Shown here in pieces: positions 1 to 64,000 of a DNA stretch of 64,000 bases (the first letter of the stretch is position 1; every line of letters begins with the position of its first letter). The notes beneath the pieces were generated by a model. It was not told the DNA's origin, ran no database searches, and saw only the letters and a program-made list of their open reading frames with translations. Origin of the DNA: Lachnospira pectinoschiza (GTDB taxonomy: Bacteria > Bacillota > Clostridia > Lachnospirales > Lachnospiraceae); the NCBI RefSeq assembly GCF_020564355.1, contig NZ_JAJCRR010000001.1, positions 62,001 through 126,000 of the forward strand, given 5' to 3'. Position numbers and translations under genes: made by a program.

Positions 1-1
1 C

Positions 2-853
2 AGTGCAAAGGAGAGGAACTTGCTGACTCCTTTGGGCGAACTTGTAGAAGTCAACGGTCACAACATGAGTGTATATACGGAGGGCGACGGTGACAAAACA
101 TTTGTATTTATGTCAGGAAGCGGAACATGCTCGCCTATATTGGATTTTAAGTCACTGTATTCGCTGTTGAGCAATGAGTACAAAATTGCAGTAGTGGAAA
201 AATTCGGCTATGGTTTCAGTGATGTGGTAGATAAAAACAGGGATATTGATACAATATTGAGCGAAACCAGAATGGCACTTGATAAGGCAGGAATAGAACC
301 GCCGTATGTGCTTTGCCCACATTCAATGTCCGGATTAGAAGCTTTATACTGGGCTCAGAAGTATCCGGAAGAAGTTGAAGCTATTGTCGGTTTGGATATG
401 GCTGTGCCGGACTATTATGATGAAATGAACATCAATATTCCTATAATGAGATTAGGACAGTATTGCGCCGGATTGGGAATTACAAGATGGATACCAAGCC
501 TTGCGGAAAGTAATGCCATCAAATCGGGAACGCTCTCTCAAAAGGAAAAAGAAATTTACAGGGCTATATTTTACCAAAAAACCGCAACTGTAACGATGAT
601 TGACGAAGCAAAAGCGGTAAAAAAGAATGCGGGTGTTGTAAAGGAAAAGGGCATCCCACAAGTGCCGATGTTATTGTTTATCTCTGACGGTTCCGGTGGA
701 ACAGGTTTTACAAAAGAAAAGTGGAGAAGTATTCCTAAAGAATATATTTCAAACCACAACAACGCAAGTTGTATTGAACTGGACTGTCCTCATTATATTC
801 ACGACTACGAATATCAAAGAATAAGTGAAGAAATCAGAAGCTTCATCCGGTGA
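2..853 (+). CDS. alpha/beta hydrolase, 5' end outside window
   Basis: An alpha/beta-hydrolase-fold protein. It shows the nucleophile-elbow-like segment CPHSMSGLEAL and a C-terminal His in DCPHYIHDYEY. The reading frame is open to the window edge (SAKERNLLTPLGELVEVNG). Relatives usually have an N-terminal membrane segment before this point, so the true start probably lies upstream. A TTG at 20 preceded by AAAGGAGAGG is an alternative start, but its spacing to the SD is short. Substrate unknown. It lies in an accessory-looking stretch with other partial genes. Confidence 0.7.
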   Translation, partial: SAKERNLLTPLGELVEVNGHNMSVYTEGDGDKTFVFMSGSGTCSPILDFKSLYSLLSNEYKIAVVEKFGYGFSDVVDKNRDIDTILSETRMALDKAGIEPPYVLCPHSMSGLEALYWAQKYPEEVEAIVGLDMAVPDYYDEMNINIPIMRLGQYCAGLGITRWIPSLAESNAIKSGTLSQKEKEIYRAIFYQKTATVTMIDEAKAVKKNAGVVKEKGIPQVPMLLFISDGSGGTGFTKEKWRSIPKEYISNHNNASCIELDCPHYIHDYEYQRISEEIRSFIR

Positions 854-953
854 ATTAATAAGGCAATGAGTAAGACCGCTTGTGGTTGATACGGAATGCT
901 CGCAAATTCATTATTTGTCAAATTGGGAAATTAAAAATTAGGGGAAATTGATA

Positions 954-1316
954 ATGACAATAGAAGAAATTTTTAGTGATTTATATGATAAATATGATGA
1001 AGATTTTAACTGGTATATGATTCCATTAACACAGGCTGACGGAGTATTTGTTACTGAATTGAAAAATGAAATCGGGGAAGACCACTTCTTATATGACAAA
1101 AGAATTTGGGCAGCAGCAAAGTGTGAATCTAATGATGATGTGTTATATGTTATTGACAACGGAAGAAATGCGGACAGCTACTATATTTTCCATTTGACTT
1201 ACTCAAAGCATAATCCTGCCGGATTTCCGCGATATGAAGAATTAAAAGATGTATATGCAGTAAAGGCATTTATTGAGCAGTCCATAAAAACAAAGCAGGA
1301 GTTTGCGGATTTATAG
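954..1316 (+). CDS. hypothetical acidic protein, 120 aa
   Basis: A short soluble acidic protein beginning MTIEEIFSDLYDKYDE. The ATG at 954 is preferred because AGGGG (940-944) lies 9 nt upstream; a TTG at 948 in the same frame is too close. I do not recognise a family. Its size, acidity and lone position in a decayed accessory region are compatible with an immunity-type protein, but nothing proves this. There is no partner toxin in the window for it. Confidence 0.55.
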   Translation: MTIEEIFSDLYDKYDEDFNWYMIPLTQADGVFVTELKNEIGEDHFLYDKRIWAAAKCESNDDVLYVIDNGRNADSYYIFHLTYSKHNPAGFPRYEELKDVYAVKAFIEQSIKTKQEFADL

Positions 1317-1370
1317 TATGTAAAACAATTTTGACACCCGGAAAACACAGATGTCAATACACTTTGATAG

Positions 1371-1601
1371 CAAAAATATTACTTTGTCTTAAAGATTGAA
1401 AAGGTAAAAAAAGATAATGATGTCCAGAGCTATAAAGAAATTGTTGCATTTTCTGAGGGAAAACTTTTGGATGATATTCAAAAGCAATGTGAGATAGGAA
1501 AACGTCCATATCAGAAAAATCTTTTAGTTATAGGTAGTATGCTGATAACATTAGCTGTCTGTGTATTAATTGGCTTTCTGATGCACGTCTTTTTGAATTA
1601 A
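1371..1601 (+). pseudogene. 5'-truncated gene remnant with C-terminal membrane helix
   Basis: An open frame of 76 codons after a TAG at 1368 with no usable start. It reads QKYYFVLKIEKVKKDNDV at the front and ends in a hydrophobic segment (LLVIGSMLITLAVCVLIG) followed by MHVFLN and a stop. The coherent charged-then-transmembrane pattern suggests the C-terminal end of a membrane protein whose 5' part was lost. Family not recognised. Confidence 0.4.
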
Positions 1602-1656
1602 TAGTGATATTGCGTTTTAAAATTCAGAAGGTCAATTCTAAAATGAGGTTATATAC

Positions 1657-1706
1657 AGCCGCAAATTCAATTGCAAAAAAATACGATTGAATTTACGGCT
1701 GTTTTT
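1657..1706 (+). terminator. intrinsic terminator
   Basis: A 15-bp stem, AGCCGCAAATTCAAT (1657-1671) against ATTGAATTTACGGCT (1686-1700), with one mismatch and followed by GTTTTT. It probably ends transcription from the decayed gene upstream. Confidence 0.65.
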
Positions 1707-1770
1707 ACATATAATAATTATAATTAATTGGGAAAAATTAAAATTATGTGTGAAACGAGGGGAATAAGTA

Positions 1771-1989
1771 ATAGAATTTGAAGAATTACGATGTGATAAG
1801 CAGAAATTAACATTTAATGGTTTAAAATCGGCAATTAGTTATATGCCGACAGCTCCGTATGAATTACCCTGTGAGGGAGCAAAAGAGATGTTGTTGGTAG
1901 ATGAAGTTGATAATAAGGAATTTTTGACAGGCTTGTTTCATGCAATGTATGATGAACTGCCAGCCCCAAAACCGAAAAAGAAGAAATAG
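1771..1989 (+). CDS. hypothetical protein, 72 codons, apparent ATA start
   Basis: An open frame encoding IEFEELRCDKQKLTFNG and onward, ending PAPKPKKKK. A good SD (AGGGG, 1758-1762) sits 8 nt before an ATA codon at 1771, and an in-frame stop lies at 1765. This suggests that either ATA is used as the start or an ATG has mutated. The first normal start codon in frame is about 25 codons in. Family not recognised; it may be a decayed gene. Confidence 0.4.
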   Translation: MEFEELRCDKQKLTFNGLKSAISYMPTAPYELPCEGAKEMLLVDEVDNKEFLTGLFHAMYDELPAPKPKKKK

Positions 1990-2045
1990 ACAACTTAACA
2001 ATTTGTAAAAGAGCATTTCGTTAGATTTTATAGGGGGGAATATTT

Positions 2046-2531
2046 ATGCTAATGAATTATGATGAAAGCATCCGTGCCTGTCAGCATATTGACGGTTGGA
2101 AATTTGTAACGAGTTTTTCTGTTGGAGGTTTTGAATGGCTTGGGTTTTCTAAGAAAATTTCAAATAAAATGATTATCATTTCTTCTCAAAAAACTACTAT
2201 TCTGGATTGTGACAATGGAAAAATTGAAAATTGTATGATTGATTATGATGAAGAAGAACTTATTGCAATTTGTGATAAATTACCGGACGAACAGATTTTA
2301 ATAGCAGGAGAATACGGTGGAAACTTACCTGATACAACAAATAAGGGCGAAAGGGTTCTTATTCAGAAAACAAAAGAGTATATTACGACTATAACTTTTA
2401 TTCCTGGTCAAAGTGATGAAATAAAAGTTTATGAAAATTATGGTGCATACATCTGTGGATTTAGCTACGATGGAAAGTATTTTGTTATTGCAAATGATGG
2501 AGGAATTATTGTTATAAAGAGATGCTGCTAA
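2046..2531 (+). CDS. hypothetical protein, 161 aa
   Basis: A soluble protein beginning MLMNYDESIRACQHIDGW, with beta-rich segments (ICGFSYDGKYFVIAND near the C-terminus) reminiscent of a single propeller-like blade. Start at 2046 follows TAGGGGGGAA; an ATG at 2052 is equally possible. No signal peptide or membrane segment. Family not recognised. The gene ends just upstream of the type I toxin-antitoxin locus and is AT-rich like its neighbours. Confidence 0.55.
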   Translation: MLMNYDESIRACQHIDGWKFVTSFSVGGFEWLGFSKKISNKMIIISSQKTTILDCDNGKIENCMIDYDEEELIAICDKLPDEQILIAGEYGGNLPDTTNKGERVLIQKTKEYITTITFIPGQSDEIKVYENYGAYICGFSYDGKYFVIANDGGIIVIKRCC

Positions 2532-2551
2532 CTTTTCAATTAGTATGTTAA

Positions 2552-2557
2552 TATAAT
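2552..2557 (+). promoter_or_regulatory. -10 element of toxin mRNA promoter
   Basis: TATAAT at 2552-2557 with a weak -35 region places a start near 2562-2564, at the beginning of the GGCACTG repeat that precedes the toxin gene. Confidence 0.45.
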
Positions 2558-2616
2558 TTTGGCACTGCCATTCACGGTAGGCGGTTTAGTCGATACCTTC
2601 GAGAGGAGGTGAGACT

Positions 2617-2712
2617 ATGGTGACTTATTCAGATATGTTTACATATACATTAGTATTATGTGCAGTTGCAACGCTTGTTGCTTCCATTTGTAATAAAAAA
2701 CCAAAAAAATAA
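2617..2712 (+). CDS. small membrane toxin, holin-like (type I TA)
   Basis: A 31-residue protein starting MVTYSDMFTY, with one hydrophobic helix (residues about 8-25) and a basic tail KKPKK. This is the architecture of the putative holin-like toxin family of Firmicutes, related in design to TxpA and Fst type I toxins. The start ATG follows a strong SD, GAGAGGAGGTGAG (2601-2613). The stop codon lies inside a terminator-like hairpin, and an antisense promoter points back across the gene. The peptide would act at the cell membrane. It is below the usual ORF size cutoff and easily missed. Confidence 0.75.
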   Translation: MVTYSDMFTYTLVLCAVATLVASICNKKPKK

Positions 2713-2792
2713 CCGCCCCCAGCCACGGTAACGGTTATTTTTAATAACTTGTATCCTAAAGGCTAAACCGTCTATCGACAGTGCCTTTTTAT
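2700..2792 (-). ncRNA. predicted antitoxin antisense RNA
   Basis: The minus strand has TTGACA (2822-2827), a 17-nt spacer and TAATAT (2799-2804), predicting a start near 2792. The transcript would overlap the 3' half of the toxin locus. It would end at a hairpin (AAATAACCG near 2706-2714 pairing with CGGTTATTT) followed on this strand by a long T run. Size is about 90 nt. It would base-pair with the 3' part of the toxin mRNA if that message reads this far. Confidence 0.65.
2706..2743. terminator. bidirectional terminator within toxin locus
   Basis: Stem AAATAACCG / CGGTTATTT overlapping the toxin stop codon, with T-rich sequence on both outgoing sides. It would serve both the toxin mRNA and the antisense RNA. 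Confidence 0.6.
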
Positions 2793-2798
2793 ATATTC

Positions 2799-2827
2799 AT
2801 ATTACTCTATTTCCATATTTATGTCAA
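2799..2827 (-). promoter_or_regulatory. antitoxin promoter
   Basis: Near-consensus sigma-A promoter on the minus strand: TTGACA, 17 nt, TAATAT. Confidence 0.7.
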
Positions 2828-2944
2828 ATTTATATTGAAAATCCGTTTTGCAACTTTTACAGCAAAAACATTTAGACAGCGGCAACACCAAAATGCTATA
2901 ATAAAAGCACATATTATAATGGTAATAATGGGGAGAAAGAAAAC

Positions 2945-3601
2945 ATGGACAGAGAAGTAGACGCAATGGGCTACGGGATTTGTATATTTTCCGCAGATAC
3001 CGTACAGGACTTTTTGAAACGTGAAAAAATTCGGAAAAGAAAGCTGTTAAGTCTTTTACAAAAGGATAAGGAACTTTATTTGTCTACGCAGAAAGAGGGC
3101 ATTTTAATCCCGTTAGTAGGAATTAATGCGTATAATTACGCAATCCGGCTCGAAGGACGGGACGAGCCGTTTGACGACCGGTGGACACAAAAGATTGACT
3201 ATGACGGATTTAATCTGGAAATTAAAGACGGGCTGTGGATTTCCAATATCCGGCAGCTTGAGCCTTTTGAGCCGAAAATATATCATGAAAAGGAAGAAGA
3301 ATTTTATACCACGCCGGGACAGTTTGAACCGGTGGAGCGGTACCGCTCGCCATGGGAACGGTGGTATAAGGCGGAAACGGGAAAGGGAGAGCTTGTTAAA
3401 ATTTATACAGATATCAAATATGATGTCCCTGCCGGAAAATATCTGCTGTCTATCAAAGGTTATGTCCGAAAGGAAAAACAGAAGTACCCTGTTCCGAATT
3501 GTGGCTTTTATCTTTCGCTGACGAAAGTGGAAGCATTTGAAGGCTTTAAAAATCCACGGGAAGCAGATGAGTACAATTTTAATATAGGAAGCATGGAGTA
3601 A
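2945..3601 (+). CDS. hypothetical protein, 218 aa
   Basis: A soluble protein that starts MDREVDAMGYGICIF; an ATG at 2966 (MGYGICIF) is an alternative. SD GGGGAGAAAG lies upstream. It is rich in aromatic and charged residues, e.g. RYRSPWERWYKAETG, and no signal peptide or membrane segment is visible. Family not recognised. It stands alone between the toxin-antitoxin locus and a truncated hydrolase, in DNA that looks accessory. Confidence 0.55.
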   Translation: MDREVDAMGYGICIFSADTVQDFLKREKIRKRKLLSLLQKDKELYLSTQKEGILIPLVGINAYNYAIRLEGRDEPFDDRWTQKIDYDGFNLEIKDGLWISNIRQLEPFEPKIYHEKEEEFYTTPGQFEPVERYRSPWERWYKAETGKGELVKIYTDIKYDVPAGKYLLSIKGYVRKEKQKYPVPNCGFYLSLTKVEAFEGFKNPREADEYNFNIGSME

Positions 3602-3637
3602 GGCGCACATATAATTTGCACAGAGAGAAGGGAAAAT

Positions 3638-4222
3638 ATGATATTTAAAACAGCAGGTGACAAATCAAAACCGGTAATATTATTTTTTCATGCAATGGGA
3701 GTGACGGGTGACAGCAGTATGCCGGTAGCAGAGTGTCTGGAACAGAAATATTACTGCATTATGCCGACTTCGACAGTATATTGTGCCGGACAAAAATATC
3801 GCAGTAAAACAGATGAAATACAGCAGATAATGACATTTTTAAAAGAACAGGGAATCCGTGAGATAGAACTTGTGGTGGCTTCCTCAATCGGCGCAGACCT
3901 TGCAATGGCATTTCTAACCAATACACAGATACCCGTAAAACATGTCTTTTTTGACGGCGGGCAGTTTGCACAGATTGGAAAGACATTGAGAAAGATAATG
4001 GTTCCGTTCATATATCTGGCAATAAAAAGCATTTACCGGTCAAAAGGAAAAACATTAAAAAAAATTATGTGGTGCGATGATGATACTATAAAACCGTATT
4101 TTACAGAAGCAGGCAGGAATATAACATATGGGAATTTAAAAAGACAGCTGCAAAGCCCCCTGTTTCTGCGGGTTTGCAGAAAAAATAAAAAAATCTCAAA
4201 AAAAGTTGAAAAAAGTGCTTGA
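3638..4222 (+). pseudogene. C-terminally truncated alpha/beta hydrolase
   Basis: The first ~170 residues read as an alpha/beta hydrolase: oxyanion-type FFHAMGVTGDSS, then the nucleophile elbow ASSIGAD. After KRQLQ the sequence turns into a lysine-rich tail (NKKISKKVEKSA) with no late Asp or His of the catalytic triad. Relatives continue for roughly 60-70 further residues. The stop codon (4220-4222) lies inside the -35 box of the following tRNA promoter, so the gene was probably cut by a rearrangement joining it to the tRNA locus. Confidence 0.55.
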
Positions 4223-4248
4223 CATTTACGCGATTATCGTATTATAAT
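4219..4248 (+). promoter_or_regulatory. tRNA operon promoter
   Basis: TTGACA (4219-4224), 18-nt spacer, TATAAT (4243-4248). It drives the two tRNA genes downstream. Confidence 0.8.
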
Positions 4249-4326
4249 AACCAAGTCAGTTCACGAGAGAACAAAAACAACACAGCGCAAGCGGGTGCAG
4301 CGATTGTTCATCATGAATTTGAATAT

Positions 4327-4399
4327 GGGATCTTAGCTCAGCTGGGAGAGCATCTGCCTTACAAGCAGAGGGTCATAGGTTCGAGCCCTATAGGTCCCA
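4327..4399 (+). tRNA. tRNA-Val (UAC)
   Basis: A 73-nt cloverleaf: acceptor GGGATCT pairs with AGGTCCC, anticodon loop CTTACAA gives anticodon TAC, and the T arm carries GGTTCGAGCC. The 3' CCA is not encoded. Confidence 0.93.
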
Positions 4400-4415
4400 T
4401 ACATGAAAAGAATAT

Positions 4416-4489
4416 GGCGAGATAGCTCAGTTGGCTAGAGCACACGGTTCATACCCGTGGTGTCGGGAGTTCGAGTCTCCCTCTCGCTA
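4416..4489 (+). tRNA. tRNA-Met (CAU), elongator type
   Basis: A 74-nt cloverleaf: acceptor GGCGAGA / TCTCGCT, anticodon loop TTCATAC (CAT), T loop GTTCGAGTC. The paired 1-72 position argues against an initiator tRNA. CCA is not encoded. It is 16 nt after tRNA-Val, so the two are co-transcribed. Confidence 0.92.
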
Positions 4490-4496
4490 CTACATG

Positions 4497-4523
4497 GACA
4501 CCTTGAACAAAGGTGTCTTTTTT
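4497..4523 (+). terminator. terminator of tRNA operon
   Basis: GACACCTT / AAGGTGTC stem with a 5-nt loop followed by six T. Confidence 0.85.
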
Positions 4524-4649
4524 GCATATACAGGGAAAAATACTGTAAAACACTGCCGAAGCGGAAATATTTTCACTTGTACAATTCATAGAATAATGGT
4601 ATTCTTTTACGGGAAAATAAAATGATAGAAGTCAGAAAGGAGAATGAAA

Positions 4650-5192
4650 ATGCGCGTTGGAATGGGGTATGATGTACACAGACTGGTGGAAGACAGAAAG
4701 CTGATTATAGGCGGAGTGGAAATTCCGTATGAAAAAGGTCTGCTGGGACATTCTGATGCGGATGTCCTGCTTCATGCGATTATGGATGCACTGCTCGGTG
4801 CGGCAGCGCTTGGAGATATTGGAAAGCATTTTCCGGACAACGATGACAGATATAAAGGCATTTCCAGTCTGGAACTGTTAAGACAGGTTGGAAAGCTTTT
4901 AGATGAAAAGAATTATGTCATTGAAAATATTGATGCAACGATTATTGCGCAGAAGCCGAAAATGCGTCCGTATATCGATGAAATGCGCAAAAATATTGCA
5001 GACACCTTAAAGCTTGACATCGACCGTGTCAATGTAAAGGCAACGACCGAGGAAGGACTTGGTTTTACCGGTACGGGAGAGGGCATTTCTTCCCAGGCGG
5101 TTTGCAGCTTAAATGACGTAACCAATTATATCTATGGCGATTCGGATATGACAAATTGTTGTGGCGGATGTGGCGGTTGTTCCGTAAAATAA
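4650..5192 (+). CDS. ispF: 2-C-methyl-D-erythritol 2,4-cyclodiphosphate synthase
   Basis: Converts CDP-methylerythritol 2-phosphate to the cyclic diphosphate in the MEP isoprenoid pathway (cytosolic trimer). The metal ligands are present: Asp8 and His10 in GYDVHRL and His42 in [19 protein letters not shown] and the C-terminal [13 protein letters not shown] motif are also intact. The ATG at 4650 is preferred to the in-frame ATG at 4644 because AGAAAGGAG would overlap the latter's spacing. The 180-residue protein is about 20 residues longer than usual. The extra tail ends [12 protein letters not shown], a cluster of four cysteines not part of the standard fold. First gene of the block leading to cysE and cysS. 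Confidence 0.95.
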
Positions 5193-5223
5193 AGTAACAG
5201 CAATCAGACATTGAGGAGTAGAC

Positions 5224-5886
5224 ATGGAGTTTTTTAAATATGTAAAACAGGAAATTGCAGTCATAAAGGACAGGGACCCGGCAATAAAATCAACGATGGA
5301 AGTGTTTTTATATCCGAGTTTCCATGCAATTTTAAAATATCGCAAGGCACATAAACTGTACCTGAAAAAGCACTATTACCGCGCACGCCGCATTTCGCAG
5401 AAAACGGCAAGAAAGACCGGTATCGAGATTCATCCGGGCGCCCAGATTGGTGAAGGTCTGTTTATCGACCACGGACATGGCGTGGTTATCGGTGAAACAG
5501 CCATTATCGGGGATAATGTAACACTGTATCAGGGGGTAACGCTTGGCGGAACCGGAAAAGAAAGCGGCAAGCGCCACCCGACAGTGGGGAATAACGTATT
5601 AATCGGTGCGGGAGCAAAGGTGCTTGGTTCATTTACAATCGGAGATAACTGTAAAATCGGCGCCGGTTCGGTTGTTCTTGAAAATGTGCCGCCGAATTCA
5701 ACGGTTGTCGGTGTACCGGGTAAAATCGTCATTCAAAATGATGTACGTGTCAATGACGATTTAGACCAGGTGCATCTGCCGGACCCGGTACAGACGGAAA
5801 TGGACGATTTAAAGAGTGAAAATGCACGCCTTCGGGTACGTCTTGATAAATTAGAGAAGGCATTGGAAAGTGTGACCAATCCATAA
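5224..5886 (+). CDS. cysE: serine O-acetyltransferase
   Basis: Transfers acetyl from acetyl-CoA to L-serine, giving O-acetylserine, the first step of cysteine synthesis. An N-terminal helical region is followed by the left-handed hexapeptide-repeat beta-helix with catalytic [12 protein letters not shown], then IGAGAKVLG and [15 protein letters not shown]. At 220 residues it is the short EpsC-type length, and the C-terminus ends in a coiled-coil-like [18 protein letters not shown]. It sits 31 nt after ispF and before cysS, as in other Firmicutes. Its last codons form the 5' arm of the structured element at 5870-5993. Confidence 0.95.
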
Positions 5887-5993
5887 ATTTAAGATTGTTC
5901 ACACAACTATTTGTGCCGTAGACGCCACAAATAGATTTATCGCAGGGTTGAATGGAATTCAGCCCGCGTACCGCCGACACAAAGCGTCTACGG
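5870..5993 (+). repeat. structured leader element, copy A (upstream of cysS)
   Basis: Three hairpins and a terminal arm. Hairpin 1 is GTGTGACCAATC (5870-5881) / GATTGTTCACAC (5893-5904), one mismatch, 11-nt loop. Hairpin 2 is CTATTTGTG (5907-5915) / CACAAATAG (5926-5934), with the 10-nt loop CCGTAGACGC. Hairpin 3 is GGGTTGAAT (5945-5953) / ATTCAGCCC (5957-5965). The arm GCGTCTACGG (5984-5993) is fully complementary to the hairpin 2 loop. The cysS SD follows directly. Copies B and C share the same plan. Confidence 0.75.
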
Positions 5994-6008
5994 AAAAGAG
6001 GAGCAATA

Positions 6009-7415
6009 ATGAAAATTTATAATACACTGACAAGAAAAAAAGAAGAATTTCAGCCGCTTGAAGAAGGCAAGGTAAAGATGTATGTCTGCGGACCGACCGT
6101 ATACAACCTGATTCATATCGGAAATGCAAGACCGATGATCTGCTTTGATACGGTAAGAAGATATCTGGAATATAAGGGGTATGATGTCAATTACGTATCC
6201 AACTTTACGGATGTGGATGATAAGATTATTAAAAAGGCCAATGAAGAAGGTGTATCTGCCGAAGAAATTTCACAGCGTTATATCGCAGAGTGCAAAAAGG
6301 ATATGGAAGGTATGAATATCAAGCCTGCCACAACACATCCGCTTGCAACACAGGAAATCGGCGGCATGATTGACATGATTCAGACATTGATTGACAAAGG
6401 CTATGCCTACAATGTCAACGGTACGGTTTATTACCGCACCAGAAAGTTTGAGGGCTACGGAAAGCTTTCAAAGAAGAATATTGATGATCTGGAAGCCGGA
6501 CACAGAGATATCAAGGTTGCCGGAGAATCCGAAAAGGAAGACCCGTTAGACTTCGTATTGTGGAAGCCGAAAAAAGAAGGCGAGCCTTACTGGGAATCAC
6601 CGTGGAGTGAGGGAAGACCGGGCTGGCATATTGAGTGTTCTGTCATGTCTAAGAAGTATCTGGCAGACGAGATTGATATTCATGCGGGCGGTGAGGATTT
6701 GATTTTTCCACACCATGAAAATGAAATTGCCCAGTCAGAAGCTGCAAACGGCGTACCATTTGCAAAATACTGGATGCATAACGCATTTTTAAATATTGAC
6801 AATAAGAAGATGTCCAAATCCCTCGGTAACTTCTTTACCGTAAGAGATATCAGCAAAGAATATGATTTACAGGTACTGCGTTTCTTTATGTTAAGCGCAC
6901 ATTACAGAAATCCGATTAATTTCAGCCATGACCTGATGGAATCTGCAAAGAACGGTCTGGATAGAATCGTGACGGCAGTCGGCAATCTGACACACCTTGT
7001 GGAAAATGCACAGGCTGGTGCAATGACAGATGAAGAAAAGGCACTGCTTGAAAAGACTGCGGAAATGACGGCGAAATTTGAAGCAGCAATGGAAGATGAT
7101 TTTAATACGGCAGATGCGATTGCAGCTGTATTTGAACTTGTTAAATTTGCAAATTCTAATTCATCGGCAGGTAATACCGCAGAATATCTCAATGCGTTAA
7201 AGGCAAAGATTACAGCTTTGACAGATGTACTGGGACTTATAACGGAAAAAGAAGCGGAGATGTTAGATGAAGAAATCGAAAATCTGATTGCACAGCGTCA
7301 GCAGGCAAGAAAAGACAGAGATTTTGCAAAAGCAGATGAAATCAGGGATACTCTTTTAGCAAAGGGCATTGTGTTAGAAGATACAAGAGAAGGCGTAAGA
7401 TGGAAAAGAGCTTAA
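6009..7415 (+). CDS. cysS: cysteinyl-tRNA synthetase
   Basis: Charges tRNA-Cys with cysteine (class I synthetase). The HIGH-type motif is HIGNARP and the KMSKS motif is [10 protein letters not shown]. Zinc-binding residues appear as CGPT near the N-terminus and in WHIECSVMS and [11 protein letters not shown]. The start ATG at 6009 gives the standard N-terminus [14 protein letters not shown] after SD GAGGAG; an upstream in-frame ATG at 5952 falls inside the repeat element and is not used. 468 residues is the family length. It overlaps mrnC by 16 nt. No T-box leader is visible; the structured repeat element occupies that place. Confidence 0.96.
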
Positions 7416-7873
7416 ATTTTGAAGAAAATCTGACACGGAATATCTGGCAGAATTTAGAGCTTGCACAGGTAGAACCACGGCAGTTATCACCCCTGGTGCT
7501 TGCTTATATCGGCGACAGCATTTACGACCTTGTGATCCGCACCTATTTAATCAGCCTTGGCAACATGCCGGTCAACAAAATCAACCGGCATGCGTGCAGG
7601 CTGGTCAAGGCGGAAACGCAGTCTAAACTGATTGGCATCCTTGAAGAACAGCTGACGGAAAATGAATTGTCAGTCTATAAAAGGGGCAGAAATGCAAAGT
7701 CGTATACTTCTGCCAAAAACGCGACAATCGGTGATTACAGACGTGCAACCGGTTTTGAAGCCTTAATGGGATATCTGTATCTGGACGGGCAGTACGACCG
7801 CCTGACAAAGCTGGTACATACAGGTCTAGAGGCAATTGGGGAATGGGAACACCATAGAATGGAGAAAAAATGA
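7400..7873 (+). CDS. mrnC: mini-ribonuclease III (Mini-III)
   Basis: A double-stranded-RNA endonuclease that matures 23S rRNA precursor in Firmicutes. It consists of an RNase III catalytic domain without a dsRNA-binding domain. The metal-binding acidic residues are in [14 protein letters not shown] and [13 protein letters not shown]. At 157 residues it is a typical Mini-III size. It overlaps cysS at the 5' end and shares an ATGA overlap with rlmB, so the three are translationally coupled. Confidence 0.92.
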
Positions 7874-8613
7874 GATATAAAGAATTTATTATAGAGGGCA
7901 GAAATGCCGTGCTGGAGGCATTCCGCGCAGGAAAGACCATTGACAAGCTGTTTGTGTTAGACGGCTGTCAGGACGGTCCTGTAAAAAGTATTTTGCGGGA
8001 AGCCAAAAAGACGGATACCATTATCAATTTTGTGGATAAAGAACGGCTGGACAGACTGGCAAACAGCGGACATCACCAGGGCGTTGTTGCGCAGGCGGCA
8101 GCATATGAATATGCGGAAGTCGAAGATATTTTAAATGCAGCAAAGGAAAAGGGTGAAGCCCCTTTTATTTTTATTCTGGACGAGATTGAAGACCCGCACA
8201 ATCTGGGGGCAATTATCCGTACTGCAAACCTTTGCGGGGCACACGGTGTTATTATTCCGAAGCGCCGTGCCGTGGGACTTACGGCGACCGTAGCAAAAAC
8301 CTCTGCCGGAGCGGTTAACTATACACCTGTGGCAAAAGTAACCAACATTGCAAAGACCATTGAAGAACTGAAAAAAGAAGGCATGTGGTTTGTGTGTGCC
8401 GATATGGACGGACAGACGATGTATGATTTAAACCTTACAGGACCGATTGGACTGGTTATCGGTAATGAAGGTGCGGGAGTGAGCCGTCTTGTAAAAGAAA
8501 AATGTGATTTTACGGCATCAATTCCGATGAAGGGCGATATTGATTCGCTGAATGCTTCCGTAGCGGCAGGTGTGCTGGCATATGAGATTGTGCGCCAGCG
8601 TTTAAAGGCATAG
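7870..8613 (+). CDS. rlmB: 23S rRNA (guanosine-2'-O)-methyltransferase, TrmH/SpoU family
   Basis: An AdoMet-dependent ribose 2'-O-methyltransferase acting on 23S rRNA (Gm2251-type). An N-terminal L30e-like substrate-binding domain (IIEGRNAVLEAFRAGK) is followed by the knotted SPOUT domain with the motifs LDEIEDPHNLGAIIRTA, IGNEGAGVSRLV and DIDSLNASVAAGVLAYE. 247 residues is the usual length. Start ATG overlaps the mrnC stop. Gene order cysS-mrnC-rlmB is the Bacillus/Clostridium arrangement. Confidence 0.93.
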   Translation: MRYKEFIIEGRNAVLEAFRAGKTIDKLFVLDGCQDGPVKSILREAKKTDTIINFVDKERLDRLANSGHHQGVVAQAAAYEYAEVEDILNAAKEKGEAPFIFILDEIEDPHNLGAIIRTANLCGAHGVIIPKRRAVGLTATVAKTSAGAVNYTPVAKVTNIAKTIEELKKEGMWFVCADMDGQTMYDLNLTGPIGLVIGNEGAGVSRLVKEKCDFTASIPMKGDIDSLNASVAAGVLAYEIVRQRLKA

Positions 8614-8709
8614 GAAAAACAGATACTGGCGGAAAAGGTGTAAGCGGATAAAGTCGGATGCCGCTCTGTGTGAAAACGCTTAAATAAAGCGTATTGGGGA
8701 GAATAAAAC

Positions 8710-9321
8710 ATGGATTTGAAACAGTGCAGTGATGAAGAATTGATTGTACGGTACCGCGATGGAGATACAGATGCAATGGATTTTATATTTGAACGGTATA
8801 AACATCTGGTACGTAAAAAAGCAAAAGCCATGTTTTTAGCCGGCGGTGATAATGACGATTTGATTCAGGAAGGCATGATTGGGCTATATAAGGCAATCCG
8901 GGATTATAATACAGACCGGGAGGCTTCTTTTGCGACCTTTGCAAGTATGTGCATCAATCGTCAGATGATTACGGCGGTGGCGGCATCAAACCGTAAAAAA
9001 AATATGCCGCTGAATACCTATGTTTCATATGATATGCCGGCCGGCGGTGATGAAGACAGTGATATGCGTCTTGTTGATATTCTGCAGTCGCAGACAGAGC
9101 TAAATCCTGAAAAACTGCTGATAGACAAAGAACATAACCGGGACTTAAAGAGCCGTTTAAAAGAAGTACTGAGTACCTTTGAACAGCAGGTGCTGACTTA
9201 TTATCTGGAAGGAATGGACTATACAGCAATTGCAAAAAAAATGCAGAAGCCGCCGAAGTCAGTTGATAATGCCCTGCAACGGATACGCAGTAAAGCGGCC
9301 CGTCTGACTTTAGAAAATTAA
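8710..9321 (+). CDS. sigH: RNA polymerase sigma factor, SigH-like
   Basis: Sigma-70 family. Region 2 is MDFIFERYKHLVRKKAKAMF and DLIQEGMIGLYKAIRDYN, followed by FASMCINRQM. Region 4 is a helix-turn-helix with MDYTAIAKKMQKPPKSVDNAL. Length (203 aa) and position after rlmB match sigH (spo0H), the transition-state/early sporulation sigma factor, although here yacP is absent. No sporulation gene is in the window, so its role in this organism is uncertain. SD GGGGAG at 8696-8701. Just upstream (about 8670-8695) lies a GTGTGAAAACGC fragment resembling the start of the structured leader element. Confidence 0.85.
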   Translation: MDLKQCSDEELIVRYRDGDTDAMDFIFERYKHLVRKKAKAMFLAGGDNDDLIQEGMIGLYKAIRDYNTDREASFATFASMCINRQMITAVAASNRKKNMPLNTYVSYDMPAGGDEDSDMRLVDILQSQTELNPEKLLIDKEHNRDLKSRLKEVLSTFEQQVLTYYLEGMDYTAIAKKMQKPPKSVDNALQRIRSKAARLTLEN

Positions 9322-9426
9322 GTGATTGATGTTTAGCGGAAAAAGTAATATGCTGTTTATAGATAAAAAGTATTGTATGGCGGTGACGGATTTATAGGGG
9401 AATTAAGTGCAATGTGATACGGAATG

Positions 9427-9489
9427 ACTGCGCCGCAGGCATCGCAGCAGTTCAGTCTTAAAGGTTGTTAATCAGGGAAATGTCTGCAG
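9427..9489 (+). repeat. structured leader element, simple copy F (upstream of 9503 gene)
   Basis: A hairpin with a CTGCG/CGCAG stem (9428-9432/9443-9447) has the 10-nt loop CCGCAGGCAT. The downstream arm ATGTCTGCAG (9480-9489) pairs with that loop at 9 of 10 positions (one G-T, one mismatch). The arm is followed at once by AATGGAG, the SD. The loop differs from that of copy B (upstream of corA) by a single base. Hairpins 1 and 3 are missing. Confidence 0.55.
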
Positions 9490-9502
9490 AATGGAGTTTA
9501 CT

Positions 9503-10756
9503 ATGAAAAAATGTTTGAAAAGGGTTATGGCACTTTTTATGACCTCATCACTACTGTTATCAGGGTGCGGTGCAGCAGAAAGTGCAGACGACCGGAAACA
9601 GGAAACAGAAGGTACAGAAACGGTAGAGCTTACGGTATGGGGAGAAAAAGATAATACAGCAACGCTTACAAAGATGATAGACAGTTTTAAAGAACAGTAT
9701 AAGGGACAGGCGGATTTTAATATCACACTTGAAACACAGGCGGATTCAGGGGTAAGAGATGTGATGCTTACAGATGTCCACGGCGGGGCAGATGTATTTT
9801 CGTTCCCGGATGACCAGCTTATATCGCTTGTTGCAGGCGGGGTGCTGGTTCCGGTTCCTAATGCAGAAGAAGTGTCGGCAGAGAATATAAAAGAGTCAGT
9901 GGATGCTGCAACTCTTAATGGAAAATTATACGGATATCCAATGACGGCAGACAATGGATATTTTATGTATTATAATAAGGACTATTTTACGGAGGAGGAT
10001 GTAAAGTCGTTGGATAAAATGCTTTCCGTAGCACAGGCAGCGGGAAAGAAAGTGGCGATGGAATTTAATTCGGGCTGGTATCTGTATTCTTTTTTTGGTA
10101 ATACGGGTCTGAAACTGTCATTGAATGAAGACGGAGTGACAAATGCCTGTAACTGGAATGATACATCCGGTGATATAAGAGGTGTTGATATAGAAGAGGC
10201 GTTAAAAAGGATTACATCAAATGCCGGTTTTTTAAGCTGCCCGAATGGGGAAATTGCGGACAAGATGAAATCGGGAGAAGTAATAGCCGGTATCAGCGGT
10301 GTATGGGATGTTATGAATGCAAAAGAAGCGTGGGGAGCTGACTATGGAGCATGTAAACTGCCAGCTTATACATGCGCCGGAAGAGAAGTGCAGATGGCTT
10401 CATTTACGGGATATAAAATGATGGGTGTCAATGCCTATTCTAAAAATAAAGACTGGGCATGCAAGCTTGCAGACTGGATGACAAATGAAGAAAATCAGAA
10501 AATACGTTTTACAGAGCGTAATCAGGGACCGTCAAATATTAATGCAGCTGCTTCACCGGATATTAAAAAGGTAGCAGCAATACAGGCTGTAATTGACCAG
10601 TCAAAGTATGGTACACTCCAGAGGGTTGGAAATAGCTACTGGGATGCCTGTAAATCGTTTGCAGATACGATTCTTAGCGGAAACACAGGTGGTCTTTCGG
10701 AACAGGAGCTTATGGATGTGCTTGTAGACGGGATTACGGCGTCAACGGTAAAATAA
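9503..10756 (+). CDS. extracellular sugar-binding lipoprotein (ABC family 1)
   Basis: A solute-binding protein of the family 1 carbohydrate type. It is exported as a lipoprotein: lipobox SSLLLSGCGAAE with Cys near residue 21, then VELTVWGEKDN and the family features GADVFSFPDDQL, GKLYGYPMTADNGYFMYYN and IAGISGVWDVMNA. The ATG at 9503 is chosen over 9491 because GGAG (9493-9496) is its SD. No permease or ATPase gene is near. The next gene, 48 nt downstream, is a chemoreceptor, so the protein may present its ligand to that receptor as maltose-binding protein does to Tar. Ligand unknown. Confidence 0.85.
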   Translation: MKKCLKRVMALFMTSSLLLSGCGAAESADDRKQETEGTETVELTVWGEKDNTATLTKMIDSFKEQYKGQADFNITLETQADSGVRDVMLTDVHGGADVFSFPDDQLISLVAGGVLVPVPNAEEVSAENIKESVDAATLNGKLYGYPMTADNGYFMYYNKDYFTEEDVKSLDKMLSVAQAAGKKVAMEFNSGWYLYSFFGNTGLKLSLNEDGVTNACNWNDTSGDIRGVDIEEALKRITSNAGFLSCPNGEIADKMKSGEVIAGISGVWDVMNAKEAWGADYGACKLPAYTCAGREVQMASFTGYKMMGVNAYSKNKDWACKLADWMTNEENQKIRFTERNQGPSNINAAASPDIKKVAAIQAVIDQSKYGTLQRVGNSYWDACKSFADTILSGNTGGLSEQELMDVLVDGITASTVK

Positions 10757-10804
10757 TAACCGGAAAAGCTGTTTTGGGATTACGCATAAGAAAAGAGGGT
10801 TTAT

Positions 10805-12535
10805 ATGAATAAAAAAAGAACAAGCCTGAAGGCGCTGATACTGGTGCCGGTATTTATATTAGGAATATTATCTGTACTGTCAAATGTTATGGCAGTTAAT
10901 AATATAAGAAAGGTAAATCGGAATGCTTCACGTATTGCAGATGATTGCATGAACAGCATTTCCGAGCTTTCTGCCATTGAGAACGAAACACAGTCTATAC
11001 ATAAGCTGGGTTTGTCCCATATTATAGCAACGGACCTCAATACAATGATTTCCATTGTTGAAGAAATGCAGACAGAACAGGAAACGTTAGAGCAGGAGCT
11101 TGAAGATTACAGAAAATATGTAGAGCCGGAGGATGAAAGCTCCTATGAAACGGTTGTGTCCAATTATGAGACGATGAAGTATGAGCTTGGTAATCTGATG
11201 GCATACAGCGCACTTGGGAAAAATACCGAGGCTTATGCACTGGCAAATGGAGTTGTCAGTGAAAGCAGCATGGCAATTCAAAATGAAATTAATGTCATGA
11301 AGGAGCATGCGAACACTGCGGCATCTGATGCGCGAGAAAGACTATCGGATGTTTATCTGGGGGCATTGGTAAGCAATGGCATAATTATTGCTATTAGTGT
11401 CACGCTTCTTATGGTGGCGTTATACTGTGTAATACGTTTTGTGATTAAACCGATTCTTGCCACGAATAAGGACATTAGGGACATTATCAGCGGAATTGAT
11501 AAAGGTGAAGGAGATCTGACTAGGAGAGTTGCTGTTTTGTCAAATGATGAAATTGCTGATCTTGGAAATGGTATTAATCTGTTTATGGATAAACTCCAGC
11601 AGATACTAAAGATGATTATCGAGAACACGAACCATATGGAGAATGTAGTACGTGAAGTAGGAGAAAGTGTTGCAACGTCAAATGACAGTGCAACAGATTT
11701 ATCGGCGATGACAGAAGAGCTGTCGGCAACTATGCAGGATGTAGGACATTCAGTCAGCGTTATTAATAATAATACTGAAAATGTACGCGGTGATGTTGAG
11801 ATGATAGCACACAAGTCCGACGAAATTAACGAATTCTCAAAAGAGATGAAGGCCAATGCGGATAAGATGGAGAGCGATGCAAGAAATAATATGGATAAAA
11901 CCAATGAAACCATTGGAATTATATTAGAGGGACTTGGAAAGGCGATTGAAGACAGCCATAGTGTAGGACAGGTAACCAGCCTGACGGATGAAATTTTAAA
12001 TATATCAAGCCAGACCAACCTGCTTGCATTAAATGCGAGCATTGAAGCAGCAAGAGCCGGCGAGGCAGGAAAAGGTTTTGCAGTTGTAGCGGATGAAATC
12101 CGCGGTCTGGCGGATTCAAGCCGTGAAACGGCAAACAGAATCCAGCAGATAAATTCCGTTGTTGTAGCAGCTGTCAATAATCTTTCGGATAATGCCAATG
12201 AGCTTGTGGGTTATATACAAAATGCCATATTACCGGAATTCGAAGCATTTGTGGAAAGCGGTGTAAAGTATAGGGATAATGCATCCTACATTGAAAATGC
12301 AATGCAGGAATTTACGGCAAAGACAGATATGTTAAAGAAAAATATCGATGAAATTGCATTGTCTATCAGTGCCATTACAACAGCAGTGGACGAAGGCGCA
12401 GAAGGAATTAATGGAGCTGCAAAAAGCACGCAGAATCTGGTTGAAGATATCGTAAATATCAGTGACAAAATGAATGAAAATAAAGTAATTGCACAGACAT
12501 TGCAGAAAAGTACACATGTCTTTGCAAACTTCTAA
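10805..12535 (+). CDS. methyl-accepting chemotaxis protein
   Basis: A membrane chemoreceptor of 576 aa. It has TM1 (about 10-32), a ~150-residue helical extracellular sensor rich in Glu (4HB type), TM2 (about 187-212), a HAMP domain and a long cytoplasmic coiled coil. The kinase-control tip is [20 protein letters not shown]. No C-terminal CheR pentapeptide is present. Downstream of a sugar-binding lipoprotein, it may sense the loaded lipoprotein. It is a homologue of the receptor at 31710 with the same topology. Confidence 0.93.
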
Positions 12536-12543
12536 AAAGAGTG

Positions 12544-12588
12544 TTCTCTGCGGTAATAGTCTTCTACAGGAAGTTTTATCGCAGAGAA
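12544..12588. repeat. hairpin downstream of chemoreceptor gene
   Basis: TTCTCTGCGGTAA (12544-12556) pairs with TTATCGCAGAGAA (12576-12588) at 12 of 13 positions. There is no T tract, so it is not a classical terminator. The word TTTATCGCAGAG also occurs at 21725, and a one-base variant at 5936, both inside structured elements. Confidence 0.5.
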
Positions 12589-12597
12589 AATAAAAAG

Positions 12598-12631
12598 TTG
12601 ACTTGACAAATAAAGCGAGGTATAATATTAT
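12598..12631 (+). promoter_or_regulatory. overlapping promoters of tRNA-Thr
   Basis: Two interleaved promoters: TTGACT (12598-12603) with TATAAT (12621-12626), and TTGACA (12603-12608) with TATTAT (12626-12631). Both have 17-nt spacers. Confidence 0.65.
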
Positions 12632-12651
12632 AGTTCTTGCGTAGAACGCAG

Positions 12652-12723
12652 GCTGTTGTAGCTCAGTGGCAGAGCACTTCATTGGTAATGAAGAGGTCGG
12701 GGGTCCGACTCCCCTCAACAGCT
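12652..12723 (+). tRNA. tRNA-Thr (GGU)
   Basis: A 72-nt cloverleaf: acceptor GCTGTTG / CAACAGC, anticodon loop TTGGTAA giving GGT, T arm GGGGGTCCGACTCCCC. CCA is not encoded. Confidence 0.93.
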
Positions 12724-12737
12724 TTATAAAAAGAAAG

Positions 12738-12785
12738 AAAGACATTGAGCGGATTTTACAAAGTAGTCTGTTCAATGTCTTTTTG
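12738..12785 (+). terminator. terminator of tRNA-Thr
   Basis: AAAGACATTGA pairs with TCAATGTCTTT, followed by T residues. Confidence 0.75.
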
Positions 12786-12944
12786 TATATTATTTTTGTA
12801 TTTTATATGAAATAACCGTTGCCTGTACTCCTATAGATGTGGTATTATAACAACGTGTGGTTTTTGGGAAAACAAAAATTTTCCTACAGGCACGATGAAT
12901 ACGTTTTATGCAGGCTGGTAAGAATCAGCGGAATGGAGGAAACT

Positions 12945-14240
12945 ATGGTAAAAGCTATTGTTGGCGCGAACTGGGGTGACGAAGGTAAGGGTAAGATTAC
13001 AGATATGCTTGCTGAGGAGTCAGATATTGTCGTAAGATTCCAGGGAGGAAGCAACGCAGGACATACAATTATTAACGATTATGGTAAGTTTGCACTGCAT
13101 TTGCTGCCATCAGGTGTTTTCTATAATCATACAACAAGCATTATCGGTAACGGTGTTGCTTTAAATATACCTTATCTGGTAAACGAATTAAAAAGTCTTA
13201 CAGACAGAAATGTTCCGATGCCTAAGATTTTAGTGTCAGACAGAGCACAGATTCTTATGCCGTACCATGTGGATTTTGATACCTATGAAGAAGCAAGACT
13301 TGCAGGAAAGTCTTTCGGTTCTACAAAATCCGGTATTGCACCATTCTATTCAGATAAATACGCGAAAATCGGTTTTCAGGTGAGCGAGCTTTTTGAAGAA
13401 AAAGACAAGCTGATGGAAAAAATTGAAAATGTCGTAACTTTAAAAAATGTGATGTTAGAGCATCTTTATCATAAGCCGTTACTTAACGCGGAAGATATTT
13501 ACAATACATTAATGGAATATAAAGAAATGATTAAGCCGTATGTAACAGACACTTCCGCATATCTGCATCAGGCATTAAAGGAAGGCAAGAAGGTTTTATT
13601 GGAAGGACAGCTTGGTTCTTTAAAAGACCCTGACCACGGTATTTACCCGATGGTTACATCTTCTTCCACATTAGCACCTTACGGCGCAATCGGCGCAGGT
13701 ATTCCGGCAAGCTCCATTCAGGATGTTGTAACGGTTGTTAAGGCTTATTCATCAGCAGTCGGTGCCGGTGCATTTGTCAGTGAAATCTTCGGAGAAGAAG
13801 CGGACGAATTAAGAAAGCGCGGCGGTGATGGCGGTGAATTCGGTGCGACAACAGGACGACCAAGACGTATGGGATGGTTTGATGCCGTTGCAACACGTTA
13901 TGGTGTCAGAATGCAGGGAACAACAGAAGTTGCATTGACTGTTATTGATGTATTAGGTTATTTAGATGAAATCCCGATGTGTGTCGGCTATGAAATTGAC
14001 GGTAAGGTGACAAAGGATTTCCCGACAACTGCACAGCTTGAAAAAGCAAAGCCGGTATTAAAGACATTCCCAGGCTGGAAGTCAGACATCAGAGGTATTA
14101 CAAAGTATGAAGACCTTCCGGAAGCATGTAGAAATTATATCGAAGCCATTGAACAGGAAATTGAAGCACCGATTACAATGGTATCAAACGGACCGGGAAG
14201 ACATGAAATTATTCACAGAGTAAGCAGTTATTCAAAGTAA
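12945..14240 (+). CDS. purA: adenylosuccinate synthetase
   Basis: Joins IMP and aspartate with GTP to form adenylosuccinate, the first committed step to AMP. The N-terminal GTP-binding P-loop is GANWGDEGKGKI. Also seen are FQGGSNAGHT, GSTKSGIAPFY and FGATTGRPRRMGWFD. The start at 12945 (MVKAIVGANWGDEG) follows SD ATGGAGG; the upstream frame extension to 12837 has no family similarity. 431 residues is normal. Probable promoter TTGCCT-18 nt-TATTAT lies near 12818-12848. No riboswitch recognised in the ~90-nt leader. Confidence 0.95.
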   Translation: MVKAIVGANWGDEGKGKITDMLAEESDIVVRFQGGSNAGHTIINDYGKFALHLLPSGVFYNHTTSIIGNGVALNIPYLVNELKSLTDRNVPMPKILVSDRAQILMPYHVDFDTYEEARLAGKSFGSTKSGIAPFYSDKYAKIGFQVSELFEEKDKLMEKIENVVTLKNVMLEHLYHKPLLNAEDIYNTLMEYKEMIKPYVTDTSAYLHQALKEGKKVLLEGQLGSLKDPDHGIYPMVTSSSTLAPYGAIGAGIPASSIQDVVTVVKAYSSAVGAGAFVSEIFGEEADELRKRGGDGGEFGATTGRPRRMGWFDAVATRYGVRMQGTTEVALTVIDVLGYLDEIPMCVGYEIDGKVTKDFPTTAQLEKAKPVLKTFPGWKSDIRGITKYEDLPEACRNYIEAIEQEIEAPITMVSNGPGRHEIIHRVSSYSK

Positions 14241-14249
14241 AATAAATTG

Positions 14250-14310
14250 CAAAAAGGGGCTGTCACATGAAGAAATATGAAAATATTTCAACCGTGTGAC
14301 AGCCGTATCC
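14250..14310. terminator. convergent terminator between purA and 14519 gene
   Basis: GGCTGTCACA (14258-14267) pairs perfectly with TGTGACAGCC (14295-14304). On the minus strand the stem is followed by a T run (CCCCTTTTTTGC), on the plus strand by a weaker T-rich tail. It probably serves both convergent genes. Confidence 0.75.
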
Positions 14311-14312
14311 TT

Positions 14313-14519
14313 TTAATCGTCGGATTTGTGGGAGAGAATGCGGTATACGAGCATCATGGCATAAATCACGATTGGAAAGATAATATCCGTAAAAATCAGA
14401 CCGTTAAACAGTGTACGGGCAGAATCTGTATTGATAAAAGCTGTAATCAGTGTTACAAGCAGTAAAAGTCCCCATGCAATGACAGCAGTGAGTGCGGCAA
14501 TGCGTTTGATTTTTTTCAT
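14313..14519 (-). CDS. small two-helix membrane protein, 68 aa
   Basis: A real minus-strand gene rather than a shadow: start ATG at 14519 is preceded by GAAAGGATG at good spacing and it is convergent with purA across a shared terminator. The protein has a basic start (MKKIKRI) and two hydrophobic helices (about 8-27 and 38-60). No known family recognised; function unknown. Confidence 0.65.
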   Translation of the reverse strand: MKKIKRIAALTAVIAWGLLLLVTLITAFINTDSARTLFNGLIFTDIIFPIVIYAMMLVYRILSHKSDD

Positions 14520-14622
14520 TGTATCATCCTTTCTAGGTAATTATGATTTATTTAGTGTAACATAAAGTGAAAGAGAAAAAAAGAAGTCATTCAGAATATG
14601 AAATGGTGGAATGGAGATTATT

Positions 14623-16152
14623 ATGATAAAAAATGTTTTAGAGTATCTGGAGCAGTCTGCGGCAAAATCGCCGGATAAAACAGCGGTGGCAGATGAACAT
14701 AATGCCTTTACCTATCAGGAACTGCTGGACAATGCGCAGAGAGTGGGTGCGGTACTGCAAAAGGAAACACAGGTGCGTACCGCAGTTCCGGTTTATATGG
14801 AAAAGAGCTGTAATGCATTGGCAGCATTTATGGGAGCGGCAAAGGCAGGTTGCTTTTACTGCCTGTTAGACCCGGCACAGCCTGTAGAACGTATCCAGAT
14901 GATTCTTGCAACACTGGGTGCAGAAATTATGATTATAGATGAAAAGTCTGCAAAGAAGCAGGAAAAGTTAGGATTTTCCGGCAAAGTATTAAAGATTGAA
15001 GAATTACTGGAACATACACCGGACGAAAAAGAAATGAAGCAGCTTGATATCATCCGTGAAAATGCGCTGGATATTGATCCACTGTATTCGATTTTTACTT
15101 CCGGCTCAACCGGTGTGCCAAAGGGGGTTATTGTAAACCACCGTTCAGTTATTGACTTTATTGACTGCTTTACAGATACGTTCCACATTACGGAAAATGA
15201 TGTCATCGGCAATCAGGCGCCGTTTGACTTTGACGTATCGGTAAAGGATATTTATTCAACCTTAAAGACTGGTGCAACGATGCAGATTATTCCAAAGAAG
15301 CTGTTTTCATTTCCGATGCCGCTGATGGATTATCTGGACGACAGAAAGGTGACAACCCTGATCTGGGCGGTATCGGCACTCTGTATTGTAACGACCTTAA
15401 AAGGCTTTGACTATAAAAGACCGGGGTGCATTAACAAAGTTATTTTCTCCGGAGAGGTTATGCCGGTGAAGCACTTAAATATCTGGCGAGAAACGTATCC
15501 GGAAGCCATGTTTGTCAATGTGTACGGTCCGACAGAAATTACCTGTAACTGCACCTATTACATCGTAGACCGTGAGTTTGCACTCGATGAAACACTGCCA
15601 ATGGGAAAAGCGTTTCCGAATGAACGCGTCTTTTTATTAGATGACAATGACAATCTGATTACGCCGGATATGCCGGATACAACCGGTGAAATTTGTGTAT
15701 CGGGTACGGCGGTGACACTTGGATATTATAATAACAGGGAAAAGACGGATCAGGCATTTGTACAGAATCCGTTAAATGACAAATACAACGAAATTATTTA
15801 CCGTACAGGTGATTTGGGCTATTACAGCAAGGCGGGCGAGCTTTATTTTTCATCACGCAAGGATTTTCAGATTAAGCATATGGGACACCGCATTGAGCTG
15901 GGTGAAATTGATATGGCAATCAACGCGGTGGAAGGCTGCGTGCGTGCCTGCTGTATCTTTGACAAAGACAACAATAAGATTATCGGATTCTATGAAGGAA
16001 CACCGGATAAGAAGACGATTACCCATGAGCTGATGAAAAAGCTTCCAAAGTTTATGATTCCGCAGGAATTTGTTCAGGTGGCATCCATGCCGGTTACAAA
16101 AAACGGTAAGATTGACAGAAATGCCTTGATGGAGGGAAGAAAAAATGCTTGA
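14623..16152 (+). CDS. stand-alone amino-acid adenylation enzyme (DltA-like)
   Basis: An ANL-superfamily adenylating enzyme that activates an amino acid with ATP and loads it on a carrier protein. Core motifs are FTSGSTGVPKGVI (A3), NQAPFDFDVSVKDIYS (A4, Asp of the type that holds the alpha-amino group), VYGPTEITCNCTYY (A5), YRTGDLGYY (A7), FQIKHMGHRIELGEID (A8) and the catalytic Lys in PVTKNGKIDRNAL (A10). A4 resembles DltA, but no dltB or dltD is present. Start at 14623 has GGAG 6 nt upstream. It overlaps the decarboxylase gene by 8 nt and shares the locus with a carrier protein (17498). The substrate cannot be read from sequence. Confidence 0.88.
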   Translation: MIKNVLEYLEQSAAKSPDKTAVADEHNAFTYQELLDNAQRVGAVLQKETQVRTAVPVYMEKSCNALAAFMGAAKAGCFYCLLDPAQPVERIQMILATLGAEIMIIDEKSAKKQEKLGFSGKVLKIEELLEHTPDEKEMKQLDIIRENALDIDPLYSIFTSGSTGVPKGVIVNHRSVIDFIDCFTDTFHITENDVIGNQAPFDFDVSVKDIYSTLKTGATMQIIPKKLFSFPMPLMDYLDDRKVTTLIWAVSALCIVTTLKGFDYKRPGCINKVIFSGEVMPVKHLNIWRETYPEAMFVNVYGPTEITCNCTYYIVDREFALDETLPMGKAFPNERVFLLDDNDNLITPDMPDTTGEICVSGTAVTLGYYNNREKTDQAFVQNPLNDKYNEIIYRTGDLGYYSKAGELYFSSRKDFQIKHMGHRIELGEIDMAINAVEGCVRACCIFDKDNNKIIGFYEGTPDKKTITHELMKKLPKFMIPQEFVQVASMPVTKNGKIDRNALMEGRKNA

Positions 16153-17389
16153 GATTGCTAAAATTGTAGAACTGGCAAAGGAACATGCCACGCCGATGTA
16201 TCTTTTTGATTTGGACGAATTACAGTCCAGAGTACAGGCAATGAAAGAAATTTTAGGAGAAGACATCCGGCTTTGTTATGCGATGAAAGCCAATCCGTTT
16301 CTGGTAGACAGCATGAAGCAGGCAGTTCACAAGTTTGAAGTCTGTTCACCCGGAGAATTTGCAATCTGTGAAAGAGAGCAGGTCGCAATGGCTGATATTG
16401 TACTTTCGGGTGTCAATAAAGAAAAAGCAGATATTCTTCATGTGATGAAGGACTGCGGCGGCGTGGGTGTGTATACAATCGAATCCCGTACCCAGTTAGA
16501 ACTGCTTCAGGCATGCGCAAAAGAAACGAATCTGACAATCCGCGCACTGATCCGCGTGACAAGCGGCAACCAGTTCGGTGTTGACGAATCAGAACTGGAA
16601 GATATTATTGCAAACCGCACACAGTACCCGAATATTGACTTTTACGGTATCCAGTGTTATACAGGCACGCAGAAGAAAAAGATGAAACAGATTGAAGAAG
16701 AACTGACACATTTAGACGGATTGTGCGACAGCCTGAAAGAAAAGTACGGCTGGATGGCAAAGGAATTCGAATACGGACCGGGGCTTTTAGTTTCTTACTT
16801 CGGAGAAGAAGCATTAAATGACGGATTTGACGAATTAAAGGAATTCGCGGCGCTTCTTGCACCAATCCGCGGCAAATATGAAATTACGCTTGAAATGGGA
16901 CGTTTTATCGCAGCTTCCTGTGGTGTGTTTGTTTCATCGGTAGTGGATTTAAAGACGAATAAAGAGCAGAATTACTGTATTATTGACGGCGGAATCAACC
17001 ATATTAATTACTATGGTCAGACCATGGCAATGAAGATTCCGGCATATACTTATGTAAAGGCAGACGGCAGCATAACGGCAGGCTTTGACATGGCAGCACG
17101 CAGGAAGCTTGCACAAGCCGGAGCAACCGAGAAATGGACAATCTGCGGCTCACTGTGTACGGTCGGTGATGTCATTGTAAAAAATCTGCCGGTAGTAAAG
17201 CCTGAAATCGGGGATCTGATACTATTCTATAATATCGGTGCATATTCTGTGACAGAGGGAATTTACCTGTTTTTAAGCAGAAGAATGCCAAAGATTGTGG
17301 CGTACTCAAAAAAGGAAAAAGCCGTTGTATACAGAGATGTCCTGGCATCGGACACAATAAATTCACGGATGAGCCTGGTACGGAAATAA
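16145..17389 (+). CDS. PLP-dependent fold-III decarboxylase (LysA/BtrK-like)
   Basis: A pyridoxal-phosphate enzyme of the diaminopimelate/ornithine decarboxylase fold. Lys48 in CYAMKANP would bind PLP. EMGRFIAASCG matches the phosphate-contacting E-x-G-R segment, Cys338 in CGSLCTVGDV is the catalytic cysteine across the dimer, and YNIGAYS matches the C-terminal Tyr motif. All key residues are kept, so it is probably active. It overlaps the adenylation gene by 8 nt. By analogy with BtrK, which decarboxylates glutamate attached to the carrier protein BtrI, it may act on the carrier-bound amino acid. An ordinary lysA role is less likely given the neighbours. Confidence 0.82.
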   Translation: MLEIAKIVELAKEHATPMYLFDLDELQSRVQAMKEILGEDIRLCYAMKANPFLVDSMKQAVHKFEVCSPGEFAICEREQVAMADIVLSGVNKEKADILHVMKDCGGVGVYTIESRTQLELLQACAKETNLTIRALIRVTSGNQFGVDESELEDIIANRTQYPNIDFYGIQCYTGTQKKKMKQIEEELTHLDGLCDSLKEKYGWMAKEFEYGPGLLVSYFGEEALNDGFDELKEFAALLAPIRGKYEITLEMGRFIAASCGVFVSSVVDLKTNKEQNYCIIDGGINHINYYGQTMAMKIPAYTYVKADGSITAGFDMAARRKLAQAGATEKWTICGSLCTVGDVIVKNLPVVKPEIGDLILFYNIGAYSVTEGIYLFLSRRMPKIVAYSKKEKAVVYRDVLASDTINSRMSLVRK

Positions 17390-17398
17390 AAAAGGTAC

Positions 17399-17427
17399 TT
17401 GACGAACATAGTGATGTGTTGTATTTT
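17399..17427 (+). promoter_or_regulatory. promoter of carrier-protein gene
   Basis: TTGACG, 17-nt spacer, TATTTT between the decarboxylase and carrier genes. The carrier can thus be made independently of the two enzymes. Confidence 0.5.
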
Positions 17428-17497
17428 AAATTCGATACAGACAGCAGGTCTGTAAAAAAAGGAATGAATTTGAAAACAGAAAGGTTAGGTTTTACAG

Positions 17498-17725
17498 ATG
17501 GATCAGTTAATGGAAATTTTAACAGAGGTTAATGCAGATGTAGATTTTGAAACATGTGATACACTTATTGATGACGGGATTTTAGATTCTTTTGATATTG
17601 TATCTATTGTTGGTGAATTAAACGATACATTTGATATCGATATCACACCGGCAGATATTGTTCCGGAAAATTTCAATTCTGCAGAAGCAATGTGGGATAT
17701 GATTCAGAGACTTCAGGATCTTTAA
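17498..17725 (+). CDS. acyl/peptidyl carrier protein
   Basis: A 75-residue acidic helical carrier. Ser31 in DGILDSFDIVSIVGEL is the expected 4'-phosphopantetheine attachment site, and the downstream DITPADIVPENFNSAEAM fits helix III. SD AAAGGTTAGG lies upstream. With the adenylation enzyme and decarboxylase it forms a three-gene module: load an amino acid, hold it as a thioester, decarboxylate it. No condensing, thioesterase or acyltransferase gene is adjacent. Confidence 0.88.
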   Translation: MDQLMEILTEVNADVDFETCDTLIDDGILDSFDIVSIVGELNDTFDIDITPADIVPENFNSAEAMWDMIQRLQDL

Positions 17726-17737
17726 GATTAATTTTAT

Positions 17738-17765
17738 TTGATATCTTGAAAATGTGTGTTATAAT
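17738..17765 (+). promoter_or_regulatory. promoter upstream of 17813 gene
   Basis: TTGATA, 16-nt spacer, TATAAT. Confidence 0.6.
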
Positions 17766-17812
17766 ATTGATATAGGAGCAGTTCAAGGGTATTTTTAAGG
17801 AAGGTGGTTTGT

Positions 17813-18598
17813 ATGTCATCTATTTCATTTTATAATTCAGAGTCCATTAATATGCTGCTTTCATCCGGTTTAACGACCAGAAAAAGCAACAGTATTTTTG
17901 GCAGTCAGGGTTACGCATTTTCAGGGATTGATTTATCCACATTATCATCAATCCGGAATGGCTCTTATCACAAGCTGTTAAAGTCTTATTATGAAAAAGA
18001 GGACAATGACGGCACAACGGCGGATAGGACCAATAAGAAAGACACAACGACGGATACGGCATCACAGAAGTTAAACGGCGCAGCAGTCCGTGATAAAGCG
18101 GCCGATGTGGTGGATTCCGTATCTGATTTAAAGAAGACGGCACTCTGGGAGAAAAAGAGTGTAACGGATAAAGAAGGCAATACCACAAAGGAATATGATA
18201 CCGATGCAATTTATAAAGCTGTATCAGACTTTGTTTCCAATTATAATTCGCTGGTAGAAAAGACGGGTAAGTCTGACGATAACAGCGTATTAAGAAATGC
18301 ATCTTCTATGGTAAGCTATACAAAGGCAAATCAGTCATTGTTGAAGAGTATAGGCATTACAATCGGAAGTGACAATAAGCTGTCTGTAGATGCAGAAAAG
18401 TTCAAACAGTCAGATATGGCAGTTGTAAAATCTACATTTACAGGAAGCAGTTCTTTTGGACAGACTGTATCAAGAAGTGCTTCATCGCTTTACTCATCTG
18501 CTGTTTCGCAGATTGCAAAGCTGGATTCAGCGACAACATATTCAAGCACGGGTTCATATTCTTATGTAACCAGTGCAACCTATAACAAATACTTATAA
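17813..18598 (+). CDS. FliD-like hypothetical protein, 261 aa
   Basis: The N-terminus (MSSISFYNSESINMLLSSG) and a Ser/Thr/Asp-rich middle are followed by a region resembling the C-terminal part of flagellar cap protein FliD: AIYKAVSDFVSNYNSLVEK, LLKSIGITIGSDNKLSVDAEKF and VKSTFTGSSSFGQTVSRSASSL. No signal peptide is visible, as expected for a flagellar axial protein, but it is much shorter than FliD. It could be a secreted cap- or hook-associated relative. SD AAGGAAGG at 17797-17804 selects ATG 17813. No flagellar structural genes are adjacent. Confidence 0.5.
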   Translation: MSSISFYNSESINMLLSSGLTTRKSNSIFGSQGYAFSGIDLSTLSSIRNGSYHKLLKSYYEKEDNDGTTADRTNKKDTTTDTASQKLNGAAVRDKAADVVDSVSDLKKTALWEKKSVTDKEGNTTKEYDTDAIYKAVSDFVSNYNSLVEKTGKSDDNSVLRNASSMVSYTKANQSLLKSIGITIGSDNKLSVDAEKFKQSDMAVVKSTFTGSSSFGQTVSRSASSLYSSAVSQIAKLDSATTYSSTGSYSYVTSATYNKYL

Positions 18599-18625
18599 TA
18601 CACGAGAGGCAGGAAAAAGATAAGC

Positions 18626-19132
18626 ATGGCATTACTTGAAACATGGCGTAAGTTAGCATATGAAACAGAGATGAATCAGAATCAGGCGACGGAATTCTGG
18701 AACAGTTATTTTGTACAGGAAAAGGCAATTTATGAGCAGATTCTTGCAACACCGGATGCACCGGTATCCGGCACAGTAAAAGAACTGGCTGATAAGTTTG
18801 GTGTAGAAGTATTAATGATGACAGGATTCCTTGATGGTATCAATGACAGTTTAAAGAATCCGAATCCGATTGAAACAATGGAAGAAGATACGGCGGTCAG
18901 TCTTGATTACGATAAGGAAAAGCTTTACTATAACATGGTTGGCTGCAAGGCAGACTGGTTATATGAGCTTCCTGCATGGGACAATCTTCTTTCAGAAGAA
19001 GAAAGAAAGGCACTTTACAAGAAGCAGAAGCTTTCAGGAACAGTTGTCAAGGCAAAGAAAATCGGAAGAAATGATCCATGTCCTTGCGGCAGCGGCAAAA
19101 AGTACAAGAAGTGCTGTGGAAAGAATGCGTAA
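18626..19132 (+). CDS. SEC-C motif protein, 168 aa
   Basis: A mostly helical N-terminal part ([20 protein letters not shown]) ends in a textbook SEC-C zinc-binding tail, [18 protein letters not shown], as found at the C-terminus of SecA. Here the motif follows a domain unrelated to SecA, so the protein may be ribosome- or SecB-site-associated, but that is inference. SD AGGCAGGAAAAAG upstream. It is followed by a weak terminator-like stem (AATGCGG/CCGCATT, 19156-19196). Confidence 0.7.
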
Positions 19133-19214
19133 TAGCAGGTAATACAGAAAAGCGGAATGCGGGATTGTTGTGTGAAAGCATATCAGTTCCGCATTTTTAA
19201 AATGGAGGGATACA

Positions 19215-19985
19215 ATGCAGGCATATACAGGATTTGCGTATGTTTATGATGAATATATGGATAATATTCCTTATGAGGAATGGTGTGAATATTTAGTGGA
19301 GCGGTTAAAGGAACAGGGCGTTACACCGGATATGGAAATTGCTGATTTAGGCTGCGGAACGGGTACGGTGACACAGCTTTTAGATAAGGCGGGATACAGT
19401 TGTGTCGGTATTGACAATGCGCCGGATATGCTTACGATTGCCGCAGAAAAACTCTATGAGAGCGGACAGGAAATCGTCTATAGTTTACAGGATATGCGCG
19501 ATTTTGAACTGCCGTATGAAGTTGATGCCATGGTGAGCATTGCGGATTCCATGAATTATATTACCAGCAAAGAGGATATTACATCGGTTTTTGAGTGCGT
19601 AAAAAAAGGCTTAAAGCCGGGTGGTGTATTTATCTTTGATTTAAAGACGATTCATTTTTTCAGGGATGTCCTTGCGGAAAATACGTATGCGGAAAACCGT
19701 GACGATTCTGCCTTTATCTGGGATAACTACTATGATGAGGAAACACGCAATAACGAATATGACCTTGCGGTGTTTATCAAAAATGAAGATGAAAGCTTTA
19801 TCCGTTACGAGGAAAATCATTTCCAGCATGGATTTTATATGGAAGAAGTACTGGAAGCGGCAGAAACGGCAGGCTTGGAAGTTGAAGCCGTCTATGATGC
19901 ATTTACAACCGATGCACCGAAGGAAGACAGTGAGAGGTTATACTACATATTAAGACGCCGGTGCGCAGCACGGAGCAATTCGTAG
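19215..19985 (+). CDS. class I SAM-dependent methyltransferase
   Basis: A Rossmann-fold methyltransferase of 256 aa. Motif I is IADLGCGTGTVTQLL, the acidic residue ending beta-2 is in CVGIDNAPDML, then YSLQDMRDFELPYEVDAMV and LKPGGVFIFDL follow. Substrate unknown. The gene starts after SD GGAGGG. Its last codons (RRRCAARSNS) are encoded by a repeated DNA segment (19961-20012) that also occurs at 43939, which suggests the natural C-terminus was altered by a repeat insertion. Confidence 0.85.
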   Translation: MQAYTGFAYVYDEYMDNIPYEEWCEYLVERLKEQGVTPDMEIADLGCGTGTVTQLLDKAGYSCVGIDNAPDMLTIAAEKLYESGQEIVYSLQDMRDFELPYEVDAMVSIADSMNYITSKEDITSVFECVKKGLKPGGVFIFDLKTIHFFRDVLAENTYAENRDDSAFIWDNYYDEETRNNEYDLAVFIKNEDESFIRYEENHFQHGFYMEEVLEAAETAGLEVEAVYDAFTTDAPKEDSERLYYILRRRCAARSNS

Positions 19986-20015
19986 GCGGCTTAGTTGGGG
20001 CTTTTGCCTCAACAT
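19961..20015. repeat. interspersed repeat, second family, copy E
   Basis: GTGCGCAGCACGGAGCAAT followed by CGTAGG, then a GTTGGGGC/GCCTCAAC hairpin and CAACATCA. The copy at 43939-44000 shares GTGCGCAGCACGGA, CAAT, AGG and CAACATCA with a similar hairpin in between. Confidence 0.65.
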
Positions 20016-20042
20016 CAAAAAGTTAATAATAAGAGGAGAATA

Positions 20043-20176
20043 GTGTGAAAAATAACGCTGATGCGCTTATTTTTCACACGGCTATTTGTTTCTGAGCGAA
20101 AACAAATAGCCATGATTGCAGATGAGAAATCGCCTGCGCGAATTTCTCATCGCAACTTCGCGACAAAGTCGCTCAG
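20043..20176 (+). repeat. structured leader element, copy C (upstream of hslO)
   Basis: Hairpin 1 is GTGTGAAAAATAA (20043-20055) / TTATTTTTCACAC (20067-20079), 13 bp, 11-nt loop. Hairpin 2 is GGCTATTTGTTT (20080-20091) / AAACAAATAGCC (20100-20111), with the 8-nt loop CTGAGCGA. Hairpin 3 is GATGAGAAAT (20121-20130) / ATTTCTCATC (20142-20151). The arm TCGCTCAG (20169-20176) is fully complementary to the hairpin 2 loop. The hslO SD follows 5 nt later. An orphan SD-like AGAGGAGAATA sits just before the element. Confidence 0.75.
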
Positions 20177-20190
20177 AAATGAGGATTATA

Positions 20191-21069
20191 ATGAAAGATT
20201 ATATTGTAAGAGCGATTGCGGCAGACGGACAGATTCGTGCTTTTGCTGCAACGACAAAAAATATGGTAGAAGAAGCGCGTACCCGTCACAATATGAGTCC
20301 GATTGCGACAACGGCACTGGGCAGACTGATGACAGGCGGTGCAATGATGGGAACAATGATGAAAAGTGATGCGGACGTGCTTACCATTCAGATTAAGGGT
20401 AACGGTCCTATCGGACAGATGACCGTGACTGCCGATGCAAAGGGCAGGGTGAAAGGATTTGTGGCAAATCCTGAGGTCATGCTTCCGTTAAAGGACGGTA
20501 AGTTAGATGTAGCAGGAGCAGTTGGAATCGGTGTGTTAAGTGTTATTAAAGACATCGGTTTAAAAGAACCGTATGTCGGTGATACAATTTTAATTACCAG
20601 TGAAATTGCAGATGATTTAACATACTATTTTGCAACGAGTGAACAGGTGCCATCTTCTGTCGGACTGGGTGTGCTGATGAATAAGGACAACACTGTGCAT
20701 GAAGCAGGCGGATTTATTATCCAGCTGATGCCGGATGCAACCGAAGAACTCATTGACAAGCTCGAACAGCGTATTAAGGAAATTACTTCCGTTACGGAAA
20801 TGTTAGAGCAGGGCATGACACCGGAAGAAATTTTAAATCACATTTTAGGGGATATGAACCTTGAAATTTTAGATACTGTACCGACGGAATTTTACTGCAA
20901 CTGTTCAAAAGACAGAGTCAGTAAAGCAGTTATGAGTATCGGTGCAGAAGAATTACAGAAGATGATTGATGATGACAAGCCGATTGAAGTCAACTGTCAT
21001 TTCTGCAACAGCCACTATACCTTTACAGTGGAAGAATTAAAGCAGATGTTAGAAGCGGTGCGCAGATAA
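20191..21069 (+). CDS. hslO: Hsp33 redox-regulated chaperone
   Basis: A cytosolic holdase activated by oxidation. The N-terminal domain has MKDYIVRAIAADGQIRAF and HNMSPIATTALGRLMTG. The C-terminal zinc centre is CNC (about 235-237) and CHFC (about 268-271), i.e. the four redox cysteines are present. ATG 20191 is chosen (SD GAGGA at 20181); the open frame upstream to 20116 lies within the structured element. 292 residues is normal. The structured leader could regulate its translation. Confidence 0.94.
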   Translation: MKDYIVRAIAADGQIRAFAATTKNMVEEARTRHNMSPIATTALGRLMTGGAMMGTMMKSDADVLTIQIKGNGPIGQMTVTADAKGRVKGFVANPEVMLPLKDGKLDVAGAVGIGVLSVIKDIGLKEPYVGDTILITSEIADDLTYYFATSEQVPSSVGLGVLMNKDNTVHEAGGFIIQLMPDATEELIDKLEQRIKEITSVTEMLEQGMTPEEILNHILGDMNLEILDTVPTEFYCNCSKDRVSKAVMSIGAEELQKMIDDDKPIEVNCHFCNSHYTFTVEELKQMLEAVRR

Positions 21070-21093
21070 AAAGTAATAGAAATGAGGAGAAAC

Positions 21094-21621
21094 TTGAAGA
21101 ATATTATTTTGATAGGAATGCCCGGAAGCGGTAAAAGTACCATTGGGGTTGTGCTGGCAAAAAAGATGGGATACCAATTTATCGATTCGGATATTGTAAT
21201 TCAGCAAAAGTACGCAAAGACCTTGGAACAGTTGATTGATGAACACTCAGATGCAGGATTTATTCAGATTGAAAATGATGTGAATAAAGAAATTAAAGCG
21301 GAACGTACAGTCATTGCTACCGGTGGCAGCGTGGTGTACGGCAGGGAAGCCATGGAACATTTTAAAAAGACCGGTGTAGTTGTATACTTAAAAGTGCCGG
21401 AAGAAGAATTAAAAAAACGTCTTGGCAGCTTAAAAGAACGCGGTGTGGTTTCAAACGGCAAGGCAACGATTGCAGAGATTTTTGAAGATAGAAAGGCATT
21501 GTATGAGCAGTATGCGGACATTACCGTGACCTGTGCAAATGAAATGCTTCGTTATTCTGTAGAAGATGTTTATGCAAAAATCAACGCGTATTTTGCTGAA
21601 AACTACGTTACAAAAGAATAA
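21094..21621 (+). CDS. aroK: shikimate kinase
   Basis: Phosphorylates shikimate with ATP in chorismate synthesis. Walker A is IGMPGSGKST, the shikimate-contacting aspartate is in FIDSDIVIQ, and ATGGSVVYG contributes the substrate-binding glycines. The TTG at 21094 (giving MKNIILIGMPGSG) is preferred to the ATG at 21082. The latter has no SD and forms part of the AATGAGGAG context that serves as SD elsewhere here (hslO, PAP2 and patatin genes). 175 residues is the family size. It lies 24 nt after hslO. Confidence 0.88.
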   Translation: MKNIILIGMPGSGKSTIGVVLAKKMGYQFIDSDIVIQQKYAKTLEQLIDEHSDAGFIQIENDVNKEIKAERTVIATGGSVVYGREAMEHFKKTGVVVYLKVPEEELKKRLGSLKERGVVSNGKATIAEIFEDRKALYEQYADITVTCANEMLRYSVEDVYAKINAYFAENYVTKE

Positions 21622-21645
21622 AAATATGGTATCATAGTCAGGGAC

Positions 21646-21797
21646 ATACGTGAGTAGTGTGAAAAAGCCTTAAATCAAAGCTTTTTCACACAGCATTTGT
21701 GCCGCAGGCGTCACAAAGTCGCTTTTTATCGCAGAGCCTGATAAAATCAGGCTCGCGGTTCCTCCGGCATTAAAATGCCTGCGGAATACGTGAGTAG
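21646..21797. repeat. 12-bp direct repeats flanking copy B
   Basis: ATACGTGAGTAG occurs at 21646-21657 and again at 21786-21797, immediately bordering structured element copy B. This would fit a target-site duplication or slippage footprint. Confidence 0.65.
21657..21784 (+). repeat. structured leader element, copy B (upstream of corA)
   Basis: Hairpin 1 is GTGTGAAAAAGC (21657-21668) / GCTTTTTCACAC (21680-21691), 12 bp perfect, 11-nt loop. Hairpin 2 is TTTGTG (21696-21701) / CACAAA (21712-21717), with the 10-nt loop CCGCAGGCGT. Hairpin 3 is GAGCCTGAT (21734-21742) / ATCAGGCTC (21746-21754). The arm ATGCCTGCGG (21775-21784) pairs with the hairpin 2 loop at all ten positions (one G-T). The paired bases differ from copies A and C in a compensating way. 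Confidence 0.75.
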
Positions 21798-21815
21798 CAG
21801 GGAAGGAGACATCCG

Positions 21816-22757
21816 ATGATCAATATTTTTAAGACAGAGCAGTCGGTTATCCGCACAATTGATGCATTTGAAGACGGCGCATGGGTACAGATGGTTGATC
21901 CGAGTGTACAGGAATTGAATAAAGTTTCGGAAGCATATGATATTGAAGTCAGTGACCTTGCGACTGCATTGGATGAGGAAGAAAGTTCACGTATCAGTCT
22001 GGAAGACGGCTATACCTTGATTTTAGTGGATATTCCGTCCCCGGAAGTCCGCCATGAAAAGAAAATGTATACAACAATTCCACTCGGTATCCTGATTAAG
22101 CAGAATGCGATTATTACAATCTGCAAAGAGGATACACCGGTGTTACAGTATTTTATCCGTAACAAAGTACGGGAGTTCAGTACTAAGAAAAAGATGCGTT
22201 TTATTTATCAGCTGCTGCTGCGCTCAGCAGCGCTGTATCAGGCGTATCTGCGTGGAATTGATAAGAAACGTATTGAAATAGAAGAACGCATTGACGGCGA
22301 TACACAGGATGTTGATATCATTGAACTGCATGAACTGGAATCCACACTGGTATACTTTGCAACGTCCCTGCGTTCAAACAGTATCGTACTGGAACGTCTG
22401 CGCCGGTACAAAAGACTGGAACAGTACCCGGAAGATATGGAACTGCTTGAAGATGTTATGGTCGAGTACCAGCAGGCGATAGAGATGACCGCTATTTACA
22501 GGGATATTATTGATGGTACAAGGGAACTGTTATCATCAGTGGTTGATAACAGGCTGAATAATGTCATGAAATATCTGACATCGATTACGATTGTCATGGC
22601 GATACCGACAATTATTTCCGGCATTTACGGAATGAATGTATCGGGCGTTGGTATGCCGCTGGCATCGTCACCGTATGGGTTTGGCATTATTTGCGTGCTG
22701 ATACTGCTTATCTGTGTAGCGGCGTTGTGGATTTTAAAAAGGAAGAAAATGTTATGA
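21816..22757 (+). CDS. corA: CorA-family divalent cation transporter
   Basis: A Mg2+/Co2+ channel of the inner membrane. A large cytoplasmic N-terminal funnel domain is followed by two C-terminal transmembrane helices, with the signature YGMNVSGVGMP in the loop between them. TM1 is SITIVMAIPTIISGIYG and TM2 is GIICVLILLICVAALWIL; a basic tail KRKKML follows. 313 residues is standard. SD GGAAGGAGACATCCG. The structured element copy B forms its leader. It overlaps the HAD gene by 4 nt (ATGA). Confidence 0.9.
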   Translation: MINIFKTEQSVIRTIDAFEDGAWVQMVDPSVQELNKVSEAYDIEVSDLATALDEEESSRISLEDGYTLILVDIPSPEVRHEKKMYTTIPLGILIKQNAIITICKEDTPVLQYFIRNKVREFSTKKKMRFIYQLLLRSAALYQAYLRGIDKKRIEIEERIDGDTQDVDIIELHELESTLVYFATSLRSNSIVLERLRRYKRLEQYPEDMELLEDVMVEYQQAIEMTAIYRDIIDGTRELLSSVVDNRLNNVMKYLTSITIVMAIPTIISGIYGMNVSGVGMPLASSPYGFGIICVLILLICVAALWILKRKKML

Positions 22758-23434
22758 GTCAGGAATTAGAACAGGAAACGGCAAAAAAGAAGATTCAGAC
22801 GGTTATTTTCGATTTGGACGGTACACTGTTAAATACGATTGAAGATTTAACGGATAGTGTCAATGCAGTCTGTACGCAGTATGGCTATCCGGTATATCCG
22901 GTTGAAACAATAAAAAGTTATGTTGGAAACGGTATCAGAAAGCTGATTGAGCGTGCAATTCCGCAGGGGGCAGAGAATCCACAGTACGAAGGAGTTTATG
23001 AATCATTCTGTGCATATTATCAGAAGCATTGCCGGGTTAAGACAAGGCCGTATGACGGAATTTTAACCATGCTTGATACGTTAAAGGCGCAGGGGATTGC
23101 AGTCGGCATTGTATCCAATAAGAATCACAACGCGGTTGTGGAATTAAGGGATACCTTTTTTAAAGATGTGATACCGGCAGCAATCGGACAGAGTGATACC
23201 ACAAGAAAAAAGCCTGCACCGGATACGGTGTATGAAGCGATGAAACAGCTTGGCGCGCAAAAGGAAACAACCGTTTATATCGGGGATTCCGAAGTGGATA
23301 AGCAGACCGCAGATAATGCGGGGCTGCCGTGTATTCTGGTCAGCTGGGGTTTCAGGGAACGTACAGCATTGGAAAAGCTGGGAGCATGGGGAATTGCAGA
23401 TACTCCTCAGCAGATTCTTGAAAAAATAGTATAA
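22754..23434 (+). CDS. HAD phosphatase, phosphoglycolate phosphatase-like
   Basis: A haloacid-dehalogenase-type phosphatase. The nucleophile motif is VIFDLDGTLLNT, motif II is IVSNKN, the motif III lysine is in RKKPAPDTV, and motif IV is VYIGDSEVDKQTADNAG. A helical cap after motif I places it with Gph-type enzymes that remove phosphate from 2-phosphoglycolate or similar small molecules. ATG 22754 has AAGGAAG upstream and overlaps the corA stop; the earlier in-frame ATG (22691) lies within corA. 226 residues. Confidence 0.88.
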   Translation: MSQELEQETAKKKIQTVIFDLDGTLLNTIEDLTDSVNAVCTQYGYPVYPVETIKSYVGNGIRKLIERAIPQGAENPQYEGVYESFCAYYQKHCRVKTRPYDGILTMLDTLKAQGIAVGIVSNKNHNAVVELRDTFFKDVIPAAIGQSDTTRKKPAPDTVYEAMKQLGAQKETTVYIGDSEVDKQTADNAGLPCILVSWGFRERTALEKLGAWGIADTPQQILEKIV

Positions 23435-23459
23435 AGTGAAACAGGTAGTGGAGAAGAAG

Positions 23460-24113
23460 ATGAAATCAATATTAGTGATTGGAGTAGGAAAGTTTGGACA
23501 TCATCTGGTAAATAAGCTTTTGGAGCTGGATAATGAAGTTATGATTATAGATTCCAATGAAGACCATATCCGGGATATGTTTACAAAAGTAAACAGTGCC
23601 AGGGTGGGGGACTGTACCAATGTTGAAGTTTTAAAAAGCCTTGGAATCCGTAATTTCGACGTGATTATTGTCTGTATTGCAGAAGATTTCCAGAATAGTC
23701 TGGAAGTGACAAATCTTGTAAAAGAGTTGGGCGGCAGACATGTTATCAGTATGGCAAGCCGCGATATTCAGGCGAAGTTCCTGTTGAAAAACGGTGCGGA
23801 CGAGGTACTGTATCCGGCACGTGACGTGGCATATAATCTTGCTGAAAAATGCAGCGCAAATCATGTATTTGATTATATCAAAATGACCGATGAGTATTCC
23901 ATTTATGAAATACCGATTATTGAAAGCTGGGCAGGAAAGACAATCCGTGAAGTAAATGTCAGGGCAGAATATAATGTTAATATTATTGCGATAGTGTCCG
24001 GCGGGGAAACACTTATTATGCCGTCTGCCGAATATGAATTTCAAAAAGGAGATCACATTAAAGCGCTTGGCAAAAAAGAATGTATTGATAAAATAGTGAA
24101 AGAAATTCATTAA
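23460..24113 (+). CDS. ktrA: K+ uptake regulatory subunit, KtrA/TrkA RCK protein
   Basis: A cytoplasmic RCK gating subunit of a Ktr/Trk potassium transporter. An N-terminal Rossmann nucleotide-binding domain (ILVIGVGKFGHHLVNKL, VMIIDSNEDHI, ARVGDCTN) is followed by a TrkA-C domain (VNIIAIVSGGE...FQKGDHIKALG). ATG 23460 follows GGAG (23449-23452); a GTG at 23436 in frame has no SD. The membrane subunit (KtrB/TrkH) is not adjacent. It is the last gene of its group; a strong terminator follows at once. Confidence 0.88.
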   Translation: MKSILVIGVGKFGHHLVNKLLELDNEVMIIDSNEDHIRDMFTKVNSARVGDCTNVEVLKSLGIRNFDVIIVCIAEDFQNSLEVTNLVKELGGRHVISMASRDIQAKFLLKNGADEVLYPARDVAYNLAEKCSANHVFDYIKMTDEYSIYEIPIIESWAGKTIREVNVRAEYNVNIIAIVSGGETLIMPSAEYEFQKGDHIKALGKKECIDKIVKEIH

Positions 24114-24114
24114 A

Positions 24115-24158
24115 AAAGCTGTCTGGGAATGCCCATCAACATTCTCAGACAGCTTTTT
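24115..24158 (+). terminator. terminator after ktrA
   Basis: AAAGCTGTCTG pairs with CAGACAGCTTT in an extended stem, followed by T residues. Confidence 0.85.
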
Positions 24159-24182
24159 AGTACACCTTGCGGCACACGTCAA

Positions 24183-24344
24183 TTATTTATAAATTTCCTG
24201 CCAGCGGGATACCATCTCTAAAGCATCAGACTCGGAAGAAACTTTTGTTACAATGACACCGTCAAGATAAATTTCATATACTGGAAATTTTTTCTGACTG
24301 TCACCATGACAGACCTCTACTTTGTTATACTTTACACGTTCCAT
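24183..24344 (-). CDS. small hypothetical protein, 53 aa
   Basis: A minus-strand gene missed by a 60-residue cutoff. It has ATG at 24344 after a strong GAGGAGGT SD and reads MERVKYNKVEVCHGDSQKK, ending SRWQEIYK. It appears to be a small alpha/beta protein with no membrane segment. It is convergent with ktrA across the terminator. Family not recognised. Confidence 0.6.
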   Translation of the reverse strand: MERVKYNKVEVCHGDSQKKFPVYEIYLDGVIVTKVSSESDALEMVSRWQEIYK

Positions 24345-24505
24345 CAGGGTAAAAACCTCCTCAAAGTAAATTAATGTAGCTGCTGTGATTCCGGACTTAA
24401 CAACATCTAGAAGTTTAGCATATTAGAAAACAAAATGAAAGTCACAAAATGCAAATGGTACTAAAGGATTATTTGTGAAAAAATAGAAAGGTAAACGTAA
24501 GAAAA

Positions 24506-25639
24506 ATGAAGCTGATTCATTGTGCAGACATTCATCTGGACTCGGCGCTCGCTACCAGTCTTACAAGGCAGGAAGCACGGCGGCGCAACGATGAGCTGTT
24601 TGAAACATTTATAAAAATGATGGACTATGCGCAGCGGGAGAAGGTGCGTGCAGTCCTTGTAGCCGGAGATTTATTTGACAGTGAAAATGGGCGGGAAGCC
24701 GTCAGAAAAAAGGTACTTGAAGCGGTGGCGGCACATCCGCAGGTGGATTTTTTAGTGCTTTCCGGCAACCATGACGGGGAACAGCTTTTTAATACAGTCC
24801 CGGACAGTGGTTTCAATATGACCCTGAATGGAAATTCACTGCCAAAGAATCTTAAATTGTTTCCGGGAGCTGGAAAGGCATACCGTTACGGAAATGTGGT
24901 GATTACAGGCTTAAACAGTTTAAAACTGCCGTCAAATCTGCATTTAAAACCGGAAGATACCAATATTGTCATGATGCACGGACAGATTGACCGGTTCGGC
25001 AGTTTTGCCGGGAGAAATATAGATTATCTGGCACTGGGGCATATCCACAAATATAAAAAGGGAAGCATTGACAGCCGCGGGGTATACTGTTACAGTGGCT
25101 GTCTGGAGGCACGTGGTTTTGATGAATGTGGGGAAAAGGGATTTGTCCTGCTGGATACCGCAGCGGCAGTAAGCGGCAGTGCCGGAAGCGGCACAGAAAA
25201 CATCGCGGCAGAAAGCCCGAAATGTGGCACGGCGCGTAAGATAGCAGCTCGTTTTGTGCCTTTTGCCAAAAGAAAGGCGTGGGAAATCACAGTGGACTGT
25301 ACGGATATTGTGACGACACCGCAGTTATATGAAATGGTAAAAACGCAGATTGCAAAGAGGGCATTGGAAGAACAGACAGAGCCGGCAGACAGCCAGGATA
25401 TGATACGGGTGGTTCTTACCGGTGCAAAGCAGTCACAGGCGGCATATGATATGGATTATATCAAAAAATATCTGGAACAGGAGTATTACCTGGTGCGGCT
25501 TAAAGATGAAACCGGCAGTGTGCGGGAAGAGAGCGGATTTGAAGCGTATCTGGAAAAATATATCATGGACAGTGATGAAACAGAGGATATGAAGCAGGAG
25601 ATACTGGCATGTGTAAAAGCAGCGCTGTCGCAGAACTGA
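24506..25639 (+). CDS. SbcD/YhaO-like metallophosphoesterase (DNA repair nuclease)
   Basis: A calcineurin-like phosphoesterase of the Mre11/SbcD type. Metal-binding motifs are HCADIHLDS, VAGDLFDSEN, LSGNHDGE, MMHGQID and LALGHIHKYK. After the catalytic domain comes a variable cap and a C-terminal region of ~150 residues. Paired with the SMC-like ATPase 40 nt downstream, it probably forms a DNA end-processing nuclease complex (YhaO-YhaN/SbcCD style). 377 residues matches YhaO-type proteins. SD AGAAAGG is somewhat distant from the ATG. Confidence 0.87.
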   Translation: MKLIHCADIHLDSALATSLTRQEARRRNDELFETFIKMMDYAQREKVRAVLVAGDLFDSENGREAVRKKVLEAVAAHPQVDFLVLSGNHDGEQLFNTVPDSGFNMTLNGNSLPKNLKLFPGAGKAYRYGNVVITGLNSLKLPSNLHLKPEDTNIVMMHGQIDRFGSFAGRNIDYLALGHIHKYKKGSIDSRGVYCYSGCLEARGFDECGEKGFVLLDTAAAVSGSAGSGTENIAAESPKCGTARKIAARFVPFAKRKAWEITVDCTDIVTTPQLYEMVKTQIAKRALEEQTEPADSQDMIRVVLTGAKQSQAAYDMDYIKKYLEQEYYLVRLKDETGSVREESGFEAYLEKYIMDSDETEDMKQEILACVKAALSQN

Positions 25640-25679
25640 AATAAATTCGGTTCTCGATTCCTCCGGAAAGGCGAAGAAG

Positions 25680-27359
25680 ATGAAGATTCAGGAGTGTTAT
25701 GTGGAAAATTTTGGCGGGCTGAGTGGGTATCATTTCTGCCCGGAAGAACCGTTGGAGTATCTGTGTGCGCCAAACGGCAGCGGTAAAACGACATTTGCAG
25801 CATTTGTGTGCGCCATGTTTTACGGGCTTGGTTCAGCAAGAACCCGTAAAAATTTAGAAGAAGTACCGCGTAAAAAGTATAAGCCGTGGCAGCAGGGAAC
25901 ATGGGGCGGATGGATTCGTTTTGCAGCAGGCACAAAGCAGTACCGGATTGAACGAACCTTTTCGGAAAAGGAGCGGGAGGATACTTTTGCGCTGATTGAT
26001 TTAGATACCGGAATGGTATCACAGGATTACACGGAAAATATCGGCGAAGAACTGTTTGGCATGACAAAAGCGACGTATCAGGCAACAGCATTTATGAGCT
26101 GGAATCATATGCGGGTAGAAGTCAATGAAAATATGCGTATCGGCTTTTTTGACGGTACGCAGGATACGGGATTGTTAAAAAGCAAACAGGCAGCCGCTGC
26201 AATTGAAGCGGAGTACAGGGAATACAAAAAAACGGGAAACCGCGGGGAGCTTGCGCAGGTTACGGAAGAATTAAACCGTCTTTCCATGCAGGAGTGGGAG
26301 CTTGAAAGGCAGAGGAAGCAGTTGTCAGAGCAGAAAATGCCACTATCTTTACAGACGGAAAATACAGGGGCAGACATACAGGCGGAAATGCCTGGCAGTA
26401 GTACAACCGGACTTACGGCGGAGGAAGAAGAACGGCTGGCATTTTTAGACGACTATTTTGCAGCCGGTTTAAACCACACAGACGGATGGGAAGAAAATCT
26501 TATAAAACTCCGGGAACAAAAAAGGGAGTGCAGATCAAAAATCCGGCAGGCAAAAAGACTTTCCGTCGCGGCGGTTTTTCTGGCAGCGGCAGGGGTTATA
26601 CTCGGTATTTTATCAATGGCAGTGCTGCAGAAGCAGCCGGCGGCTGTCTTTGGCGGGCTGGCTGGAATTGCCGGTGTGGCATTGTTTTTTTTGCTGCGAA
26701 GGCGCACGGCACAGTATAAAGAGCAGCTTGAAGGATTAAACGGTGCAGAAGAAAAGGAACGCACCGGCGCTGCCTATGCAAAAGAGTATCAGACCCTTTC
26801 ACAAAAGGAAGAGTTTTATAAGCAGATACATCATGCTTTTCAAGAACAGCAGCGGGAAGAAAAGTGTAAAATGCTGGAGAAGCAGCAGATACAGGTTTTA
26901 CAGAAAAAACGGCAGACCGGACAACAGAAAAAGCAGATAGAACAGCGTATGGAGGTGCTTGAAAAGAGCATGCAGTATCTTACAGAGGCAAAGCAGGCAT
27001 ATATCAGTCATATGGCAAAAGATTTATCAGAACCTTTTTATGCGTATCTGTCCGCATTTGATGAAGAACTGGGCAGGAAAGTGCAGTTAAACGACACCTA
27101 TGAAATTGGAATTGTTGACCATGGAATTCTGCGGCAAATGGATTATTACAGCAGCGGAATCAAAGACGTTATCTGGTTTTGTGAGCGTATGGCATTTATA
27201 CAGAGGCTTTCTGTAAAAGAAAAACCGGTGATTGTTCTTGATGATATCTTTCTGGCACTGGATAATCAAATGCAGAAAAAAGCATTTAATATGATTGGAA
27301 GAATTTCACAGGATTTCCAGATAATATATTTATCCTGCCATGAATATGCTGTACTATAA
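25680..27359 (+). CDS. YhaN/SbcC-like AAA ATPase with membrane hairpin
   Basis: An SMC/Rad50-type ATPase: N-terminal MKIQECYVENFGGLSGYHF with Walker A APNGSGKTTF, C-terminal Walker B with D-loop PVIVLDDIFLALDN. The coiled-coil arms are interrupted near residues 298-345 by two hydrophobic helices (VAAVFLAAAGVILGILSMA and AAVFGGLAGIAGVALFFLL). B. subtilis YhaN likewise has a predicted membrane segment in its coiled coil, but that protein is much longer (about 960 residues versus 559 here). It follows its nuclease partner and is probably co-transcribed. Confidence 0.82.
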   Translation: MKIQECYVENFGGLSGYHFCPEEPLEYLCAPNGSGKTTFAAFVCAMFYGLGSARTRKNLEEVPRKKYKPWQQGTWGGWIRFAAGTKQYRIERTFSEKEREDTFALIDLDTGMVSQDYTENIGEELFGMTKATYQATAFMSWNHMRVEVNENMRIGFFDGTQDTGLLKSKQAAAAIEAEYREYKKTGNRGELAQVTEELNRLSMQEWELERQRKQLSEQKMPLSLQTENTGADIQAEMPGSSTTGLTAEEEERLAFLDDYFAAGLNHTDGWEENLIKLREQKRECRSKIRQAKRLSVAAVFLAAAGVILGILSMAVLQKQPAAVFGGLAGIAGVALFFLLRRRTAQYKEQLEGLNGAEEKERTGAAYAKEYQTLSQKEEFYKQIHHAFQEQQREEKCKMLEKQQIQVLQKKRQTGQQKKQIEQRMEVLEKSMQYLTEAKQAYISHMAKDLSEPFYAYLSAFDEELGRKVQLNDTYEIGIVDHGILRQMDYYSSGIKDVIWFCERMAFIQRLSVKEKPVIVLDDIFLALDNQMQKKAFNMIGRISQDFQIIYLSCHEYAVL

Positions 27360-27465
27360 AAAGTAAATGGGAAATATGCTTGTTAAAAATGACGGCATGA
27401 AGTATAATTAATTTAGATTTTTTGTGCTTGTTGTCACATGGGGGTTATTAAAGGAGTTCGTAGGT

Positions 27466-29271
27466 ATGCAGGAATCAAAAGATGTTTTAAATTATGAAAA
27501 AATGCATAGCATAGATAAAAGACGTGCTGCCATTGACAGCAGATACCGTGCATTTGTTACGAATAAGGCGTTTACGGATTATTTTGAATATGAGCATTTT
27601 TATACAATTACTGATTTTGTGCATCCGGATGAGGTCGGACGGTTAAAGAAGTTTATCGATGAATTTGCGGGAGATACGCAGGAACAGGTTTTCCGCTTCC
27701 GTTTTAAAGATGGCAGTTACCGTTACAATCTCTTACGGCTGCTTTGCAAAAAGACAGGAATGGACGGCTTGGATAATATTGACATTGAGATGATTGATGT
27801 ACAGAGCATAGAAGCGGTCATTGAACATTTGACATCGGATGTATCAAGACTGCGCATGTTTCTTGGCATGACACAGGAGTATGCATTTTCCTATAACCGT
27901 TCAGACAATATCATCTGTATTTTCCGGTATGAGCAGTATCAGAAGGTTACCATTTATAAGATGGATATTGATGAATGGAAACAGGAGATGATTGATAAAT
28001 CGTATATTGATCCGGAAGAGTATTCGCTGTTTGTGACGATGGTCAGCGATATTAAATCCTATGTGCAGTCGTTTAAGATTAAGATGAATTCGTGTCTGAG
28101 AACGCAGAGTAATATTATGGAACGGCTCTGCTTCTGCGGCAATCTTTTTAACGGTGCAGGTCATGAACGAATGATGGTCGGCAGAATTATACCGGAAGAT
28201 ACCATCGCCCAGCAGAAGGCAATTGAAGTCATTGATGAGTTGCACTATGATTCGCTTACCAAAGTCTATAATAAAAAGACGATTACGGATTATGCCAAAA
28301 AGACACTGGCAAAAGCAAAAGAAACCCGGGTGACACTGGTAATTCTGGATATAGACCATTTTAAATCCGTCAATGATACCTATGGACATCTCTACGGTGA
28401 TAAGGTGCTTTCAAGAGTCGGGTATAAGTTAAAAGAGATTGTCGGGGACGACGGCGTCGTAGGACGTATTGGTGGCGATGAATTTTTAATTGTAATAGAT
28501 AATATTAATGATGATCAGATTCTGCGGGGAATGCTGCGTGCGATCCGTACCCAGATTAAATGGGAATTTGCAGGGGATTTTGAGGATTTTGCCATTACCT
28601 GCTCTATCGGTGCATCAATTGCACCAAATAATGGAAAAGAATTTGAGGATTTGTTCAAAAAAGCGGATTACTGCTTGTATATTGCCAAAGAAAAAGGCAG
28701 GGACCGGTATGTATTTTTCCGTGATGAGCTGCACCGTAAGTCATATGAAGAATCAATTACGCGTGTACAGCATGTGGGTACAAATGGCAGAGAAATTCAG
28801 GAATTAAAGGCAATTGCGAAATTTATGTCCGATGTGACAGAAAATCAGGCATTGGCATACCGGGAGATTCTGCAGCATATGCTTGAATCGTATCAGCTGG
28901 ATACCATTAATATTTATTATGGAGAAAATTTATCAAGAGTTTATACAGTGGGGTTTGAACAGAACTATTCGGACAATGCACAGTATGTAAAGACACAAGA
29001 ATTTAAACAACTGTTAGAGGAAAAGGATTATATGGAAACGAGCTTTGTTGCCGGCATGTTTAACAGTGCACCACAGTTTTGTGCCGCCATGAAGCAGAAA
29101 AGAGTTTTTTCAACCATCCAGTGTATTATCGGGACACCGGATGATATCAAGGGGCTTGTCACTTTTGATAAATGCAAAGAATCCGGGACATGGGCAGACT
29201 ATCAGATTGATTGTGCCCGTATATTTGCATCATTTTTAAGCATGCAGGCAATGGGAATCCGGAAGAAGTAA
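27466..29271 (+). CDS. GGDEF diguanylate cyclase with PAS and GAF-like domains
   Basis: Makes the second messenger c-di-GMP. Order: an N-terminal PAS-like domain (about 25-125), a linker, GGDEF domain (about 260-420) with substrate-binding LDIDHFKSVNDTYGHLYGD and intact active-site GGDEF (336-340), then a ~170-residue C-terminal GAF-like domain. No RxxD product-inhibition site is visible just before GGDEF (the segment reads GDDGVVGRIGGDEF). ATG 27466 is chosen (SD AAAGGAG) over 27424. No membrane segment, so it is a cytosolic sensor. Confidence 0.88.
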   Translation: MQESKDVLNYEKMHSIDKRRAAIDSRYRAFVTNKAFTDYFEYEHFYTITDFVHPDEVGRLKKFIDEFAGDTQEQVFRFRFKDGSYRYNLLRLLCKKTGMDGLDNIDIEMIDVQSIEAVIEHLTSDVSRLRMFLGMTQEYAFSYNRSDNIICIFRYEQYQKVTIYKMDIDEWKQEMIDKSYIDPEEYSLFVTMVSDIKSYVQSFKIKMNSCLRTQSNIMERLCFCGNLFNGAGHERMMVGRIIPEDTIAQQKAIEVIDELHYDSLTKVYNKKTITDYAKKTLAKAKETRVTLVILDIDHFKSVNDTYGHLYGDKVLSRVGYKLKEIVGDDGVVGRIGGDEFLIVIDNINDDQILRGMLRAIRTQIKWEFAGDFEDFAITCSIGASIAPNNGKEFEDLFKKADYCLYIAKEKGRDRYVFFRDELHRKSYEESITRVQHVGTNGREIQELKAIAKFMSDVTENQALAYREILQHMLESYQLDTINIYYGENLSRVYTVGFEQNYSDNAQYVKTQEFKQLLEEKDYMETSFVAGMFNSAPQFCAAMKQKRVFSTIQCIIGTPDDIKGLVTFDKCKESGTWADYQIDCARIFASFLSMQAMGIRKK

Positions 29272-29294
29272 GGAACAGTTTAACAACTATTTCT

Positions 29295-29343
29295 TCACTA
29301 TATGTTGTGTGCTTGCATTGACTTGATATGCTAGATATAGTAT
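29295..29343. promoter_or_regulatory. two NrdR-box-like sites upstream of nrdD
   Basis: TCACTATATGTTGTGT (29295-29310) and ATGCTAGATATAGTAT (29328-29343) both resemble the NrdR consensus (ACACwAtATaTwGTGT). Start-to-start distance is 33 bp, about three helical turns. The second overlaps the -10 box, so binding would block transcription. Confidence 0.6.
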
Positions 29344-29346
29344 AAT
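29318..29346 (+). promoter_or_regulatory. nrdD promoter
   Basis: TTGACT, 17-nt spacer, TATAAT at 29341-29346. Confidence 0.75.
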
Positions 29347-29348
29347 TC

Positions 29349-29376
29349 GTCTTGCCCGTGAGAGCGGGCAGGACTT
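29349..29376 (+). terminator. promoter-proximal hairpin with T tract in nrdD leader
   Basis: GCCCG-TGAGAG-CGGGC inside GTCTT...AGGAC, followed by TTTTTT, only a few bases after the predicted transcription start. It looks like an intrinsic terminator or attenuator in front of nrdD. Confidence 0.6.
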
Positions 29377-29416
29377 TTTTAACGCAATTTTGTGAGAAAA
29401 GGAAAGGATTGGAAAA

Positions 29417-31597
29417 ATGAAAATTATTAAGCGTAGCGGAACAGAAGTTACATTTGATATTGCAAAGATTATGGCAGCTGTTTCAAAGGCAAATAAAGAA
29501 GTTGTACACAGTGAAAGACTTTCAGATGAGCAGATCAAAAAAATTTCTGTGAATGTAGAAGAAATCTGTCAGGAGATGAACCGCTCTTTAAGCGTAGAAG
29601 AAATTCAGGATCTGGTGGAAAACCAGATTATGAATCTGAGAGCATTTGCAGTGGCAAGAAAATATATTACGTATCGTTATAAAAGAGCGCTGGTACGTAA
29701 ATCCAATTCAACAGATGAACAGATTTTAAGCCTGTTAGAATGTAATAATGAAGAAGTCAAACAGGAAAATTCCAATAAAAATCCGACTGTTAACAGCGTT
29801 CAGAGAGATTATATGGCAGGTGAGGTCAGCAAAGACATAACAAAGCGTCTGCTCCTGCCGCAGGATATTGTAGATGCCCATGAACAGGGACTGATTCATT
29901 TCCATGATGCAGATTATTTTGCACAGCATATGCACAACTGTTGTCTGGTAAATCTGGAAGATATGCTGCAAAATGGTACGGTTATCAGTGAAACCATGAT
30001 TGAAAAGCCACACAGCTTTTCAACGGCATGCAATATTGCAACACAGGCAATTGCACAGATTGCAAGTTCCCAGTACGGCGGACAGAGTATCAGTCTTGCC
30101 CATCTTGCACCGTTTGTACAGGTCAGCCGGGAAAAATTTATCAAGCAGGTTCGTGAAGAATTTGACAAAGTGGGTCTGGCATACACCGAAGAAAAGGTGC
30201 GTGAGGTTGCGGAATTAAGAGTGCGTGATGAGATTAAACGCGGCGTGCAGATGATTCAGTATCAGGTTATTACACTGATGACAACCAACGGACAGGCACC
30301 GTTTGTGACGGTGTTTATGTATCTGGACGAAGTGCCGGAGGGTCAGACAAGAGATGACCTTGCGATGGTTACGGAGGAAGTACTCCGCCAGAGAATCCAG
30401 GGGGTTAAAAATGAAAAGGGTGTATGGATTACACCGGCATTTCCAAAGCTTATTTATGTGCTGGAGGAAGATAATATCCATGAGGATTCAAAATACTGGA
30501 ACCTGACACAGCTGGCGGCGGAATGTACTGCAAAGAGAATGGTTCCGGATTACATTTCCGAAAAGAAGATGAAGGAATTAAAGGTTGATAAAAACGGTGA
30601 AGGACACTGCTATCCGTGTATGGGCTGCCGAAGCTTTTTAACACCTTATATTGATGAAGAAACCGGTAAGCCAAAGTATTATGGCAGATTTAATCAGGGT
30701 GTTGTAACAATTAATCTGGTTGACGTGGCATGCTCATCAGGCAAAGACATGGACAAGTTCTGGAAGATTTTTGATGACAGACTGGAACTTTGTAAGCGTG
30801 CGCTGATGTGCAGACATTACAGATTAAAGGGTACGCCGTCTGATGTTGCACCGATTTTATGGCAGAATGGTGCACTTGCACGTTTAAAGAAGGGTGAAAC
30901 AATTGATAAGCTGCTCTATGGCGGGTATTCTACCATTTCATTAGGATATGCCGGTCTTTGTGAGTGTACAAAATATATGGTCGGTGTTACCCATACACAG
31001 CCGGAAGGTACAGAGTTTGCCTTAAAAGTAATGCGTCATCTGAATGAAATTTGTAAGAAATGGGCAAAAGAAACGAATATTGATTTCAGTCTGTATGGTA
31101 CACCGCTGGAATCGACAACATATAAATTTGCAAAGAATCTGCAGAAACGATTTGGTAAGATTCCGGGTGTAACCGATAAGAATTATATTACAAACAGCTA
31201 TCATGTACATGTAACGGAAGATATTAATGCATTTGACAAGCTGAAATTTGAATCACAGTTCCAGGAGCTTTCACCGGGTGGCGCAATCAGCTATGTGGAA
31301 GTGCCGGATATGGTTGATAATATCCCGGCGGTATTGTCTGTCATGCAGTATATTTATGAGAATATTATGTATGCGGAATTAAATACCAAGAGCGATTACT
31401 GCCAGGTATGCGGCTACAATGGGGAAATCCGGATTGTAACCGATGAAGACGGCAAACTTATCTGGGAATGCCCAAACTGCGGCAACAGAAATCAGGATAA
31501 GATGAATGTTGCAAGAAGAACCTGCGGTTATATCGGCACGCAGTTCTGGAATCAGGGACGTACACAGGAAATTAAGGAACGTGTACTGCATCTGTAA
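29417..31597 (+). CDS. nrdD: anaerobic ribonucleoside-triphosphate reductase, class III
   Basis: Reduces ribonucleotides to deoxyribonucleotides without oxygen using a glycyl radical. An N-terminal ATP-cone (KIIKRSGTEVTFDIAKI, about 1-90) precedes the catalytic barrel. The C-terminus has a zinc-binding pair CQVCG and CPNCG, and the radical segment RRTCGYIGTQFWNQG (Gly704 probable). 726 residues is the full length. The activase gene nrdG, usually next, is not here; the next gene is a chemoreceptor. Upstream are NrdR-like boxes and a leader hairpin. Confidence 0.95.
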   Translation: MKIIKRSGTEVTFDIAKIMAAVSKANKEVVHSERLSDEQIKKISVNVEEICQEMNRSLSVEEIQDLVENQIMNLRAFAVARKYITYRYKRALVRKSNSTDEQILSLLECNNEEVKQENSNKNPTVNSVQRDYMAGEVSKDITKRLLLPQDIVDAHEQGLIHFHDADYFAQHMHNCCLVNLEDMLQNGTVISETMIEKPHSFSTACNIATQAIAQIASSQYGGQSISLAHLAPFVQVSREKFIKQVREEFDKVGLAYTEEKVREVAELRVRDEIKRGVQMIQYQVITLMTTNGQAPFVTVFMYLDEVPEGQTRDDLAMVTEEVLRQRIQGVKNEKGVWITPAFPKLIYVLEEDNIHEDSKYWNLTQLAAECTAKRMVPDYISEKKMKELKVDKNGEGHCYPCMGCRSFLTPYIDEETGKPKYYGRFNQGVVTINLVDVACSSGKDMDKFWKIFDDRLELCKRALMCRHYRLKGTPSDVAPILWQNGALARLKKGETIDKLLYGGYSTISLGYAGLCECTKYMVGVTHTQPEGTEFALKVMRHLNEICKKWAKETNIDFSLYGTPLESTTYKFAKNLQKRFGKIPGVTDKNYITNSYHVHVTEDINAFDKLKFESQFQELSPGGAISYVEVPDMVDNIPAVLSVMQYIYENIMYAELNTKSDYCQVCGYNGEIRIVTDEDGKLIWECPNCGNRNQDKMNVARRTCGYIGTQFWNQGRTQEIKERVLHL

Positions 31598-31709
31598 GAA
31601 CAAAAAATATGTTTTTTTTGAGTAAATATGCGATTTATCCGCTTGTACAAAAGAAAAAAATGGTTTATCATATGGTGAATCAAGAGGCAGAAGAAAGGAG
31701 TTATCGGAT

Positions 31710-33428
31710 ATGAAATCAATTAAAGTAAAGATATTAGGACCGGTTGCGGTGCTTGCCGTACTGGTTCTGGTTACAAGTGCGTTCAGTATTTTAGGTGCAG
31801 GCAACATTGAAAAAAAGGGGCGTGTTATTTCTGACGAGTATCTGGCGACAATACAGGATGTATCTGCAATGTCGAAAAATACACAGACACTGATGCGTTT
31901 ATCGTATAATTATATTCTGGCACAGGGCGATGCAGCAGAGAAAAAGGTGGAAACTTCCATCAGCCAGACTAAGCAGACACTGGAAAATCAGATGGCAGAT
32001 TTTTCAAATAATCTGACACCGGAAGAAACAGAAGCATTCCAGAAGTTCCAGAGTGATTATCAGGCATACCTTTCCAAGTATAATGCTATGGTAAAATATG
32101 TACAGACCAACCAGAATGAAAATGCTTCAATTGTTGCCAACAACGATCTGGTTGAAATGAGCAGCCAGATTGAAACAGATTTGGAAAATATGATTGAACT
32201 TGAATCATCACTGGCAGATCAGGCAGTCGCAAATATGGAGAGTGCCTATGCGTCATCAATGGGTGTTGGCATTGTATGTCTGCTGTTAGGCATTGTTGCA
32301 CTTGTCGCAGCCATAATCATTTCAAACCGCATGGTTGTAAAACCAGTTGTTGCAGCCAATAAAAAGCTGGGAGAAATCGTATCGCTGATCGAAGAGCACA
32401 AGGGTGATTTAACAATGCGTGTGGAATCCGGTTATCAGGATGAAATTGGTGCGCTTGCAGATGGGATTAATCTGTTTCTGGATAAGTTACAGAGTACGAT
32501 GGGTGTGATTGTAAGCGGTACACAGAATCTGACCCGGGTTGTCAATATGGTTACGGAAAATGTGTCGGCGTCAAATGACAATGCACAGGATGTTTCCTCA
32601 GCAATGGAAGAACTGTCTGCAACGATGCAGGAGATTGCCGCAACGGTACAGACAGTGACGGAAAATACAGAGTCTATCAGCGGTGAAGTAAATGATATTG
32701 CAGACAGAACCGGGCAGATGAATACATACTCTAAAGAAATGCAGGAGCGTGCAGATACGCTTGCAAAGAATGCTAATGAAAATAAAGTACAGACTGATGC
32801 AATGGTTGGAAATATCGTCGGTACATTAAAGCAGGCGATAGAAGAAAGCCGCAGTGTAGAAAAGGTCAATGAACTGACAGGTGAGATTTTAAATATTTCA
32901 AGCCAGACCAATCTGCTTGCATTAAATGCATCGATTGAAGCTGCAAGGGCAGGCGATGCCGGAAAAGGCTTTGCGGTAGTTGCGGATGAAATTCGTCAAT
33001 TGGCAGATTCAAGCCGGGATACGGCAAATAATATCCAGGCAATTAATGAACATGTTACAAAGGCGGTTCATGCATTAATCGATAATTCAAATGCGATGAT
33101 AGCATTTATAGAAGAAACGGTGCTGCCGGATTACGGTACATATGCGGATTCCGGAGAACAGTACAATGAAGATGCAAGCTATGTCAGTGAAGTGATGAAT
33201 GAATTTACGGAAAAGACAGAAAACTTAAAGAATATTATGAATAATGTCGTAGAGTCCATTGAGGGTATTGCAAAAGCAGTAGAAGAAAGTGCCAATGCGG
33301 TTACAAGCTCCGCGATGAGTACCGGTTCACTGGTAGAAGATATGCACACCATCAATGAACAGATGGGCAGCAGTAAGGAAACCGTGGAAAGCTTAAAGGC
33401 AGAAGCGGATGTTTTTAAAAAGTTTTAA
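31710..33428 (+). CDS. methyl-accepting chemotaxis protein
   Basis: A second chemoreceptor (572 aa): TM1 about 9-30, a helical extracellular sensor of ~155 residues, TM2 about 187-210 ([19 protein letters not shown]), HAMP, then the signalling coiled coil with tip [20 protein letters not shown]. It is closely parallel in layout to the 10805 receptor, and the region after the tip ([18 protein letters not shown]) has a counterpart there ([18 protein letters not shown]), so the two are paralogues. SD GAAAGGAG. Ligand unknown. No CheR-docking pentapeptide. Confidence 0.93.
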
Positions 33429-33429
33429 A

Positions 33430-33457
33430 TTGACTTCTTGTCAGACAATGTTATAAT
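33430..33457 (+). promoter_or_regulatory. promoter of TPP riboswitch-thiC
   Basis: TTGACT (33430-33435), 16-nt spacer, TATAAT (33452-33457), directly after the chemoreceptor stop codon. Confidence 0.65.
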
Positions 33458-33470
33458 AAAGTTAATATTT

Positions 33471-33572
33471 TCCGGGGAGCAAAAGGACCGCGGCGAAAGC
33501 CGCGGTACTGCTGAGAGGGAATCGTATCCGACCCGTTACCTGATGTGGATAATGCCACCGTAGGGAGTTCTT
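33471..33572 (+). ncRNA. TPP riboswitch (THI element)
   Basis: Conserved THI-box words occur in order: GGGGAGC, CTGAGAGGG, GACCCGTTACCTGAT, GGATAATGCCACCG and TAGGGA. A strong variable stem CCGCGGCGAAAGCCGCGG sits in the usual extra-arm place. It would repress thiC when thiamine pyrophosphate is plentiful. Further downstream TCCCTA (about 33668) followed by a T run could pair with the TAGGGA of the aptamer. Confidence 0.93.
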
Positions 33573-33792
33573 TTTTAATGACAGAATACCGTATCTTTTA
33601 AGATGGAGGATATGCTGTCGGAAAATAGCGCATTCTTTAGGACTATCAGGAAATTTCGGAAAAAAGTTCCCTATTTTTACATAATAGTAAAGTGAAATAT
33701 TTAAATCATAATAATGATAATATGGATAAACCCGGCGATATATCTCCCACGGAAAAAATCAGCATGTACAAGGTACAGGAATGGAGGCTGTT

Positions 33793-35100
33793 GTGAGTTA
33801 TACGACACAGATGGATGCTGCAAGACAGGGGATTGTCACCCCTGAAATGGAAATTGTTGCAGCAAAAGAAAATATGGGCGTTGAAAAATTAAGAGAACTG
33901 ATTGCAAAGGGACAGGTGATTATTCCTGCCAATAAGAATCATCAGGCATTAAGCCCGAATGGTATCGGTTCTGCCTTAAAGACAAAGATTAATGTCAATC
34001 TGGGTACATCAAGGGACTGTGTAGACCTGGATATGGAAATGGAAAAGGTGAACGAAGCCGTAGCCATGGGCGCAGAGGCTATTATGGATTTAAGTTCTTT
34101 CGGCGATACACAGAAGTTCAGAAGAAAGCTGACCGCAGAGTGTCCAGCAACAATAGGAACAGTTCCTATTTATGATGCCGTGGTATATTACCACAAACCG
34201 TTAAAGGATATTACAACCGAAGAATGGCTTTCAATTGTTGAAATGCACGCAAAAGATGGTGTGGATTTCCTGACAATTCACTGCGGTATCAATAAGAGTA
34301 CAGCAAAGCGTTTTAAGGATGCAAAGCGTCTTACCAACATTGTATCCAGAGGCGGTTCTATCATTTTTGCATGGATGGAAATGACAGGAAAAGAAAATCC
34401 ATTTTATGAAAATTATGACTGGGTACTAGACATCTGCCGCAAGTATGATGTTACCATAAGTCTTGGTGATGCATGCAGACCGGGCTGTATCGAAGATGCT
34501 TCCGATATTTCACAGATTGAAGAGCTGGTAACACTTGGTGAACTGACAAAACGTGCATGGGAAAAGGATGTACAGGTTATGATTGAAGGACCGGGACATA
34601 TGCCGCTGAACCAGATTCAGGCAAACATGGAAATCCAGAAGACCATCTGCAAGGGCGCGCCGTTTTACGTATTAGGCCCGCTTGTAACAGATATTGCACC
34701 TGGCTATGACCATATTACATCGGCTATCGGTGGTGCGGTTGCGGCAACTTACGGCGCATCCTTTTTATGCTATGTAACACCGGCAGAGCATTTGCGCTTA
34801 CCGGACTTAAATGATGTAAAGGAAGGGATTATTGCTGCTAAAATCGCAGCCCATGCAGCCGATATTGCCAAAGGTATTCCGGGGGCATCCGACTGGGATA
34901 AAAAGATGAGTACGGCAAGAAAGAAGCTGGATTGGGAAGAAATGTTTGATCTGGCAATTGACCCTGAAAAAGCAAGAAGATACAGAGAATCCGCAAGACC
35001 GGAAAAGGAAGATACCTGCTCCATGTGCGGTAACTTCTGCGCCGTAAAGAACATGAATAGAATCTTAGACGGCGAAATTGTAAGCATTTTTGACGAATAA
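33793..35100 (+). CDS. thiC: phosphomethylpyrimidine synthase
   Basis: A radical-SAM-like enzyme that turns 5-aminoimidazole ribotide into the HMP-phosphate moiety of thiamine. The C-terminal 4Fe-4S cysteine cluster is CSMCGNFC. Other family segments are [19 protein letters not shown] and [16 protein letters not shown] 33793 is preferred (GGAGG 33783-33787; gives [13 protein letters not shown]) over ATG 33781. It stands alone: no thiE, thiD or thiG gene is adjacent. A TPP riboswitch lies 220 nt upstream; the intervening leader (33573-33792) has no convincing gene. Confidence 0.95.
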
Positions 35101-35160
35101 GATGAAAAAGCCAAAGTCAAGAAACTTTCCGGTCAAAGGAATTATTGTATAAAAAGAAAC

Positions 35161-35288
35161 AGCCACAAGAAACCTACCGTCTGAGAGGTTTCAATACAGG
35201 AAAATAAGCCGAAGTTAAGTAACACGTTGAGGCGTTTTTCCTGTATTGAAACCACCTTCCGATAGTCGGGTTCAAGTGGCTGTTTTTT
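35161..35288. terminator. large nested palindrome / bidirectional terminator
   Basis: The outer stem AGCCAC (35161-35166) / GTGGCT (35276-35281) encloses a perfect 18-bp inner stem GGTTTCAATACAGGAAAA (35187-35204) / TTTTCCTGTATTGAAACC (35236-35253) with a 31-nt loop. T tracts leave on both strands. It lies between the convergent thiC and PAP2 genes. Confidence 0.7.
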
Positions 35289-35292
35289 AAAT

Positions 35293-35961
35293 TTACTGCA
35301 TTTCAATTTCCTTGTCGCGGCTTTTTTTTAAAAGGCGGCTGTAGTCGGTGGCGTACACGAGGGTGTACATCACTGCCATTAAAATTGAAGCGCCGATAAC
35401 ATCTGTAATAGAGTGCTGTTTTAAAAGCACAGTTGACATGCAGATGGATGCACAAAGAATCAATGAAGCAATGTCAAATGTCTTATGCTTTTGAAACCAT
35501 TCGTTCCGGTGCAGTGCGATGTGGACGGCAAGGGAGTTGTATACGTGGATACTTGGGAATACATTGGTCGGTGTATCACTGGTATAAATCGCATTCAGCA
35601 GCATGCCGAAAAAGTTGTCCGGTACGTCATCCGGGCGCAGTGTCAGACCGCTCGGATAAATCATGCAAATCAGTAAGGATACGGACATGCCGATTGTCAG
35701 ACATAATGCGAAACGCAAAAATTCCGTATCGGATGCTTTAAACAGCATATAAATACAGGCACCGATGACATAGATAAACCACAGCATATACGGAATGATA
35801 AAATACACACAAAATGGAATTATGTCATCAATGGCATTGTTGATAATGTGCAGGTTCGGTGTTTCCATGGTAATCTTTTTTTCAAGGTAGAAAAACCACG
35901 GCAGGTATATAAAGATATAACAGCCGAAACACAGCCGCCAGTTTTTTTTCAAAAAATTCAT
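35293..35961 (-). CDS. PAP2-family membrane phosphatase
   Basis: An integral membrane lipid-phosphate phosphatase or phosphotransferase with about six helices. The three PAP2 motifs are recognisable: TLRPDDV (motif 1 end), FPSIHVYNS (PSxH) and STVLLKQHSITDVIG, with the catalytic His and Asp but Thr in place of the usual Arg after Ser. ATG 35961 (MNFLKKNWRLC) is used with SD AATGAGGATT; upstream in-frame starts have none. 222 residues. Likely role in undecaprenyl or phosphatidyl phosphate turnover. Confidence 0.8.
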   Translation of the reverse strand: MNFLKKNWRLCFGCYIFIYLPWFFYLEKKITMETPNLHIINNAIDDIIPFCVYFIIPYMLWFIYVIGACIYMLFKASDTEFLRFALCLTIGMSVSLLICMIYPSGLTLRPDDVPDNFFGMLLNAIYTSDTPTNVFPSIHVYNSLAVHIALHRNEWFQKHKTFDIASLILCASICMSTVLLKQHSITDVIGASILMAVMYTLVYATDYSRLLKKSRDKEIEMQ

Positions 35962-36343
35962 AAGAATCCTCATTTCTGCGCACAAATCCTGCCATATAAA
36001 GAGGAGAGGTTTTTGTGCAGACAAAAAGCACATACCGGATCCTAAAACGGCAGAAAACGAAAACGTGTCAGGTGCGCATTGACACAGAATCGTATTTTAC
36101 TCATCGTGTAGTATTATTTTAATCCATAGATTAATAAATTATACCATGTTGCAGGCAGTAAAACAATTGTAAAATACAAATCTTATCAAAACAAGCAGAC
36201 AATTCTAAAAAAAATCTTAACAGAAATCTTTGCACGGGCGATTCACAGATTTGCAAATACCAATTTACAAATGCCATAAATATGTAATATAATAAAGTAC
36301 ATATGCCAGACTGTAAAAAAGCTGGCAGGATTGGAGAAATGAT

Positions 36344-37021
36344 ATGTTACAGATTCATCATCTGAAAAAATCCTATAATAAAAAAACAGAAGTACTTTCT
36401 GATATTGATTATACATTTGAAGAAGGAAAGGTGTATCCGGTCCTGGGTGGTATCGGTTCCGGCAGGACAACATTGTTTGACTGCCTGTCAGGGGATTTGC
36501 CGGTCGATGCGGGAGAAATTGCAACAAAGGAAAAGACAACCATTTTCCATGCAGCAAAACAGAGCATCCTGCCGATGTACATAACGGCATATGAATATAT
36601 TCATTTTTTGTGTGATTTAAAAAATGTGCCCGTTCCGGCAGACGAATTTCTTGATAAAGTCGGAATGGAAGAAAATGCCAAGGATACGCTGATTTGTGAA
36701 CTGAGTTTTGAAGATAAAAAACGTGTGCAGCTTGCCGCATTTTTAGTGCAGAAGCCCTATGTTATATTATTTGATGAGCCGTTTGACTATTGCAGTGAGA
36801 ATTATATCCGTACCTTTTTGCAGGTATTGCAGACGGTAAAAGAAAACCATATTATATTAATATCCACGGGACTGCTTGAAATTGCCAAACAGATTTCAAA
36901 TGAGATTCTGCTGCTGCATAACGGCAGATTTGAGGTTGTGCCGTCAGAAACCTTACAGGTACAGGAACTGCGCAGAGCGGTACTGGATATTATCGGGGAG
37001 GCAGATCATGGAAATCTTTAA
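36344..37021 (+). CDS. degenerate ABC transporter ATP-binding protein
   Basis: An ABC-type nucleotide-binding domain of 225 aa with altered key residues. Walker A reads GGIGSGRTT (Lys replaced by Arg), the signature reads LSFEDKKRVQLA instead of LSGGQ, and the H-loop region reads ISTGLLE without His. Walker B (YVILFDEPFD) is intact. It may bind ATP weakly or act as a regulatory half. It overlaps by 14 nt with the following membrane protein, its probable partner. A TGCCAG/CTGGCA hairpin precedes its SD. Confidence 0.75.
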   Translation: MLQIHHLKKSYNKKTEVLSDIDYTFEEGKVYPVLGGIGSGRTTLFDCLSGDLPVDAGEIATKEKTTIFHAAKQSILPMYITAYEYIHFLCDLKNVPVPADEFLDKVGMEENAKDTLICELSFEDKKRVQLAAFLVQKPYVILFDEPFDYCSENYIRTFLQVLQTVKENHIILISTGLLEIAKQISNEILLLHNGRFEVVPSETLQVQELRRAVLDIIGEADHGNL

Positions 37022-37826
37022 AAAAATGTTTGCAGAAAAAATTTTGAGTTTTCACGAAGGCACGAACAGAAGTCTGGAAATTCTGACAAAAATGCCGCTG
37101 GTGGGAGAATATATCAGCAATCAGGTGATTCATAAGAGAAATTCAAAGATGCGCATGACCATTGGTGTCATGGCAGTGTTTGTGAGAATGATTGTGCAGT
37201 TTATTAAGAAATATTTATACGTGGCAGTTTTTATTTATTTGCCGTATCTGTTTATGGCACAGTTTAATCCATTAATCCGTGATCACAAAGAATCTGCGGT
37301 ATTGTTTATGTTTTTTATGCTGTCTACGATTTGCGGAAGCCTTGCCAACAATACACTGCTTGCCATGGGTGACAGGGATTATCTGATGGTGCGCGTGGTG
37401 CTGGTAAGTCCATATATGAATTTCCTTGGCAGGCTGGCAGTTAAAATGGTCACAGATTTTGTGTATTTCACGATTATTTTAAATTTATTTGGTGTATCGT
37501 TTGTACACGGCCTGCTGTTAAGCCTTGTGACGATGTGTATCCGTCCGGCAGGTGAGATGATAGCGGTGCTTTGTTTTGACCAGATGCAGTCGATGTATAA
37601 CAATAGAAATGCTTTTAACGGAACGGTGATTGCACTCAGTGTTTTTGTGGCATACGGTATGCCGCTGTTAAAGCGGCAGATCAGTTCAGACTGGCTGTTT
37701 TTCATTCATCCGGTTTTTGTAGTGGCAGCACTGTTTATCGGTGTGTTTTCAGTGTATTATTTATGGGATTATCCATCTTACAGAAAAATTATGCAGGAGG
37801 CGCTGCATATTAAAAGAGAAGTATAA
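37008..37826 (+). CDS. polytopic membrane protein, partner of the ABC ATPase
   Basis: A membrane protein of 272 aa with about six hydrophobic helices after an amphipathic N-terminus (MEIFKKMFAEKILSFHEG). The ATG at 37008 is preceded by GGGGAGG inside the ATPase gene. Neighbourhood and translational overlap suggest it is the permease or membrane platform for the 36344 ATPase. No transporter family recognised. Substrate unknown. Confidence 0.65.
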   Translation: MEIFKKMFAEKILSFHEGTNRSLEILTKMPLVGEYISNQVIHKRNSKMRMTIGVMAVFVRMIVQFIKKYLYVAVFIYLPYLFMAQFNPLIRDHKESAVLFMFFMLSTICGSLANNTLLAMGDRDYLMVRVVLVSPYMNFLGRLAVKMVTDFVYFTIILNLFGVSFVHGLLLSLVTMCIRPAGEMIAVLCFDQMQSMYNNRNAFNGTVIALSVFVAYGMPLLKRQISSDWLFFIHPVFVVAALFIGVFSVYYLWDYPSYRKIMQEALHIKREV

Positions 37827-37919
37827 GAAAGCCCGGACAAGCGGCAGAGATGGCGTGTATATTGTAAAAATTAAGAAATGTAACGGAGTGAATCAGTAAT
37901 TAGGATAGGAGTGGACAGG

Positions 37920-39392
37920 ATGAAAATAAAATTTAGTAAATCACCGGTAATGATGCTGGCAAAGCTTGCACTTGCGGGACTGTTGTGTCTTGTTATTGTG
38001 TTCATTGTTCATTCCAATTATAAGAGCAGGCAGGGAAGTCGGATTGAGTTAAAATCCCGTTATACATTTTCTGTTCGGATAGACAGTGACGGAAATGTAC
38101 TGGATGAAGCGTATAATGAAGGTGAGAAAAGCGAATATCAGGAATTTGAAACGCCGCAGTTAAGTAAAATGGCAGACATCTGGCTGACACAGTTTACGGG
38201 ACAGTTTACCCAGAAGTATCTGCCGTGGTCAAAGGCACTGCGAAAGGTTTCATGTAAGGATTCCAAAGTGCTTGACCGTGAAACCGGCACGGTGCTTATC
38301 AGCTTTTCGGCAGTTTTAAAGGATAGTACGTCGGAGTATTTCCAGTCGTGGGACGGTGTGCTTGACAACGGCAGAATGGAATTTGAATGGGTTGTGACAT
38401 TTGCACTGGACAACCACTATGACGGTACGGCAACGATTTATGTGGAGAATATTGTGACACCGGAAGAATACGGTATTTCACAGTATAATGAAAGCTTAAA
38501 AGACAGCGTAACCGGCGGCTCGGAATCGGCAACGGCGGCTTCTTCCAATACGCTTACAAAGTATGAAATTAAAGAAAATACGTTACAGATTACATATGAC
38601 GGTGGTGCAAAATATGTCAATGTTCCGGTAGACTGTACGAATCTGCCGCTTGTGGAAAATTCATCCACACAGCTTATGGATGGAAGCTGGCAGTTAGACA
38701 CGAATAAAGCAGCGTTTCTTTACGGCGGCAAAAATGCAGAAAACGGTAGGGTACCCCTGACGTTGTTGTTTTCCAATGATAAAGGCAGTAACTGGGTTAC
38801 GAGTGAAATTGATACGATTTATGATGCCAATTATTACTATGTAAAGTTTTTTGATGAAATGACAGGCGTAATCGTTATCGGTTACGGTAAGAATGGCAGT
38901 CAGCAGGCATCGCGTATTTATACAACAACAAACGGCGGTGAAAGCTGGATAATGATAGGCAGCGGACCGGCATTAAATGTATTAAAGGGCGTGGTCTTTG
39001 CAGATGCAGATACAGGATTTTTCTGCTATAACTATGTAGATGGCATGGACAGTAACCTGTATATGACAAAAGACCTCGGAAAGACGTTTTCAAAAGTGAC
39101 ACTGGACCCGCAGGAGTTAGACAGCACGGCGGCAAATGCGCAGACAACGGAAAGTGACAGCACGCAGCAGGAAACAAAAGCCGAGGAAGAAACAACGGCA
39201 TCAAAGCTTTCGTGGAGTGACGTTTATAAAGAGGCACTGGTGCCGGTGGTAGATGATCAGGGCATGATTACCGTTTATCTGACACAGGGCAGCAACGGTG
39301 TGTATAACAGTGGTAAAACAGCGGCGAAATATCAGTCATCGGACGGCGGTGAAACATGGAAATATATCGGGCAACTGGAAATTACCTCTTGA
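37920..39392 (+). CDS. membrane-anchored Asp-box (BNR) repeat protein
   Basis: An N-terminal transmembrane anchor (about 12-36: VMMLAKLALAGLLCLVIVFIVH) is followed by a large extracellular part. At least four Asp-box motifs (S/T-x-D-x-G-x-T/S-W) are seen: SNDKGSNW, TTNGGESW, TKDLGKTF and SSDGGETW, typical of sialidase-like or YCF48-like beta-propellers. A Thr/Glu-rich linker (ESDSTQQETKAEEETTAS) interrupts the last part. ATG 37920 follows AGGAG. It is 93 nt after the ABC membrane protein and may belong to the same unit. Function unknown. Confidence 0.65.
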   Translation: MKIKFSKSPVMMLAKLALAGLLCLVIVFIVHSNYKSRQGSRIELKSRYTFSVRIDSDGNVLDEAYNEGEKSEYQEFETPQLSKMADIWLTQFTGQFTQKYLPWSKALRKVSCKDSKVLDRETGTVLISFSAVLKDSTSEYFQSWDGVLDNGRMEFEWVVTFALDNHYDGTATIYVENIVTPEEYGISQYNESLKDSVTGGSESATAASSNTLTKYEIKENTLQITYDGGAKYVNVPVDCTNLPLVENSSTQLMDGSWQLDTNKAAFLYGGKNAENGRVPLTLLFSNDKGSNWVTSEIDTIYDANYYYVKFFDEMTGVIVIGYGKNGSQQASRIYTTTNGGESWIMIGSGPALNVLKGVVFADADTGFFCYNYVDGMDSNLYMTKDLGKTFSKVTLDPQELDSTAANAQTTESDSTQQETKAEEETTASKLSWSDVYKEALVPVVDDQGMITVYLTQGSNGVYNSGKTAAKYQSSDGGETWKYIGQLEITS

Positions 39393-39430
39393 AATAAAGG
39401 TTATAGTGTGATAAAATTTATTAAATTTGA

Positions 39431-39460
39431 GAAAAAAAGACATTTTTGTGTCTTTTTTTT
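39431..39460 (+). terminator. terminator before carA
   Basis: AAAAAAAGACA / TGTCTTTTTTTTT hairpin between the Asp-box gene and carA. Confidence 0.75.
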
Positions 39461-39511
39461 TGCGCAAAAGTAGCAAAATTTAATAATACGAAAGGAAATT
39501 AGGTGGCATTC

Positions 39512-40585
39512 ATGAAAGCATTTTTAATTCTTGAAGATGGAACAGTGTTTAATGGAACGAGTATTGGTTCTACCCGCGAAGTAATCAGCGAGATTGTCTT
39601 CAACACATCAATGACAGGATATCTGGAGGTACTGACAGACCCTTCTTATGCAGGACAGGCAGTAACCATGACATATCCTTTAATTGGAAACTATGGCGTA
39701 TGTTATAAAGATATGGAGTCTTTAAAAGCATGGCCGGATGGATATATTGTCCGAGAACTTTCCAGAATGCCGAGTAACTTCCGATGTGAAGACCCTATCC
39801 AGAAATTCCTTGCAGACAATGATATACCGGGTATCAGTGGAATCGATACCAGAGCGCTGACAAAGATTTTGCGTGAAAAAGGTACAATGAACGGTATGAT
39901 TACGACAAATGAGAATTATAATCTTGATGAAGTTCTGCCAAAGATTAAGGCATACTCTGTAAAGGGCGTCGTTGATAAAGTAACATGTAAAGAAAAGAAA
40001 GTCCTGCCGGGCAAGGGATATAAGGTTGCGCTGATGGATTTTGGTGCAAAGAACAATATCGCAAAGTCCTTAAATTCAAGAGGCTGCGAAGTTACAATTT
40101 ATCCGGCACGTACAACGGCAGAGGAAATCTTAAGCACGAATCCGGATGGAATCATGCTTTCTAACGGCCCTGGCGATCCAAAGGAATGTGAATTTGAAAT
40201 TGCGGAAATTAAAAAACTCTATGACAGCAATGTCCCGATTTTTGCAATCTGTCTGGGACATCAGCTGATGGCACTTGCAACAGGTGCAGATACGCATAAA
40301 TTAAAATACGGACACAGAGGTGCAAATCATCCGGTAAAGGATTTACAGACAGGAAAGGTTTACATTTCTTCACAGAATCACGGTTATGTCGTAGATGAAA
40401 CGACACTTAATCCGGCAGTCGCAAAACCGGCTTTTGAAAATGTCAACGATAAGACCAATGAAGGTCTTGAATATATCGGAAAGAATATTTTTACTGTACA
40501 GTTCCATCCGGAAGCATGTGCAGGACCACAGGATACAGCGTATCTTTTTGACAGATTTATTGAGATGATGAAGAAGGAGGACTAA
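39512..40585 (+). CDS. carA: carbamoyl-phosphate synthase small subunit
   Basis: The glutamine amidotransferase subunit that feeds ammonia to CarB for pyrimidine and arginine synthesis. The N-terminal small-subunit domain (KAFLILEDGTVFNGTS, SMTGYLEVLTDPSYAGQ) is followed by the class I GATase domain with nucleophile Cys in FAICLGHQLMALA and His/Glu in VQFHPEACAGP. ATG 39512 is favoured (AGGTGG 5 nt upstream) over GTG 39503. 357 residues. It is 3 nt from carB. Confidence 0.95.
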   Translation: MKAFLILEDGTVFNGTSIGSTREVISEIVFNTSMTGYLEVLTDPSYAGQAVTMTYPLIGNYGVCYKDMESLKAWPDGYIVRELSRMPSNFRCEDPIQKFLADNDIPGISGIDTRALTKILREKGTMNGMITTNENYNLDEVLPKIKAYSVKGVVDKVTCKEKKVLPGKGYKVALMDFGAKNNIAKSLNSRGCEVTIYPARTTAEEILSTNPDGIMLSNGPGDPKECEFEIAEIKKLYDSNVPIFAICLGHQLMALATGADTHKLKYGHRGANHPVKDLQTGKVYISSQNHGYVVDETTLNPAVAKPAFENVNDKTNEGLEYIGKNIFTVQFHPEACAGPQDTAYLFDRFIEMMKKED

Positions 40586-40588
40586 AAA

Positions 40589-43500
40589 ATGCCAAAGAAT
40601 CCGAATATTAAAAAAGTATTGGTAATTGGTTCAGGACCGATTATTATTGGACAGGCAGCTGAATTTGACTACGCAGGTACACAGGCTTGCCGTTCTTTAA
40701 AAGAGGAAGGAATCGAGGTTGTTTTAGTAAACTCCAATCCGGCAACCATTATGACAGACAAGGATATTGCTGATGAAGTTTATATCGAACCACTGACTGT
40801 TAAAGCGTTAGAGCAGATTATTTTAAAGGAAAAGCCGGACAGCATTCTTCCGACACTGGGCGGACAGGCAGGATTAAATCTTGCCATGGAAATTGCTGAA
40901 ACGGACTTTTTGGAAGAACACAATGTGAAGTTAATCGGTACAACAGCGCTGACAATTAAGAAAGCGGAAGATCGTTTAATGTTTAAGGAAACCATGGAAA
41001 AAATCGGTGAACCTTGTGCGGCTTCCTTAGTTGTTAATAATGTAGAAGACGGTGAAGCATTTGCAGCTAAAATCGGTTATCCGGTTGTACTGCGTCCGGC
41101 ATATACACTGGGCGGCAGCGGCGGCGGTATCGCACACAACGTTATGGAATTAAGGGAAATCCTTGAAAACGGTTTAAGACTTTCACGTGTCGGTGAAGTT
41201 TTAGTAGAACGCTGCATCGCAGGCTGGAAGGAAATCGAATACGAAGTAATGCGCGATGGTAACGGCAACTGCATTACTGTATGTAACATGGAAAATATTG
41301 ACCCTGTCGGCGTGCATACCGGTGATAGTATCGTAGTTGCACCGTCACAGACACTTTCCGACAAAGAATATCAGATGCTTCGTACATCTGCTTTAAATAT
41401 TATTGACGAACTGGGTATTACAGGCGGCTGTAACGTACAGTATGCCTTAAATCCGGATAGCTTTGAATACTGTGTAATCGAAGTAAATCCGCGTGTAAGC
41501 CGTTCTTCAGCACTGGCTTCCAAGGCAACCGGTTATCCGATTGCAAAGGTAGCAGCTAAGATTGCATTAGGCTACACACTGGATGAAATTAAGAATGCCA
41601 TTACAGGAAAGACTTATGCAAGCTTTGAGCCGGCACTGGATTACTGTGTTGTAAAGATGCCGCGTCTTCCGTTTGATAAATTTATCTCTGCAAAGAGAAC
41701 ACTGACAACTCAGATGAAGGCAACCGGTGAAGTTATGAGTATTGCCAATAACTTTGAAGGCGGTCTGATGAAGGCAATCCGTTCTCTGGAGCAGCACGTT
41801 GACAGCCTGATGTCGTATGACTTTACAAAGCTGACAGACGAAGAACTTTTAGAAGAGCTGGCTGTTGTTGATGACAGAAGAATCTGGAAGATTGCAGAAG
41901 GTTTAAGAAGACATATTCCGGCAGCCAAGATGCATGAGATTTCAAAGATTGACTTATGGTTTATTGATAAATTACAGATTATTGTCGATATGGAAAATGC
42001 TTTAAAGAGAGGTCCTTTAACAAAAGAACTGCTCACAGAAGCAAAGAGAATCGAATTCCCGGATAACGTTATCGGTGAACTGACAGGAAAGACAGAAGCA
42101 GAGGTTAAGGCACTGCGTGACGAATATGGAATTCATGCGGCATTTAAGATGGTTGATACCTGTGCGGCAGAATTTGCGGCAGAAACACCGTATTATTATT
42201 CAGTATTCGGCAGTGAAAATGAAGCGGTTGAAACAAAGGATAAGAAGAAGGTACTCGTATTAGGCTCTGGTCCAATCCGTATCGGTCAGGGTATTGAATT
42301 TGACTTCTGTTCTGTGCACTGTACATGGTCTTTCAAGAAGGAAGGCTATGAAACGATTATTGTAAACAACAACCCTGAAACAGTTTCAACGGACTTTGAT
42401 ATTGCCGATAAGCTGTATTTTGAACCGCTGACACCGGAAGATGTCCAAAATATTGTTGATTTTGAAAAGCCGGACGGCGCTGTTGTGCAGTTTGGCGGTC
42501 AGACAGCAATTAAGCTGACAGAAAGCCTGATGAAGATGGGTGTGCCGATTTTCGGTACAAAGGCTGAAGATGTCGATGCTGCGGAAGACAGAGAGTTATT
42601 CGACGAAATCTTAGAGCAGTGCGGTATTCCAAGAGCCAAGGGTCAGACCGTATTTACCGTAGAAGAAGCATTAAAGGCAGCCAATGAATTAGGCTATCCG
42701 GTACTTGTAAGACCTTCTTACGTGCTCGGCGGGCAGGGCATGCAGATTGCCGTATCCGATGAAGACGTTGTTGAATTTATGAATATCATCAACAGAATTA
42801 AGCAGGATCACCCGATTCTTGTTGATAAGTACCTTATGGGTAAGGAAATTGAAGTTGATGCGGTATGCGATGGTGAAAATATCCTGATTCCGGGTATTAT
42901 GGAACATATCGAAAGAGCCGGTATTCACTCAGGTGACAGTATTTCCGTATATCCGGCGAAGTCACTGACACCTAGAATTACGGATATGATTGTTGATTAT
43001 ACAGAAAAGCTGGCACGTTCCCTGCATGTAAAGGGTATGATTAACATTCAGTTTATCGTATACAATGATCAGGTTTATGTCATTGAAGTCAATCCGCGTT
43101 CAAGCCGTACTGTACCGTATATCAGCAAGGTAACCGGTATTCCGATTGTACAGCTTGCAACAAAGGTTATTACAGGAAGTAAAATTACAGATTTAGGATA
43201 TGAGCCGGGCTTACAGAAGAAGTCAGATTACTATGCAATCAAGATGCCGGTATTCTCCTTTGAAAAAATCAGAGGCGCAGATATCAGCCTCGGACCGGAA
43301 ATGAAGTCTACAGGTGAGTGCCTTGGTATTTCAAAAGACTTTGATGAAGCATTGTATAAGGCATTCCAGGGTGCAGGAATCAATCTTCCGAAGCATAAGC
43401 AGATTATCATGACACTTTGCGATGCAGATAAGGAAGATGGTGTGGATATTGCACAACGTTTTGAAAAGCTGGGCTATAAGATTTACGCTTCCCGCGGTAC

Positions 43501-43801
43501 AGCCAAAGTATTAAAGGAGCATGGTGTCAATGCAATTCAGGTCAACAAGATTGGTCAGGAAGCACCGACACTCTTAGATTTAATCTTAGAGCATAAGATT
43601 GACCTTGTGATCGATACACCGGAAAATGGTATCGAAAGAGCTGGCGACGGTTTCTTAATCAGACGTTATGCGATTGAAACAGGTGTACACTGCCTGACAA
43701 GCCTTGATACAGCGCACGCGCTGATTTCAAGCTTAGAGCATGCGTTTAACAATAAAGACCTTACAATTGTCGATATTGCAACGATTGATAACAGAAAGTA
43801 A
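40589..43801 (+). CDS. carB: carbamoyl-phosphate synthase large subunit
   Basis: The 1070-residue catalytic subunit with two homologous ATP-grasp halves. The first (VIGSGPIIIGQAAEFDYAGT, RPAYTLGGSGGGIA, VEVNPR-type VIEVNPRVSRSSALA) forms carboxyphosphate. The second (LGSGPIRIGQGIEFDFCSVH, RPSYVLGGQGM, VIEVNPRSSRTVPYI) phosphorylates carbamate. A C-terminal allosteric MGS-like domain covers roughly the last 140 residues. SD AAGGAGG overlaps the end of carA. The stop codon begins an 18-nt sequence repeated at 45151. Confidence 0.97.
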   Translation: MPKNPNIKKVLVIGSGPIIIGQAAEFDYAGTQACRSLKEEGIEVVLVNSNPATIMTDKDIADEVYIEPLTVKALEQIILKEKPDSILPTLGGQAGLNLAMEIAETDFLEEHNVKLIGTTALTIKKAEDRLMFKETMEKIGEPCAASLVVNNVEDGEAFAAKIGYPVVLRPAYTLGGSGGGIAHNVMELREILENGLRLSRVGEVLVERCIAGWKEIEYEVMRDGNGNCITVCNMENIDPVGVHTGDSIVVAPSQTLSDKEYQMLRTSALNIIDELGITGGCNVQYALNPDSFEYCVIEVNPRVSRSSALASKATGYPIAKVAAKIALGYTLDEIKNAITGKTYASFEPALDYCVVKMPRLPFDKFISAKRTLTTQMKATGEVMSIANNFEGGLMKAIRSLEQHVDSLMSYDFTKLTDEELLEELAVVDDRRIWKIAEGLRRHIPAAKMHEISKIDLWFIDKLQIIVDMENALKRGPLTKELLTEAKRIEFPDNVIGELTGKTEAEVKALRDEYGIHAAFKMVDTCAAEFAAETPYYYSVFGSENEAVETKDKKKVLVLGSGPIRIGQGIEFDFCSVHCTWSFKKEGYETIIVNNNPETVSTDFDIADKLYFEPLTPEDVQNIVDFEKPDGAVVQFGGQTAIKLTESLMKMGVPIFGTKAEDVDAAEDRELFDEILEQCGIPRAKGQTVFTVEEALKAANELGYPVLVRPSYVLGGQGMQIAVSDEDVVEFMNIINRIKQDHPILVDKYLMGKEIEVDAVCDGENILIPGIMEHIERAGIHSGDSISVYPAKSLTPRITDMIVDYTEKLARSLHVKGMINIQFIVYNDQVYVIEVNPRSSRTVPYISKVTGIPIVQLATKVITGSKITDLGYEPGLQKKSDYYAIKMPVFSFEKIRGADISLGPEMKSTGECLGISKDFDEALYKAFQGAGINLPKHKQIIMTLCDADKEDGVDIAQRFEKLGYKIYASRGTAKVLKEHGVNAIQVNKIGQEAPTLLDLILEHKIDLVIDTPENGIERAGDGFLIRRYAIETGVHCLTSLDTAHALISSLEHAFNNKDLTIVDIATIDNRK

Positions 43802-43816
43802 GATACCAGGGGATAA
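43799..43816 (+). repeat. TAAGATACCAGGGGATAA repeat, copy 1
   Basis: 18 nt identical to 45151-45168, in both places starting with the stop codon of the preceding gene. Confidence 0.8.
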
Positions 43817-44003
43817 AGGTCTTTCGCCCACATGAGCTTGCTCATAAGTGGGTGAAAAACCTTGAGACCCGCCCTCATATGAGCATAAAAGTGGGACGAC
43901 AGTCCCACGATATGCGAATATGGAGGTGGATTGTGGGAGTGCGCAGCACGGAACAATCCGCAGGTATCGTAAGTTTGAGGGCAGTTGTCCCAACATCATA
44001 AAA
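43817..44003. repeat. palindrome-rich intergenic repeat, second family, copy D
   Basis: Contains a long hairpin AAGGT...ACCTT with inner CCCAC/GTGGG and ATGAG/CTCAT (about 43817-43864). A second hairpin is built on CCTCATAT/ATATGGAGG with inner GCATA/TATGC and GTGGGAC/GTCCCAC (about 43875-43927). A third is GGATTGT/ACAATCC. The segment 43939-44000 shares GTGCGCAGCACGGA...CAACATCA with copy E at 19961. No gene seen in it. Confidence 0.6.
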
Positions 44004-44008
44004 AAAAT

Positions 44009-44055
44009 ACCCGGCAGAGGAGATTTTAAAAATTTCTTTTGCCGGGTGTTTTTAT
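44009..44055 (+). terminator. terminator after carB and repeat
   Basis: ACCCGGCA (44009-44016) / TGCCGGGT (44040-44047) stem followed by GTTTTTATTT. Confidence 0.8.
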
Positions 44056-44193
44056 TTGCGCAGGATATACGTACAAGCAGTCATATGCGTGAAACAGCGT
44101 TGCATTTTCAAGGTGAATATGATACAATTTAAACAGTATTTTGTTCCTGTACAGATACAGGAAACGACATTTTGCAGGGAAGGAACAAGGACA

Positions 44194-45153
44194 ATGGATG
44201 CAAGACGGGCACAGGATATATTAAGACATATTATTAATGATGAAGATTACGGCGCAGCGATGTTAGATAAGATTTCAGTTACTGAAAGCATTGAAGTGCT
44301 GACCAAGATGCTGCCGGATTGTGTGGAAACGGCACAGAATGATAACAATATCAATGATGCGGGATTTTTCAGCCAGATGATTCATAACTACTATCCGCTG
44401 ATACTGGATAAAATTAAGAATGCAGAGCATTTATGGGTGGTTTACAGTGACAACACCGGCTATCCGTACATGATTGACGGTGATTTGTTCGTATTATATG
44501 ATTATGCAAATCATGCAGAGTTTGAAAAGAAGCTGAATACAGCAGGGTATCAGGTGGCACTGGAAAGTGTGACACCGACAGATTTCAGAAATGAAGTGGC
44601 GCATATGTACCGCAACGGCTATGAAAAAATCCGCTTTACAGATGGAAAGGGCGAACCGTTTGTTGTTGCCAAGGAAGATTTATACAGCTTTGAGGATTTC
44701 TTCAATGAAGAATACATGACCAATCCGGGGCTGCAGCGTGCAATGATTGAATTTTTCCAGGAATTCCGTAAAAATACGGCAGCAGATGCAGGGCGTGAGG
44801 AGATTTTAAAGAAGCGTGAAGATGCGATGATCCGCACAATGGTACACGCAGAATATATGGTGCCTTGTATCAAAGAGGAAACAGAAGACATGGTTGAGAT
44901 TTCACATCCGTTTATTGATTTGACAGACCGGATTCAGGATAAGGAAGAAGGCGAGCGTGTGATTGCCATTCCTGCATTCACGGACGGTTTTGAAATGGAT
45001 AAGTGCTACGAAGGACATCATGAGAATATGCTTTATCAGTATGACGAACTGGTAAATCTCGTGGAAGAACTCGGCGCATCCGGTGTTATCATCAACTGTC
45101 TGGGTATCAGCTACTATATGAAGCTGGAACTGATGCACAAAATTAATATGTAA
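44194..45153 (+). CDS. hypothetical protein, SseB-like C-terminal region
   Basis: A cytosolic acidic protein of 319 aa beginning MDARRAQDILRHIINDEDYG. The N-terminal half contains WVVYSDNTGYPYMIDGDLFVLYDYANHAEF. The C-terminal ~80 residues (VIAIPAFTDGFEMDKCYEG, ASGVIINCLGISYYM) resemble the SseB domain found in enhanced-serine-sensitivity proteins. ATG 44194 is used after GGAACAAGG; the frame extends to 44056 without family sense. Function unknown. Confidence 0.65.
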   Translation: MDARRAQDILRHIINDEDYGAAMLDKISVTESIEVLTKMLPDCVETAQNDNNINDAGFFSQMIHNYYPLILDKIKNAEHLWVVYSDNTGYPYMIDGDLFVLYDYANHAEFEKKLNTAGYQVALESVTPTDFRNEVAHMYRNGYEKIRFTDGKGEPFVVAKEDLYSFEDFFNEEYMTNPGLQRAMIEFFQEFRKNTAADAGREEILKKREDAMIRTMVHAEYMVPCIKEETEDMVEISHPFIDLTDRIQDKEEGERVIAIPAFTDGFEMDKCYEGHHENMLYQYDELVNLVEELGASGVIINCLGISYYMKLELMHKINM

Positions 45154-45168
45154 GATACCAGGGGATAA
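45151..45168 (+). repeat. TAAGATACCAGGGGATAA repeat, copy 2
   Basis: Identical to 43799-43816 and again begins with a stop codon. Confidence 0.8.
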
Positions 45169-45175
45169 GAAAGCT

Positions 45176-45221
45176 GCCGCAGGCACATATTTCATTATAA
45201 ATATGTGCCTGCGGCATTTTT
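45176..45221. terminator. bidirectional terminator with 17-bp perfect stem
   Basis: GCCGCAGGCACATATTT (45176-45192) / AAATATGTGCCTGCGGC (45199-45215), 6-nt loop, then TTTTTT. It lies between the 44194 gene and the convergent cupin gene. Confidence 0.85.
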
Positions 45222-45258
45222 TGTCTGACGGGGGATAAAACAGCCCTGTTTAACCGTC

Positions 45259-45582
45259 TTATTTTAAAAAGTCCTGACGCATCGGATTAAAGACATCGAC
45301 CAGCTTGCCGTCTTCAAGGGCAGTAACACCGTGTTCAACGTTGGAAGGCATATAGACACTGTCGCCTTTTTTCACAACCTTGGTCTCACCGCCGATTGTA
45401 AATTCAAAGCTGCCTTCTGCCACGTAAGTAATCTGCAAATGTTCATGGTGGTGGAAATTTCCTTTAGAGCCTTTTTTAAATGTAATTTCACACATCATCA
45501 GTTCGTCGGAATAACATAAAATTTTTCTGGTAACACCCGGTTCGCAGTCGGTCGGTGTTACATCTGCATTAAAACGAAACAT
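45259..45582 (-). CDS. single-domain cupin protein
   Basis: A small beta-barrel cupin of 107 aa. Motif 1 with metal ligands is NFHHHEHLQITYVAEG and motif 2 is GDSVYMPSNVEHGVTA. ATG 45582 (MFRFNADVTPTDC) has GGAG 6 nt upstream. Substrate unknown; proteins of this type often bind a small metabolite or sugar. Its leader contains a possible degraded copy of the structured element. Confidence 0.8.
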   Translation of the reverse strand: MFRFNADVTPTDCEPGVTRKILCYSDELMMCEITFKKGSKGNFHHHEHLQITYVAEGSFEFTIGGETKVVKKGDSVYMPSNVEHGVTALEDGKLVDVFNPMRQDFLK

Positions 45583-45599
45583 ACTTATCTCCATTCTGA

Positions 45600-45646
45600 G
45601 AACGCAAATTTGTCAGTAATCTGCGGCGTTCACGGCACAAATTACT
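45600..45646 (-). repeat. possible structured leader element, copy H (upstream of cupin)
   Basis: Read on the minus strand: stem AGTAAT/ATTACT encloses a loop with TTGTGCCGTGAACGC. The loop word GAACGC is complementary to GCGTTC just before AGAATGGAG (the cupin SD). This matches the loop-to-arm plan of copies A-C, but with 6 bp only. Confidence 0.4.
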
Positions 45647-45676
45647 ATTACTTCAATGTACTACAAAATAAGTGGT

Positions 45677-45706
45677 TTGACAAGAGGATTGCGGGGTTAT
45701 TATAAT
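45677..45706 (+). promoter_or_regulatory. promoter of ydcF-like gene
   Basis: TTGACA, 18-nt spacer, TATAAT at 45701-45706. Confidence 0.7.
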
Positions 45707-45735
45707 AAATGGGAAACACAAAAAAGCGATGCTGG

Positions 45736-45753
45736 CAGGCATTAAAATGCCTG
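45736..45753 (+). repeat. CAGGCAT-TAAA-ATGCCTG hairpin (element fragment)
   Basis: A 7-bp hairpin followed by TGGAATGGAG. The segment GGCATTAAAATGCCTG is also the 3' end of structured element copy B (21766-21781). Confidence 0.6.
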
Positions 45754-45769
45754 TGGAATGGAGAATAAT

Positions 45770-46573
45770 ATGTATAAATTGTATTATATATGGCTGGTGC
45801 CTGCGGTATTTTGTCTGGTTTATTATGTCTGCTGTGTGGCATATGCGGGCTTTGCATCATCTTTTATTACGATATGGCCGGTAACGGCAGTCTTTTTTGC
45901 AGGGATTTTTGCGGTGCGTTATGCACAGAATAAAGGTATACTCATACTTCCAATGTGGATAAATGTGCTGTCTGCGGCAGGTTTATTAATACTTATCAGC
46001 TCATTTTGTCTGGTTCAGGCATTAATAACCGTGCAGATGAAGCAGAAACCGGAACCAGACTGTGAATATCTGCTGATTTTAGGCTGCCGCGTGCGGGGAC
46101 TCGAAATTACAAAATCACTCCGTTACAGACTTGATGCGGCACTGGCATATCTGGAACAGAATGAAAAACATAGCAAAGATAATACCCAAAACAAAACGAT
46201 ACGTATTATCGTATCGGGCGGTCAGGGACCGGGAGAGGATATATCCGAAGCACAGGCGATGAAAGACTATCTGTGCGCACATGGCATAGAAGCTTCACGG
46301 ATTTTTATGGAAGCTCAGTCCACGGATACGGAAAAAAACATTGCCTATTCGGCACGTTTTATTCCGGATAAAAATGCGAAAATCGGGGTGGTTTCCAATG
46401 ACTTTCATCTGTTCCGTGCCGGAATGCTTGTCCGTGCGAAGGGTTTTCACAATGTCAGCACGATTGCGGCGCGGTCAGATGAAGTATTGTTTTTAAATTA
46501 CAGAGTACGCGAATATTTCGGTGTATTAAAAGATTTATTTGGTGTAAAATTCTTTCACTTTATCGGAGAATAA
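45770..46573 (+). CDS. YdcF/DUF218-family membrane protein
   Basis: N-terminal helices (about 1-85, three hydrophobic stretches) precede a DUF218 (YdcF/SanA-like) domain: LILGCRVRGLEITKSLRYRL, IIVSGGQGPGEDISEAQAM, SRIFMEAQSTDTEKNIAYS and VVSNDFHLFRA. Proteins of this family are implicated in envelope integrity or vancomycin sensitivity, but the biochemical role is unclear. ATG 45770 has GGAG upstream. Its 3' end overlaps the convergent patatin gene by 39 nt. Confidence 0.82.
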   Translation: MYKLYYIWLVPAVFCLVYYVCCVAYAGFASSFITIWPVTAVFFAGIFAVRYAQNKGILILPMWINVLSAAGLLILISSFCLVQALITVQMKQKPEPDCEYLLILGCRVRGLEITKSLRYRLDAALAYLEQNEKHSKDNTQNKTIRIIVSGGQGPGEDISEAQAMKDYLCAHGIEASRIFMEAQSTDTEKNIAYSARFIPDKNAKIGVVSNDFHLFRAGMLVRAKGFHNVSTIAARSDEVLFLNYRVREYFGVLKDLFGVKFFHFIGE

Positions 46574-47386
46574 CAGACCCTTTGTGTAGCCGTCATGGTA
46601 TAAGGCTTTGATTTTCTCCTTGTCTTTTTCCAGACGTGAAAAGCCGTCGGTGTTATCCGGACGGATTACAATGACCTTCTTTTCCTTTTCAAGCTGTTCG
46701 AGCTTCTTTAAAGAACGGTTGTAGCAGTCAGCACGGGAAAGGAGGTCTTTTCCGAGTTCCGGATACTTCCAGAAAGCATGCGCCAGAGCCTTTGTGGTGG
46801 CGCCGGTTTTCTTTTTGTATCCCTTCTGGCGGGTTAAGACGACAACAACGCGGTCACAGCCGTCTGCGAAAGCCCGCTCATACGGAATCGAATCGCTCAA
46901 TCCGCCGTCTAAGTACGGAGTATCATTTAAGTAAATATATGGGAAAAGGGCAGGGAGCGCACACGTTGCCTGAAGCAGCTTGTTGGTGCGGTCCTCGGTT
47001 GTATAGCGCATATATTCCGGTTTTCCGGTTAAAACATTGGTAACGACTGCGTAAAATTCGCCGTCCCACGCATTAAAGGTATCGTAGTCAAACGGAACCA
47101 GTTTATTCGGAATCGTGTCATAGGCAAATTCCAGTCCATAGACACTTCGGTTTGTCTTATCGGTCATATTGTGCATACTCATGTAGCGTTTATCGTCACG
47201 GTAATCTAAAAGAATCTGTAAATTTCTTCTTTTTTGTCTGGAAGCGTAGGAAACACCGTAGGCTGCACCGGCAGATACACCAATCATATAATCCGGCATA
47301 ATATCCCGATCTAAAAATGCATCCATAACACCGCAGGAAAAAATTGTGCGGAATGCGCCGCCCTCAAATACAATTCCAGTTTTCAT
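46535..47386 (-). CDS. patatin-like phospholipase
   Basis: A cytosolic lipid acyl hydrolase with a Ser-Asp dyad. The oxyanion loop is FEGGAFRTIFSCGVMDAF, the nucleophile is Ser38 in GVSAG and the Asp partner is in YLDGGLSDSIP. ATG 47386 follows SD AAATGAGGACAATT. 283 residues resembles the YjjU-type bacterial patatins. A CTGTAATT/AATTACAG hairpin lies upstream (47443-47463). Its substrate is unknown. Confidence 0.87.
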   Translation of the reverse strand: MKTGIVFEGGAFRTIFSCGVMDAFLDRDIMPDYMIGVSAGAAYGVSYASRQKRRNLQILLDYRDDKRYMSMHNMTDKTNRSVYGLEFAYDTIPNKLVPFDYDTFNAWDGEFYAVVTNVLTGKPEYMRYTTEDRTNKLLQATCALPALFPYIYLNDTPYLDGGLSDSIPYERAFADGCDRVVVVLTRQKGYKKKTGATTKALAHAFWKYPELGKDLLSRADCYNRSLKKLEQLEKEKKVIVIRPDNTDGFSRLEKDKEKIKALYHDGYTKGLLFSDKVKEFYTK

Positions 47387-47548
47387 AATTGTCCTCATTT
47401 CTAAATGAATTTATTGTAATGTTTTTTGCCATCAAGCTGTAATTCCTGAAATTACAGTAACATTTTAGTACATTTGATGTGAAATTTCCATATGAAAATA
47501 CAGATAAATATGATATGATGATGTAAAAGTTGAAAGAATGAGGAAACT

Positions 47549-48367
47549 ATGACACAGGAGATAAGGACACGCCTGCTTTTGATGGCAGATGCACAGTACG
47601 GGAGTTTTTCCAAAAGTCTGATTCCCGAATGTAAGCCGCTGTTAGGTGTGCGGCTTCCGGCACTTAGAAAAATGGCGCAGGAATTTGTAAAAAATAAAGA
47701 ATGGAAAGAACTCGTACAAACAGACGGCGCAGACGATGTTTATTTTGAAGAAGCCATGCTGCGCGGTATGCTGATCGGTTACGGTACGGCAAAAGAGCAG
47801 GACAATGAAGAAGCAATGCGGATGTTTGATAAATTTGTGCCGTTTGTTGATAACTGGTCGGTGTGCGACAGCTTTTGTAACAGCATGACAATTGTTTCGG
47901 CATACCGGGAAGAATGGTGGGAACATTTACAATCCTTTTTAGCTTCCCAAAAAGAATTTGAAGTGCGCCTGTCTTTGGTCTTATTGCTGTCGCAGTTTTT
48001 AAAATGGGACGATGCGGGCAGAAAAATCCCCCGCAGGCGCGTGATTACAGAGGCGGATATTATGCAGAATATTGCATGGAAATCAAAAAAACAGGCACAG
48101 AATGACAGCCCGGAGGATTCAGGCAATCCATATCTGGAAAAAATTTTTTCAGTGCTTGACAGACCGTTTACACAGGGGTATTATGCACAAATGGCGGCGG
48201 CGTGGCTGACGGCGGAATGTTTTGTCATGTTTCCGGCACAGACCATGCGGTTTCTTATAAAATCCGGCATGGATGATTTTACATATAATAAGGCACTGTC
48301 TAAAATATGTGAATCCAGAAATCCGGCGCCGGAAGTAAAGGCACGGATAAAGAGCATGAAAAGATGA
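47549..48367 (+). CDS. DNA alkylation repair protein, AlkD-like
   Basis: A HEAT-like-repeat DNA glycosylase family protein of 272 aa. The catalytic-region motif FVDNWSVCDSFC carries Trp103 and Asp107, equivalent in spacing to the Trp/Asp pair of B. cereus AlkD. VYFEEAMLRGMLIGYG and NPAPEVKARIKSMKR are also typical. It would remove N3- or N7-alkylated purines. Start ATG follows AATGAGGAAACT. It lies just before the pantothenate/CoA genes without functional link. Confidence 0.85.
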   Translation: MTQEIRTRLLLMADAQYGSFSKSLIPECKPLLGVRLPALRKMAQEFVKNKEWKELVQTDGADDVYFEEAMLRGMLIGYGTAKEQDNEEAMRMFDKFVPFVDNWSVCDSFCNSMTIVSAYREEWWEHLQSFLASQKEFEVRLSLVLLLSQFLKWDDAGRKIPRRRVITEADIMQNIAWKSKKQAQNDSPEDSGNPYLEKIFSVLDRPFTQGYYAQMAAAWLTAECFVMFPAQTMRFLIKSGMDDFTYNKALSKICESRNPAPEVKARIKSMKR

Positions 48368-48391
48368 TGTAAAAAGGAAATGGAGAAAAAG

Positions 48392-49033
48392 ATGAGGACA
48401 TCAACGACAAAAACAAAAGATATGGTAACAACGGCAATGTTTGTGGCAATTATTCTTGCAATGTCGTTTGTGCCGTATTTAGGCTATATCCCGCTGGGAT
48501 TTATGAATGCAACAATTATTCACGTTCCGGTTATTATCGGAGCGATACTGTTAGGACCAGCGCGCGGTGCATTTTTAGGCGGTATTTTCGGACTAACCAG
48601 CATGATTAACAACACATTTAACCCGAACCTGACTTCTTTCGTATTTTCACCGTTTTACAGCCTTGGAAATGTGCATGGAAATTTTAAGAGTCTGATGATC
48701 TGCTTTGTGCCGAGAATTCTGATTGGCGTTGTGGCATATTATGTATATACAGGGATTGTAAAGCTTGTAAAGAAGAAGAAAAACGACGGAAAAGGCAGTG
48801 CTGCTGCACTGGCGGCAGCCGGTGCGGCAGGAGCGCTTACGAATACACTGCTTGTTATGAACGGCATTTACTTTTTGTTTGGAAGCAGTTATGCCAATGC
48901 AAAGGGAATTGCGACAGATGCCCTGTACGGTGTGATTCTTGGTGTGATCGGAACACAGGGCGTACCGGAAGCGATTGTGGCGGCGGTGCTGACTGCGGCA
49001 ATCGGAAAAGCACTGCTTCATATCAGACGGTAA
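48392..49033 (+). CDS. ECF transporter S component, probable pantothenate (PanT-like)
   Basis: A six-helix substrate-binding membrane subunit of an energy-coupling-factor vitamin transporter. The sequence has the typical MVTTAMFVAIILAMSFVPYLGY start and ARGAFLGGIFGLTSMI loop, with a basic linker KKKKNDGKG in mid-protein. ATG 48392 (GGAG 7 nt upstream) is preferred to 48380. Specificity is inferred from context: coaX and coaBC follow at once, so the likely substrate is pantothenate. The shared ECF ATPase and T subunits are elsewhere. Confidence 0.82.
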   Translation: MRTSTTKTKDMVTTAMFVAIILAMSFVPYLGYIPLGFMNATIIHVPVIIGAILLGPARGAFLGGIFGLTSMINNTFNPNLTSFVFSPFYSLGNVHGNFKSLMICFVPRILIGVVAYYVYTGIVKLVKKKKNDGKGSAAALAAAGAAGALTNTLLVMNGIYFLFGSSYANAKGIATDALYGVILGVIGTQGVPEAIVAAVLTAAIGKALLHIRR

Positions 49034-49077
49034 TAGAAATGTTGATATTTTAAGAAATAAAACAAAAGGAAAAGAAA

Positions 49078-49890
49078 ATGAAAAGACAAAATCAAAAAGG
49101 CATGATTCTTGCGATTGATATGGGGAATACTAATATTGTAATCGGCTGTGTAGATGATGAAAAGATTTATTTTGAAGAACGGCTCTGTACGGATTATTCA
49201 AAGACGGAATTAGAATATGCAATCGGTTTTAAGACCGTTTTGGAGTTATATAATATTGAAAGTGAACAGATTCACGGTGCAATCATTTCATCGGTCGTAC
49301 CGCAGCTTGTAAACGTTATCAAGTCGGCAGTTGAAAAAATCATCGGCATTACGCCGCTAATTGTAGGACCGGGTGTGAAGACGGGATTGAATCTGTTAAT
49401 GGATCAGCCAAAGCAGGTCGGTACGGATATGGTTGTAGATGCAGTTGCGGCTATTCACGAATATGGTGCACCGGTGCTGATTATTGATGTGGGAACGGCA
49501 ACGACCATCAGTGCGGTTGACGACAAGAAAAATTATGTGGGAGGTGCGATTCTTCCGGGTATCCGCGTATCGGTGGATTCACTGGTATCCCGGACAGCAC
49601 AGCTTCCGCGAATCAGTCTGGAAGCTCCAAAATCCGTGATTGGAAAGAATACGATTGCGTGTATGCAGAGCGGTGCAGTTTACGGGAATGCAAGCTGTAT
49701 CGACGGCATGGTTGACAGAATCCGTGAAGAACTGTGCAAAATGACGGGTGCAGAACAGGAACAGGTCAAAGTCATTGCAACCGGCGGACTGGCAAGGGTG
49801 ATCGTGCCATACTGCCACAATGAAATTATATTAGATGATAAACTGCTTTTAAAAGGTTTAAAAATCATTTACGATAAAAATGTGGAATAG
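49078..49890 (+). CDS. coaX: type III pantothenate kinase
   Basis: Phosphorylates pantothenate, the first step of CoA synthesis (ASKHA fold). The phosphate-binding motif is LAIDMGNTNIVIG. GTDMVVDAVAA and VIDVG-type IIDVGTATTISAVD carry catalytic Asp residues, and GGAILPGIRVSVDSL is conserved. 270 residues is slightly long because of an N-terminal MKRQNQKG extension; Met9 is an alternative start. It lies between the S component and coaBC, giving an uptake-to-CoA module. Confidence 0.94.
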   Translation: MKRQNQKGMILAIDMGNTNIVIGCVDDEKIYFEERLCTDYSKTELEYAIGFKTVLELYNIESEQIHGAIISSVVPQLVNVIKSAVEKIIGITPLIVGPGVKTGLNLLMDQPKQVGTDMVVDAVAAIHEYGAPVLIIDVGTATTISAVDDKKNYVGGAILPGIRVSVDSLVSRTAQLPRISLEAPKSVIGKNTIACMQSGAVYGNASCIDGMVDRIREELCKMTGAEQEQVKVIATGGLARVIVPYCHNEIILDDKLLLKGLKIIYDKNVE

Positions 49891-49899
49891 GAGAGGACT

Positions 49900-51111
49900 A
49901 TGTTAAAAGGGAAAAACGTACTGCTTGGCGTAACCGGCAGTATTGCAGCGTATAAAATTGCGACACTTGCCAGCAGCTTAAAAAAGCTGGAATGTAATGT
50001 AGATGTCATGATGACACAGAATGCGACCAATTTTATCAATCCGATTACATTTGAATCTTTAACCGGTAATAAATGTGTTGTCGATACATTTGACAGAAAT
50101 TTCCAGTTTCAGGTAGAGCATGTATCCCTTGCAAAAAAGGCGGATATTGTGATGATTGCACCGGCGAGTGCCAACGTGATTGGCAAGCTGGCATCGGGAA
50201 TTGCAGATGATATGCTGACAACGACATTTATGGCGTGTACATGCAAAAAAATTGTCGTTCCGGCAATGAATACCAACATGTATTACAATCCGATTCTACA
50301 GGATAATATTGCAAAGTTAAAAAGGTTTGGCATCGAAGTGTTAGAACCGGCAAGCGGGTATCTTGCGTGCGGTGATACAGGTGCGGGAAAAATGCCGGAG
50401 CCGTCTGAACTGCTTGAATACATTTTACGCGATATTGCCCTGACAAAGGATATGAAAGGATACCGCGTGTGCATTACCGCAGGTCCGACACAGGAAGCGA
50501 TTGACCCGGTGCGCTACATTTCCAACCATTCAACAGGAAAAATGGGATATGCGCTGGCGAAAAATGCGATGCTGCGCGGGGCAGAGGTGACACTGATTGC
50601 AGGTCCGACCAACCTTCCTGACGTGCCGTTTGTTAAAATGGTGCATATTACATCGGCACAGGATATGTATGAAGCGGTTACAGAGGCGGCAAAGGAATCA
50701 GACATTATTGTAAAAGCGGCAGCAGTTGCGGATTACAGGCCGGCATCAGTCAGTGATGAAAAAATCAAGAAAAGCGACGGAGAGATGAGCATTGCCTTGG
50801 AGCGGACAAAGGATATTATCGGAACGCTCGGAGCGATGGAAAACAAACCGTTTTTGTGCGGATTTTCAATGGAAACACAGAATGTACTGGAAAATTCCAG
50901 AAAGAAGCTGGAAAAGAAAAATCTGGATATGGTGATTGCCAACAATCTGAAAGTAGACGGTGCAGGATTTGGAACGGATACAAACGTGATTACGATGATT
51001 ACAAAGACGGATTGTACGGAATTTCCGAAAATGAGTAAATTTGAAGTGGCAGGCTGTATTTTTGATGCGATTATAAAGAATATGAAAGCACGGAGAACAG
51101 ACGAAAAATAA
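49900..51111 (+). CDS. coaBC: phosphopantothenoylcysteine synthetase/decarboxylase
   Basis: A bifunctional CoA enzyme. The N-terminal CoaC flavoprotein domain has GVTGSIAAYK, catalytic His in VEHVSLAK, substrate clamp PAMNTNMYYN and the Cys of GYLACGDTGAGKMPEP. The C-terminal CoaB domain has ITAGPTQEAIDPVRYISN and KAAAVADYRP. 403 residues, complete. Only 9 nt after coaX, with SD AGGAGAG. Confidence 0.95.
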   Translation: MLKGKNVLLGVTGSIAAYKIATLASSLKKLECNVDVMMTQNATNFINPITFESLTGNKCVVDTFDRNFQFQVEHVSLAKKADIVMIAPASANVIGKLASGIADDMLTTTFMACTCKKIVVPAMNTNMYYNPILQDNIAKLKRFGIEVLEPASGYLACGDTGAGKMPEPSELLEYILRDIALTKDMKGYRVCITAGPTQEAIDPVRYISNHSTGKMGYALAKNAMLRGAEVTLIAGPTNLPDVPFVKMVHITSAQDMYEAVTEAAKESDIIVKAAAVADYRPASVSDEKIKKSDGEMSIALERTKDIIGTLGAMENKPFLCGFSMETQNVLENSRKKLEKKNLDMVIANNLKVDGAGFGTDTNVITMITKTDCTEFPKMSKFEVAGCIFDAIIKNMKARRTDEK

Positions 51112-51133
51112 AATATCAGGAAAAGAGGAATTT

Positions 51134-52822
51134 ATGAGCAAAAAAGCAAAATTACTTACAGGGATGTTATCAGTGGCGGCAGTGCTGCTGGTTGCATTTG
51201 CCTATTATTATGTGGTGCTTCCGCCAATCAATATCCATGCACCGGGCTTCTGGATATTTGTCATTGTGCTGGCGGCGGTATTTACGGGTGTTGTCGGGCT
51301 TTGCAGTATGACAATGACAGAATACTACAAGGAATGGGCAGGCAGACAGTGGAAGCAGTCAAAGCCTGAATTTAAGAGCAAAAAGGCAGAACGTTTTTTC
51401 TATTTATGTGCGGTACTTACAGCGGCACTGGTTGTTATTTTTCTAATAGGCGGACTGCTGTCATCTGAAATTGTCAATGCTTCGGCTTACCAGAAACTGT
51501 TAAATGTGGAAACCAGAAGCTTTACCGATGATATTCATGAGGTGTCCTATGACCAGATTCCGGTGCTGGATAAAGATTCGGCAACGACCATAGGCAACCG
51601 TGTTATGGGAACAATGGTGGATATGGTTTCCCAGTTTGAAGTCAGCGATATGTATACACAGATTAACTATCAGAATAAGCCGGTGCGTGTGACACCGCTT
51701 CAGTACGGCAGCCTGATTAAATGGTTTACCAATCACAGTGATGGAATTCCTGCGTATATCCGTATTGATATGACGACACAGGAAGCGGAGTGCGTGCGTC
51801 TGGAGCAGAAAATCCGTTATTCGATGAGCGACCATTTTGGCAGAAACATTTACAGACATCTGAGGTTTGCGTATCCGACCTATATGTTTGATGACATCAG
51901 CTTTGAAATTGATGAGAGCGGTACACCTTATTGGATTTGTCCGGTGAAAAAATATAATATCGGACTGTTTGGCGGTGTGACGATTGGCAGGGTGGTGCTT
52001 TGTAATGCAGTCACCGGGGAAATGACGGATTATGCCGTGGAAGATGTTCCGCAGTGGGTAGACCGTGTGTATTCGGCAGATATGCTTATTTCGCTGTATG
52101 ATTACCACGGTACGTTAAAGCACGGTTATTTTAACAGTGTGTTAAGCCAGAAGGATTGTCTGGTAACGACAGACGGCTATAATTATATTGCACTGGACGA
52201 TGATGTGTGGGTGTATACAGGAATTACCTCAGTCGGACAGGATAAATCCAATGTGGGCTTTGTGCTGATGAACCAGCGGACAATGGAAACGCGCTATTAT
52301 GTGATTTCCGGTGCAGAGGAAAATTCGGCGATGTCTTCGGCAGAGGGAAAGGTCCAGCATTTAGGATACAAGGCGACATTTCCACTGCTTATTAATGTGG
52401 GCGGACAGCCGACATATTTTATGGCATTAAAGGACAGCTCGGGACTGGTAAAATCTTATGCCATGCTTAATATTGAAAAATATCAGACGGTGGCAATCGG
52501 CGATTCAGTCAATGAGTGTGAGAAAAATTACCGTCAGCTGATGGTAGACAGCGGCATTGTAGATGAAGCTGAATCAGAAATGAAAAAGGAAAGCAGGCAG
52601 ATAACCGGTAGAATCGATAAAATGGTGCAGACGGTATTGGACGGCAATTCGCATTTTTATATACTCTTAGAGGGTCAGTCGCGTATCTTTGATGTGCCGT
52701 TATCGGATAATGCGGATATTGTACGGTACAATACAGGCGATACTGTTACATTTTCATATCATGAAAACGAGTCATTAAATGAAGTGACGAAGGTGGAAGC
52801 CGCACAGCAGACCGTGCAGTAA
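51134..52822 (+). CDS. large membrane-anchored hypothetical protein, 562 aa
   Basis: Three hydrophobic helices near the N-terminus (about 8-28, 35-58 and 94-114) are followed by an ~440-residue domain. That domain contains segments such as TYMFDDISFEIDESGTPYW, IGLFGGVTIGRVVLCNAVTGE and WVDRVYSADMLISLYDYHG, and near the end IFDVPLSDNADIVRYNTGD, which may be an OB- or barrel-like fold. Family not recognised. It is 22 nt after coaBC and followed by a terminator, so it is co-transcribed with the CoA genes. Confidence 0.6.
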   Translation: MSKKAKLLTGMLSVAAVLLVAFAYYYVVLPPINIHAPGFWIFVIVLAAVFTGVVGLCSMTMTEYYKEWAGRQWKQSKPEFKSKKAERFFYLCAVLTAALVVIFLIGGLLSSEIVNASAYQKLLNVETRSFTDDIHEVSYDQIPVLDKDSATTIGNRVMGTMVDMVSQFEVSDMYTQINYQNKPVRVTPLQYGSLIKWFTNHSDGIPAYIRIDMTTQEAECVRLEQKIRYSMSDHFGRNIYRHLRFAYPTYMFDDISFEIDESGTPYWICPVKKYNIGLFGGVTIGRVVLCNAVTGEMTDYAVEDVPQWVDRVYSADMLISLYDYHGTLKHGYFNSVLSQKDCLVTTDGYNYIALDDDVWVYTGITSVGQDKSNVGFVLMNQRTMETRYYVISGAEENSAMSSAEGKVQHLGYKATFPLLINVGGQPTYFMALKDSSGLVKSYAMLNIEKYQTVAIGDSVNECEKNYRQLMVDSGIVDEAESEMKKESRQITGRIDKMVQTVLDGNSHFYILLEGQSRIFDVPLSDNADIVRYNTGDTVTFSYHENESLNEVTKVEAAQQTVQ

Positions 52823-52847
52823 AGAGGAAAAATCAAAAAAATAGTGG

Positions 52848-52895
52848 AAAAGTGTCTTTTGTATACAGGAGAGTGTGTATAAAAGGCACTTTTTT
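52848..52895 (+). terminator. terminator after 51134 gene
   Basis: Stem of AAGTG-CTTTT-TATAC against GTATA-AAG-CACTT with small bulges, then TTTTTT. Confidence 0.75.
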
Positions 52896-53267
52896 AAAAC
52901 AACTTAGAATTAAGGAGTAGTATATAAAGAATAAATAACACATATTTTAAATAATTAAACAAAATTTATAATAATAATTGCAATCTGAATAGAATTGTGA
53001 TATTCTTCTAATAGAATATATTCTAAAAATAAAACCGCAAACAACGGTTGATTTCTAAAACTTGAAATTTTGATTAAGGTTTTATCTGCGTTTTAGGGAT
53101 GAAATTTTGATTAGAACGGATAGTTTATCCCAAGTAGTATTTTCTATTGACATTTTTATGGGTTCATCTGTTTAATATCCCTTAAAATCCAAAAAGATTT
53201 AGAAAATTCATGAAAATCCTTGCCGGCAGTTCAAGTAGTCTATTATAATAAAAGAAAGGAAGAAAGC
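52896..53267. other. AT-rich gene-free stretch with direct repeat
   Basis: Strongly AT-rich, with no gene seen. TGAAATTTTGATTA occurs at 53063-53076 and 53100-53113 (37 bp apart). A TTGACA near 53150 may be the -35 of the Rpn gene, but its -10 spacing is poor. Confidence 0.5.
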
Positions 53268-54275
53268 ATGGTAAATACACCTTACGATGATGTGTTCCGT
53301 ACCCTGTTAACGGATTGTACGGCACTGATTATACCGGTTGTAAATGAACTGTTTCACACAAGTTACACCGGAAAAGAAACAATACATCTGCTTCAAAACG
53401 AGCACTTTATAAAGCTGCCGGACGGCAGTGAACAGGAGCGCATTACGGATTCCAGCTTTGAAATCCTCGGTAGAGAAAGAAAGCGTTATCATGTTGAGTG
53501 CCAGAGCACGGAAGACGGAAGCATGATAGTACGTATGTTTGAGTATGATACACAGCTTGCACTGGAAAACAGAGAAGTTACAGCGGGTGCACTGGTAGTT
53601 CATTTTCCTGATTCCGCAATCGTAGCCCTGCGCCATACGAAAAATACGCCGGAGGTGATGACGGTAATGATACGCACACCGGGCGGGGAAGTATCGTATG
53701 CTGTTCCGGTATTAAAAGTCAGACAGTATACAGTAGAAGAAATCTTTGAGAAAAAGCTGTACTTTCTGATACCGTTTCATATTTTTGTTTATGAAAAGAG
53801 TTTTAAAGAACTGGAAGAAAACAGCGAAAAATTAGCGAAGCTGGAAGAGGAATATACAGCAATAGTAAACCGTCTGGAAGAAGACCGTAAGAACGGTGAT
53901 TTAAACGAATACGAAAAGGTTACAATTCTTGAAATGTCAGATACAGTAATAAAACATCTGGCGGCAAAATATGAAAAGGTCAGGAAAGGAGTTGGAGAGA
54001 GTATGGGTGGAAAAGTATTAGAGTATGAAGCAAAGGATATATTAAACCGCGGTCGTGCCGAAGGATATCTGGAGGGAGAAGCCTGTGGACGCCGCGAGGG
54101 GCGTGATGAAGGACGTGCCGAAGGCGAAATCACTGGAATGAAAAAAGCCAAAATACAGTTAGCCGCAAAATTATTGCAGGCAGGGAACAGCGTTGCATAT
54201 GTGGCAGACCTGACGGAACTGCCGGAAGAAACGGTGCAAAAGTTGTCGCAGGCAGTCGAGCGTGAAGATGAATAG
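53268..54275 (+). CDS. Rpn family (PD-(D/E)XK) recombination-promoting nuclease
   Basis: A PD-(D/E)XK nuclease of the Rpn/transposase_31-like family. N-terminal MVNTPYDDVFRTLLTDC, catalytic core DSSFEILGRERKRYHVECQS (Asp...Glu-x-Gln form), central helical linker, and the family's characteristic charged C-terminal region with RAEGYLEGEACGRREGRDEG-type repeats, then LLQAGNSVAYVADLTELPEE. ATG 53268 follows AAAGGAAG. Such genes are often multi-copy and mobile-element-like. Flanking DNA is AT-rich and a GGCGGCTT/AAGCCGCC hairpin follows at 54304-54333. Confidence 0.82.
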   Translation: MVNTPYDDVFRTLLTDCTALIIPVVNELFHTSYTGKETIHLLQNEHFIKLPDGSEQERITDSSFEILGRERKRYHVECQSTEDGSMIVRMFEYDTQLALENREVTAGALVVHFPDSAIVALRHTKNTPEVMTVMIRTPGGEVSYAVPVLKVRQYTVEEIFEKKLYFLIPFHIFVYEKSFKELEENSEKLAKLEEEYTAIVNRLEEDRKNGDLNEYEKVTILEMSDTVIKHLAAKYEKVRKGVGESMGGKVLEYEAKDILNRGRAEGYLEGEACGRREGRDEGRAEGEITGMKKAKIQLAAKLLQAGNSVAYVADLTELPEETVQKLSQAVEREDE

Positions 54276-54434
54276 GAAAAATAAAGCATTTTATCAAAGT
54301 AACAGGCGGCTTATCTGAAACAAAAAAGCCGCCCAACTCTTAAATCTCTATTTTCCTAGTATCAAAGTAGGGATTTTGCAAAAACAGTCTGGAAAAATCT
54401 CATTTTAAACAATAAAATTTATCAATAAGACTTT

Positions 54435-54456
54435 TTTGTTGCACTTGCGCAACAAA
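54435..54456. promoter_or_regulatory. palindromic operator candidate 1
   Basis: TTTGTTGC-ACTTGC-GCAACAAA, perfect 8-bp arms. Confidence 0.6.
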
Positions 54457-54513
54457 TTGGGAAAGCAGGAAATCAAAGGGATTGTTAAAGAAAACAGGTA
54501 AAAAATACCGTTG

Positions 54514-54535
54514 TTTGTTGCAGGTTTGCAACAAA
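54514..54535. promoter_or_regulatory. palindromic operator candidate 2
   Basis: TTTGTTGC-AGGTTT-GCAACAAA. Arms are identical to site 1 and centres are 79 bp apart. It ends 9 bp before the -35 box. Confidence 0.65.
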
Positions 54536-54544
54536 AATGTCTGC

Positions 54545-54573
54545 TTGCCAAAAACAAATGTCTGTGGTACACT
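54545..54573 (+). promoter_or_regulatory. promoter of the surface-protein locus
   Basis: TTGCCA, 17-nt spacer, TACACT. It gives a ~200-nt leader before the 54777 gene. Confidence 0.55.
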
Positions 54574-54590
54574 GCCACTGCAAACGAAAG

Positions 54591-54614
54591 ATAGGCTTTG
54601 AAGCCTATTTTTTT
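54591..54614 (+). terminator. promoter-proximal terminator-like hairpin
   Basis: ATAGGCT-TTGA-AGCCTAT followed by a seven-T run that begins with the last stem base, only about 10 nt after the predicted start. It may attenuate the locus. No known riboswitch core is recognised in the remaining leader (54615-54776). Confidence 0.6.
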
Positions 54615-54776
54615 AAGTGCCACGGTTAGATAAGACTAATGGAAGTTACCAAAACGAAACTATGCCATAAAACAAAAAACAAGACAAAAAATAAAACAAA
54701 AACATTAGTACATTCGTAAAATCAACAGGGCACGATAGAAACAAGTAAACAGGGACAAAGCAGAAAGGAAAGAAAA

Positions 54777-57700
54777 ATGAGAAAGACCAGCTTTAAGTTA
54801 TTATCTGCTTCATTAGCAGTCGCAATGACAATGAGCAGTATGCCGTACAATGTATTGGCGGCAAGCCCGGAGCAGACATTTGCACAGGCAGTACAGCAGG
54901 CACAGACCACAGAAGCGGACGGCTTTGAAACAGCCGCACCGTCAGAGGAAAATCTCGTAACAGCAGATGCAGAAAGTACAGAAAAAGTAACCTACACAGT
55001 TACACCGGGTGTTTCATACGGAAAGGGAAGTATCAAATTAATCTCAGGTGTGACAGAAAGCACCGGTGATGACGGTGAAAAAGTATACACGGCTGAAAAA
55101 GACAGCACAATTACATTTGAAGCTGTACCGGAGGACGGCTGGGCATTAGATTCTGTTATGTACATGTCAGCAAGCTTTACAACACCGGACTTAAAGATTA
55201 CAAAGGTAGACGGCAAAGATAACCAGTATACATGCACAATTCCTGACGATGCATATGCTTACGGCTCAGTAGGAACATTTATGATATATGTGCAGTTTGC
55301 ACCGGTTCTGGAAGAAGGACAGTATGAGATAAAATCAACAGGTGAATATTTAAGTGTAGATAAGTATGGTGCAAAGCCGGGTGAAACCGTAAAGATTACA
55401 TCAACAAGTGACAGTTCAACAAGAAATTATGTGCCGACTGTTGCAGATGAAGACGGAACCGGTATTGATACAACACTTGAAAGTACAGTGATTGATGAAG
55501 ACGAAAATAAGATTGTACAGGTATACACCTTTGTAATGCCGGAGAAAAAGGTTACAATCACAGAAAAGAGTAATCGTTATTGTGCAATTACATTAGAAAC
55601 CAATGACGACAGTAAATTTGCAAGCCATGTAAGTTACAGCAGCCGACAGATGATGAGTGGTAATATGAATGTTGTAGCAGACAGCATTATCGACGGCAAG
55701 TATTATAAGCATACAGTAACCGTAACCGGTACACAGGGAAATACAACAGTAAAGCCGGGAGAATTATCATCACTTGCAAGCGGAAAAGCAACATATACCG
55801 TAGCAAAGAAATTCCCGGTAGCCGTTACTTTAAGAGTAGACTTCGTTGAAACAGATGCGTATAACATTACAAACCAGTCTGCAAATATTGAAGGTGCCGA
55901 TTTTACCGTATCAAACGGTGAACTTGCGGCAGAAGGCGATACCGTAACATTACTGCTTTCCACAAATACAGCAGACGGATATTACTATGACGGTACAACA
56001 CTGCCAAAGGTAACAGACGCAGACGGCAACGAAGTAACCGTAACAGCAGATGCAGGAAACACAACATCTTCTGCAAAATTTACATTCACAATGCCTGAAA
56101 AGGGTGTCACAACAAGCTTTGACAGTTCTGCAATTACACAGAAAGAATTAAAGGCTGTTACCGTTGCAGATGAAGCAAAGTCTTATATTGCACTGGATAA
56201 AACAGAGGCAAGAGAAGGTGAGAATGTCACAATTACTTTGACAGACGAAGCAAAAAAGGTTTTATTTATCAAAGTGATTAAGGAAGACGGCAGTGTCGAA
56301 TATATAAGAAACTCTGCAACGAGCTTTACAATGCCGGCAGGCGCAGTGACAGTATCGGTAATTGCACCGGACAACTGGTTTGAAGAAGGACGTTATGATA
56401 CAGATGTATATGCGGCAACATCAAGCACACTGATTGTATCCGATGCGGCAGACCTTGCGGCTGTCGGTAAATTAATGCGTGATAATCCAAGCGCACTTAC
56501 GGATAAAACCATTAATATTGTAAAAGATATTGATATGAGCGCATATACATGGGTGCCGATGACATATACAAATTACAATAATACAGTAACCTTTAACGGA
56601 AACGGACATACCATTAAGGGACTGAATGTAGAAGGCATGACAGGAACAACATCAAGTTCATGGGTATATTCAAGTGCATTTATCGCACAGATAGGCAGTT
56701 TCACAGATGTCACTATCAACGACCTGACATTTGAAGGAACACAAAAAGTCCATACCGTTGCAGGCACATTCTGCTATTTAGGCGGTATTGCTTATGGCGG
56801 CGGTTCTTACAACAAGGTCGTAAACAATATGAATGTGACCATTGACGGTGCGACAGGCGGTACGGTATTGCATTACCCTATTACAAATAGTGCAACACAA
56901 ATTGTAAACAGTGCGGTAACCGGCAAGACAACACTGGAAAATGTAAATTTAACCGGATATTATTCATATTATGGACTTTCAGACAGAGCAGTCAACAGCT
57001 ATGATATTTCAGAGATTACCATGGGTGAAAATGCAAATCCGGCAAATGTATCTTATTACGGTGTGGACGCTACTTTACAGGCAAAAGATAAGACTGCAAA
57101 CTGCTACACAGGTACAACATTAAATAATTTCCCTGAAAATGCACAAATTTACGGAATTGCAAAGACTGTTACAGGAGAGAATCTGGATTCTCTTAATCAG
57201 AACTTTACATACATCACACCGGTAACAGCCGAGGGTTATGAAAATGACAACTTAATGTCTGTTGACAGCACAACCAACAAGGTCGGCAGGATTGCACTGG
57301 TTACATACTTAAACAGCTGGGTTGATGAGAACCAGACAGAGGATAACAAGTATTGCAAGTGGGAAACAGACAAGACAACAGGCAGACCGGTATTAAAGGC
57401 AGCCGAAGAAACGGTTGTTTCACAGAAATATGCAATCACTTCAAACGTAACAGGCAGTGAATACGGCGAAACAACAGTTGACGAAGAAGCCGCAGAAGGC
57501 AGTAAGGTAACTGTATACACAGCACCGAAGTCATTCTGCAAAGTAAAGAGCATTTCCGTAGAAACAGCAGACGGAAAGAAAGTTGACGTAACAGACAACG
57601 GTGACGGAAGCTACAGCTTTACAATGCCGAAGTCCGCAGTAACCGTAAGCACAGAGTATGCACAAGACTCTTATGCAATTACGGCAGAAACCAACGGCGA

Positions 57701-60700
57701 AGGTACAGTCAGCGTATTAACGGCTGAAACAAAGTCTTCCGATAAGGCAAAATCAGGCGAAACCGTAACCGTTACCGTAACACCGGACCGCTTAAAGTAT
57801 TACACAATGGACAGCGTAACCGTGACAACGGCAAGCGGCAAGACGGTTGAAGCCACAACAACAGAGGCAATTAACGGAACAAATGCCCATGAGTATACAT
57901 TTACCATGCCGGAAGAAGCTGTAACAGTTATGGCAAACTTCAAGGATGTCAGCAGCTATTACAACGAAGACGGTTCTTTAAAAGAGGGTACATATAAAAT
58001 GCAGGCAGTATTCGGCAGTACCTATTACATTGACACCGACAAAATCGAAGGTGCAATGGGCTATGAAGAACAGTACACAGACATTACCGTAAGCGTTGAT
58101 GCAGAAGGCAATGTAACCGTAGACGATTATGAAATGCCGGGTGTAAAAAGCCCGATTGGATACGCAGGCGGCGGTGAACTCTGGATTAAGTCCACACCGA
58201 CACCGGATGCCAACGACAACGGAAAGATTAAGGGCGCAGATGATGCAGGCGTTGTAGAATCCAGCGATTATGCCGAAAAGTATGAAAACTATACAAAGGT
58301 ATACACCATTTCACCAACCGTTACAAAGACCGGTAAGATTAATCCGTCAACCAACGTAAAGACAGAAAACACAGGCGATTTCTACTTTACAAAGGTTATG
58401 CAGGGAAGTAAGCAGGTCGGCGGCTTCTATAACAGTGAAAATGTAGAATCCGTTACATTGGATAAGCTTGCTTCATCAACAAGCAGTAAGGTAGCACCGT
58501 TTAACCTGACATTCTCCGGTATCAATTACATTAAAAACGATGCGGATTATGCAAACCAGAACGTGTTATTTACAACATACATTACAGAAATGGCTTACAT
58601 TTCAGAAGTATTGTTCCGTATGGACTTCTCAACGATTGAAAAAGTCGGTGATACAGACCAGGGCGAAGAAACAACACAGGCATTAGATGTATCTGTTTAT
58701 ACAGCGTGCGAACCGGGTGCCACAAAGACACCGCCTGCAAACATTGATGCAATCAAGAGTGCAACACTGGTAACAAAGGCAGACGGAAGCAGACAGCTCG
58801 TATTTGACTTAGGCGAAACAATCGTATTCGGCTTACACGGACATATGGGAAGCCTTCGTGTATACAATGCAGACAGCATGGAAAATGCATTTAAGGCAAT
58901 CTCAAAGAATGATACAAGCGGCTTAAAGTCAGCAATTTACAGCAACTGGTATACAGACAAGATTAATTCCGAAGCAGACAGCGTGGCATATGATAAGACA
59001 CCTGTAGAAGTAACAGACAGCAGAGGATATGTATACTACACAACAGACGGAACAGAATTTAGCGCAACGTCCACAACAACAGACCTTGAAAATGCACTCG
59101 TATATCCGGGTAAGGCAGTTGTAGATGTACCGGACTATTTCGACCTGACAGACAACAATGAAATTTATCTGACAGGCTTTATCGACGGTATGTCAAAGGA
59201 TACGAACTTAAAGTTAAAGCTGACAGCAAAAAATGAAGACAACACACCGGTTGTAAAGACAGGTACAGCCCATATTTCACAGTTCGGTGAATATGATGTT
59301 ACTGTCAATGTAACAGTTACAGATGATGTTATCACAGACATTGAAGTAACAGGTGCAAATTTTGCGGGAACTTATGCTGAAACCAATAAGATGATGCTTG
59401 AAAAGGCAGTCAACGGCTTAAAGGGCAGCTACATCAATAAGTCCGCAACCGATGTAAAGGAAATCACAGGTGTTGATGCGGTTTCAGGCGCAACGTATTC
59501 ATCCAATGCAATCCGCGATGCGATTTTAAATGCACTCGAATTAAAGCAGGAAGAAGAAGTCATTAACCTTCCGACAGAAAAGCTTGCAGAAGGCGAATAC
59601 AGCGTAGACATTGCATACTACACAGACAAAGTAAAGCACAGTCTTGTGGAAAATGACAAGACAAAGGCAAAGATTGTTGTTGACAAAGATGGCAACATGA
59701 CACTCGTAACAGACATTATTAACGGAACGTCAAAAGAACCGTTATATATCTATGGCTTCAACGGCTACTATGAAGGCAATGATACTTCTAAGAGCTTAAA
59801 GGAAGCTGCGGTCGAAATGAATGACATTCAGTACAGCGATGATGTATTCGGTGAAGATGAAAAGGTTGTAACAAAGGTTTCCTTCCCGTTAGAAGGTGAT
59901 TTTGCGGCAATCTACAACACCAATGCAGATATCTATGTACCGGCAATGAAGAATTTAAACGGCTTCGTTTCAGGCATTGACTTCAAGCAGGGACGTTTCA
60001 GCGCAGACTGCTTCGTAAAGGTTTACTGGGACAGCTTAACAAAGACATCATCTGATAATAATAAGTCCGATGATACAACAAAGGAAACAACTTTCGGTTC
60101 AGCAAAGACCACTCTGACAGCAGGTACTTATTCAATCCCTGCAAGCTTAAAGAATGCCGGAAATGTTTCACAGGATTCTATGGCGGCAGGCTGCATTAAG
60201 AGTGCACAGATGACTGTTGCGGCAGACGGAACAGCAGCTGTAACCGTAGATTTACAGTCCGTATCCTTTGCGGGACTGACAGCTTACGCAAGCAACTGGA
60301 AGATTTATCAGGGAACGTCAGCAGATGGTAAGACTGTAGATGCACAGTACACAACAAACGAAGAAGGCAGAGTGACACAGATTACATTTACACTGCCGGA
60401 CAACAGCTATGACGGTGTTTATGTCAACATGTTTGTCGATGCGATGAATTACAGCCCGGATGCTTATCTGGCACTGGATTATGCAAATGCGGTAAAGACA
60501 GCAGAACCGGACCCGGCACCAACACCGGACCCAGCCCCGACACCGGAACCGACTCCGACTCCTGACCCGACACCGGATCCGGAACCGACACCAACTCCGA
60601 CACCGGACCCTTCTGACAATAAAATTGCTGACGGTAACTACTATGTACCGATTGCATTGTGGAATGCGGTATCCGATAAGGCTTCTATGGGTAATGCGGC

Positions 60701-61760
60701 ATTTGAAAAGAACAGCAGTGCTTTAATCACCGTAAAGGATGGCAAGGTTGTAAAAGTTCAGATTGCCATGAATCCGGTAACCGTAACATCAATCTACAGC
60801 GCCGTTACGGCATTTGAGGTAGAGGGCGTAACCGTTACAATCGACAAGACAGAAAAGATTACAACTTCCGCAGGAAATGAAGTCGATGCAATCAGACTGG
60901 TAACATTTGAACTTCCTGAAGGTGCACAGCCTTCCGTTGCAGATATTACTTATGCAGATGTAAGCTTTAAAGTACCGGATACACCAATGGGCGACACCAT
61001 GATGAGTGCGAGATTAAGATTCGACTGGTCAGCACTGACAGCAACAAGCGATACTTCTCTTGTACCGGCAGAAGACCAGACAGAAGAAAAGTCACCGGCA
61101 GTTGATGTGACGGATGAAAAGACAGGCGTTCATGTATCAGCCGCAGAAGGTGTCCTTCCGGTAGGCTCTGAGTTAAAGGTAACAAAGGTCAGTGCAGGAA
61201 CAGAATATACAAAGGCGGCAAATGCACTTGTAGATGTCGGCAGCAGCTTTGAACTGTATGAAGTTCATTTTGAAAAGGACGGACAGGAAGTTGAGCCAGA
61301 CGGCAGTGTTGTTGTGAAGTATCTCATTCCGGCAGGCATGAATGCAGACAACGTTGTTTTATACCGTATCAATGATGACGGTTCAAAGACCCTCATTAAG
61401 GGCAGTGTGGAAAACGGCTATTATGTTGTGACAACAAAGGGCTTCAGTTATTACGCACTTGTTGAAAAGGCATCAACAGATAACGGCAATAAAAATAATA
61501 ACAACATTGATAACAATGGTAACAACAGTGGTAATAATAACAGCGGCAATGCAGGCACAACCGACAACGGTTCGGCAGCAGGCGGTAATTCAAATACGGC
61601 AGGCGGCTCAGCCAATACGGCAGACAACAGCAACAGCGGCGTAAAGACAGCGGATTCTTCCGCAATGGGCATGTGGGCAGCAGCATTCTTTGCTTCCTTA
61701 AGTGCCGCAGGTCTTGCAATCTTTAAAAGAAAGAAAAGACCGGAAGAAAAAGAAGACTAA
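54777..61760 (+). CDS. giant cell-wall surface protein with NEAT-like and FMN-binding domains
   Basis: A 2327-aa exported protein. Signal peptide 1-29 (cleavage after NVLA). Residues 30-1060 are beta-rich, with five F(T/V)MPxxxVT-type repeats and a beta-helix-like segment (about 578-800). NEAT-like modules follow at about 1068-1290, 1601-1755, 1780-1907 and 1950-2089. An FMN-binding domain (about 1492-1593) carries DAVSGATYSS; Thr1573 is the expected site for covalent FMN. Then come a Pro-Thr-Asp linker (1908-1948, before the last NEAT-like module), a ZU5-like region (about 2110-2230), an Asn-rich stalk and a sorting-like VKTADSS, TM and KRKKR tail. NEAT-like modules suggest haem handling, but canonical YxxxY axial motifs are not clear. 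First gene of the haem-type locus. Confidence 0.8.
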   Translation: MRKTSFKLLSASLAVAMTMSSMPYNVLAASPEQTFAQAVQQAQTTEADGFETAAPSEENLVTADAESTEKVTYTVTPGVSYGKGSIKLISGVTESTGDDGEKVYTAEKDSTITFEAVPEDGWALDSVMYMSASFTTPDLKITKVDGKDNQYTCTIPDDAYAYGSVGTFMIYVQFAPVLEEGQYEIKSTGEYLSVDKYGAKPGETVKITSTSDSSTRNYVPTVADEDGTGIDTTLESTVIDEDENKIVQVYTFVMPEKKVTITEKSNRYCAITLETNDDSKFASHVSYSSRQMMSGNMNVVADSIIDGKYYKHTVTVTGTQGNTTVKPGELSSLASGKATYTVAKKFPVAVTLRVDFVETDAYNITNQSANIEGADFTVSNGELAAEGDTVTLLLSTNTADGYYYDGTTLPKVTDADGNEVTVTADAGNTTSSAKFTFTMPEKGVTTSFDSSAITQKELKAVTVADEAKSYIALDKTEAREGENVTITLTDEAKKVLFIKVIKEDGSVEYIRNSATSFTMPAGAVTVSVIAPDNWFEEGRYDTDVYAATSSTLIVSDAADLAAVGKLMRDNPSALTDKTINIVKDIDMSAYTWVPMTYTNYNNTVTFNGNGHTIKGLNVEGMTGTTSSSWVYSSAFIAQIGSFTDVTINDLTFEGTQKVHTVAGTFCYLGGIAYGGGSYNKVVNNMNVTIDGATGGTVLHYPITNSATQIVNSAVTGKTTLENVNLTGYYSYYGLSDRAVNSYDISEITMGENANPANVSYYGVDATLQAKDKTANCYTGTTLNNFPENAQIYGIAKTVTGENLDSLNQNFTYITPVTAEGYENDNLMSVDSTTNKVGRIALVTYLNSWVDENQTEDNKYCKWETDKTTGRPVLKAAEETVVSQKYAITSNVTGSEYGETTVDEEAAEGSKVTVYTAPKSFCKVKSISVETADGKKVDVTDNGDGSYSFTMPKSAVTVSTEYAQDSYAITAETNGEGTVSVLTAETKSSDKAKSGETVTVTVTPDRLKYYTMDSVTVTTASGKTVEATTTEAINGTNAHEYTFTMPEEAVTVMANFKDVSSYYNEDGSLKEGTYKMQAVFGSTYYIDTDKIEGAMGYEEQYTDITVSVDAEGNVTVDDYEMPGVKSPIGYAGGGELWIKSTPTPDANDNGKIKGADDAGVVESSDYAEKYENYTKVYTISPTVTKTGKINPSTNVKTENTGDFYFTKVMQGSKQVGGFYNSENVESVTLDKLASSTSSKVAPFNLTFSGINYIKNDADYANQNVLFTTYITEMAYISEVLFRMDFSTIEKVGDTDQGEETTQALDVSVYTACEPGATKTPPANIDAIKSATLVTKADGSRQLVFDLGETIVFGLHGHMGSLRVYNADSMENAFKAISKNDTSGLKSAIYSNWYTDKINSEADSVAYDKTPVEVTDSRGYVYYTTDGTEFSATSTTTDLENALVYPGKAVVDVPDYFDLTDNNEIYLTGFIDGMSKDTNLKLKLTAKNEDNTPVVKTGTAHISQFGEYDVTVNVTVTDDVITDIEVTGANFAGTYAETNKMMLEKAVNGLKGSYINKSATDVKEITGVDAVSGATYSSNAIRDAILNALELKQEEEVINLPTEKLAEGEYSVDIAYYTDKVKHSLVENDKTKAKIVVDKDGNMTLVTDIINGTSKEPLYIYGFNGYYEGNDTSKSLKEAAVEMNDIQYSDDVFGEDEKVVTKVSFPLEGDFAAIYNTNADIYVPAMKNLNGFVSGIDFKQGRFSADCFVKVYWDSLTKTSSDNNKSDDTTKETTFGSAKTTLTAGTYSIPASLKNAGNVSQDSMAAGCIKSAQMTVAADGTAAVTVDLQSVSFAGLTAYASNWKIYQGTSADGKTVDAQYTTNEEGRVTQITFTLPDNSYDGVYVNMFVDAMNYSPDAYLALDYANAVKTAEPDPAPTPDPAPTPEPTPTPDPTPDPEPTPTPTPDPSDNKIADGNYYVPIALWNAVSDKASMGNAAFEKNSSALITVKDGKVVKVQIAMNPVTVTSIYSAVTAFEVEGVTVTIDKTEKITTSAGNEVDAIRLVTFELPEGAQPSVADITYADVSFKVPDTPMGDTMMSARLRFDWSALTATSDTSLVPAEDQTEEKSPAVDVTDEKTGVHVSAAEGVLPVGSELKVTKVSAGTEYTKAANALVDVGSSFELYEVHFEKDGQEVEPDGSVVVKYLIPAGMNADNVVLYRINDDGSKTLIKGSVENGYYVVTTKGFSYYALVEKASTDNGNKNNNNIDNNGNNSGNNNSGNAGTTDNGSAAGGNSNTAGGSANTADNSNSGVKTADSSAMGMWAAAFFASLSAAGLAIFKRKKRPEEKED

Positions 61761-61782
61761 GCTGTAAAAAAGACAAAACAAC

Positions 61783-61815
61783 GGCATCCGTTCCGAAAAG
61801 GGGCGGGTGCCTGTT
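61783..61815 (+). terminator. partial terminator/processing hairpin
   Basis: GGCATCCGTTCC (61783-61794) / GGGGCGGGTGCC (61800-61811) with bulges, followed by TGTTTG. It would reduce read-through to the Shp-like gene. Confidence 0.5.
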
Positions 61816-61849
61816 TGTCACATATAAAAATGAAAGCAGGAGTACAGAC

Positions 61850-62884
61850 ATGGAACAGAAATTTAAAATGCAGATTCAGCGGCTTGCAAAGCATGCAGCG
61901 GCAGTATTGACGGCAGTCACCGTGGGCATTTTATCGGCGGCGGCAGTATTTTCACAAAACAGTAATCCGGTATATGGAGCAGAAAACGGCATTTATCTTG
62001 CCGGTGCAAATCCAAGCTATCGTAATCCGTCCACCGGTGCGATTGAAGATTCCGGCGGGGAAGGTTCGGCGGTTCTGGGACAGTCCATGACAGAGAGCGC
62101 GACTTACGGCAGGGCACTTATCGAAGCAGACCCGGCGGGAAACACTTATGCCACAATCCGTATGCAGTTAATGGACAATATCGAAAATCCGCAGTTTCAG
62201 GTAGATGGAAGTCCGGTATCCGCAACGTTAATGCAGGAGGATTACTCAAGCAATACCGCGGATTACAGATTCCGCGTCAACAGTGAAAATTCGGTTGTAC
62301 GTGTGAATATGTATGTAACTGCCATGGGACGTGATATTATTTACTATATTACATTTTCGGGACTGAGTGAAGGCGCAGGCGACTTTATTACCAGTGTGAC
62401 CGTTGAAGAAAAGGGCGGCAGTGCCGGTCCGGACAGCGCAGAGGGTGGCAGTGAAGAAAGCAACCCGGGAGAAAGCAGTTCAGGAGAGCGCGGTGTAAGT
62501 GCGCAGGCTGAAAATACCGCATCAGGCACGGGCAGCTTATCGGGTGAAACCGGTGCGTCAGCCGGAACAGACGGCAGTCAGGAAAATGCCGGAACACAGA
62601 GCATAGAGCAGGCAGAAGGTGAAAGTGCAGAAAGTACGACAGAAGCCGGACAGACTACATCAGCAGAAGCAAATGCCGTACAGGCAAAGACCGCAGAAAA
62701 CACACAGACGAAAAATGCCGGAATTCAGGAATATGATGCGGCAGGGAAACAGGTCAATGCAGAAGCGCAGGAGAGCAAAAAAAACAGCAGCACCGGCATT
62801 TTTATCGGAATGGGTGTTGTAATTGCCATTGTTGTGACAGGTGCGGCATGGTACATGCTTATGTATCGTAAAAAGAAAAACTAA
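61850..62884 (+). CDS. Shp-like haem-binding surface protein
   Basis: A signal peptide (about 1-43, ending near NPVYGAENG) is followed by a ~140-residue haem-binding domain: GIYLAGANPSYRNPSTGAIE, SYGR-like ATYGRALIEAD, ATIRMQLMDNIENPQF and VRVNMYVTAMGRDIIYYITF. Two Met positions (RMQLMDN and TAMGRD) fit the bis-methionine ligation of streptococcal Shp. A long Ser/Glu/Ala-rich low-complexity stalk leads to a C-terminal transmembrane helix and RKKKN tail. SD AGGAG. It would pass haem from surface NEAT proteins to the IsdE-like lipoprotein 12 nt downstream. Confidence 0.78.
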   Translation: MEQKFKMQIQRLAKHAAAVLTAVTVGILSAAAVFSQNSNPVYGAENGIYLAGANPSYRNPSTGAIEDSGGEGSAVLGQSMTESATYGRALIEADPAGNTYATIRMQLMDNIENPQFQVDGSPVSATLMQEDYSSNTADYRFRVNSENSVVRVNMYVTAMGRDIIYYITFSGLSEGAGDFITSVTVEEKGGSAGPDSAEGGSEESNPGESSSGERGVSAQAENTASGTGSLSGETGASAGTDGSQENAGTQSIEQAEGESAESTTEAGQTTSAEANAVQAKTAENTQTKNAGIQEYDAAGKQVNAEAQESKKNSSTGIFIGMGVVIAIVVTGAAWYMLMYRKKKN

Positions 62885-62896
62885 AGGAGCAGACAA

Positions 62897-63811
62897 ATGA
62901 AACGACAGGTAAAAAAGACTGTTCAAAAAGGACTTTGTATGCTGTTAGCGGGCGTTGCTGTTCTTACGGCATCGCTTCCGCTGACAGCCTGTGTAGACCA
63001 GCACCCGGATTCCACAGAGGGACAATCACAGGCAGACAGTGTGCGTCTTGTGGCAACGTCACCGGCAGCTGCACAGATTTGTGACAAACTGGAATTAGAT
63101 TTAGTGGGCGTATGCCGGACCTCCGGTACACTGCCAGAGCGGTATAAGGATGTTACGCAGGTTGGAACGGCAATGTCGCCGGATATGGAGATTTTAAAAT
63201 CCTTATCGCCGGATTATGTGCTGTCCCCGAACAGCCTGCAAAGCGATTTACAGCCGAAATATGCGTCAATCCAGGTGAAATCCCTGTTTTTAAATTTAAA
63301 AAGTGTATCCGGCATGTATGCTTCGATTGCAGACCTCGGTGAAAAATTTAACAGGCAGCAGCAGGCACAGGCAATGGTGGACGAATTTAACACATTTATG
63401 CAGGAATACAAAAATAAAAATGCAGGAAAAGAAGCCCCGAAGGTTCTGATTCTGATGGGACTGCCGGGGTCTTATATCGTGGCAACCGAAAACAGCTATG
63501 TCGGCAGCCTTGTGGAAATGGCAGGCGGACAGAATGTATACGCGGGTACTGATGAAGAATTTTTAAGTGCTAACACAGAGGATATCAAAACGAAAGAACC
63601 CGATGTGATTTTACGGGCATCCCATGCAATGCCCGAGCAGGTACAGCAGATGTTTGCCGATGAATTTGAAAAAAACGACATCTGGAAGCATTTTGCGGCA
63701 GTACAAAACGGCAGGGTGTACGATCTGGATTCGTCCCTGTTCGGCATGAGTGCAAATTTTTCATATCAGCAGGCACTCGAAGCATTACAGCCGATGTTGT
63801 ATAACAACTAA
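62897..63811 (+). CDS. isdE: haem ABC transporter substrate-binding lipoprotein, IsdE-like
   Basis: A class III (FecB/IsdE-type) binding protein of 304 aa. Lipobox LPLTACVD; then VRLVATSPAAAQICDKL, LDLVGVCRTSG, MSPDMEILKSLSPDYVL, VLILMGLPGSYIVATENSYVG and NDIWKHFAAVQNGRVYDL, which track closely with staphylococcal IsdE. It follows the Shp-like gene with SD AAAGGAG. The permease and ATPase genes normally downstream are missing; a glycosidase gene with its own promoter follows. Confidence 0.87.
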   Translation: MKRQVKKTVQKGLCMLLAGVAVLTASLPLTACVDQHPDSTEGQSQADSVRLVATSPAAAQICDKLELDLVGVCRTSGTLPERYKDVTQVGTAMSPDMEILKSLSPDYVLSPNSLQSDLQPKYASIQVKSLFLNLKSVSGMYASIADLGEKFNRQQQAQAMVDEFNTFMQEYKNKNAGKEAPKVLILMGLPGSYIVATENSYVGSLVEMAGGQNVYAGTDEEFLSANTEDIKTKEPDVILRASHAMPEQVQQMFADEFEKNDIWKHFAAVQNGRVYDLDSSLFGMSANFSYQQALEALQPMLYNN

Positions 63812-63847
63812 AATTCTGTAGTTTTTCATAAAATAAAAAATAATCGG

Positions 63848-63876
63848 TTGCTTATCTTTTTTTTGTAGTGTACAAT
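63848..63876 (+). promoter_or_regulatory. promoter of the last gene
   Basis: TTGCTT, 17-nt spacer, TACAAT. Confidence 0.55.
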
Positions 63877-63914
63877 AATAAAGACACAGTACATATTTAA
63901 TAAGGAGAAAAGCC

Positions 63915-64000
63915 GTGGATATTATAGTAAAGTATATTGATGAATTGTTGGAAAAAAGCACGCCGGAAGCGCCGATGTGGAATATTGAAAAGCTCAAGCA
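63915..64000 (+). CDS. glycoside hydrolase 88/105-like protein, 3' end outside window
   Basis: A GTG start with SD AAGGAG encodes MDIIVKYIDELLEKSTPEAP then MWNIEKLK at the edge. This N-terminus resembles unsaturated rhamnogalacturonyl/glucuronyl hydrolases (GH105/GH88), which act on pectin-derived disaccharides. Only 28 residues are visible, so the call rests on a short match from memory. Its own promoter separates it from the haem locus. Confidence 0.5.
   Translation, partial: MDIIVKYIDELLEKSTPEAPMWNIEKLK

Follow-up and report, generated by a model that had tools for sequence, protein, structure and literature searches.

What is a flavin-binding domain doing in a giant surface protein whose other recognisable modules resemble those of haem receptors? 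The question is raised by one gene in a 64,000-nucleotide stretch of Lachnospira pectinoschiza DNA (the window), for which a first-pass annotation had claimed a wall-anchored protein of 2327 aa. That the ORF is a real gene is borne out by its uninterrupted frame with an ATG start (54777-61760, + strand) and by three proteins from a homologue search (P0002-P0004) that are near-identical to the protein under study (P0001; 98-99% over the searched part) and of much the same length (2293-2330 aa).

54777..61760, + strand: giant secreted surface protein P0001, 2327 aa (single ORF; same-length homologues)
54777..54863, + strand: putative signal peptide, about aa 1-29 (read from sequence)
57444..57668, + strand: divergent InlB B-repeat (Flg_new_2), aa 890-964 (PF18998, cut segment)
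61641..61760, + strand: sortase-like anchor, VKTAD plus hydrophobic stretch plus KRKKR, aa 2289-2327 (read from sequence)

The repeat was found by PF18998 in two stretches at E 3.6e-8 on a cut segment, above the cut-off, and falls below the cut-off when the whole protein is searched. As for the wall, the sortase-like tail is indeed present, and relatives of P0001 carry AKTGD or VKTGD tails, with SLH or choline-binding repeats in others; attachment of P0001 itself is a prediction from its C-terminal tail.

An FMN_bind-like domain with the DAVSGATYSS motif of ApbE-type flavin transferases had also been proposed, and both were recovered.

59295..59540, + strand: FMN_bind domain, aa 1507-1588 (PF04205)
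59475..59495, + strand: flavinylation motif DAVSGAT, aa 1567-1573, predicted acceptor Thr1573 (motif scan)

PF04205 matches the whole protein at aa 1507-1588 with E 1.2e-8 and 35.8 bits against a gathering score of 22, and a cut segment with E 4.9e-11. The motif begins at aa 1567, its Thr is confirmed as residue 1573, and no other D..[ST]GAT occurs in P0001. In the alignment columns of 38 representative FMN-NEAT cores, the predicted acceptor Thr is present in all 38 and the motif Asp in 37, with SAT replacing GAT in three. The FMN_bind domain of P0001 is predicted to carry covalent FMN at Thr1573; a comparable covalent-FMN protein is given a potential of -184 mV in the available text of PMC10339131. 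P0001 resembles the ApbE-flavinylated extracytosolic FMN_bind proteins, including the multi-flavinylated ones, in its FMN_bind match, its Dxx[ST]GAT motif, its secretion and its probable attachment to the wall, whereas it differs from them in having a single flavin motif, in the fusion to NEAT modules and in being encoded in a haem operon.

The NEAT modules are more divergent. The NEAT profile of Pfam (PF05031), to which the first-pass annotation had looked for support, gives no match at E<=1 on the whole of P0001. On cut segments it finds aa 1755-1905 (E 4.4e-6, 27.6 bits) and aa 1945-2110 (E 8.7e-6, 26.6 bits), both below the gathering score of 32.8, and nothing at aa 1072-1330, 1330-1500 or 1595-1755; related FMN_bind proteins, for example those of loci L010 and L016, do exceed the cut-off. 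Profiles built from N2, N3 and N4 and iterated over 56 related proteins, a training set that depends on P0001 because P0001 is one of the 56, place NEAT modules at aa 1316-1412, 1601-1735, 1775-1902 and 1947-2084 (with the N3 profile, E values run from 9e-14 to 6e-49). Comparison by hhalign with family NEAT modules from other proteins supports N1b (96%, E 1e-9). The iterated profiles therefore uphold the proposed arrangement of some four NEAT-like modules around an FMN_bind domain, with N1b before the flavin domain and N2 to N4 after it.

57981..58646, + strand: possible further NEAT-like stretch N1, aa 1069-1290 (visual likeness, unproven)
58677..59231, + strand: NEAT module N1b, aa ~1301-1485, profile match 1316-1412 (iterated profile E 9e-14; hhalign 96%)
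59577..60041, + strand: NEAT module N2, aa 1601-1755, immediately after FMN_bind (relatives all keep His1621 and Met1724)
60099..60482, + strand: NEAT module N3, aa 1775-1902, Met pair Met1802 and Met1890 (profile E 6e-49; Pfam 4.4e-6, below cut-off)
60615..61028, + strand: NEAT module N4, aa 1947-2084 (profile E 3e-29; Pfam 8.7e-6, below cut-off)

The modelled core of P0001 has a NEAT fold, on a structural match obtained with VIA-align 2 on Foldseek candidates; among the 50 Foldseek matches listed, FMN domains stood on top and no NEAT domain appeared. Precomputed annotations join PF05031 and PF04205 in 12 of 53 homologues and, among the 120 matches listed of 479, in 113 (both counted by eye). 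A further candidate, N1 (aa ~1066-1293), was negative by Pfam and reached 2.7% in hhalign against the family NEAT profile, and an AlphaFold model of aa 1066-1490 (N1 with N1b) had a pLDDT of 38 and lends N1 no support; N1 is left unclaimed as a NEAT module.

The residues at the expected haem ligand positions set N2 apart. A wider set of 181 NEAT modules was gathered on resemblance to P0001 and L010. At the first ligand column, which is Met1802 in N3, 119 modules have Met, 30 Ala, 28 Leu and 4 Thr; at the second (Met1890 in N3), Met accounts for 106 of the 151 rows with a residue there. Met occupies both columns in 75 of the 181, N3 among them. The 28 Leu modules form a pattern of their own, with His two columns before the Leu and the second Met kept in every one. 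All 28 of these His-x-Leu modules have a flavinylation-type motif within the preceding 130 aa, compared with 8 of the other 153, so within this set the N2 signature is unseen apart from FMN_bind. N2 itself retains one ligand Met and has an invariant His near the position expected for the other, and it looks like a Met module that has lost one Met, with a fixed His nearby. A 2025 paper describes bis-Met haem ligation in both NEAT domains of Shr and contends that Met is a suitable ligand for haem in either the Fe(II) or the Fe(III) state (available portion of PMC12796733). Given this ligation and the Met at the ligand columns, the modules of the family look Shr/Shp-like rather than Isd-Tyr-like. 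The YxxxY of the strand 7/8 ligand site is absent from N2 and N3, which have Met at that column, and the Y...Y matches of P0001 lie elsewhere. From these ligand-like Met and His residues the NEAT modules of P0001 would be expected to bind haem.

A haem-uptake role is strengthened by the genes directly downstream, which the first-pass annotation had left unused.

61783..61811, + strand: terminator-like hairpin with a weak T tail, between gene 1 and shp (consensus match only)
61850..62884, + strand: predicted Shp-like membrane-anchored haem-binding protein (PF11545, E 1.3e-49)
62897..63811, + strand: predicted IsdE/HtsA-type haem-binding lipoprotein (TIGR03659, 404 bits against a cut-off of 299)

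The shp gene begins ~90 bp after the P0001 gene, and its product has a C-terminal hydrophobic anchor and, when aligned to the solved streptococcal Shp (2q7a), Met in both ligand regions. The isdE gene follows 12 bp after shp and encodes an IsdE equivalog by TIGR03659. Its alignment to S. aureus IsdE (2q8p) conserves the GxxM and H-x-M-P stretches, among whose residues we take the haem ligands to lie. No importer permease follows isdE in the window, the next reading frame beginning near 63914, and Rfam gives zero matches at gathering scores over 54000-64000. A FecCD permease and an ATPase stand beside IsdE in the loci of relatives; the order in L010 and similar loci is a 163-aa protein, a secreted 314-aa protein, the FMN-NEAT protein, Shp, IsdE, FecCD, ATPase and two ABC exporter halves. 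The secreted 314-aa protein is NEAT-like by iterated profile (E 2e-4) and negative by Pfam.

With haem-binding domains and a flavin domain joined in one haem-operon protein, haem may be reduced outside the cell while it is passed inward. On balance we lean slightly toward P0001 being a wall-attached, Shr-like haem receptor with a built-in covalent FMN domain that reduces ferric haem held by N2 and feeds the Shp/IsdE relay. NEAT modules at the surface would capture haem and hand it to Shp, then to IsdE and then to the FecCD/ATPase importer, a route suggested by homology. ApbE would load the FMN domain, which would pass electrons to ferric haem in the adjoining N2, the electrons coming perhaps from RNF or another flavinylated membrane protein. 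Haem would then move onward along the relay of Met-ligand NEAT modules and Shp, in which neutral ligands could take it in ferrous or ferric form. Reduction may ease the release of haem from host carriers that bind it through Tyr or His, and the ferrous form may suit Met ligands. The step most likely contributed by the added flavin is thus reduction of haem on N2.

The electrons might have another destination. The flavin could reduce non-haem ferric iron or some other surface acceptor while the NEAT modules bind haem independently, the fusion serving co-localisation only, and the available part of PMC8238504 does tie FMN_bind proteins to many extracytosolic redox functions. We regard this as very unlikely: FMN_bind and N2 adjoin and share their invariance, and no ferrous-iron transporter was noticed among the annotated flanking ORFs (many flanking ORFs are unannotated).

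How the core is distributed bears on the remaining readings. The genome collection held 27 true loci with an FMN-NEAT core, from Lachnospiraceae and other Clostridia; a 28th listed locus, from Paenibacillus (L028), was a 30-residue match and was excluded before every count. All 27 genomes have Shp, and 25 have IsdE above the cut-off. Core and Shp lie on one contig in 19 of the 27 (<=6 kb apart in 18) and on separate contigs in eight. G001 is the closest relative whose genome was examined. Of 397 genomes drawn from its family, seven have the core, and Shp is found in 7/7 of these against 19/390 of the others (Fisher 2e-9), five of the seven having served to find the core. In the two that had not (G053 and G283), Shp adjoins the core in both (p 0.003). 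A 200-genome sample, which overlaps the larger one, gave some A1 match in 53 genomes and the whole core in four, the 49 partial matches being left out of the core counts; Shp occurs in 17 of the 200 and in all four core genomes.

ApbE was found in 25 of the 27 core genomes, and PF03116 (RNF/NQR-type) in 26. RNF/NQR-type complexes are themselves ApbE clients. Because PF03116 is so widespread in these genomes, the presence of ApbE is permissive and no longer counts as specific evidence. The spread of PF03116 also suits a different role for N2, in which its haem is a cofactor rather than cargo, FMN-N2 forms a flavocytochrome-like extracellular wire to outside acceptors and the haem operon only supplies haem. 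N2 is distinct from the other NEAT modules and paired with FMN_bind, a distinct ApbE cluster in G001 encodes a protein with four FMN_bind domains, and wall proteins that are flavinylated and act in electron transfer have already been described as a group (PMC8238504, in the part available). Nevertheless, none of the annotated genes in the FMN-NEAT operons was recognised as an electron-transfer gene; the neighbours that recur there are Shp, IsdE, FecCD and ATPase, and we think this role unlikely. The first-pass annotation had offered both extracellular reduction of haem or iron and a link to extracellular electron transfer; its domain reading and the haem connection stand, and general extracellular electron transfer is the weaker of its suggestions.

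Shp also occurs without the core, in 19 genomes of the 397-genome sample, 16 of which were examined (G091, G138 and G352 were left out). In 15 of the 16, an A1-derived profile found no FMN_bind in the stretch read, and these loci are NEAT-Shp-IsdE-type operons of varying completeness. The 16th, G128 (L029:3-7976), encodes a 2657-aa FMN_bind-like protein with DTVSGAT that is incomplete at the locus start and ends ~8 kb upstream of Shp; it has no detectable NEAT module, and the haem cluster there lacks the FMN-N2 core. Given the 15 loci, the flavin appears to be an optional addition to a Shr/Shp/Hts-like pathway. They would also suit an ordinary Shr/Isd-type receptor in which FMN_bind is structural or vestigial and has no working flavin, as would the two genomes in which ApbE was not found and the three SAT cores. 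The two ApbE misses are a draft genome and a MAG, however, and the near-complete retention of the acceptor Thr and motif Asp argues against decay, so we judge a flavin-less receptor quite improbable.

Among known systems, P0001 and its neighbours come closest to Shr-Shp-HtsABC (SiaABC) of Streptococcus pyogenes, sharing a large surface NEAT protein followed by Shp and an IsdE/HtsA lipoprotein, a FecCD-type importer (in relatives) and Met-type NEAT ligand columns, with a Shp that aligns to 2q7a. N3, with Met at both columns, resembles the bis-methionine modules of Shr, whereas the His-x-Leu plus Met pattern of N2 departs from Shr. The HID (PF07550) and LRR domains of Shr are absent from the Pfam matches of P0001 and its segments, and P0001 is therefore filed as a variant of the Shr/Shp-type NEAT haem relay, outside Shr proper. 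We know of no FMN_bind domain in Shr as described. In contrast to the Tyr-type NEAT modules of the Isd system of Staphylococcus and IsdX of Bacillus, N2 and N3 have Met at the ligand columns, and Shp and a flavin domain are present.

The combination of NEAT and FMN was already visible to others, and each half is known. The legend of Table S1 of a 2014 NEAT survey, in the part available, counts 'FMN' among additional features of NEAT proteins (PMC4143258), and databases name some relatives of P0001 'NEAT domain-containing protein'. Among the literature matches listed, none gives a functional description of NEAT with FMN_bind, and no paper in the literature searched joins haem acquisition to extracytosolic flavinylation or brings NEAT, FMN binding and extracellular electron transfer together; the word 'NEAT' is absent from the main text of PMC8238504 and PMC11334425. 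The available portions of the sources present NEAT-type haem uptake as protein-to-protein handover without a dedicated reduction step. FMN_bind is attached to a single distinctive NEAT module, and residues are invariant in 38/38 divergent cores from Lachnospiraceae and other Clostridia, which suggests that haem uptake in some gut anaerobes includes an extra redox step on the outer side of the membrane. It is possible, if somewhat doubtful, that FMN_bind-N2 works as an extracellular reductase devoted to haem: at capture, its covalent flavin would reduce ferric haem bound by a specialised His/Met NEAT domain, and the surface relay of the anaerobe would run on ferrous haem. Such a reductase would tie haem acquisition to extracytosolic flavinylation and, if true, place a redox-driven step in Gram-positive haem import. 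At about 266 aa, FMN-N2 is a small expressible two-domain unit for a direct test of haem reduction by protein-bound flavin.

Several loci have further features. Two ABC exporter half-transporters of ~590 aa each are regularly encoded after the haem importer (L010:17022-20575, with equivalents in L012, L015, L020, L021, L024, L027 and L040-L043) and possibly serve haem export or tolerance. A single 756-aa protein (L003:5733-8003) fuses NEAT modules to Shp (PF05031 and PF11545). Regulator-like proteins with an N-terminal winged helix and a C-terminal NEAT-like domain stand beside haem operons (L002:4322-5149, L005:4384-5217, L049:5760-6638) and could be intracellular haem sensors built on the NEAT fold. 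The winged helix is MarR_2 in L002 and L005 (in L005, MarR_2 E 3e-8 and NEAT E 6e-6, the latter below the cut-off); similar regulators in L003, L008 and L045 match the NEAT profile, and those of L029, L030, L042 and L053 have a helix-turn-helix without NEAT by Pfam. In G001 (L035:136-9530), ApbE is encoded near the four-FMN_bind protein and a surface protein of 1241 aa that combines FMN_bind with choline-binding repeats, and this cluster could be a separate flavinylated chain in which the four-FMN_bind protein bridges membrane and wall. In the window, the ORF immediately upstream of P0001 (53220-54275) has a weak Rpn-family nuclease/transposase match (TIGR01784, E 2e-7, below the cut-off), and at 48380-51111 an ECF transporter substrate component, type III pantothenate kinase and CoaBC occur consecutively as a coenzyme A precursor cluster.
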